Shown: piece by piece, positions 1 through 38,959 of the stretch | Position numbering within the stretch: the first letter of the stretch is position 1 | Layout: each line of letters begins with the position of its first letter | Assembly (NCBI GenBank): GCA_903875055.1 | Contig: CAIQUX010000184.1 | Span: forward strand, 1-38,959 | Length of the DNA stretch: 38,959 nucleotides | Direction: 5' to 3' | Origin: an uncultured Bacteroidota bacterium | Lineage (GTDB): Bacteria > Bacteroidota > Bacteroidia > Chitinophagales > Chitinophagaceae | The notes under the pieces: model-generated | The model's input: the letters and a program-made list of their open reading frames with translations, nothing else | Told to the model about the DNA's origin: nothing | The model's database searches: none | Program-made: the position numbers and the translations under genes

Positions 1-160
1 ATACTCCGAGCTTGAGGAAACCATAAATAAATAGTTGTGCTTATATAAAAACAGATGAATGGAGCGAATTCAAACGATCCTTCAATTATGATATAACGCA
101 ACTAAGCCATTCGATCAGGGATGTTACGGTCAGGCATTCAAACTAAATACTACACAAGAA

Positions 161-187
161 AGGCGGGATCGGATCCCGTCTTTTTTA
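161..187 (+). terminator. Rho-independent terminator-like hairpin
   Basis: aaggcgggatc/ggatcccgtctt inverted repeat followed by a T-run (tttttt). Confidence 0.7.
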
Positions 188-305
188 ATTGGCATATATA
201 ATGAATCCTGCAAATCAATGACATAATGATATAAGACTTTTGTGATACCTCCATCAGACCTTTGTCATGTCAGGGGAATTCACTCAGGACATAAAATAAA
301 ATGAA

Positions 306-590
306 ATGAAAAAATTATTTTTTTTACTTATCATTATTACAGGTTTTATCCTGAATTCGGAGGCTCAGCAAGTTGAAGTGCGTGTGCAGCATCCAGGTGC
401 TTCAGTCACAGTTCGCCATGGACGATATTATCATCATCAGCGACACCAACGAAACGGCCGCATTTATTACACCAGACATTATCACAATTCGAATCCCAAA
501 GGCGATTATCACCGAACTCCGCGTAATGGCAATCACAGAGGCCATGGGGATGAAAATAGAAATGATAGACAACGACGCGACAAAAAATAA
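306..590 (+). CDS. Small secreted basic His/Arg/Asn-rich hypothetical protein
   Basis: 94 aa ORF with N-terminal signal peptide (MKKLFFLLIIITGFILNSEAQQ) and low-complexity basic C-terminus. Confidence 0.55.
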   Translation: MKKLFFLLIIITGFILNSEAQQVEVRVQHPGASVTVRHGRYYHHQRHQRNGRIYYTRHYHNSNPKGDYHRTPRNGNHRGHGDENRNDRQRRDKK

Positions 591-602
591 TCGTACACAA
601 AT

Positions 603-638
603 ATTGAATCCAGTTAAGAAATCTCTGCTGGATTCAAT
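603..638 (+). other. Perfect 11-bp inverted repeat (RNA hairpin candidate)
   Basis: attgaatccag ... ctggattcaat with 14-nt loop, in the gap between ORFs 306-590 and 788-1336; no T-run follows. Confidence 0.5.
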
Positions 639-787
639 TATTGAGCATTATAATTGCGAAAACGTATATGAAACTTATCAACCCAATGATGCTATGAATA
701 TTACAACAATCATCAGAAGTTGTGTAACTGTTCAGAATCAGAATCAGTTCATCTTTGTAACGACTAATCCAACATAAATAAAACATT

Positions 788-1336
788 ATGAAAACACAGG
801 AAATCAAACAAGGCGACCAACTTACCACACAACCGATGCTTGCGGGTCTCTTCACCGACCTTGCGAGTACCAAACAGGCGTATCATTTGCTGAATGAAAA
901 AGGATATCCATTTGATGACATTCATATGATCATGTCTGACGAAACCTACAACAAAAAATTCGCTCACCTTTCAGACGATTCTGAACTGACATTAAATATC
1001 AAACAAGCGGCAGGCACAGGTTCAGTAATTGGAGGTGGCTTAGGTGCACTGACGGGCGTAGTAGCGGCATTGTCCACAAGTTTTATCATTCCCGGCCTTG
1101 GAATACTCATCGCAGGGCCTATTGCCGCAGGACTAGCGGGTGCAAGTACAGGTGCCATTGCAGGCGGCCTGATTGGCTCCCTTATTGGAGCTGACATTCC
1201 AGAAGAACATGCGCGCTTTTTCGAATCAGGCATTCACAAAGGGCAAATTCTTTTAGGTGTATATCCCCGTAATCCGGAAGATGCCAGTTTCTTTGAGAAC
1301 ACATGGAACGAAAAGAAACCAGAAGAGAACTATTAA
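788..1336 (+). CDS. General stress protein-like, glycine-zipper membrane domain
   Basis: 182 aa; N-terminal AGLFTDLASTKQAYHLLNEKGY motif followed by Gly/Ala-rich hydrophobic zipper. Confidence 0.75.
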   Translation: MKTQEIKQGDQLTTQPMLAGLFTDLASTKQAYHLLNEKGYPFDDIHMIMSDETYNKKFAHLSDDSELTLNIKQAAGTGSVIGGGLGALTGVVAALSTSFIIPGLGILIAGPIAAGLAGASTGAIAGGLIGSLIGADIPEEHARFFESGIHKGQILLGVYPRNPEDASFFENTWNEKKPEENY

Positions 1337-1395
1337 TAGAAAAAGAACTGCTACTAAACACAAAATAATGTGTATTTAATCCCACTACGAATACC

Positions 1396-1857
1396 ATGAC
1401 CTCCGATAAAACTGTCAGCATATTGAATAACCTGATTCGTATCCATAATGATCGGATTACAAACTACGACATTGCCTCCTTCGAATCAACTGAACTTAAT
1501 TTAAAATTAATGTTCTCTACATTCACCCAATCAAGTAAACAATGTAATGAAGAGTTGCAGGAGGCGGTGCGTAAAGATGGAAGAACTCCCGTTGATATAA
1601 CAACAACAGATAACAACCATGTCACCTTTTGGGAGGAGTTAAAATCGTCTATCGCTGGACATGACAATCAAAGTATTATAGCATCCTGCAGTTCAGCTGA
1701 AAACGAACTTCAATTGATGTACACGACCATATTAAGTGACAATACAAACAACTTGACAACTGAACAATTTGACATGATCCATGCACAACAACAACTGATT
1801 CAGCTTGATTATGACACTGTAAAAAGCATAACATCTGTAAACAAGAATAACAACTAA
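1396..1857 (+). CDS. PA2169/DUF2383-like four-helix-bundle protein
   Basis: 153 aa; ILNNLIRIHNDRITNYDIA start and overall helical pattern typical of the family. Confidence 0.65.
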   Translation: MTSDKTVSILNNLIRIHNDRITNYDIASFESTELNLKLMFSTFTQSSKQCNEELQEAVRKDGRTPVDITTTDNNHVTFWEELKSSIAGHDNQSIIASCSSAENELQLMYTTILSDNTNNLTTEQFDMIHAQQQLIQLDYDTVKSITSVNKNNN

Positions 1858-2316
1858 ATGAGTAAAGGGAAACTAGACGCCTTGCACTTTCACGTACAGC
1901 TGAAACTAAAAAGTCAAGATACTGCGTCCCTGCTTAAAAAATCATATATCCATCTTGAAAGACAATTTGAAAAACTTACATTTTTAGCTACTGCCATATT
2001 GGGCAATTCACTAACCTTTATCGCCGCGTTAGGCACTGTGATCTATTGGCTCTGCAACAGAGAGTTTCATACCCAAGGGGTACATGCCAGCATAGGTGAT
2101 GTAATACTTGGAGTGACATTTTTAAGTATGTTCATCATACAGAAATCATTCAACCGATTTTCGGCAGTACTGCATCTTAAGGTCAATGAACTGATCGCTT
2201 CACACGAGGCTGCCAATAATTCAGTCATGAATCTTAGGGAGAAAACTGAAAGGGAAATCACTGAACTGACATTAGAGTATGCCGAGCTAGACGAACGTTT
2301 CGCTGAAGAAGAGTAA
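1858..2316 (+). CDS. Low-affinity iron permease family protein
   Basis: 152 aa; two TM segments and FLSMFIIQKSFNR(F)...LHLKVNELI motif; starts directly after the preceding stop codon. Confidence 0.7.
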   Translation: MSKGKLDALHFHVQLKLKSQDTASLLKKSYIHLERQFEKLTFLATAILGNSLTFIAALGTVIYWLCNREFHTQGVHASIGDVILGVTFLSMFIIQKSFNRFSAVLHLKVNELIASHEAANNSVMNLREKTEREITELTLEYAELDERFAEEE

Positions 2317-2636
2317 AACATACTCTGGTAACGAATAACCACATGATGCTTTATCAAAAGTAATTAATCTATTGCTGCGTATTGAACGTAATAAAAGAAA
2401 TCAGAACAAAGGTGGAAGTTATATACCTTTCGGAAGATACTATTCCTTACCATAACATTTATCACAAACCTTCATTCAAATCAATCAGCCAAATCCAAAG
2501 CATAAAAGCAAGTTTGATCAGGATTCAATGCTATGAATATTGTAACCATTTCATTTTATTGTGTAATACGCTTCTTCACAGTTAGTTACACCTTTGTTGA
2601 ACCAAGATAATTCAATCTAGGTTTAAATTATTTACG

Positions 2637-3884
2637 ATGAAAAATGCGATACAAGGTCTACTGTTTAATTTTATTTTATTCACATGGTCTATCAATTCGT
2701 TTGGGCAAACACCAACTTTAGGCAGCACTTCGAGTTTTGCCTTCTTTACTGCAATAGGGGCCTTTAATAACTTGGGCGCCAGTCATATTGCAGGTGATAT
2801 CGGTACTAATGTTGGTGCATTGACAGGCTTCCCGCCGGGAACTATTTCCGGTCAGATTCATGTAAGCGATCCGGTAACCGTTCAAGCCGCACTTGATATC
2901 AACACTGCTTATTCTTATCTAAGCGGTGTGGTGTGCAATACAGTTTTAGGCACAACACTTGGAAATAATCAGGAACTTACACCTGGCAATTATTGTGTTG
3001 GGGCTGCGGCTACATTAAACTCCAATCTCATTTTGAACGGACAAGGTGATGCCAATTCATTTTTTCTGATCAAGATTGATGGAGCTTTATCAACGAATTC
3101 GTTTTCGAGTGTCCAACTGATTAACGGGGCCTCTGCTTCTAATATATACTGGCAAATAAACGGGCAAGTCGCACTGGGGGAAAGCTCATCTTTCAAAGGT
3201 ACTATTCTGGCAAATGGCGCTATCATTTTACTTGAAGCAGCCACATTGGAAGGCAGAGGACTTAGCAGGGCCGGTGCTATTTCATTGCATAACAATGTCA
3301 GTTCAATAGGTGCTTCTGTGCTGAATCTTAAACTTTACTTTCAGACCTATTACAGGGGCGTAGGCTTAATGGATCATGTTCTCATGAATGATGGCGTGAT
3401 CGGTTCCGATATAAGTCATACAGATACGATTACAGTGGAGTTACGAAACCCGGCAGCTCCATTCGCTGTGGAATATTCATGCAAAACGATTGTCAACACG
3501 GATGGAATCGCAATGTGTGATTTCCCGATTTCCGGTTCTTTTTATATTGCCATCAAACATAGGAGTGCAGTACAAACCTGGAGCAAGAATCCGGTCTCGA
3601 TATATGGGAAAATCATCCATTACAATTTTACAGATTCCATTACGAAGGCCTATGGCAATAATCTGAAAATGATGGAATCAAATGTATTCGCCATTTACAC
3701 AGGTGATATTAATCAAGATGATAATGTTGATCTTATTGATTTAATTCTGGCAGAAAATGATAACGTATCTTTTTTATATGGCTATTATTCAACCGACTTG
3801 AACGGAGATGGCAATGTAGACCTGCTTGACTTTCCAGAATTAGAAAACAACATCAACAACTTTGTGTACTCTTATCATCCTTAG
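2637..3884 (+). CDS. DUF3494 ice-binding family protein with C-terminal dockerin-like calcium-binding module
   Basis: 415 aa; signal peptide; FAFFTAIGAFNNLGASHIAGDIGTNVGALTGF...FKGTILANGAIILLEAATLEGRGLSRAGAISL; C-terminal GDINQDDNVDLIDL...DLNGDGNVDLLD. Confidence 0.88.
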   Translation: MKNAIQGLLFNFILFTWSINSFGQTPTLGSTSSFAFFTAIGAFNNLGASHIAGDIGTNVGALTGFPPGTISGQIHVSDPVTVQAALDINTAYSYLSGVVCNTVLGTTLGNNQELTPGNYCVGAAATLNSNLILNGQGDANSFFLIKIDGALSTNSFSSVQLINGASASNIYWQINGQVALGESSSFKGTILANGAIILLEAATLEGRGLSRAGAISLHNNVSSIGASVLNLKLYFQTYYRGVGLMDHVLMNDGVIGSDISHTDTITVELRNPAAPFAVEYSCKTIVNTDGIAMCDFPISGSFYIAIKHRSAVQTWSKNPVSIYGKIIHYNFTDSITKAYGNNLKMMESNVFAIYTGDINQDDNVDLIDLILAENDNVSFLYGYYSTDLNGDGNVDLLDFPELENNINNFVYSYHP

Positions 3885-3916
3885 CGCGCTAAACCAATTA
3901 TCCAATATCATTCTAA

Positions 3917-4960
3917 ATGACAAACGTTAGAAAAGAAGGTGTACTTCTCAATAAAACGCAACTGAGTTTTGAAAATGAAGGTGTGCTTAACCCGGGAACT
4001 ATCCACGAAGGTGAATTCGTTCATATGTTTTATAGAGCAGTCAGTACCGGTAATTATTCTTCAATCGGATATTGCAGACTCAAAGGACCTCTGCAAATTG
4101 AGGAGAGGATGGAAACTGCCATACTCTCACCATTAGAACCTTATGAATCACATGGCATGGAGGATCCCAGAATCGTGAAGATCGATGACCTTTACTATCT
4201 CACCTATACGGCCTATGATGGTATCAATGCCCTTGGGGCATTAGCCTTATCGAAGGATTTAAAGGAATTTATCCGTGTCGGCATCATAGTCCCACAGATT
4301 TCGTATGAGGAATTCAATCAATTGACCGGTAAAGATGAAAGGCTCCAAGAAAAATATGTACGATATAATGAACATGCCAGACAACTTGAAATGCAGGGTC
4401 AGGAGGCCTATATCTGGGATAAGAACTTAATCTTTTTTCCAAGAAGGATACATGGGAATATTTATTTTCTTCATCGCATCAAACCCGATATTCAAATTGT
4501 CGGGTCCATCAGTTCAGTCGATCAACTGACACCTGAGTTTTGGAATAAGTATCTGCCTGACCTTACTCAGTATATCATTTTAACGCCCAAGTACCCTCAT
4601 GAGTCAAGCTATATAGGTGGAGGATGCCCTCCAGTTGAAACATCGTCAGGATGGTTGCTGATATATCATGGTGTTTGCACGACAGAGAAAGGCTATGTCT
4701 ACTCGGCGTGTGCCGCCCTGCTGGATCTTGAAAATCCGCAAAAAGAAATTGCCAGGCTCCCCTATGAATTATTCAAACCAGAATTTAACTGGGAGTTGAA
4801 AGGCGAAGTCAATAATGTCTGCTTCCCGACCGGCACTGCCATTTTTGGTGACATCCTTTATATTTATTATGGTGCAGCTGACGAACGAATAGCCGTCGCA
4901 AGTACCTGCCTTACGGATTTGCTAAGTGAACTGCTCGATAACCCAACTATCATTGAATAA
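3917..4960 (+). CDS. GH130-like beta-mannooligosaccharide phosphorylase / glycosidase family protein
   Basis: 347 aa; five-bladed propeller-type motifs (MEDPRIVKIDDLYYLTYTAYDG, YIGGGCPPVETSSGWLLIYHGV, IYYGAADERIAVAST). Confidence 0.8.
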   Translation: MTNVRKEGVLLNKTQLSFENEGVLNPGTIHEGEFVHMFYRAVSTGNYSSIGYCRLKGPLQIEERMETAILSPLEPYESHGMEDPRIVKIDDLYYLTYTAYDGINALGALALSKDLKEFIRVGIIVPQISYEEFNQLTGKDERLQEKYVRYNEHARQLEMQGQEAYIWDKNLIFFPRRIHGNIYFLHRIKPDIQIVGSISSVDQLTPEFWNKYLPDLTQYIILTPKYPHESSYIGGGCPPVETSSGWLLIYHGVCTTEKGYVYSACAALLDLENPQKEIARLPYELFKPEFNWELKGEVNNVCFPTGTAIFGDILYIYYGAADERIAVASTCLTDLLSELLDNPTIIE

Positions 4961-4977
4961 TAAAACAAATCAAATTC

Positions 4978-7401
4978 ATGATCACATCATCATTTAAAAG
5001 AAGAGAAAAGTGTGTCGAACCAAAATTGAGGCTACAAGGCATAAAAAGTCATAATCATATTGGATATAAGGCTGATTTACAACCTGAAATTTTATTTATA
5101 AGCTCATATCCTCCTCGTGAATGTGGCATAGCTACCTATTCGCAGGATTTGATTTTAGCCATACAGAACAAATTCGAAAAATCGTTCAAAATTAGCCTTT
5201 GTGCACTTGAATCAAGTGATGAAAAACATGATTATACTTCCGATGTCAGGTGTAGGCTAAATACGGACGAATCTGCAGAATTTAGTAAAACCGTTGATGA
5301 AATCAATCGGATGGATTCGATCAAATTGATTGTGCTTCAGCATGAATTCGGTTTCTTTCATCGAAATCAAACAGCATTTTTGACATTCATTTCATCCATC
5401 CTTAAACCGATTGTTACTGTCTTTCATACGGTTCTTCCAAATCCGGATAATCTGTTATATGCCCATGTACAAAAAATCTCTACCGCCTCAAAGGCCATCA
5501 TTGTAATGACAAATTCTTCAAAGGAAATCCTTGCCAAAGACTATGACATTGAAGCAGAAAAAATAAGCGTTATTCCGCACGGGACTCATTTACTTCCTCA
5601 TACTGAGAAAAATCTACTTAAAACAAAATATGGACTACAAGGCCGAAAGATATTGTCAACCTTCGGTCTGCTGAGTGCAGGTAAAAATATTGAAACCACG
5701 CTTAAAGCGTTGCCAGACATCATTAGTTCCTATCCTGAAGTGCTTTTCCTGATTATTGGGAAAACACATCCGTCTGTTTACAAAGAAGAAGGCGATCAAT
5801 ACATTCATTACCTTAAAAATATCATTGCTGAAACAGGACTCGCCTATCATGTTCGTTTCATTCAACGCTACCTACCCTTGCCTGAGTTGCTCGAATATCT
5901 GCAACTAACTGACATTTACCTGTTCACGTCCAATGATCCTAGCCAGGCAGTCAGCGGTACCTTCTCCTATGCCATAAGCGCCGGCTGCCCTGTTGTTTCT
6001 ACTCCTATACCCCATGCGAAGGAAATTGTTGGTAACGACAGCGGCATAATTGTTGATTTCTCCGATTCCACGAAATTAAGTGTTGCAGTAAACCTCTTGC
6101 TTTCAAATGATACATTGAGAACCACTATCAGTATGAATGCCATACATAAGATGGCATCTACAGCTTGGGAAAACTCGGCCATTGCTCATGCCAAATTGTT
6201 TGAAAGAATTTCAGGATTTCAAATTTTGCTCGATTATACCTTACCTCCTGTCAATTTAAATCATTTCAAAAAACTGACCGACAATTTTGGAATCATTCAA
6301 TTTTCAAAAATTAATCAGCCTGACCATGATTCAGGCTATACCCTTGACGATAACGCCAGAGCATTGGTCGCTATTTGCCGGTATTATAAAACAACGTATG
6401 ATCCGAATTGTCTTCGTTATCTGATCATCTATTATCAGTTTATCAAACATTGCCTGCAACAAGATGGCTCTTTTTTGAATTACATTAATAAAGAAGGGAA
6501 ATTTAGCATGCAAAACGCTTCATCAGATCTTTCCGACTCCAACGGCCGCGCCATATGGGCATTGGGTTATATGATATCAATGAAAAAAGTATTACCCATC
6601 AAATTTAATGCTTTATGCCTGCAGGCTGAATCCATTTTTACATGCGCAATCAGCAACGCAGATGCTATTCATTCAACGAGAGCTATCTCTTTTGTAATTA
6701 AAGGTCTTTACTATAAATATTTAAAAGTACAATCGTTGCTGGATCTGGCGCTTATCAGAAAACTTGCCAACAGACTAATTCAAATGTATCATCATGAATC
6801 AAATAAGGAATGGCAATGGTTCGAAAGTTATATGACATATGCCAATAGTGTCATGCCCGAAGCTCTCTTATGTGCCTGGCTTTCTACAGGAGAAACCGAA
6901 TATAGAGACATTGCCAAAACAACTTTCAAATTCCTTCTTGAAAAAACATTTGATAGAAATCAAATCAATTTGATATCCAATAAAAATTGGCCTCACAGGG
7001 AGTTTGATACGTTGGAAAAATCTACAGGAGGCCAACAACCAATTGATGTGGCTTACACTATAGTGGCTTTAGAAAAATTTTATGAGGTCTTTAAAGAAGA
7101 CGAATATAAGGAATATATGAAAACTGCCTTCAATTGGTTCTTAGGCCAGAATCATCTGCAACAGGTTATCTACAACCCATGCACAGGCGGATGTTATGAT
7201 GGCCTTGAGTCACAAAATGTCAATTTGAACCAAGGCGCCGAATCTACCATAAGTTATCTTTTAGCCAGACTCACAGTTGAAGAATATGTATTACCCTCTC
7301 AATCACCTATATTAAAAGAAAACCTGGAAACTGAAAAAACAAAATTGGGTTTAATTAGCAATTATTCACTCCACGAATTTCAAAACAGTTCATTGACCTA
7401 A
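4978..7401 (+). CDS. GT4-type glycosyltransferase fused to a C-terminal alpha/alpha-toroid-like domain
   Basis: 807 aa; SSYPPRECGIATYSQDL N-terminus, GLLSAGKNIETTLKALPDI and SGTFSYAISAGCPVVSTPIPHAKEIV (GT-B C-domain); residues ~420-770 are helical repeats resembling (alpha/alpha)6 enzymes. Confidence 0.82.
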   Translation: MITSSFKRREKCVEPKLRLQGIKSHNHIGYKADLQPEILFISSYPPRECGIATYSQDLILAIQNKFEKSFKISLCALESSDEKHDYTSDVRCRLNTDESAEFSKTVDEINRMDSIKLIVLQHEFGFFHRNQTAFLTFISSILKPIVTVFHTVLPNPDNLLYAHVQKISTASKAIIVMTNSSKEILAKDYDIEAEKISVIPHGTHLLPHTEKNLLKTKYGLQGRKILSTFGLLSAGKNIETTLKALPDIISSYPEVLFLIIGKTHPSVYKEEGDQYIHYLKNIIAETGLAYHVRFIQRYLPLPELLEYLQLTDIYLFTSNDPSQAVSGTFSYAISAGCPVVSTPIPHAKEIVGNDSGIIVDFSDSTKLSVAVNLLLSNDTLRTTISMNAIHKMASTAWENSAIAHAKLFERISGFQILLDYTLPPVNLNHFKKLTDNFGIIQFSKINQPDHDSGYTLDDNARALVAICRYYKTTYDPNCLRYLIIYYQFIKHCLQQDGSFLNYINKEGKFSMQNASSDLSDSNGRAIWALGYMISMKKVLPIKFNALCLQAESIFTCAISNADAIHSTRAISFVIKGLYYKYLKVQSLLDLALIRKLANRLIQMYHHESNKEWQWFESYMTYANSVMPEALLCAWLSTGETEYRDIAKTTFKFLLEKTFDRNQINLISNKNWPHREFDTLEKSTGGQQPIDVAYTIVALEKFYEVFKEDEYKEYMKTAFNWFLGQNHLQQVIYNPCTGGCYDGLESQNVNLNQGAESTISYLLARLTVEEYVLPSQSPILKENLETEKTKLGLISNYSLHEFQNSSLT

Positions 7402-7526
7402 TAATGTTTACAGGAATTATTAAAAAACTATTTTGAGAGCGAAAATGATATAAATAAGAACAAGAATTATATAAGATGTTAAGGTTAAAATAGAATGATC
7501 TTTACACAACAATAAAAACATATAAT

Positions 7527-8201
7527 ATGAAATTTTCAAAAAACATCGTTGCCATTTCCATTGTATTCACTGCTATTTTAGCGACAAGCAATCAGACATC
7601 AGAAGCACAACAAAAGGCAGTCATCGGATTCCGTTTGATGCCCACAGTCTCCTCCATTCATATGAGAAATTCGTCAGGGGGGGAAGTTAACGGCACAGCT
7701 GTTATGGGCTTCGGAATTGGCGGGTTACTCGGACTCAATTTTTCGGAACATATCGCCATTCAGGGTGAAATAATCTATAGTTCAATCTCACAGAAATATA
7801 AGGATCTGAATACAGAACATCGCATTAATTTACGGTATGTAAATATTCCATTATTCCTTTCATTGAATACCGGCCGTTATAAACCTGTCAACTTTAATGT
7901 AGTGGCAGGTCCACAACTTGGAATTAGCGCAGGCAGTAAAGTATATACTACAGGCACAGATAGTGCACATGCCGTATTGGCTTTACGTAAAGGAGACCTT
8001 GGCTTTGCCTATGGGGCCGGTCTGGACTTCGGAATTAATCATAAGAAGACAGCCCGTATAGGAATTGGCTTTCGCGGCGTATTCGGCTTATTTGATGTAA
8101 GCAATACCTCGAATAATAATGACACTAATTCTTATTACATAGTTGACCGCACTAAAATAGAAACCTATTCGATCTATGCTGGGCTCTCCTTATTATTTTA
8201 G
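7527..8201 (+). CDS. Porin family / outer-membrane beta-barrel protein
   Basis: 224 aa; signal peptide, alternating strands, GGLLGLNFSEHIAIQGEI, ends in aromatic FxxxxxSLLF. Confidence 0.75.
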   Translation: MKFSKNIVAISIVFTAILATSNQTSEAQQKAVIGFRLMPTVSSIHMRNSSGGEVNGTAVMGFGIGGLLGLNFSEHIAIQGEIIYSSISQKYKDLNTEHRINLRYVNIPLFLSLNTGRYKPVNFNVVAGPQLGISAGSKVYTTGTDSAHAVLALRKGDLGFAYGAGLDFGINHKKTARIGIGFRGVFGLFDVSNTSNNNDTNSYYIVDRTKIETYSIYAGLSLLF

Positions 8202-8227
8202 GTAATAAATACAGAATAGAACACTAT

Positions 8228-8261
8228 GATAAAAGCCTGCTTTTACAAGCAGGCTTTTATC
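8228..8261 (+). terminator. Strong terminator hairpin
   Basis: gataaaagcctgctt ttac aagcaggcttttatc, 15-bp perfect stem downstream of porin CDS. Confidence 0.85.
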
Positions 8262-8446
8262 ATTCATGAATCACTCGCGTAATTTTTTGAATGTATTAAG
8301 AATGTGAATTATACAATATTAAGACGTAACCATGTAAAGTATTCCGTGATGAACGTTGCAATTTTACATTACGAATTGGCTCATATTTTATGACAATACA
8401 AGGTCCTATCGTATAATTTTTAAATCATACTTTAAACATAATCAAG

Positions 8447-8602
8447 ATGAAAATAACAAGCATTAAAACACCGCTTCGCACGGATCTCGGGCTCATGTTT
8501 TTCAGAGCAATCAGAAATATGCAGATTAAAAATGTTAGTCTTTCTCAGGGCTCATTAAGGATTGTTAGAATTCCACCAAGTCGAAAGTTAACTATCAAAT
8601 AA
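8447..8602 (+). CDS. Small hypothetical ORF (51 aa)
   Basis: Manual translation MKITSIKTPLRTDLGLMFFRAIRNMQIKNVSLSQGSLRIVRIPPSRKLTIK*; below ORF-track length cutoff. Confidence 0.3.
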   Translation: MKITSIKTPLRTDLGLMFFRAIRNMQIKNVSLSQGSLRIVRIPPSRKLTIK

Positions 8603-8674
8603 ATTTATCTAAACAATAAAACTTAATTCCTAAAGTATAGAAAGTAGAGATTACTTATTTCCTAAATATAAAAT

Positions 8675-8917
8675 ATGAAAAAGAACATTACAGTATCCAA
8701 ACAACTTGAAACAAAAAATGAAATAACTCATCGTTCAGATGACTTTACCAGCCCCGATAAAGATGCAGACAAGACAAGTGAAGATGATAATGCCGACAAG
8801 ACTATCAAAAAAAACACAAGAAGTAGATCAAAACTAGAAATCAATCCGGATTCAACTGGTATAGATACAAAAGCAGACAAAACAAAGCCTAATTCAACAT
8901 CCTCTGCAACAAGATAA
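8675..8917 (+). CDS. Hypothetical disordered Lys/Asp/Thr/Ser-rich protein
   Basis: 80 aa low-complexity ORF preceded by an A/T-rich leader. Confidence 0.4.
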   Translation: MKKNITVSKQLETKNEITHRSDDFTSPDKDADKTSEDDNADKTIKKNTRSRSKLEINPDSTGIDTKADKTKPNSTSSATR

Positions 8918-8944
8918 TATCGAAATATACTCAAACCAATTAAT

Positions 8945-9097
8945 ATGAATAATTTACTTTAACTAATTGCTTTTATTTGAATCATCAGTTGGACTATCAG
9001 CTATATCAGTAAAGGAACCGGAGGTATCATTCATTTACTCTTTGCACTAGCCATCATAGCTATATTACTTAGACTAACTTGTGGGAGAAAAATATGA
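8945..9097 (+). pseudogene. Decayed lmo0937/DUF5670-like small hydrophobic membrane protein
   Basis: Manual frame: MNNLL*LIAFI*IISWTISYISKGTGGIIHLLFALAIIAILLRLTCGRKI*; two in-frame stops; same length and pattern as the intact ORF at 11162-11320. Confidence 0.75.
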
Positions 9098-9199
9098 ATA
9101 ACTGGCATTGGTCCAGAATCAATATGATTAATGAACACATAAGTTTATTCTAACAACACAGTAATTAGTACAATAATTAATTATAATTAATAGCAATCA

Positions 9200-9442
9200 A
9201 TGAAAACCGAAAAGGAACTAAGCGCAGCTATACTTGATATCCTTAGAAAAATAAAAAATGATTATCCTGAACTGTCAAAATATCTTGACGAATTACCGAT
9301 CACTATTCCTGATGAAAAAGATCCGCTGATTACGTCGGATAAATTGTTGTCTTATTACGACTCCTTAAAATCTATTTATCAAAAATTCAAACTAGAACAC
9401 CCCACTGGGGATTCAAAAGTAAATAAGTGTTGTCCTAAGTGA
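9200..9442 (+). CDS. Hypothetical protein
   Basis: 80 aa ORF MKTEKELSAAILDILRKIKNDYPELSKYLDELP..., plausible helical protein. Confidence 0.5.
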   Translation: MKTEKELSAAILDILRKIKNDYPELSKYLDELPITIPDEKDPLITSDKLLSYYDSLKSIYQKFKLEHPTGDSKVNKCCPK

Positions 9443-9567
9443 ACTACACATGGAGTAAGCTGAGTGTGAATCTTGTAAATTTAAAGAGAATGTATGTAAC
9501 AAGAAAGGATAACAATCAATGGACCTTTGCTAAGTGGAAATAACTTCACAATTAAAATAATATCAAA

Positions 9568-9753
9568 ATGAATACTACAGAAGTAAAAGGAAACTGGAAC
9601 GAACAAAAAGGAAAATTAAAACAAAAGTTTGCAACCCTGACTGACAATGACCTATTATTCACTGAAGGTAAAAAAGAAGAAATGATGGGCAAACTACAGA
9701 TCAAACTGGGTAAAACGAAGGAAGAATTGCATAAAATCATCGGTGCACTATAG
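9568..9753 (+). CDS. CsbD family stress-response protein
   Basis: 61 aa; VKGNWNEQKGKLKQKFATLTDNDL...GKKEEMMGKLQIKLGKTKEEL. Confidence 0.88.
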   Translation: MNTTEVKGNWNEQKGKLKQKFATLTDNDLLFTEGKKEEMMGKLQIKLGKTKEELHKIIGAL

Positions 9754-9768
9754 TTCGCCCGATACAAT

Positions 9769-9801
9769 AATTACCGTTTAACCATCGGTTGAACGGTAAT
9801 T
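9769..9801 (+). terminator. Long inverted repeat downstream of csbD-like gene
   Basis: aattaccgtt-t-aacc atc ggtt-g-aacggtaatt, nearly perfect hairpin followed by only a short tct. Confidence 0.6.
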
Positions 9802-9833
9802 TCTAAATAATAAAATATTTAAAAAAATAAACA

Positions 9834-10298
9834 ATGAGAAAACTAATAGTGATTTTTACAATAGGCGCTTTTATAAGCGGAAATATACTGACAGGTTGCA
9901 GCTCCAGCACTGATAAAGTGAATGATGCGAACGACAATGTAACAGAAGCTCAACAGAACCTCAAGGAAGCAAAACAAGATGCACAACTTGATGCCCAGAA
10001 AACGGCAAGTGCAGACGAATGGAAGACATTTAAGACTGAATCTGAATTAAAAATCAGCACGAATGAAATCCGTATTGAGCAATTAAAAATTAAAGATAAA
10101 AAAACAGGCAAAATCTTCGATAACCTCTATGCAAAAAAAATTGAATTGTTAGAGAAAAAAAATATCGATTTACGAAACAGGATTAATGGTTATGAAAAGA
10201 AACAAAGTGACTGGGAATCTTTCAAACGTGAATTCAATCATGATATAGATGAACTAGGAACAGCCATCAAAGACCTTACAGTCGACAATAAGAAATAA
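9834..10298 (+). CDS. Putative lipoprotein with coiled-coil region
   Basis: 154 aa; lipobox-like ISGNILTGCSSS then long charged helical region. Confidence 0.7.
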   Translation: MRKLIVIFTIGAFISGNILTGCSSSTDKVNDANDNVTEAQQNLKEAKQDAQLDAQKTASADEWKTFKTESELKISTNEIRIEQLKIKDKKTGKIFDNLYAKKIELLEKKNIDLRNRINGYEKKQSDWESFKREFNHDIDELGTAIKDLTVDNKK

Positions 10299-10369
10299 TG
10301 ACTGAAATATTGCAAGTAATGTCAACAAACCCAAAAATTACGAAAATGACATATTCTAAAAACTATAAA

Positions 10370-10957
10370 ATGAAAGTGGCATATCTCGCTATCTTGTTAA
10401 GTATACTTATGACATTCCAGTTTAATTCTGCTGAATCTCAGGCCTGGCAAAAGCAAAGCAATATACTTTCACTTGGTTTAGGTGTTTCGCAATATGCTCA
10501 TATTGACAACTATTATTATCTGAATACGAATGACAGCAGAAGCTGGTACAGCCCTTTGACAGGTCAACTTAATCTACAGGTGGAATTTGGTATTCACAAA
10601 TACATCGGGTTTGGATTCACAACGGGTTTCGGAGCAGGCATCGATCAGTCTCCTCATGATTATCCAAGGGAAATCAATATGCCAATAGGATTGATTTCAA
10701 ACTTCCACTTTTATCAATTACTAGCAGATAAAGCAAAAAAAAATATACAGGCTGACAAACTTGATATTTATACCGGTGTCAACCTTGGAACTGGCTTGGC
10801 TGCTGCGTATTATACAAATACAACGCGAATAATGCCTCTTGCCTTCGGTGGTTTCCATGCAGGAGCCCGTTATTATATTACTCATAAAGTCGGGTTTAAT
10901 GTCGAAATGGGATGGGGTAAAAGTATAGTCAATGCCGGTGTTTCATTCAAACTCTGA
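10370..10957 (+). CDS. Putative outer-membrane beta-barrel protein
   Basis: ORF-track 10298-10957; signal peptide begins at internal ATG 10370 (MKVAYLAILLSILMTFQFNSAESQA); ends FNVEMGWGKSIVNAGVSFKL. Confidence 0.6.
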   Translation: MKVAYLAILLSILMTFQFNSAESQAWQKQSNILSLGLGVSQYAHIDNYYYLNTNDSRSWYSPLTGQLNLQVEFGIHKYIGFGFTTGFGAGIDQSPHDYPREINMPIGLISNFHFYQLLADKAKKNIQADKLDIYTGVNLGTGLAAAYYTNTTRIMPLAFGGFHAGARYYITHKVGFNVEMGWGKSIVNAGVSFKL

Positions 10958-11161
10958 TTAAACAAGAGTTTGAGAACATGGATTGCTACATAATAGATCG
11001 AATCAACTTTCTCTCATTTCAAATCAAGTTTAAAAGTGCATCGCATTGGGATGTATTGTATAGCAAGGTAATAGCCACACCATCATGTGGAAATATGGAC
11101 TTCATACACATTGATCATAACAATCTGAAATCAATAACAATTTAAAACAACAAATATCATC

Positions 11162-11320
11162 ATGGGAAATTTACTTTATATCATCGCAGTCGTATTGATC
11201 ATCTTATGGGCTGTGGGTTATTTTGCCTTCAGTGCAGGAAACATCATACATATCCTTTTAATAATAGCCGTCATTGCTGTACTCCTCCGTATCATACAAG
11301 GAGACCGAATCATTAGATAA
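11162..11320 (+). CDS. lmo0937/DUF5670-like small hydrophobic membrane protein
   Basis: Manual translation MGNLLYIIAVVLIILWAVGYFAFSAGNIIHILLIIAVIAVLLRIIQGDRIIR*; 52 aa. Confidence 0.85.
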   Translation: MGNLLYIIAVVLIILWAVGYFAFSAGNIIHILLIIAVIAVLLRIIQGDRIIR

Positions 11321-11347
11321 ACAAAATACAAACTAAAAACAAATAAC

Positions 11348-11626
11348 ATGAAATCAAGAAACGTATTATTAAGCGTACTGGCCGGTGCTGCCACAGGTGC
11401 ATTATTAGGCATTTTGTTTGCCCCGGAAAAAGGTTCAAGGACCAGGCGGAAAATTATGGATAAAGGAGAAGATTATGCTGAAGTTCTGAAAGATCAATTT
11501 GAAGACTTGATAGAAACTATCGGTTCCAAATATGAGAATACACTTAAAGAAGCTGAAAAGATGCTGTCAAAAGGGAAAACGGTATTGAACGACACGAAGA
11601 AAGATCTGAAAGAAACAACCGTTTAA
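11348..11626 (+). CDS. YtxH domain-containing protein
   Basis: 92 aa; LLSVLAGAATGALLGILFAPEKGSRTRRKI. Confidence 0.9.
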   Translation: MKSRNVLLSVLAGAATGALLGILFAPEKGSRTRRKIMDKGEDYAEVLKDQFEDLIETIGSKYENTLKEAEKMLSKGKTVLNDTKKDLKETTV

Positions 11627-11666
11627 TTCGATGTCCGATCCATCAAATACAATTCAATAATATATA

Positions 11667-12017
11667 ATGAACGAACCTATTAACACCATCGAAATGATGC
11701 TAAAGTCGATTGAATCGTACGGTCGTGTATCTATAGAATTATTCAGATTAAAGGTTGTAAGTCTTGCAGCTGAAATAATTTCATCCCTTTTTGCCATGTT
11801 AATTATTGGCATCATCGTTTTGCTGTTTTTGATGATGATGAATATTGGTTTAGCGATTTGGCTAGGGAAAATTACTGGTTCAGAATTTGAAGGGTTCTTC
11901 ATTGTTGGCTCGTTTTATGGCGTGATAGCTTCCATGATATTCTTATTTAGGAACAAATGGATCAAATCGCCGGTTCAGCAAGCATTTATTACAACTATTA
12001 AACATCGAAACACATGA
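11667..12017 (+). CDS. Phage holin family (Holin-X-like) membrane protein
   Basis: 116 aa; amphipathic N-term plus two TM hairpin, located after YtxH gene as commonly seen. Confidence 0.7.
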   Translation: MNEPINTIEMMLKSIESYGRVSIELFRLKVVSLAAEIISSLFAMLIIGIIVLLFLMMMNIGLAIWLGKITGSEFEGFFIVGSFYGVIASMIFLFRNKWIKSPVQQAFITTIKHRNT

Positions 12018-12412
12018 TAACAATAGATGCAAAACAACAATTAGAAAACAATATCCGTTTACTGGAATCAGAACAGAATATATTACTAATTCAAATAAAA
12101 GATCAGGCATATCAGCTTTATAACAACGTTCAACCGTTGAATCTAATAAAACGGGCTTATCAGGATATCAGCACTTCACCTGAAATCAGAAGCAGTTTGT
12201 TACATGATGCCATCGGTCTGACAACAGGCTATCTATCTAAAAAAATACTCATTGGTTCAACACACAATCCTATCAAGAAGATTCTCGGCGCTCTAGTGCA
12301 ATTGGCAATAGGGAATATTGTATCGAACAACAGCGAATCCATACGATCAGGCGGTGAGTATATCGTCAGACGTATCAGAGAATTAGGTACAAATAAAAAG
12401 TCTCATAATTAA
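12014..12412 (+). CDS. Hypothetical protein, last gene of YtxH-holin unit
   Basis: 132 aa, 4-nt overlap (ATGA) with upstream gene. Confidence 0.6.
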   Translation: MITIDAKQQLENNIRLLESEQNILLIQIKDQAYQLYNNVQPLNLIKRAYQDISTSPEIRSSLLHDAIGLTTGYLSKKILIGSTHNPIKKILGALVQLAIGNIVSNNSESIRSGGEYIVRRIRELGTNKKSHN

Positions 12413-12430
12413 ACATTTTAAATAATTAAG

Positions 12431-12738
12431 ATGAAAAAATAGAAAATAAATCCGTCTTCATTACGGGAGGTTTATCTGGAATCGGCAAAGCCTGTGCTAT
12501 CGATGCGGCCTTGCAAGGAGCCAATATCGCGATAGCCGATTTGCCATCAAAAACATCAGTTGCTGCTATGGCTGACATTATTTCACTGAATCAGAAAGCG
12601 ATCTTCACACCGTGTGATGAATCTGATTTTTCTCAGGTAAAGACGACAGTCAAAAAGGTAGTCAGTGTCTTCGGCTTGAGCGTATTTCACCAAGGATACC
12701 TCTCTGCGTCTGATTCTGACAGAAAAAGAAAAAACTGA
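12431..12738 (+). pseudogene. Truncated, frameshifted short-chain dehydrogenase/reductase remnant
   Basis: NKSVFITGGLSGIGKACAIDAALQGANIAIADLP = Rossmann TGxxxGIG motif; ATG at 12431 leads into stop (atg aaa aaa tag) one base out of frame; no NNAG or YxxxK motifs downstream. Confidence 0.8.
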
Positions 12739-12880
12739 ATTTCATTTGATGATAATAACTTTCAATGATGACTATTGGGTAAAAATGAAATAAACTATAG
12801 TACTTTAGCAGACTGATTCATCAACCACAGATTTTTCATTCACAGCGAAACAGGTTCCGGCTGAATCTAAAAAAAGTATT

Positions 12881-13846
12881 ATGTCAAACACAATCAAACA
12901 ACGCAACTCAACTTTTATCTGCAGCATTATGCTGCTGTGCTTACTTACAACGAATGCTAAAAAATTGGATGCACAAGTGACTGAAAAAAACTATAAAATC
13001 TATTCTGTAAGTGCAGGGAAGGAAGTTACCCTTCAGGATATTGCCGATGATATGGAAACGCATGACATATTATTTTTCGGGGAGGAACATAATGATTCTG
13101 TGACCCATTATCTTGAGTTTAAAATGCTAGAAACACTTTATCTGACATATAGCAGCCAGGTAGCCTTATCGATGGAAATGTTTGAACGCGATGTTCAACC
13201 TGTTATGAATGAATATCTCACCGGAAATATACGTGAGAAAAATTTCATCAAGGATGCCAGAGTTTGGAAGAACTATAAAGATTATAAGCCGATGGTTGAA
13301 TTCGCAAAAAAGAATGAATTGGATGTCATATGCGCTAATGCCGCCGGCAGGTATTCCAATTTAGTCGGGCGAAAAGGTCAAGAATCATTACTGACCTTGC
13401 CTTATGAATCTTTCAGGAATTTCGCTCCTGTGCCATTTGATACGGCATCAGGACCTTATCACGATAAACTGACAAAACTTTCATCTCATGATTCGCTGAT
13501 TTCTAAAGACACTGCGGTGAGCAAGCCTGCAATACCTGTTGCCATGGAAGGATTCAATATGATTATATCACAATCACTCTGGGATGCTACTATGGCGTAT
13601 TCGATTGCAAGCTACCTCAAAGAGAATAGGAAGATGAAAGTGATGCAAGTAAATGGCCGCTTTCATAGTGACGAGGGTTATGCAGTCGTGACACAACTTA
13701 AAAATTATCGACCAAGAACCAAGGTATTGATTATTTCGGCATCTTCGGATGATTCCTTTCCTAAAATAGATTGGAGTCAGCATAAAAGTCAGGGAGATTA
13801 TATCATCATTACTGATCCTTCTATTGCAAAGACTTACAAGGACTGA
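12881..13846 (+). CDS. ChaN-like / haem-binding uptake (Tiki-superfamily) protein
   Basis: 321 aa; ILFFGEEHNDSVTHYLEFKMLETLY, SMEMFERDVQPVMNEYL, VNGRFHSDEGYAVVTQLK. Confidence 0.82.
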   Translation: MSNTIKQRNSTFICSIMLLCLLTTNAKKLDAQVTEKNYKIYSVSAGKEVTLQDIADDMETHDILFFGEEHNDSVTHYLEFKMLETLYLTYSSQVALSMEMFERDVQPVMNEYLTGNIREKNFIKDARVWKNYKDYKPMVEFAKKNELDVICANAAGRYSNLVGRKGQESLLTLPYESFRNFAPVPFDTASGPYHDKLTKLSSHDSLISKDTAVSKPAIPVAMEGFNMIISQSLWDATMAYSIASYLKENRKMKVMQVNGRFHSDEGYAVVTQLKNYRPRTKVLIISASSDDSFPKIDWSQHKSQGDYIIITDPSIAKTYKD

Positions 13847-13984
13847 TCACTTTACATCATGAATCTAAGTGTAATGTTGATATTCTAGAGAATAGAGAAA
13901 AAGAAAATGTATTGTGAGGCTATTGTAAAAAAAATCCGGCAAGTCATTTAACAGATATCTATCGGTATTACTGTATTAGAGTAG

Positions 13985-14056
<72 letters not shown>

Positions 14057-14135
14057 AATAAAAAAAGAACATTGGTCAAACAAAAAACCGATTGTGACTT
14101 GTCTGCAGGACAAAAAACAATCGGCAGATTTTTTG

Positions 14136-14206
14136 AGCGGAAGAACAGAATCGAACTGTCGGCATCAGCTTGGAAGGCTGAGGTATTACCACTATACGAC
14201 TTCCGC
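14136..14206 (-). tRNA. tRNA-Gly(TCC)
   Basis: Acceptor GCGGAAG/CTTCCGC, anticodon loop CTTCCAA, TPsiC AGTTCGATTCT. Confidence 0.95.
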
Positions 14207-14216
14207 AAACAAGGAG

Positions 14217-14299
14217 TGGGCAGTGATGGATTCGAACCACCGTAAGCTTACGCTAGCAGATTTACAGTCTGCCTCCTTTAGCCACTCGGACAACTACCC
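14217..14299 (-). tRNA. tRNA-Tyr(GTA)
   Basis: Acceptor GGGTAGT/ACTGCCC, long variable arm, anticodon loop CTGTAAA, TPsiC GGTTCGAATCC. Confidence 0.95.
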
Positions 14300-14320
14300 C
14301 CTTATCATCTTATGATGATG

Positions 14321-14393
14321 AGCCGCTTGTCGGACTCGAACCAACGACCTGCTGATTACAAATCAGCTGCTCTACCAACTGAGCTAAAGCGGC
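14321..14393 (-). tRNA. tRNA-Thr(TGT)
   Basis: Acceptor GCCGCTT/AAGCGGC, anticodon loop TTTGTAA, TPsiC GGTTCGAGTCC. Confidence 0.95.
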
Positions 14394-14600
14394 GAATAAT
14401 GATAGTAAAAAAACGAACGTAAAGAAACTAAGACTATTTAAACATCTCTTCCATCTTGGTCAGAAATATCAGTATAAAATTAAGATCTCTTTTTTTTATT
14501 GGAATGCAAATGTATATATTCATTTCTAATTTGCAAATAAATTTAAGTATTTTTATTTTTTAAAATTTGTCTTTAAGAGAACACTCAATATTTTGGTCAA

Positions 14601-15206
14601 TTGAATTATTTAGCCCATGCCTTTTTATCATTGAATGATATCGAAATCCAGGTTGGAAATCTGATGGGTGACTTTGTCAAAGGAAATAAATTTCTTCTTT
14701 ATCCAGAAAAAATTAAACAAGGTATTTTATTGCATCGCCGGATTGACCACTTCACAGATCAGCATCAGTTGGTACATGAAGCTATCAATTATTTCAAGCC
14801 GGCATTCAGATTATCAGGAGGAATTTTTGTAGATATCCTATTTGATCATTTTCTGGCTAATGACGAACGATATTTCAAGGATGACCAACTAATGTCCTTC
14901 ACGATGGATGTATATGAAAACCTAAAAAATAGCGAACCCATTTTTGATAGCAGGATGAAGCAATTATTTTCATACATGTCACTTTATAATTGGCTTCACA
15001 ACTACAGATATCAAGAGGGCCTCAGCAAATCCATCCTTGGTATGTGCAAACGGTATCCCGTGCTTGGCAATGGTGAAACCGCTCTGTTTGTTATTGAACA
15101 TCATTATGAAGAATTAAAAAGCATTTATACCTCTTATTTTCCAATGCTGAATGAATATGTGAATGAGACTTCACAAAATAGTAATGGAAAAAATAATCCC
15201 TTTTAG
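14601..15206 (+). CDS. ACP phosphodiesterase (DUF479/AcpH-like)
   Basis: 201 aa; MNYLAHAFLSLNDIEIQVGNLMGDFVKG; TTG start. Confidence 0.9.
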   Translation: MNYLAHAFLSLNDIEIQVGNLMGDFVKGNKFLLYPEKIKQGILLHRRIDHFTDQHQLVHEAINYFKPAFRLSGGIFVDILFDHFLANDERYFKDDQLMSFTMDVYENLKNSEPIFDSRMKQLFSYMSLYNWLHNYRYQEGLSKSILGMCKRYPVLGNGETALFVIEHHYEELKSIYTSYFPMLNEYVNETSQNSNGKNNPF

Positions 15207-15226
15207 TAGGTTTACTAAAAATTAAA

Positions 15227-15559
15227 ATGCTTCGAACCATTACCCTGCTGATCGCCTCGAATGTCTTCATGACTTTCGCATGGTATGGATTCTTAAAAGA
15301 CAAAGGGATACCCTTGTGGAAAGCTGTCTTATTGAGTTGGGCGATCGCTTTCTTTGAATATTGCCTGATGGTGCCTGCAAACCGAAATGGCTATCTCAAC
15401 GGCATGTCCGGGTTCCAATTGAAAGTGACTCAGGAAATCATAACTCTTGTCGTCTTCACAATTTTTGCTGTCTTGTATCTGAAAGAACCGTTCAGATGGA
15501 ATTATCTAATCAGTTTCATGATGATACTTGGAGCCGTATTTTTTGCGTTTAAAAAATAA
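15227..15559 (+). CDS. DMT family protein (DUF486)
   Basis: 110 aa; FMTFAWYGFLKD...WAIAFFEYCLMVPANRNGY...FQLKVTQEIITL. Confidence 0.9.
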   Translation: MLRTITLLIASNVFMTFAWYGFLKDKGIPLWKAVLLSWAIAFFEYCLMVPANRNGYLNGMSGFQLKVTQEIITLVVFTIFAVLYLKEPFRWNYLISFMMILGAVFFAFKK

Positions 15560-15676
15560 GTGGCTTTGGCATGCCTGAATTGAGCACTATCTGTGACTTT
15601 CACTTACGTTTTTGTTTTTTATCAGCTATTGAAGGCCAGACGAATTTTCCAATACAATTTATTAACTTCTCTATTT

Positions 15677-15705
15677 TTGAAAATCGGAAATAAATATTAC
15701 CTTCG
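15677..15705 (+). promoter_or_regulatory. Bacteroidota-type promoter candidate for fusA
   Basis: TTG (-33-like) spaced 18 bp from TACCTTCG (TAnnTTTG-like). Confidence 0.45.
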
Positions 15706-15762
15706 CACCTCGAAAAAATCAAGATTGATTCTTTCTATCACTTTAACAAAATAAAAATAAAA

Positions 15763-17910
15763 ATGGCAGACTTACGCTACCAACGAAATTTCGGAATTGC
15801 GGCCCACATCGACGCCGGTAAGACCACTACGACAGAACGTATTCTTTATTACACAGGTGTTAACCACAAAATCGGTGAAGTGCATGATGGTGGTGCTACC
15901 ATGGACTGGATGGCTCAGGAGCAAGAAAGAGGAATTACAATTACCAGTGCAGCCACCACTTGTTTTTGGAATTTCCCGACAAATCAGGGAGTAAAGAGTG
16001 ACCAAACTAAATTATTCAAATTCAATATCATCGATACTCCTGGTCACGTTGACTTCACAGTGGAAGTTGAGCGTTCGTTGCGCGTACTCGATGGACTGTT
16101 AGCTTTGTTCTGCGCCGTATCAGGTGTCGAACCACAATCTGAAACCGTATGGCGTCAGGCTAACCGTTATAAAGTACCACGTATCGGTTTCGTAAATAAA
16201 ATGGACCGAAGCGGTGCTGACTTCTTGAACGTTGTTAAACAAGTAAGGGAAATGCTGGGCGCTAAAGCCGTTCCATTGCAATTACCGATTGGTGCAGAAG
16301 ACAATTTCAAAGGTGTTGTCGATTTGATCACGATGAAAGCTATCGTATGGGAAGATGCTACATTGGGTATGACCTTCAAGGAAGTTCCTATTCCTGATGA
16401 CATGGTGGATGATGTGGCTGAATGGAGACAAGCTTTAATCGAAGCTGTCGCTGATTATGATGAAAAATTATTGGAAAAATTCTTCGATGATCCTAATTCA
16501 ATCACGGAAGACGAAGTACACGAAGCTATCCGTAAAGCAACGATCGACATCTCTATCATTCCTATGATGTGCGGTTCTTCGTTCAAAAATAAAGGAGTTC
16601 AAACTGCATTGGATGCTATATGTCGTTACCTGCCTGGTCCACTGGATATCGAAGCTGTAAAAGGAACGAATCCTGATACCGGTGAAGAAATTACACGAAG
16701 CGCTAATCCTAAAGAACCATTCAGTGCCTTGGCGTTCAAGATCATGACCGATCCTTTCGTGGGTCGTCTGGCCTTCTTCAGAGCCTATTCAGGTCGTCTG
16801 GATTCAGGTAGCTATGTGTTGAACACCCGTACAGGTAAGAACGAGCGTATCAGCCGTATCATGCAAATGCATGCCAACAAACAAAACCCGGTTGATTATA
16901 TTGAAGCAGGTGATATCGGTGCCGCTGTCGGTTTTAAAGATATCAAAACAGGAGATACATTATGTGATGAGAAACATCCTGTGGTACTTGAATCAATGAC
17001 TTTCCCAGAACCGGTTATCTCTATCGCTGTTGAGCCTAAAACTCAAGCTGACGTTGATAAAATGGGTATGGCGATCGCTAAATTGGTTGAAGAAGATCCT
17101 ACGTTGAAAGTAAGAACTGATGAAGAAACTGGCCAAACTATCCTGAGCGGCATGGGAGAACTTCACCTTGAAATCATCGTAGACCGTATGCGTCGCGAAT
17201 TCAAAGTGGAAGTAAACCAAGGTGCTCCGATGGTTGCCTATAAAGAAGCTTTCCATACTACTGTTAGCCATAGAGAAGTCTTGAAAAAGCAATCGGGTGG
17301 ACGCGGTAAATTTGCGGATATCCAGTTTGAAATCGGGCCAGCTGATGAAGAATGGCAAAAAGAAAACGAAGGGAAATCATTCCAGTTTGTGAATGACCTT
17401 TTCGGTGGATCGATCCCTAAGGAATTCATCCCAGCCATTCAAAAAGGATTCGAGCAATCCATGAACAATGGTGTATTAGCTTCGTATCCTATGGTAAGTA
17501 TGAAAGTACGTGTGTTCGACGGAAGCTACCATGATGTGGATTCTGATGCAATGAGTTTTGAACTGTGTGCAAGACAAGCCTTCAGAGAAGCCGGACGTAA
17601 AGCAAAACCAACCTTACTGGAACCAATTATGAAAGTTGAAGTAACTACACCTGATCAATACATGGGTGATGTGACTGGAGATTTGAACCGTCGTCGTGGT
17701 TTGCTTGAAGGTATGGATAGCAGAGCAGGCGCTCAAATCATCCGTGCTAAAGTACCTTTAGCTGAAATGTTCGGTTATGTGACTCAACTTCGTTCTTTAT
17801 CGAGCGGTCGTGCGAGCAACGTCATGGAATTCAGTCACTACTCTCCTGCCCCGACCAATGTTGCAGAAGAGGTGATTGCCAAAGTAAAAGGGAAGAAAGA
17901 AAACAACTAG
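15763..17910 (+). CDS. fusA: Elongation factor G
   Basis: 715 aa; [51 protein letters not shown]. Confidence 0.98.
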
Positions 17911-17937
17911 TTTTTAATCTGACTTCAAATACAAAAA

Positions 17938-17963
17938 AACACCTGATCACTCAGGTGTTTTTT
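17938..17963 (+). terminator. Rho-independent terminator of fusA
   Basis: aacacctga tcac tcaggtgtt + T-run. Confidence 0.9.
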
Positions 17964-18149
17964 TATTCCCATAATTACCTGTTTTGCGAACTAGGACTGC
18001 CAACAAACGGGGTATTCAGTTATCAATGGCATTTCATTTAGTGAATTCAGAAAAGTTGAACGATTGCATATTCCGACTTGTTCAAATCTGCCATCACTGT
18101 TCTATTTTCTCAATTCTTTTTTTTATCATTACATTATAAAACCTGTTAC

Positions 18150-19394
18150 ATGGTATTAAATTATGTCTGGATATTTTTCTTTGTCGCCGGGTTCCTGATT
18201 GCGCTGGCTAAATTGATCGTTTTAGGTGATACCGAAATCTTCAATACCATGGTTGAAGGAATGTTTACTGCTGCCAAAGATTCTGTGGTGAGCGTAGGAC
18301 TACCATTAGCCGGCACCATGATTTTCTTTCTGGGTATCATGAAGATTGCTGAGAAGGCCGGCGCTATCAACTTTATAGCCAGACTACTAAACCCATTTTT
18401 AAAACGCCTGTTTCCGGAGATTCCTGACAAGCACCCTGCCATGGGCGAGATGGTGATGAACTTCAGTGCGAATATGTTAGGTCTTGATAACGCAGCAACC
18501 CCTTTCGGTTTGAAGGCAATGAAGAGTCTGGAGGAATTAAATCCCGAGAAGGGAACCGCCACTAACTCGCAAATCATGTTTTTGGTGATGCATACATCTG
18601 GATTAACGTTGATACCGCTTTCTATCATAGGATATCGGGTGGCATCTACCATCAAATCGACAGAACCAGCATCGATATTTGTTCCTTGTGTTTTAGCGAC
18701 GGTGATTGCAACAATTGCTAGTGTGATTGTCGTCGGTATTAAGCAACGCTTGAAGTTTGATGCCGTATTATTGGGATGGATTGGCAGTCTGTTGCTGATT
18801 GTGATTGGCATATTGGCTATAATTCAGCATTTGCCAAATGAGAGTAAAGAAATCGTATCGAAAGTGTCTGGCAATCTGATATTGCTCGGTATCGTGGTGG
18901 CTATTATCCTGGGTGGCCTGTGGAAAAGAATCAATGTCTTTGATTCGTTTATCGATGGGGCTAAAGAAGGATTTGATGTAGTGTTGAAAATACTGCCTTA
19001 TTTGGTGGCGATGCTGGTGGCGATACGGGTATTCAGGGATAGCGGGGCCTTGACATATGTGGTGGATGCGATGAAATTCCTTATTTCACGCACGGGTGTG
19101 AATACCGACTTTGTGGATGCTTTACCAGTGGCCATCATGAAGCCTTTCAGTGGAAGCGGTGCCAGAGGATTGCTATTGGATATTTACAGCAATCCGGCTT
19201 TAGGGCCAGATTCGTTTGTTGGTAAGATGGCGAGTATCTTTCAGGGAAGTGCGGACACGACTTTTTATATTATTGCGTTGTATTTTGGCTCGGTGGGTAT
19301 CAAGAAGATACGTTATGCTGTTTGGGCCGGTTTAATGGCTGACTTTATCGGGGTTATAGCAGCGATAGTGATCGGTTACATCTTTTTCCATTGA
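18150..19394 (+). CDS. Nucleoside recognition / SpmA-SpmB-like fused membrane protein
   Basis: ORF-track 18078-19394, likely start ATG 18150 (MVLNYVWIFFFVAG); MVMNFSANMLGLDNAATPFGLKAM (SpmA), PFSGSGARGLLLDI...FQGSADTTFYIIALYFGSVGI (SpmB). Confidence 0.88.
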   Translation: MVLNYVWIFFFVAGFLIALAKLIVLGDTEIFNTMVEGMFTAAKDSVVSVGLPLAGTMIFFLGIMKIAEKAGAINFIARLLNPFLKRLFPEIPDKHPAMGEMVMNFSANMLGLDNAATPFGLKAMKSLEELNPEKGTATNSQIMFLVMHTSGLTLIPLSIIGYRVASTIKSTEPASIFVPCVLATVIATIASVIVVGIKQRLKFDAVLLGWIGSLLLIVIGILAIIQHLPNESKEIVSKVSGNLILLGIVVAIILGGLWKRINVFDSFIDGAKEGFDVVLKILPYLVAMLVAIRVFRDSGALTYVVDAMKFLISRTGVNTDFVDALPVAIMKPFSGSGARGLLLDIYSNPALGPDSFVGKMASIFQGSADTTFYIIALYFGSVGIKKIRYAVWAGLMADFIGVIAAIVIGYIFFH

Positions 19395-19438
19395 CAAATA
19401 CAATAGACTAAAAAGTATACAGACTTATTCCATTAAGT

Positions 19439-19930
19439 CTACCCTATTAATTTTTCAATAATCGCGCTAGTGGAATAACCGGGAAGGAATGGTATGATTT
19501 CGACCTGACCGCCATAATCCAAGACTGTTTGTGCACCGACGATAGTATCCAGACTATAATCACCGCCTTTGACAAGCACATCGGGTTTGAGGGTTTCGAT
19601 GAGATGAAGCGGGGTTTCTTCGTCGAAGAGAATGACGCCATCGATATACGTATGCATAGCCAGATTGAGGGCACGGGAATACTGATCGACCACTGGTCTT
19701 TTATTGCCCTTGAGATTGCGTACCGAGGAATCAGAGTTGAGACCGACAATCAAACGATTGCCTAATTCGGCTGCCTGTAACAAATAAGTATTATGACCGC
19801 GATGCATAATATCGAAACAGCCGTTAGTGAAGACGACTTTTTTGGATAGCATCTGCCATTGATTCACAAGACGCGACAACTCATCGATCTGATAAATCTT
19901 CTTCTGTATGATTTCTAATTTAGAGAGCAT
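19439..19930 (-). CDS. rfaE2: D-glycero-beta-D-manno-heptose 1-phosphate adenylyltransferase
   Basis: 163 aa; VVFTNGCFDIMHRGHNTYLLQAAELGNRLIVGLNSDSSV cytidylyltransferase-like motif. Confidence 0.92.
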   Translation of the reverse strand: MLSKLEIIQKKIYQIDELSRLVNQWQMLSKKVVFTNGCFDIMHRGHNTYLLQAAELGNRLIVGLNSDSSVRNLKGNKRPVVDQYSRALNLAMHTYIDGVILFDEETPLHLIETLKPDVLVKGGDYSLDTIVGAQTVLDYGGQVEIIPFLPGYSTSAIIEKLIG

Positions 19931-20918
19931 TTTTTTTTCTATTGTTTAAAAATGGAATCAGCAATAAGGACACGCTGCCTCCAAGTAATATAATAATGGT
20001 GGGTACCAGCCAGATGATCCAACTGATAGCCAGACTCATGACTTTTTCGATACCGTACAGCGAGACGATTTCATCGACCAGCAAGGTATAAGCGCCCATA
20101 CCGCCTGGTGTGGCAATCATACCCAGGCTACCGAAGGAGAGCACGGAAAGACCGGTCTTATAACCAAGCGTACTGGTTTCCTGTATACTTTGGAAGCCAA
20201 GTATAATCATACCAAGATAAAGAGACCAGATGAGTAGGGTGTGAAAGACAAAGCCTTTCTTGTTTTTCATATTCCTGAAGCTGAGGATACCTTTGAGGAT
20301 ATTTCGGAAAATATCACGTAGCTTCATCATGAATTTCATTTTGGCAATTTTCTTACGGAAAACAAGCAACATGAACACCAAGGCTCCGAATACAATGAGC
20401 GAAATATGGTTGTTGTCTCCGCCTTTGACTGCATTATATTTGGCAATAAGGGTCTGCAAATATTCACTAGCCAAATCAACCTGCACAACGATGGTTATAA
20501 CGAAGATGAGCAAAAGGCATAGAATATCGAAAGCCCTTTCGGTAATGATGGTACCGACCAACTTATCGGCTGGTATTTTTTCATATCGCGAAAGGATAGT
20601 GCATTTGATGACTTCACCGAAGCGGGGTAAGAACATATTGGCAAGATAGCCAATCATGACTGCAAAGAAGGTGTTGCGTGTAGAGGGATGCATATCAAGA
20701 GGCTCCATCAGGTATTTCCATCGGACAGCGCGGCTCCAGTGACTTAGTAAACCCATGAGTACGATAGGAATAAGTAAGATGTACTTGGCCTTGCTGACAG
20801 AGAACTTGATTTTTTCAACATCATCATGCTTAAGATCCTTCAAGGATAACCAAATCAAAAAAGCACACAACCCGAACGTAAGTATATATGTAATGAGGCT
20901 GATGATTTTTTTTGACAT
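19920..20918 (-). CDS. Lysylphosphatidylglycerol synthase TM-region / flippase-like (UPF0104) protein
   Basis: 332 aa multi-TM; SHWSRAVRWKYLM, GYLANMFLPRFGEVIKCTILSRYEKIPADKLVGTIITERAFD; overlaps rfaE2 by 11 bp. Confidence 0.88.
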   Translation of the reverse strand: MSKKIISLITYILTFGLCAFLIWLSLKDLKHDDVEKIKFSVSKAKYILLIPIVLMGLLSHWSRAVRWKYLMEPLDMHPSTRNTFFAVMIGYLANMFLPRFGEVIKCTILSRYEKIPADKLVGTIITERAFDILCLLLIFVITIVVQVDLASEYLQTLIAKYNAVKGGDNNHISLIVFGALVFMLLVFRKKIAKMKFMMKLRDIFRNILKGILSFRNMKNKKGFVFHTLLIWSLYLGMIILGFQSIQETSTLGYKTGLSVLSFGSLGMIATPGGMGAYTLLVDEIVSLYGIEKVMSLAISWIIWLVPTIIILLGGSVSLLLIPFLNNRKKNAL

Positions 20919-20930
20919 TCGCTGTTTCGA

Positions 20931-21275
20931 TTAAAGTTTATTTTTCTCAGATGGAAATATGATGGTAGGCTTGAATTTCTTGGCTTCTTCGAAATCCATT
21001 AGAGCATAAGATACGATGATAATGATATCCCCGGGCTCAACTTTACGAGCAGCCGGGCCGTTGAGACAGATGGTACCGCTGCCGCGCTTGCCTTTAATAA
21101 CGTATGTTTCAAGCCGTTCACCATTATTAGTATTGACAATTTGCACCTTTTCATTTTCAATGAGGTTAGCAGCTTCCATTAATTTTTGATCAATTGTCAC
21201 ACTTCCGATATAATTCAGGTCTGCCTGAGTTACAATGGCCCTGTGAATTTTTGATTTTAATACCTGTATTTGCAT
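20931..21275 (-). CDS. panD: Aspartate 1-decarboxylase
   Basis: 114 aa; [23 protein letters not shown] (GS cleavage site), [20 protein letters not shown]. Confidence 0.97.
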
Positions 21276-21584
21276 AAGGGTGTAAAAGTAGGTATTTGTT
21301 CTAAAAAAAATCCATTTATCGCGACTATTTGAAAAGGCAATACAAGGAAACGGGAGAAAGACATTATAGAGTGAAATTTATTTCGACTTCAATGGATATT
21401 ATCATCCTATTTGATACACTTTTCAAGGACGTGATTAAAGTTCAGAGCCAATTTCATACTTGGCATAAAGTCATTTGTAAAGGGGATTTTGCAACCCGTA
21501 GTCACTAATTTGGCTTAATTTGAATGGACAGAAATTCTATTTTTTTTCTCTATTTCTAAAATGCGTCTTATCTTTCGCGCTCTT

Positions 21585-22808
21585 ATGGAAAACAGAGTTG
21601 TCATTACAGGACTGGGCATTTATTCATGTATCGGAAAAAATCTGGAAGAAGTACGTCAATCGCTTTTCGAAGGGCGAAGCGGGATCATCATGGTGCCAGA
21701 GCGAAAAGAATTCGGTTATCGAAGCGGACTGACGGGATTTGTTGAACGGCCTAATTTAAAACATCTTCTAGATCGTCGGGCACGCATCATGATGCCCGAA
21801 CACGCCGAATACGCCTATGTGGCTACCAAGGAAGCCATGCAGGTAGCAGGCGTCGATGAAGATTATTTCGATCAGAATGAAGTAGGTATCATTTATGGCA
21901 ATGATAGCTGCGCTGAAGCCGTAATACAAGGAATCGACAAGATTCGAGAGAAAAAGGACACAATTTTAGTAGGTTCTGCGTCGGTGTTTCAGGTATTGAA
22001 TTCCACTATCAATATGAACCTGTCTACAATTTTTAAACTGAAAGGAATTAATCTGACGCTGAGTGCTGCTTGCGCCAGCGGTTCACATTCTATTGGTCTG
22101 GGCTATATGTTTATCAAGAACGGTTTACAGAACATGATTGTTTGCGGTGGCGGACAGGAGACGAATATCTACTCGATGCCCAACTTTGATGCACTTGGTG
22201 CCTTTTCCATCATGGAATCAAATCCGACCAAAGCATCACGACCTTTTGACCGAGACCGTGATGGTCTCGTTCCTAGCGGTGGAGCAGCTACGGTGATATT
22301 GGAAAGTCTTGAAAACGCCCAAAAACGAGGAGCCACGATATTGGCAGAAGTAATCGGATACGGGTTCTCAAGCAACGGAGCTCATATTTCAAATCCGAGT
22401 GTCGACGGTCCAGCCCGATCGTTGAAACTGGCCTTGAAAGATGCGGGACTACAGGCAGCTGATATAGAATATCTGAATGCCCATGCCACTTCCACTCCTG
22501 CGGGTGATGCCAGTGAAGCAAAAGCAATTTTTGAAGTGTTCGGGAAGGATATGCCGTATATCAGTTCCACCAAAGGTATGACCGGACATGAATGCTGGAT
22601 GGCCGGAGCCAGTGAAGTGGTGTATTCGACACTGATGATGAAAAACGGATTCATAGCCCCGAATATCAATTTTGAAAACCCTGATGAGGACAGTGCCAAA
22701 CTAAACATAGTGGCAAGTACTCTTGAGAAAAAATTTGGTGTATATTTGTCGAATTCGTTCGGGTTTGGAGGTACCAACTCCTCACTCGTTATTAAAGACT
22801 GGAAATAA
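21585..22808 (+). CDS. Beta-ketoacyl-ACP synthase (FabF-like)
   Basis: ORF-track 21561-22808, likely ATG 21585 (MENRVVITGLGIYSC); Cys in SAACASGSH, His in NAHATSTPAGD and KGMTGHE. Confidence 0.92.
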   Translation: MENRVVITGLGIYSCIGKNLEEVRQSLFEGRSGIIMVPERKEFGYRSGLTGFVERPNLKHLLDRRARIMMPEHAEYAYVATKEAMQVAGVDEDYFDQNEVGIIYGNDSCAEAVIQGIDKIREKKDTILVGSASVFQVLNSTINMNLSTIFKLKGINLTLSAACASGSHSIGLGYMFIKNGLQNMIVCGGGQETNIYSMPNFDALGAFSIMESNPTKASRPFDRDRDGLVPSGGAATVILESLENAQKRGATILAEVIGYGFSSNGAHISNPSVDGPARSLKLALKDAGLQAADIEYLNAHATSTPAGDASEAKAIFEVFGKDMPYISSTKGMTGHECWMAGASEVVYSTLMMKNGFIAPNINFENPDEDSAKLNIVASTLEKKFGVYLSNSFGFGGTNSSLVIKDWK

Positions 22809-22817
22809 TATTGATAC

Positions 22818-23075
22818 ATGGAAAGAGAAAAAATAGTTGCAACCATCAACCACTTTTTAGTTGAAGATTTTGAAGTAGCGGAAGATTCGCTGACGCCTGA
22901 TGCCAATTTAAAGGACACGCTTGATTTGGATAGTCTTGACTATGTGGATCTTGTTGTCAGTATCGAAAGTAATTTCGGGTTCAAGGTAAAGCCGGAAGAC
23001 TTTCAGAAAATGGTTTCATTAGACGACTTTTATTCATACGTTGTCAACCAAGTTGCTTCTAAAACAACTGTGTAA
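22818..23075 (+). CDS. Acyl carrier protein
   Basis: 85 aa; LDLDSLDYVDLVVSIE phosphopantetheine Ser motif. Confidence 0.92.
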   Translation: MEREKIVATINHFLVEDFEVAEDSLTPDANLKDTLDLDSLDYVDLVVSIESNFGFKVKPEDFQKMVSLDDFYSYVVNQVASKTTV

Positions 23076-23959
23076 TGGCATCATGGGGTGCTTCAAGAGG
23101 TAATCAGTTAGGGTATCAGATTTTCATGGTCCTTTTAAAGACGGCCGGTATATTTCCAGCTTATGCTCTGTTGCGGCTTGTCACCTTATATTACTTCTTA
23201 TTTCCAGGTAAAGCTGGTAGAACCTTACGTTATTACTTTCAGAAACGACTTGGCTATTCCTTTCTTCGTTCACGATTGGCTATTTATCAGAATTTCAATT
23301 ATCTGGGTCGTTCCATCATCGACAAAGTAGTGCTTATGAGTGGTGCGCCTTCGCCTTTTACTGTCAATCATGATGGCGTATCCAATCTGGATGACATGGC
23401 GCGACAAGGAAAAGGAGGCTTACTGATCAGCGCCCATCTTGGCAATTGGGAAGCCGCAGGACATTTGCTTGAACGCACAAAAACGAAAATCAATATCGTG
23501 ATGTTCGATGGTGAACATGAGAAGATCAAAGAATATCTTGATCGGGTGAGAGAACGCAGCTTTAATGTGATTGTCATCAAAGAAGATATTTCACATATTT
23601 ATGAAATCAGTGCTGCGTTGCAACGGAATGAATTTGTGTGTATCCATGCCGACCGTTATGTGGAAGGGAATAAGACCATTGAAGCCACCTTATTGGGTGA
23701 AAAGGCCATGTTCCCCATAGGCCCTTTTGTATTGGGTACTACGTTTCAGGTGCCGGTTTCATTTGTTTTTGCGATGAAGGAAGGATTGAAACATTACCAT
23801 TTTTTTGCAAGTCGTGGTAAGATTTATCCAAGAGGCCGAAGCGGTATACCGGACGTGGTAAATGATTATACACGACAGATGGAAAAGATGATCAAAGTAT
23901 ATCCTTTGCAATGGCATAATTATTTTGAATTTTGGGAGGAAGAAAAGATAAAAAACTGA
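23075..23959 (+). CDS. Lysophospholipid / lipid A-type acyltransferase (LpxL-like)
   Basis: 294 aa; ISAHLGNWEAAGHLL, 1-bp overlap (TAATG) with ACP gene. Confidence 0.88.
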   Translation: MASWGASRGNQLGYQIFMVLLKTAGIFPAYALLRLVTLYYFLFPGKAGRTLRYYFQKRLGYSFLRSRLAIYQNFNYLGRSIIDKVVLMSGAPSPFTVNHDGVSNLDDMARQGKGGLLISAHLGNWEAAGHLLERTKTKINIVMFDGEHEKIKEYLDRVRERSFNVIVIKEDISHIYEISAALQRNEFVCIHADRYVEGNKTIEATLLGEKAMFPIGPFVLGTTFQVPVSFVFAMKEGLKHYHFFASRGKIYPRGRSGIPDVVNDYTRQMEKMIKVYPLQWHNYFEFWEEEKIKN

Positions 23960-24028
23960 CTATTGACTGTTGCCTGAAATTGCTTCTGTCAACGCAGTTA
24001 ATTTCTAATCTCAAATCATAAAAAATAC

Positions 24029-24036
24029 TATATTTG
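24029..24036 (+). promoter_or_regulatory. TAnnTTTG-type -7 element upstream of ruvA-sprA
   Basis: TATATTTG exact match, 10 bp before ruvA start codon; -33 element not clear. Confidence 0.4.
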
Positions 24037-24046
24037 TTTCCTCACT

Positions 24047-24628
24047 ATGATAGTATTCCTGAATGGTAATTATGTAACAAAAAATCCGGCGTATGTATGG
24101 ATGGAAGTGAACGGTATAGGCTATGAAGTCAATATCAGTCTGCATACGTATTCAAAAATTCAGACGCTGGAAAAAGGACGCCTGCTTACCTATCTGCATA
24201 TTAAAGAAGATGGCCATTCACTCTATGGCTTTTTTGACGAAGAAGAACGTAATCTCTTCCTCCAACTCATCTCTGTAAGTGGCGTCGGAACATCTACTGC
24301 GCGAATGATGTTATCGAGTATGAAACCAGACGAAATCAGTCATGCCATACGCACCGACAATGAAGTAGCACTGGGCAGAATCAAAGGAATAGGCCCCAAA
24401 TCGGCGAAACGTCTGATATTGGAACTAAAAGACAAACTACTGAAAACTAAAGGTGAAGTGAATTTGGACGCAGTGCCACACAATAATTTGGAGAATGATG
24501 CGTTAAATGCCTTGGTAAGTTTGGGCATAGCCCGCAATGCAGCATTTGTTGCCATTCAAAAAAGCGTAAAACAAGAAGCTGGCTTATCCCTGGAAGACCT
24601 GATAAAACTTACCTTGAAAAACATATAA
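24047..24628 (+). CDS. ruvA: Holliday junction branch migration protein RuvA
   Basis: 193 aa; VNGIGYEVNISLHTYSKI, LISVSGVGTSTARMMLS, IKGIGPKSAKRLILELKDKL. Confidence 0.96.
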   Translation: MIVFLNGNYVTKNPAYVWMEVNGIGYEVNISLHTYSKIQTLEKGRLLTYLHIKEDGHSLYGFFDEEERNLFLQLISVSGVGTSTARMMLSSMKPDEISHAIRTDNEVALGRIKGIGPKSAKRLILELKDKLLKTKGEVNLDAVPHNNLENDALNALVSLGIARNAAFVAIQKSVKQEAGLSLEDLIKLTLKNI

Positions 24629-24634
24629 AAGAAC

Positions 24635-27600
24635 TTGAACAACATACTTAGACATACCATACAATTTGTTCTCATTTCATCAGCCACGTTCATCGGGTTG
24701 ATTGCTAGTACAGCAAGTCCTTTTCATTATGAGAATTATGAAGTACCGGCAGTTGATACTCCTCAGTCCAAAAAAGATACGCTTCACTATCAGATTGAAG
24801 ATCGTCATGCAGACAAATTCAATGAAGACCCGAATGCAACATTCGACTTGAAGGATCCAGCTAATATCAAAACTAAAGTCGAATACGATCCGGAGAAAAA
24901 AGAGTATAATATCGAAGAAAAAGTTGGTGAATCGTATTACAGGCCTTCGACATATATGACCTATGATGAGTTTATGAAGTACCAATCGGGTAAAGATGAA
25001 GAGGCTTATTTCAAACGAAGATCCAGTACCATCACTCAGATTACAAAGAAAGGCGGCGTGATACCAAAAGTGAATTTAGGGAATGCACTGGTGGACAGGA
25101 TATTCGGTGGCAGTACGATTGAAGTGAAGCCGCAAGGAAATGTGGATTTATTTTTCGGTGGCAATTGGCAGAATGTCAAGAATCCTACGCTCGTTCAAAG
25201 TGCTCAGAAATACGGCATCTTCGATTTTGATATGAATATGAATATCAACCTCATGGCCAAGATCGGTGAGAAGATGAAAATGAATTTCAACTACAACACC
25301 AAAGCGACCTTCGATTTTGAAAATCAGCTTAAGTTGGAATATGCCGGTAAAGATGATGATATCATTAAGAAAATTGAAGCTGGTTATATCAGTTTCCCTT
25401 TGAAGACATCATTGATACAGGGTGTGCAGTCGTTGTTCGGATTAAAAACCCAGTTGCAGTTTGGACGGCTGATGGTCAATTCGGTGGTTTCACAACAACG
25501 GTCCAAAAAAGAAAGCTTCTCTGTGAAGGGCGGTGCTCAAACACAAACCTTCTCCATTCCCTGTGACCAATATGATGATTTCAGGTATTTTCTGTTAGGC
25601 CATAATTTCCGTGACAATTACAATAATGCCCTCAAGAATTTTCCTATCATCCAATCGTTGAACAATATCAACAAGGTGGAGGTATGGGTTACCAACCGAA
25701 ACGGTTCAACCGAAAATGCCAGAGATGTGGTTGCCTTGATGGATTTAGGTGAAGGGAAGCCTTACCGTACAGATTTTTATAAAGGCAACGATGGACAATG
25801 TGACAACAATGCCAATAGTCTTTATACCCAAATACTTCAATCACCCGGAGCCCGAGGTATCGGCACCGTGGTGAATTCCTTACTGAGTCTTGGCCTGAAA
25901 GGAAGAGTGGATTTTGAAAAAACATTTGCCCGAAAACTAAACCCTACAGAATATTCATACAATCCTCAACTTGGTTTCATTTCAGTGAATATCCAATTGC
26001 AACCAGATGACGTTTTGGGTGTGGCTTATCAGTATACCAATAACGGACGTGTTTCTCAGGTAGGAGAATTTGCTGCTACATTACCACCTGACAGCACGAA
26101 TCCCAAGGTGCTTTTCCTCAAAATGCTTAAATCGACATCTCCGGATCCGACCGTACCACTGTGGGACCTGATGATGAAAAATGTATATTCTTTAGGTGGA
26201 AGCGGTATCAGTCAGGAAGATTTTATAATGAATATTTTTTATCTTGACCCAGGTGGCGGGGAAAAACGATATTTGCCCGAAGGACCAAAAGCCGGTATTC
26301 CGTTAATCACTTTATTAAACCTTGATCGTCTGAACAATCAGGGAGATCCGCAACCGGATGGTCGATTTGATTATATCGAAGGCATCACAGTGAATTCAAT
26401 GATGGGAAAGATTATCTTCCCTGTACTGGAACCATTTGGAGAGGATTTAAAACCGGTTTTGGGTGGCAATACCCAACTCGAAAAGAAATACCTTTACAGG
26501 TTGTTGTATGATTCGACCAAGAATGTTGCCATTCAGTTTCCACAGTTCAACCGATTCCTTTTAAAAGGCACATTTAAATCAGCTAATTCATCTGAAATCT
26601 ATCTAGGAGGATTCAATATACCACAAGGCTCTGTAACTGTGAATGCCGGTGGACAACGTTTGATTGAAAATCAGGATTATACGATTGATTATGGTATCGG
26701 AAAATTAAGAATCATAAATGCAGGCCTCCTCAGTTCAGGTATTCCCATTCATGTGACGTATGAGAACAATGCAAATTTCGGGGCCATGCAGCAGAATTTT
26801 GTAGGCACCCGTTTTGATTACTTCGTCAATAACAATATCAATATCGGAGGTACTATGTTGCGTCTTTCAGAAAGGCCGTATTTCAACAAAGTCACCTTTG
26901 GCGAAGATCCGATTAAAAACACAGTCTTGGGACTGGATGCCAATGCCCAGAAGGATTTACCCCGACTCACTCGATTCATAGACCGTTTGCCTATTATAAC
27001 AACCTCAGCTCCTTCCATGGTCGTAGCTAGCGCAGAGGCCGCGGAAATAATTCCGGGACATAGCCGTTTTATTAATGACCAAAACGGAGAAGCGAATGTC
27101 TATATCGATGACTTTGAAGGCACACGTAGCGGTTATGACCTTAAATTCCCGGTCACTAGCTGGAGTCTGGCCAGTGCACCGCAGGAAGCTAAAGACAAAT
27201 TTGGGAATATCCTATTTCCTGAAGCTACATTGGTCAATGATTTGAGATATGGGAAAAACAGAGCCAAACTGGCGTGGTATAATCTGGATCCGTGTATGGT
27301 GGATCCGGGGCAGAGTTGCATTCCGGCACATCTGAAGACTGATACCGCTCAGTTATCAAATCCATATATTCACCTTGTTCAACCACAAGATGTATTTCCC
27401 AACAAATCATACACTGCCTTGCAAGGTAATCTGTCATCTTTTGACCTGGCTTTTTATCCTACTCAACGTGGTCCGTATAACTTTGACGCAACGAATATCA
27501 CAGCCAACGGTGAATTGCTGAATCCAAAGAAACGATGGGCTGGAATTATGAGACCGATCGATTTCAGCGATTTCGAAACAGCCAATGTGGAATTCATCGA

Positions 27601-30600
27601 ATTCTGGGTGCTCGATCCTTTTATCAATAAGCCAAACAGCAATGGCGGGTCCTTCTATATCAATCTGGGAAACATCTCTGAAGATATCCTGAAAGACTCC
27701 AGAAAGTTTTTTGAAAACGGGTTGCCCTACCCTGCCAATACCAATAAGATTGAAAAGACAAACTGGTCTTATATTCCGAAATTCCAGCAACAAATAACCC
27801 CTGCTTTTGACAACAACCCGGAAGCAAGAGCTTTACAGGACGTAGGGTATGATGGTATGAATGATGCCCAGGAGGCGGTAGAATTCAAGCCTTATCTGGA
27901 TGAACTAAGTGCTAATTTCGGTGCCAACTCACCAGTCTATCTTGCAGCTCTTGGAGATCCATCCAACGATGACTATCATCATTTCCGTGGATCGGATTAT
28001 GACAATGAAGCTGCATCTGTTTTCAAACGATATTCAAGATACAATAACCCACAAGGGAATTCACCTGTCACGGATAATTCATCACAATATTCGAACGCCT
28101 TCACTAATATCCCTGAATCAGAGGATATCAATCGTGATAATACACTGAATGAAAACGAGCAGTATTTTCAATACCGAATCGATCTGAAACCTAAGAATGA
28201 TCCGAGTATGCAAGTAGGTTCTAACTTTATTGTGAACCGCCAAAACACCACGGTTCATATGCCAAACAATACGAACCTGACAGAAACCTGGTATCAATTC
28301 AAGATTCCTATCAAGGAGTATACCGACCGGGTTGGTGCCATTCCTGATTTCAAATCAATCCGTTTCATGAGAATGTTCATGAATGATTTTGAAGATACCA
28401 CCTTCCTTCGTTTTGCCCGTTTGGAGTTAGGCCGTAATAGCTGGCGTCGTTATAATTTTTCTCTGAAGAATCCAGGTGAACTTGTACCTGATGACGATAA
28501 TAACGCAACTACCTTCAACTTATATTCGGTGAGTGTGGAAGAAAATAGTAGTCGTACACCCGTACCTTATGTTTCTCCTCCTGGAATACAACGCCAGCAA
28601 TTTCAGGTTTCCAACGGACAAAATGCCTTACAGAATGAGCAATCTCTGGCTATGCAAATCTGCGGACTGGAAGATGGAAATGCCAAGGGTGTTTTCAAAA
28701 CATTGGGTATGGACATGCGGAACTTCAAGCAGATGAAAATGTTCATCCATGCCGAAGGAACCGATAACGGTACTCCCTTAAAAGACAATGAACTCAGAGC
28801 CTTCATACGATTAGGAAGTGACTTTGTGAGCAACTATTATGAATACGAGATTCCGCTCAAAGTGACACCACCTACCACTAGCCGTGATCCGAATATCATT
28901 TGGCCTGAAGCCAACCGTATGGTGCTTGATTTTTCAAAACTCGTTCAAGTCAAATCTGATCGAAATAAAAGCGGCGGATCCTATGCAGTGCCGTATATCA
29001 TAAAAGATGATCTTGGCAATTATGTAAAGATTGTCGGCAATCCGAATCTGGGTGATGTAAAGATGGCTATGCTGGGTGTATTGAATCCTCAAAAAATGGC
29101 CAATGACCTCACCGATGATGGTGCAAAAAAATGTGCAGAAGTTTGGTTCAATGAACTTCGACTTTCGAATATGGATGAATCAGGTGGATATGCCGCCTTA
29201 GGAAAGGTAGATTTGCAGCTGGCCGATCTGGGAACCGTAAAAATGAGCGGTAGCATGCATACCGCCGGATACGGCAATATCGATCAACGAGTCAATCAGC
29301 GGGCCAAAGAGAATCTTTCTCAATTTGACGTCTCTGCCAATATCAATGCAGGTAAATTCACACCTAAAAGTTGGGGTGTGCAATTACCTATCTTTGCAGG
29401 TTATTCCCAAACCGTAAGCAACCCGGTATACGACCCATATGATATGGATATCAAGTTCAGTGACAAAGTCAAGAACTACAGCGGTAAAACCAAAGATTCT
29501 GTTAAGAAAGCCGCACAAGACTTTACATCGGTCAAGAGTATCAACTTCCAAAATGTACGTGTGGCACCCATAAATAATAAGAAAAGACAAATCTGGGACC
29601 TTCAGAATTTCGATTTGAGTTATTCATATACACAAACTGACAAACACAATCCTTTACTTGAAAAAGACCAACTGGACGAACATCATGCAAGTCTTGGATA
29701 TACATACTCATCCAAAGTAAAACCTATAGAACCGTTCAAGAAACTTATTTCTCAAAAAAAGAAATACCTCTATTTGATACGGGATTTTAACTTCAATGTC
29801 CTGCCGACCAATTTTACTTTCCGAAATAATATCAACCGGACTATGGGTGAAACGAGAGTCAGGAATATTGATGAAGGTGCTTACCCTATCACGCCGAATT
29901 ATTATAAATTCTTTACTTGGGTAAGAACATATACATTACGTTGGGATCTCACCAAAGCTTTGTCCTTTGATTATAATGCTGCCAACAATTCACGGGTGGA
30001 TGAACCATTTGGGCGATTGAATACACAGGCTAAAAAAGATACTTTCTGGCACAATTTCGGTCGTCTGGGAAGGAATACCGGTTATACCCAATCATTGAAT
30101 GCCAACTATACTGTGCCTATGTCAAAGGTACCTTTACTGGACTGGACTACCGTTCGTGCCAGTTATGGATCAACGTATCTGTGGACTAGTTCATCTTTGC
30201 TTGCCAAGAACCTTGGAAATGTCATAGGGAATACACAAAATAAACAGGTGAATGGTGAGATGGACTTTAACAAGCTTTACAATAAAGTCAAGATACTTCG
30301 CATCATCAACGGGCCATTGGCCAATACACCACCTCGCGGTGGTAAAGAGAATCCTGGTGGGAAAGGTGGTGATAAGAAATCGGATACGAATATAGAGAAA
30401 GGCGGTGGAGGAAAAGGTGATCCGGGACGAGGAGATATAGGAAAAGGTGACTACGGCCGAACGGATAATATTCCGAGTGGTCCGGGAAAAGATGGAGGAT
30501 CAGGTAAGGATGTAGGTTCTGTGACAGATCGTGAAATTAAATCGCCGGATGTCATCAAGAATAACGATCAGAAAGACAGTAAGGATATTGCAAGAAACAC

Positions 30601-32209
30601 ACCGAATCAACCAGCTAATAACAACACAGGTGGAACCTCGGGCAGCAGCAGTGCGAGTGGTGGTAATGGAAGCGGCGGCGGTAAAAGCATCACATCAAAA
30701 GACAGCACCAATAAAAAAGGATCAGCCCCGATTGCTAAAGGTGCTAAGAAGCCAGTCAAGAAGAAGAAAGAGCCAAATCCTCCTGAATCTATACGTGCCA
30801 TAGGAAAATTGTTGATGATGGTGAAACGGGCTACGATCAATTACAATGAAAACCAGGGTACTACCCTGCCAGGTTATATGGACAGCACCCAATATTTTGG
30901 GATGAATTTCAGGAATAAGAATGATCCATCGCTATTCGCCTTCGGTTATCAACCAGACAGGTTGTGGCTTGAAGGAAAAGGAAAAGATAATGTGTTGACG
31001 AGAGATTCCTTATTCAACGCTCCATTCCAACAACATTATTCACAAACCATGAATATCACGGCTAACCTTGAACCGTTTAAAGATTTCAAATTGGATTTCA
31101 CCATGATGAAAACTTTCAATAAGGCGCATTCCGAATTATATAAGGATACTGTTGGGGGTACCAATGATTATATCCATCTGAATCCGTATGAAACCGGTGG
31201 ATTCAGCATATCGTACGTGGCCTTCAATACCATGTTCCAGAAACGTGGTGCTGATAATCTAACAAGAGCCTTCTTTGATTTTGAAAGCAACCGTAAGGTC
31301 ATCTCAAACCGTTTAGGGCTTATTAACCCTTATACTGCCAATGCACAAGCACCTGAAGATCAAGAATACAAAAAAGGATACACCCGATACTCGCAAGAGG
31401 TTTTAATACCTGCTTTCCTGGCGGCATATACAGGCAAAGATCCTTCGACCTACCCGCTGATATCAAATGACAATGAGAATATCAAATCGAATCCGTTCAA
31501 GCATATCTTACCAAAACCGAACTGGCGTTTAAACTATAACGGCTTATCAAGAACCAAACCGTTCCGTAAGATATTCCAGAGTTTTACTCTCACCCATGCA
31601 TATTCAGGCACCTTGTCGATGAACAGCTTCACATCATCGTTATTGTATCGTGATGTATATGCTTTAGGATTCCCATCGTTTATCGATTCTGTTTCGCATA
31701 ACTATGTACCATATTTTTCGGTACCGAACATGACCATCACCGAAAACTTTGGACCTTTATTAGGAATCGATGCCACTTTCAAGAATTCCCTGAATCTGCG
31801 CATCGAATACAAGAAATCACGTATCCTGAGCATGAGCCTGGTTGATTATCAATTGAGTGAGACCAATAGCAAGGAGATCACCTTTGGTGGTGGTATGCGA
31901 CTGAAGAAAGTGCGTATTCCGATCAAGTATTTCGGAATCGATAAGAAGCGAAGCGATATCAATATCAAGGCTGATTTCGGATTGCGTGATGATTTCACTA
32001 CCATCAACCGATTGGATCAGGAAGAATCAAAAGCTACGAGGGGGCAAAAAGTCATCACCATCTCTCCTTCGATTGATTATATCTACAGTCAGACCCTGAC
32101 CTTACGATTCTTCATGGACCGACGACAAAGCATACCGTATGTTTCAAACGCTTTCCCTATCACCACTACACGTGGCGGTTTGATGGTGAGGTTCCTCTTT
32201 GGAAATTAG
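24635..32209 (+). CDS. sprA: Cell-surface / T9SS translocon protein SprA
   Basis: 2524 aa; long beta-rich outer-membrane protein directly after ruvA; signal-like N-terminus; FINDQNGEANVYIDDFEGTRSGYDLKFPVTSWSLAS and C-terminal barrel typical of SprA. Confidence 0.95.
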   Translation: MNNILRHTIQFVLISSATFIGLIASTASPFHYENYEVPAVDTPQSKKDTLHYQIEDRHADKFNEDPNATFDLKDPANIKTKVEYDPEKKEYNIEEKVGESYYRPSTYMTYDEFMKYQSGKDEEAYFKRRSSTITQITKKGGVIPKVNLGNALVDRIFGGSTIEVKPQGNVDLFFGGNWQNVKNPTLVQSAQKYGIFDFDMNMNINLMAKIGEKMKMNFNYNTKATFDFENQLKLEYAGKDDDIIKKIEAGYISFPLKTSLIQGVQSLFGLKTQLQFGRLMVNSVVSQQRSKKESFSVKGGAQTQTFSIPCDQYDDFRYFLLGHNFRDNYNNALKNFPIIQSLNNINKVEVWVTNRNGSTENARDVVALMDLGEGKPYRTDFYKGNDGQCDNNANSLYTQILQSPGARGIGTVVNSLLSLGLKGRVDFEKTFARKLNPTEYSYNPQLGFISVNIQLQPDDVLGVAYQYTNNGRVSQVGEFAATLPPDSTNPKVLFLKMLKSTSPDPTVPLWDLMMKNVYSLGGSGISQEDFIMNIFYLDPGGGEKRYLPEGPKAGIPLITLLNLDRLNNQGDPQPDGRFDYIEGITVNSMMGKIIFPVLEPFGEDLKPVLGGNTQLEKKYLYRLLYDSTKNVAIQFPQFNRFLLKGTFKSANSSEIYLGGFNIPQGSVTVNAGGQRLIENQDYTIDYGIGKLRIINAGLLSSGIPIHVTYENNANFGAMQQNFVGTRFDYFVNNNINIGGTMLRLSERPYFNKVTFGEDPIKNTVLGLDANAQKDLPRLTRFIDRLPIITTSAPSMVVASAEAAEIIPGHSRFINDQNGEANVYIDDFEGTRSGYDLKFPVTSWSLASAPQEAKDKFGNILFPEATLVNDLRYGKNRAKLAWYNLDPCMVDPGQSCIPAHLKTDTAQLSNPYIHLVQPQDVFPNKSYTALQGNLSSFDLAFYPTQRGPYNFDATNITANGELLNPKKRWAGIMRPIDFSDFETANVEFIEFWVLDPFINKPNSNGGSFYINLGNISEDILKDSRKFFENGLPYPANTNKIEKTNWSYIPKFQQQITPAFDNNPEARALQDVGYDGMNDAQEAVEFKPYLDELSANFGANSPVYLAALGDPSNDDYHHFRGSDYDNEAASVFKRYSRYNNPQGNSPVTDNSSQYSNAFTNIPESEDINRDNTLNENEQYFQYRIDLKPKNDPSMQVGSNFIVNRQNTTVHMPNNTNLTETWYQFKIPIKEYTDRVGAIPDFKSIRFMRMFMNDFEDTTFLRFARLELGRNSWRRYNFSLKNPGELVPDDDNNATTFNLYSVSVEENSSRTPVPYVSPPGIQRQQFQVSNGQNALQNEQSLAMQICGLEDGNAKGVFKTLGMDMRNFKQMKMFIHAEGTDNGTPLKDNELRAFIRLGSDFVSNYYEYEIPLKVTPPTTSRDPNIIWPEANRMVLDFSKLVQVKSDRNKSGGSYAVPYIIKDDLGNYVKIVGNPNLGDVKMAMLGVLNPQKMANDLTDDGAKKCAEVWFNELRLSNMDESGGYAALGKVDLQLADLGTVKMSGSMHTAGYGNIDQRVNQRAKENLSQFDVSANINAGKFTPKSWGVQLPIFAGYSQTVSNPVYDPYDMDIKFSDKVKNYSGKTKDSVKKAAQDFTSVKSINFQNVRVAPINNKKRQIWDLQNFDLSYSYTQTDKHNPLLEKDQLDEHHASLGYTYSSKVKPIEPFKKLISQKKKYLYLIRDFNFNVLPTNFTFRNNINRTMGETRVRNIDEGAYPITPNYYKFFTWVRTYTLRWDLTKALSFDYNAANNSRVDEPFGRLNTQAKKDTFWHNFGRLGRNTGYTQSLNANYTVPMSKVPLLDWTTVRASYGSTYLWTSSSLLAKNLGNVIGNTQNKQVNGEMDFNKLYNKVKILRIINGPLANTPPRGGKENPGGKGGDKKSDTNIEKGGGGKGDPGRGDIGKGDYGRTDNIPSGPGKDGGSGKDVGSVTDREIKSPDVIKNNDQKDSKDIARNTPNQPANNNTGGTSGSSSASGGNGSGGGKSITSKDSTNKKGSAPIAKGAKKPVKKKKEPNPPESIRAIGKLLMMVKRATINYNENQGTTLPGYMDSTQYFGMNFRNKNDPSLFAFGYQPDRLWLEGKGKDNVLTRDSLFNAPFQQHYSQTMNITANLEPFKDFKLDFTMMKTFNKAHSELYKDTVGGTNDYIHLNPYETGGFSISYVAFNTMFQKRGADNLTRAFFDFESNRKVISNRLGLINPYTANAQAPEDQEYKKGYTRYSQEVLIPAFLAAYTGKDPSTYPLISNDNENIKSNPFKHILPKPNWRLNYNGLSRTKPFRKIFQSFTLTHAYSGTLSMNSFTSSLLYRDVYALGFPSFIDSVSHNYVPYFSVPNMTITENFGPLLGIDATFKNSLNLRIEYKKSRILSMSLVDYQLSETNSKEITFGGGMRLKKVRIPIKYFGIDKKRSDINIKADFGLRDDFTTINRLDQEESKATRGQKVITISPSIDYIYSQTLTLRFFMDRRQSIPYVSNAFPITTTRGGLMVRFLFGN

Positions 32210-32250
32210 AATGTAGGTCATGCTTCACCAAGAAAAAACTGGAACAGACT

Positions 32251-32580
32251 GTGGTTGCCCACGAAACTTTCACCAATTGTCAGGGATATGCCATGCGTCC
32301 TGCCGATTTTCTGGCAGCGTTGAAATCTGTCAAATCAAGCGGTTTTGATGAGACAAGACTCAGCACTGCCAAGAGTATCGTGTCATCAAACTGCCTGAAA
32401 GTGAACCAGATCATAGACATATGCAAAGCAATGTCATTTGAAGAATCGAAACTTGATTTTGCGAAGTATGCATATTCCTATTGCGTGGATGCCAAAAATT
32501 ATTTCATGGCGAACAAGGTATTCTCATTTGAGAACAGTAAAACCGAATTGAACGAAATGATTCAGAAAGGTAAAGAATAA
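32251..32580 (+). CDS. DUF4476-like domain protein, possibly N-terminally truncated
   Basis: 109 aa; DFLAALKSVKSSGFDETRLSTAKSIVSSNCLKVNQIIDICKAMSFEESKLDFAKYAYSYCVD; GTG start and no signal peptide. Confidence 0.65.
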   Translation: MVAHETFTNCQGYAMRPADFLAALKSVKSSGFDETRLSTAKSIVSSNCLKVNQIIDICKAMSFEESKLDFAKYAYSYCVDAKNYFMANKVFSFENSKTELNEMIQKGKE

Positions 32581-32592
32581 TGCAACATAGCA

Positions 32593-33408
32593 TTATCTGA
32601 ATTCCCTCATCAGGAAGAATTTCATATCATTCCAAGACTTCTTATCAGCAGCAGCATTGTATTCAATCGGCATGCTGAATTTTTTACCTGTGGCAGTCGC
32701 GTCGGGATTGGTAAAGGCATGCGTAGCGCCCGGATAAACTACCATCTGATAGGATACTTTCATGGAATCCAGATTCTCTTTAAAATGCTTGATATCATCT
32801 TCACTCACAAACTTATCGGCACCACCATGACACACCAGTAATTTAGCCGTTGTGCTTCCAGGCTTGGCAGCGACACCAGCCAATCCGCCATGGAAACTGA
32901 CCACCACTTTCATATCCATACCCAACTTCGCTGAATTCAACAACATGCTGCCACCGAAACAATAACCAACACCTCCTATTTTAGAAGCGTCGGTCTGAGG
33001 ATATTCTTTCAGTTTACTGATGGCAGCCTCGATGCGGTCCTTTGCCATCTGAGGATTCTGATAAAACGGGGTTGCATATTCACCAGCTGTCTTAGGGTCT
33101 TCAGCTATCTTACCATCACCAAACAAATCGGCCGCAAAGGCGATATACCCAAGCTCGGCTAACTGGCGGGCACGCTTACGTGCATACTCATTACTTCCCC
33201 ACCATTCGTGCACTACTACGATACCCGGTCTTTTTGTCTTTATAGCTGCATCATAGGCCACATAACCTTTCATGGTCAGTCCCTTTAATGAATAGCTGAC
33301 TTCTTCTCCTTTAATGTCGTGCTGAACTTGTTTTTGTTGCGCAGTAGCCGAATACATCATGATCATATTGGCCATCAACAGAAAAGCCAGTTTGGTATAC
33401 ATTTTCAT
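32593..33408 (-). CDS. Dienelactone hydrolase family protein (secreted)
   Basis: 271 aa; signal peptide; RPGIVVVHEWWGSNEYARKRARQLAELGY, GGVGYCFGGSM nucleophile elbow. Confidence 0.92.
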   Translation of the reverse strand: MKMYTKLAFLLMANMIMMYSATAQQKQVQHDIKGEEVSYSLKGLTMKGYVAYDAAIKTKRPGIVVVHEWWGSNEYARKRARQLAELGYIAFAADLFGDGKIAEDPKTAGEYATPFYQNPQMAKDRIEAAISKLKEYPQTDASKIGGVGYCFGGSMLLNSAKLGMDMKVVVSFHGGLAGVAAKPGSTTAKLLVCHGGADKFVSEDDIKHFKENLDSMKVSYQMVVYPGATHAFTNPDATATGKKFSMPIEYNAAADKKSWNDMKFFLMREFR

Positions 33409-33537
33409 TGTTTCAATTTTATGGACAAAAATAACCGTTTCACCGGAACTTTGACAGATATTACCTTATACCCTATTTGATGATTTGATTCTTCTTCAAA
33501 TTGGTGTTCTAAAGCCTTAAAAACAGACTAATTAATT

Positions 33538-34902
33538 TTGATTTACCTTTCGCAAAAATTGAACGCTTTCTTTATGACTTTTTCAGACTTCAAACTTCCT
33601 ATATCCTTACAAAAAGCCTTAGATGAAACCGGTTACACCCAGCCTACTTCCATTCAGCAGAAAACCTTTTCGGTGGTGATGTCGGGCAGGGATGTCTGCG
33701 GTATCGCACAAACGGGTACAGGAAAAACAGCCGCTTATCTGTTGCCTATCCTGAAGCAATTCAAATTCACAAAAGAACGTCACCCTCAAACCCTCATCAT
33801 AGTCCCGACACGAGAACTGGCTGTGCAAGTCACCAATGAAGCCAAACGATTAGGTCAATACATGAATCTCACGGCCTTAGCAGTCTATGGCGGTGTCAAT
33901 TTAAGTGTGCATCGCGGCGAAGTAGAAGAAGGGATGGATATCCTGGTAGCCACACCCGGACGATTATTGGATCTGATCTATTGCGGTTCACTTCGAACCA
34001 AAGCCATCAAGAAACTGGTGATCGACGAGGTGGATGAAATGCTTAATCTGGGTTTCAGGTCACAGTTGAAAAGCGTGTTGGAAACCCTTCCTGAAAAACG
34101 ACAAAACCTTTTGTTCTCAGCTACCATGACGGATGAAGTTGAATTACTGATCGAAGACTATTTCAATAACCCTGTCAGAATAGAAGCGGCCCCCGTGGGA
34201 ACGCCGCTTGAAAAGATCGAACAGATTGTCTACCGTGTACCGAATTTCAATACCAAGGTCAACTTGCTTGAACTAATATTACAAGAAGACTCTTCGATGG
34301 TGAAAGTGTTGTTGTTTGTGGCTACAAAAAAAATGGCGGATGAATTATTCCTTCCGTTATGTGAAAAATTTCCTGAGCAGGTAGGCGTCATACATTCCAA
34401 CAAGGAACAGAATTTCCGTTTCAATGCGGTCAATAAATTCAAAGCAGGTGAAACGAAAATCCTGATTGCAACAGATATCATCGCTCGTGGATTGGATATT
34501 GAAGATGTGTCGCATGTCATCTGTTTCGATACGCCTGAAGTAGCGGAAAATTATATCCATCGTATAGGGCGTACAGGACGAGCTGACAAGAACGGAACTT
34601 CCATCACCTTCGTGGCGGATAATGAAACCGAACAGTTTGAAGCCATTGAAGCCCTGATGCAGACTACCATCGCCCCGACGCAGCTTCCTGCATCGCTTGT
34701 CATATCGACGGTGTTGACTGACGATGAAATACCCAAGATTCGGATGAAGCATATACCTTTCAAAATCCCTAAAGGGGAAGGTATAGGAGCCGCCTTTCAT
34801 GAGAAATCAGAGAAAAACAAGAAGGTCAATGTCAAGGTCAGTCATAAGGATAAGATGATGGCCAAGTATGGCAAACCTAAATCGAGAAAACCCAAGAAAT
34901 AA
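33538..34902 (+). CDS. DEAD/DEAH box RNA helicase
   Basis: 454 aa; AQTGTGKT, PTRELAVQ, ATPGRLLDL, DEVDEM, SATM, HRIGRTGR; likely start at internal ATG 33574. Confidence 0.95.
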   Translation: MIYLSQKLNAFFMTFSDFKLPISLQKALDETGYTQPTSIQQKTFSVVMSGRDVCGIAQTGTGKTAAYLLPILKQFKFTKERHPQTLIIVPTRELAVQVTNEAKRLGQYMNLTALAVYGGVNLSVHRGEVEEGMDILVATPGRLLDLIYCGSLRTKAIKKLVIDEVDEMLNLGFRSQLKSVLETLPEKRQNLLFSATMTDEVELLIEDYFNNPVRIEAAPVGTPLEKIEQIVYRVPNFNTKVNLLELILQEDSSMVKVLLFVATKKMADELFLPLCEKFPEQVGVIHSNKEQNFRFNAVNKFKAGETKILIATDIIARGLDIEDVSHVICFDTPEVAENYIHRIGRTGRADKNGTSITFVADNETEQFEAIEALMQTTIAPTQLPASLVISTVLTDDEIPKIRMKHIPFKIPKGEGIGAAFHEKSEKNKKVNVKVSHKDKMMAKYGKPKSRKPKK

Positions 34903-34937
34903 AAAAGCCGAACGCTTTGCAGCATCCGGCTTCTTTG
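34901..34937. terminator. Bidirectional terminator between convergent genes
   Basis: aaaaaagccg...cggcttcttt imperfect hairpin between DEAD-box and DinB genes. Confidence 0.6.
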
Positions 34938-34961
34938 AAAATATCTTGTACGATCAGATGA

Positions 34962-35462
34962 TTAATTGTTCGCATCATCGGCCGTAGGACCATACATACC
35001 TACTAATGGCACATCGAGGAGACGAAGATAGACCGTCAGCTGACCACGATGATGATACCAGTGATTCAGACACCAGGTACGTGTGACAGCCGCTTTAGGC
35101 ATCGTGAAATAAATCTGTTCGCCATTACGCATGGTCCATGGTTTACCGAATTCATCCTCATTGATTTCGCTCAGGATCTTGGAAGAGCTTTCCATCAGTC
35201 CATCGAAATAGGCCAGCAATTCATCGGTGCTTTCGATCGGCTTGGGTTTGAAATCACCGACCGAAAAATCAAGTACATCACTGACCAGACATTCTTTCCA
35301 CCAGCCTGCGATACCGGCCACATGTACTGCCAGACTTTTCAGTGTCATTGATTTTTCATGAGGTTTGTAATCTGCTTTGTCAAAGGGTACCAGCGCCAGC
35401 AGTTTTCGTGTGCCTTGTGCTTCCTGTTGGAATTCGGCTAATAAAGTTTCGCTTAATTTCAT
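34962..35462 (-). CDS. DinB family protein
   Basis: 166 aa; DYKPHEKSMTLKSLAVHVAGIAGWW, NHWYHHRGQLTVYLR. Confidence 0.88.
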   Translation of the reverse strand: MKLSETLLAEFQQEAQGTRKLLALVPFDKADYKPHEKSMTLKSLAVHVAGIAGWWKECLVSDVLDFSVGDFKPKPIESTDELLAYFDGLMESSSKILSEINEDEFGKPWTMRNGEQIYFTMPKAAVTRTWCLNHWYHHRGQLTVYLRLLDVPLVGMYGPTADDANN

Positions 35463-35675
35463 TGTATAATTTTTTCGCTAAAGTAGTTTCATTGTGCAAC
35501 TTTCAATCAAAAGACAGATGATTTCTTTGCTAATAATTTGAGCATTTTCTTGAAGCGGAGGTGTGCCTCATGAGTTGGTTTGATTTACTTGGGAGTATGT
35601 TCTTTTCTCGCTGTGCAGGGCAGGATGATTGAAGATGATAGAAGTCAATGCTTGGCAGGACCGTATGGTTACTTC

Positions 35676-37169
35676 TTATTCAACCACCAATTTCCTGCTA
35701 TACTTTCCATCGATTTGCAACAGATAAATACCTGAAGGAAGTCCTTGCGTATTAATTTCTATTTGACTAACAGGCTTTGATTTCATTTCAAATACCAGTT
35801 GCGAAAGCATCGTGTATATTTTTATTTCACTGAAATTCTCACTTGCTGTTATTGTTACTTTACCAATCGCCGGATTAGGATATATATTAATTTCAGGAGT
35901 TTTACTGCTTACCTCATTAGTATTTAACGGCCAACATTCCTTTGCCCCCAACCCATAGTTAGGCATACAAGGTGGTGTACCCACATACGCATTAGCTCCC
36001 AAGCTATCTAATCGCAAGCATCGCGGGCAAAAATTACATCCTGCACCTTTTACATCGGGGTTATCAATCACGCTCATCTGCTTGCTTAGACCGGCGAAGT
36101 TTCCTATATACAATTTATCATCAGGGCCTAAATAAGAGGCATCATAGTCTTGAAATTTCTGGTACGATGTATCCAAGCCAGCAACATGATACCAAGTAGT
36201 ATCTTGCAAATCATACTACCAAATATTCGACATACTTATGACATACAAGAGTTTACCGTTCGGAGAATAGGCTAAACCGACTGACAAATGCTCTGGAAGT
36301 GTAGTATCAGCAGGGTCATGTTGAGAGCCGACAGGCATGATAATTACTTTTGGATTACTTAGTATTCCATAGCATCTGTCAAAATCAGCTAAGAAAATTT
36401 GCCCACTTGAACCTCCATGTGTTGTTGTGGCATACTGGCTACCATCACTACTGAAAACACTTTGGCCCCGTATGTCCCATCCCCCCCAAACAGGAGCACT
36501 GAATATTTGTTTTCCCTTGTCATAAATACTATCCTGAGTAAAAAGGAATTTGTATATTATGTTGCTATCACCTGCTTGCTTTAATAACCACCAGTCCTTA
36601 CCATTAGAATGCTTGCATGCCATCATTTGTGTCTTACTTAGTGATGCATTTTGCATAAGTGGCTGCATTTGCTTTACAACTTTTCCTGCTCCTCCATTCG
36701 CTTTCATATCAATTGTATTATATAGTAACAAATCAAAAAAACAGTGATTGTTTGAAAGGCAATCGGCGAATTGCGCGTTACTGAATGTGGGAGTGATGAA
36801 ATAGTAAATACTGCTATCCATAGGTAAAAAAATGCTTGATTGTGAGTACATACTCCATCCATCTTCGTGTAGATAAAAATCAATCGGAATTAACGTATGA
36901 CCACCATCCAAATAATTTGCGTTACTGTCATACACATTATAGCCGTCACTACATAATAAAAGATGACCATTTGTGTCACAAATATTAGAATTTCCTTTTG
37001 TGAAGTAGCTATTGTAATATACATTATTGTTTGAGATGATACTACTCCCAACAAATCTTATTCTTTGCCCGCCGGCCCCGGTTATCCATTCATTACCAAG
37101 CTTATTTTGACTTAGGAGAGGCAAAACACAAAAGACTAGTAACGCCATTAATATTGCTTTCTTCATCAT
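35676..37169 (-). pseudogene. T9SS type A sorting-domain protein interrupted by one in-frame TAG
   Basis: ORFs 36216-37169 and 35676-36209 lie in the same frame, separated by TAG at 36216-36218: ...SMSNIW*YDLQDTTWYHVAG...; C-terminus NIYPNPAIGKVTI...GIYLLQIDGKYSRKLVVE is a T9SS sorting domain. Confidence 0.85.
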
Positions 37170-37424
37170 TAGTTTATTTTCTTACCCAAAGGCTTGTATC
37201 CCTGCTAACCTTAATTCTCCATATCCACAGCAAAGAGTTCAACTCAGTTCTCTTATCCTTTCGGACTCGACGGTCTGATGTATTTTGAATCATAATCACT
37301 CTCAAATATACTCATGATATGGCTAACGGTGTATCGTATTCTTTTTCGCGGCGACTGACTTGTGAGTTGAGGATACATGGAGTATTTGTTTTGAGATTCG
37401 TGGATTAATAATGAGAGGAAAGGA

Positions 37425-37497
37425 AGGACCGCGGACAATGGACCGCAGACGATGGTCAGTTGACGATGGTCCGTTGACGATGGTCGATGGTCAAATG
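37425..37497. repeat. Degenerate short direct repeats (left flank of repeat region)
   Basis: ggaccgcggacaatggaccgcagacgatggtcagttgacgatggtccgttgacgatggtcgatggtc: repeated ttgacgatggtc-type words. Confidence 0.75.
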
Positions 37498-37509
37498 TTC
37501 AATAACGAT

Positions 37510-38034
37510 GGCATAATGATAAACCGCCACACGATCATGATGACCGACGACGACATTATGACCGATGACGATGGCATAATGATAAACCGCCACACGATCA
37601 TGATCACCGACGACGACATAATGACCGATGACGATGGCATAATGATAAACCGCCACTCAATTATGATCACCGACGACGACATTATGACCGATGACGATGG
37701 CATAATGATAAACCGCCACTCGATCATGATGACCGACGACGACATAATGATATCCGACGATGACATTCTGATAAATGCGGATGCAATAATGATAAAACCG
37801 GATGCAATAATGATAAAACCGGACGACATTATGACCGATGCGGATGCGATAATGATAAAACCGGATGCAATAATGATAAAACCGGACGACATTATGACCG
37901 ATGCGGATGCAATAATGATAAAACCGGATGCAATAATGATAAAACCGGACGACATTATGACCGATGCGGATGCGATAATGATAAAACCGGACGACATTAT
38001 GACCGATGCGGATGCGATAATGATAAATGATGAT
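37510..38034 (+). repeat. Tandem array of 25 in-register 21-bp units with 63-bp higher-order period
   Basis: Units such as gatgcaataatgataaaaccg and gacgacattatgaccgatgcg; in + frame encodes xIM[I/M/T/L]xxx heptads within ORF 37411-38040; no indel across 525 bp. Confidence 0.92.
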
Positions 38035-38059
38035 AAATGACCACTGACGATGGACCACC

Positions 38060-38254
38060 GACCATGGTCAATGGTGGATGGTCGATGTTCGATGACAGCC
38101 GACCATGGTCAATGGTGGATGGTCTATAGTCGATGACAGCCGACCATGGTCAATGGTGGATGGTCGATGTTCGATGACAGCCGACCATGGTCAATGGTGG
38201 ATGGTCGATGTTCGATGACAGCCGAGCATGGTCGATCGTCAATGGTCTATGGTC
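38060..38254. repeat. 41-bp direct repeats, four copies plus a degenerate fifth
   Basis: gaccatggtcaatggtggatggtcgatgttcgatgacagcc at 38060, 38101, 38142, 38183; partial/degenerate from 38224. Confidence 0.95.
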
Positions 38255-38297
38255 TAAAATACTATCAAGCAGATTGTGTAAACAGCTTGCAAAGCCG

Positions 38298-38957
38298 CTA
38301 TTGGACAGGAATGCCATTTGCCAGATCGACAAGTGCCTTGGGTACTACTATATTTTCTTGTTGCTTTTTAGCAATGAAAGCCTTGGCCCTATCCCATTGA
38401 TTCATCTGACAAAGCAGTAGGATATAATTATTCATGGCTTGGGAATTGCCGGGGTCTTTTTCAAGATAGGTGGCCATGTAATTGAGACTGCCCATACTAT
38501 CGCGCTTTTCGAGTGCCACTCTTGACATCAGAAAATAGGTATCAAAATAAGCCGAGCCTTTGAGTTCGGCGAGTAAATACTTTTCTGCCGAATCGATGTT
38601 ATTCTTATCCATAAAATCCTTCCCCAGATAATAATTGACATACTTCTCCTTCGGGTTCAGATGATAGGCATTACGCATCAATTCATCCCCACGTTTGGGA
38701 TCACTTTCCTTGATACGTGCTGCCAGCATCATATTGGCATAGGCCGAATTGGGTGTGGTATTGACAGCGGCCGTCCAGAAAGAAATCGGATCGCTGAACT
38801 TTTGCTGATGCATCAGATTGATTCCCGCAAACACTACCGCAATGACTACTATGACCAACGCGGTGGTACGTTCCTTCATGTTTTGAAACAAAGCCGTCTG
38901 ACTCAACACAAGCAAAATTCCAACGATTGGCAGATAAAGACGGTGTTCAAAATCCTG
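38298..38957 (-). CDS. TPR-containing membrane protein, C-terminal part (truncated by window edge)
   Basis: Frame is open to the window end: QDFEHRLYLPIVGILLVLSQTALFQNMKERTTALVIVVIAVVFAG followed by TPR helices. Confidence 0.75.
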   Translation of the reverse strand, partial: QDFEHRLYLPIVGILLVLSQTALFQNMKERTTALVIVVIAVVFAGINLMHQQKFSDPISFWTAAVNTTPNSAYANMMLAARIKESDPKRGDELMRNAYHLNPKEKYVNYYLGKDFMDKNNIDSAEKYLLAELKGSAYFDTYFLMSRVALEKRDSMGSLNYMATYLEKDPGNSQAMNNYILLLCQMNQWDRAKAFIAKKQQENIVVPKALVDLANGIPVQ

Positions 38958-38959
38958 AT

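Follow-up and report, generated by a model that had tools for sequence, protein, structure and literature searches.

Noncoding 21-bp Intergenic Minisatellites with IS Ends at Their Edges in a Bacteroidota Genome

Several IS insert preferentially into REP sequences, which are extragenic repeats (Tobes and Pareja 2006, PMC1525189). BrickBuilt, a minisatellite-MITE of Porphyromonas gingivalis, combines a 23-nt unit with IS-like terminal repeats (PMC4596501). TAACTGA and other heptamer direct repeats were reported from Beggiatoaceae, cyanobacteria, and some Bacteroidetes (MacGregor 2015, PMC4679880). The DNA analysed here (the window, 38,959 nucleotides) is the entire contig C184 of genome G000; near its right end, several tandem arrays lie beside a single terminal inverted repeat (TIR) of the IS256 family (Table 1). 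As with REP sequences, extragenic repeats would act as insertion places for several IS; however, the repeats found here form tandem arrays with a 21-bp unit, are unrelated in sequence, share no palindrome, and have the IS at the array edge, whereas REP-targeting IS sit within a defined REP sequence. BrickBuilt also occurs in the Bacteroidota and is likewise an intergenic tandem array combined with IS-like terminal repeats, but it has one shared unit enclosed in a leader and a tail that have inverted ends. In the present case, the array lies outside the TIR, only one TIR is found near each array, and the unit differs by locus, so that both defining features of a BrickBuilt-type MITE are absent and this identity was rejected. 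The heptamer repeats also form intergenic direct-repeat arrays, long in some Bacteroidetes, and the 38058-38251 array of the window is built of heptamers; in contrast to the 7-bp unit of the TAACTGA-like repeats, no peak at period 7 is seen for the 21-bp arrays taken together. The likeness to IS256 (Mutator) elements consists of the TIR and, in related genomes, of a PF00872 transposase and 8-bp target duplications, whereas the window has one TIR and no transposase beside it. Insertions of the IS256 family generate target duplications of 8-9 bp. In a partial coverage of the literature, no published description of unrelated-sequence 21-bp arrays with IS at their edges was found.

Table 1. Arrays, terminal repeat, and adjoining reading frames at the right end of the window.
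Feature	Position	Strand	Basis
Secreted-protein-like gene, 5′ end toward the arrays	36216..37169	-	ORF list; Pfam without match
Open frame through the main array, 209 aa, judged non-gene	37411..38040	+	ORF list, codon-position tests, Pfam
Short tandem array of 14-bp units (GACGATGGTCAGTT), adjoining the main array on its left	37448..37485	none	TRF
Main array, 25 x 21-bp units	37510..38034	none	Sequence reading, TRF, lag comparison, unit alignment
Second array, units of about 41 bp built of heptamers, between main array and IS end	38058..38251	none	TRF
Solitary IS256-family TIR, CTATCAAGCAGATTGTGTAAAC	about 38262..38283	+	Motif searches
TPR gene, cut by the contig end	38298..38957	-	ORF list, Pfam

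The main array was read directly from the letters as 25 units of 21 bp, the first starting GGCATAATG, with zero indels in register. The tandem repeat finder (TRF) returned a period of 21 across both halves and a period of 63 in each half (37505-37750, 94% match; 37775-37991, 98% match), with scores of 393-436 that are far above chance. The left half consists of one 63-bp type and the right half of a second. Within the 21-bp unit, the core ATNATGA is conserved and the rest is variable, and the match within the array was 0.62 at lag 21 and 0.26 at lag 7. The description given in the initial annotation, an indel-free array of 25 units with two higher-order 63-bp types, was therefore borne out both by direct reading and by the TRF analysis that it had proposed. 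Re-translation returned the heptads listed there (GIMINRH/[TS]IM[IM]TDD/DIMTDDD and AIMIKPD/AIMIKPD/DIMTDAD), and the minus-strand ORFs that it had pointed out, at 37491-37997 and 37657-38058, are present.

The second array and the TIR lie outside the coordinates of the initial annotation. The heptamers of this array are TGGTCAA, TGGTGGA, TGGTCGA, TGTTCGA, TGACAGC, and CGACCA, and the array abuts the terminal repeat. The window TIR, CTATCAAGCAGATTGTGTAAAC, has its outer end toward the arrays and shows four mismatches to the consensus GTGTAAAGTAGATTGTGTAAAC; it is a diverged copy, separated from the main array by the 41-bp array. The 3′ end of the TPR gene is found 14 bp past the TIR, and a paralogue of this gene on contig C131 has the same terminal repeat together with an unrelated array. 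On the other side, the ORF at 35676-36209, which adjoins the secreted-protein-like gene, carries a Por secretion tail. Further away, a 2524-aa SprA gene (gliding, type IX secretion) occupies 24635-32209, in agreement with a Bacteroidota origin of the DNA.

Two readings of the array had been put forward in the initial annotation, a repetitive peptide gene and a noncoding, satellite-like array whose frame is open because the period is divisible by 3. In favour of a gene encoding a repeated heptad peptide (xIM[I/T]xxD), the xIM frame is stop-free in the window array and in its two paralogues in G000 (on contigs C91 and C287), and the differences between window copies at a 63-bp lag fall at codon positions 1:2:3 in the ratio 14:15:39. 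However, at the same lag the C91 array shows no bias (23:24:22) and the C287 array little (18:20:26). When the 21 columns were permuted and the choice of frame was allowed for, the third-position excess, examined as the initial annotation had suggested, was not significant (best-of-three-frames p 0.06 for the window, 0.21 and 0.92 for the paralogues; pooled p over the three arrays 0.12). The minus-strand frames of the array are nearly as open as the xIM frame, and the unrelated arrays of G000 that were tested each have at least one stop-free frame. The array ORF had no Pfam match, the main array had no Rfam match at E up to 1, and the one match of the array peptide in the PDB, a weak one to a fucosyltransferase (E 0.07), was taken as chance. 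The search of relatives that had also been suggested was positive within G000, where the array family recurs at two more loci, and negative elsewhere in the family, nothing similar to the array DNA being found in 298 other genomes. With no significant codon bias, further frames just as open, nothing in Pfam, and no counterpart in the 298 other family genomes, the heptad peptide gene was rejected and is very improbable. The main array is thus confirmed as a noncoding intergenic minisatellite, as the second reading had it. Furthermore, a 22-bp array (L103) exists in G000, indicating that the array process needs no multiples of three, and the period-21 arrays are mostly unrelated in sequence, indicating that the period is a property of the class rather than a consequence of codons. 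Two other identities were also rejected: a CRISPR array, because the units abut without spacers and inspection of the window ORFs revealed no cas-like ORF, and a plasmid or phage origin, because the array had no match among plasmids or phages.

TRF analysis of an unbiased sample of G000 (69 contigs, 539 kb) revealed eight intergenic arrays with a period of 21 or its multiples (21/42/63/84), mostly unrelated in sequence (L077, L095, L101, L113, L117, L119, L129, and L142, with L119 counted once). Extrapolated to the 3.47 Mb of the genome, this gives roughly 50-60 of them. The sample's one two-helical-turn array with a unit other than 21 bp is L103, a 22/44/66-bp intergenic array at 4947-5186 of contig C27; the remaining tandem repeats of the sample are mostly long coding repeats. 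Both further loci of the window family, on C91 and C287, have the same IS256-type end motif. The class is patchy among relatives (all genomes but one being draft assemblies), as zero period-21 arrays were found in 400 kb sampled from the complete, congeneric genome G002, four intergenic ones in 200 kb sampled from G003, and two short ones in G004.

A length of 21 bp corresponds to about two turns of the B-DNA helix. Periods of 18 and 24 hardly occur among the arrays, which makes two helical turns the obvious candidate reason for a unit of 21, and sometimes 22, bp. Two other explanations of the unit were rejected. A composition of three heptamers holds only for the neighbouring 41-bp array, and the class shows no elevation at lags 7 and 14. 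Tandem hairpins as a common principle would be in keeping with the units of the class, which fold back more than shuffled sequences (mean z -0.85 over 39 arrays, p 0.0025); this enrichment is moderate, however, and the window family is unstructured, its unit being no more foldable than shuffles (z +0.74). Another apparent dispersed extragenic repeat, short, palindromic, and built around CCTCGGTTCGTGTCC, recurs beside the 21-bp arrays at L095 (4934-5260) and L196.

The end motif is the end of an IS256-family element. Nine copies of its 13-mer, AGATTGTGTAAAC, are present in G000, and the reversed control gave zero matches. The copy on contig C60 adjoins a PF00872 transposase fragment, and at three loci of other genomes (L156, L163, and L157), the DNA just inside the motif encodes PF00872 proteins. 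In bin-7433 (CAIWKO), four 8-bp target duplications allow the flanks of this IS to be paired. The window copy is solitary, and like it most G000 sites have a single terminal repeat and lack an IS body. Solitary IS256-type TIRs without an array were also seen at L008 (G008, contig C2) and L180, behind an rpoB-like 3′ end and its terminator.

Where arrays accompany these ends, they lie outside them. The comparison covered 57 distinct TIR sites in G000, in related genomes, and at 46 loci of named MAGs, nearly all of them Bacteroidota. At least 24 of the sites have a strong tandem array within 300 bp outside the TIR (21 with period 21 and three with period 22), and further sites have 42-bp units; in the 300 bp inside the TIR, an array was present at 0 of 28. 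A period-21 array occurs in 0.35% of random G000 windows. The mean autocorrelation outside the TIRs peaks at 42, 21, and 63, and two Desulfuromonadales loci among the sites are without arrays. A TIR weight-matrix scan of the 539-kb sample gave one match above the reversed-sequence background, correctly oriented beside an array. Other elements behave likewise: a second TIR type (TGTTCAATAAACTGTGTCA) adjoins arrays at four of four sites in G000, and in G003 all four copies of another repeated element's end, TGACCCCTCCTAAAATTACTTGACAC, adjoin 21-bp arrays, a different one each time (L253-L256, contig ends). The window is one instance of an array-IS adjacency that extends well beyond it and has good statistical support.

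The adjacency could arise if the IS made the arrays. Transposase activity or break repair at an IS end would then duplicate about 21 bp of flank, the arrays would grow outward from the TIRs, and solitary TIRs would be remnants after IS loss. Consistent with such a genesis, the arrays lie outside the TIR and never inside it, several reach exactly the IS terminus (as at L256 and L163), and the paralogous TPR genes keep the TIR while their arrays are unrelated. The four bin-7433 insertions with 8-bp duplications also have an array on exactly one side each, whose end lies no more than about two units from the insertion. However, regularity is lowest in the unit next to the IS, with an identity of 0.46 in the first 30 bp compared with 0.67 further out. 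At three loci the GCAGCAG array family adjoins an end of type 2, and at a fourth it has a type-1 end on the opposite array edge; arrays with no recognisable IS end also occur (L095, L129, and L142). We know of no IS256 step that yields 21-bp duplications. On this evidence, IS-driven genesis is considered unlikely, and IS256-specific genesis as the sole cause is weakened by the second TIR type and the different element of G003. At the GCAGCAG loci L193, L194, and L195 (G000 contigs C25, C185, and C323), the 3′ ends of paralogous genes share a terminator, a type-2 TIR, and the array, indicating that segments comprising gene end and array were duplicated whole.

The C91 and C287 loci share an array family, an array-end junction, and a TIR but not their flanks, as would be expected of a dispersed nonautonomous cassette, in which array and one TIR are mobile as a unit by means of an IS256 transposase acting in trans. 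A cassette of this kind appears distinctly unlikely, as a single TIR is found, oriented with the array outside the element, and the array sequences usually differ between loci. The orthologous sites examined in relatives have neither array nor terminal repeat, and they yielded no clean pair having array or TIR alone.

The best explanation is probably that helical-length intergenic minisatellites collect IS insertions at their edges. The arrays would come first and the IS second. The arrays would grow and homogenise by slippage or unequal recombination, with the 21-bp length reflecting helical phase, and their edges would be places where IS of several kinds land or persist. Insertions inside arrays may be rare because they are disfavoured, or because an IS within an array, being flanked by direct repeats, would easily be lost by recombination between them, so that edge insertions remain. 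In the window, all that would remain of them is one IS256-type terminal repeat, with the arrays on one side and the TPR gene on the other. Edges as places of landing or survival are favoured over IS ends as the origin of the arrays: the two end types at opposite edges of the GCAGCAG family fit arrays that exist independently of IS, and least regular units nearest the IS are as expected for a worn array edge. Several observations weigh against this explanation. The one-sided arrays that reach the IS terminus also fit growth from an IS end, terminal repeats that stand alone with no IS body are not simple to explain, the three arrays named above show no recognisable IS end, and the window TIR is diverged and parted from the main array.

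Noncoding 21-bp arrays explain spurious repetitive ORFs in annotation. It is conceivable, if rather doubtful, that a dedicated length-counting process of the Bacteroidota sets the two-turn unit and that IS families recognise the phased edge, the two forming a coupled system. Such a process, linked to a host factor or a transposase, would act whatever the sequence and would make or maintain the arrays. Unrelated arrays that share one unit length of two helical turns and have IS ends at their edges in many Bacteroidota would point to a common, sequence-blind mechanism of minisatellite formation or IS targeting.
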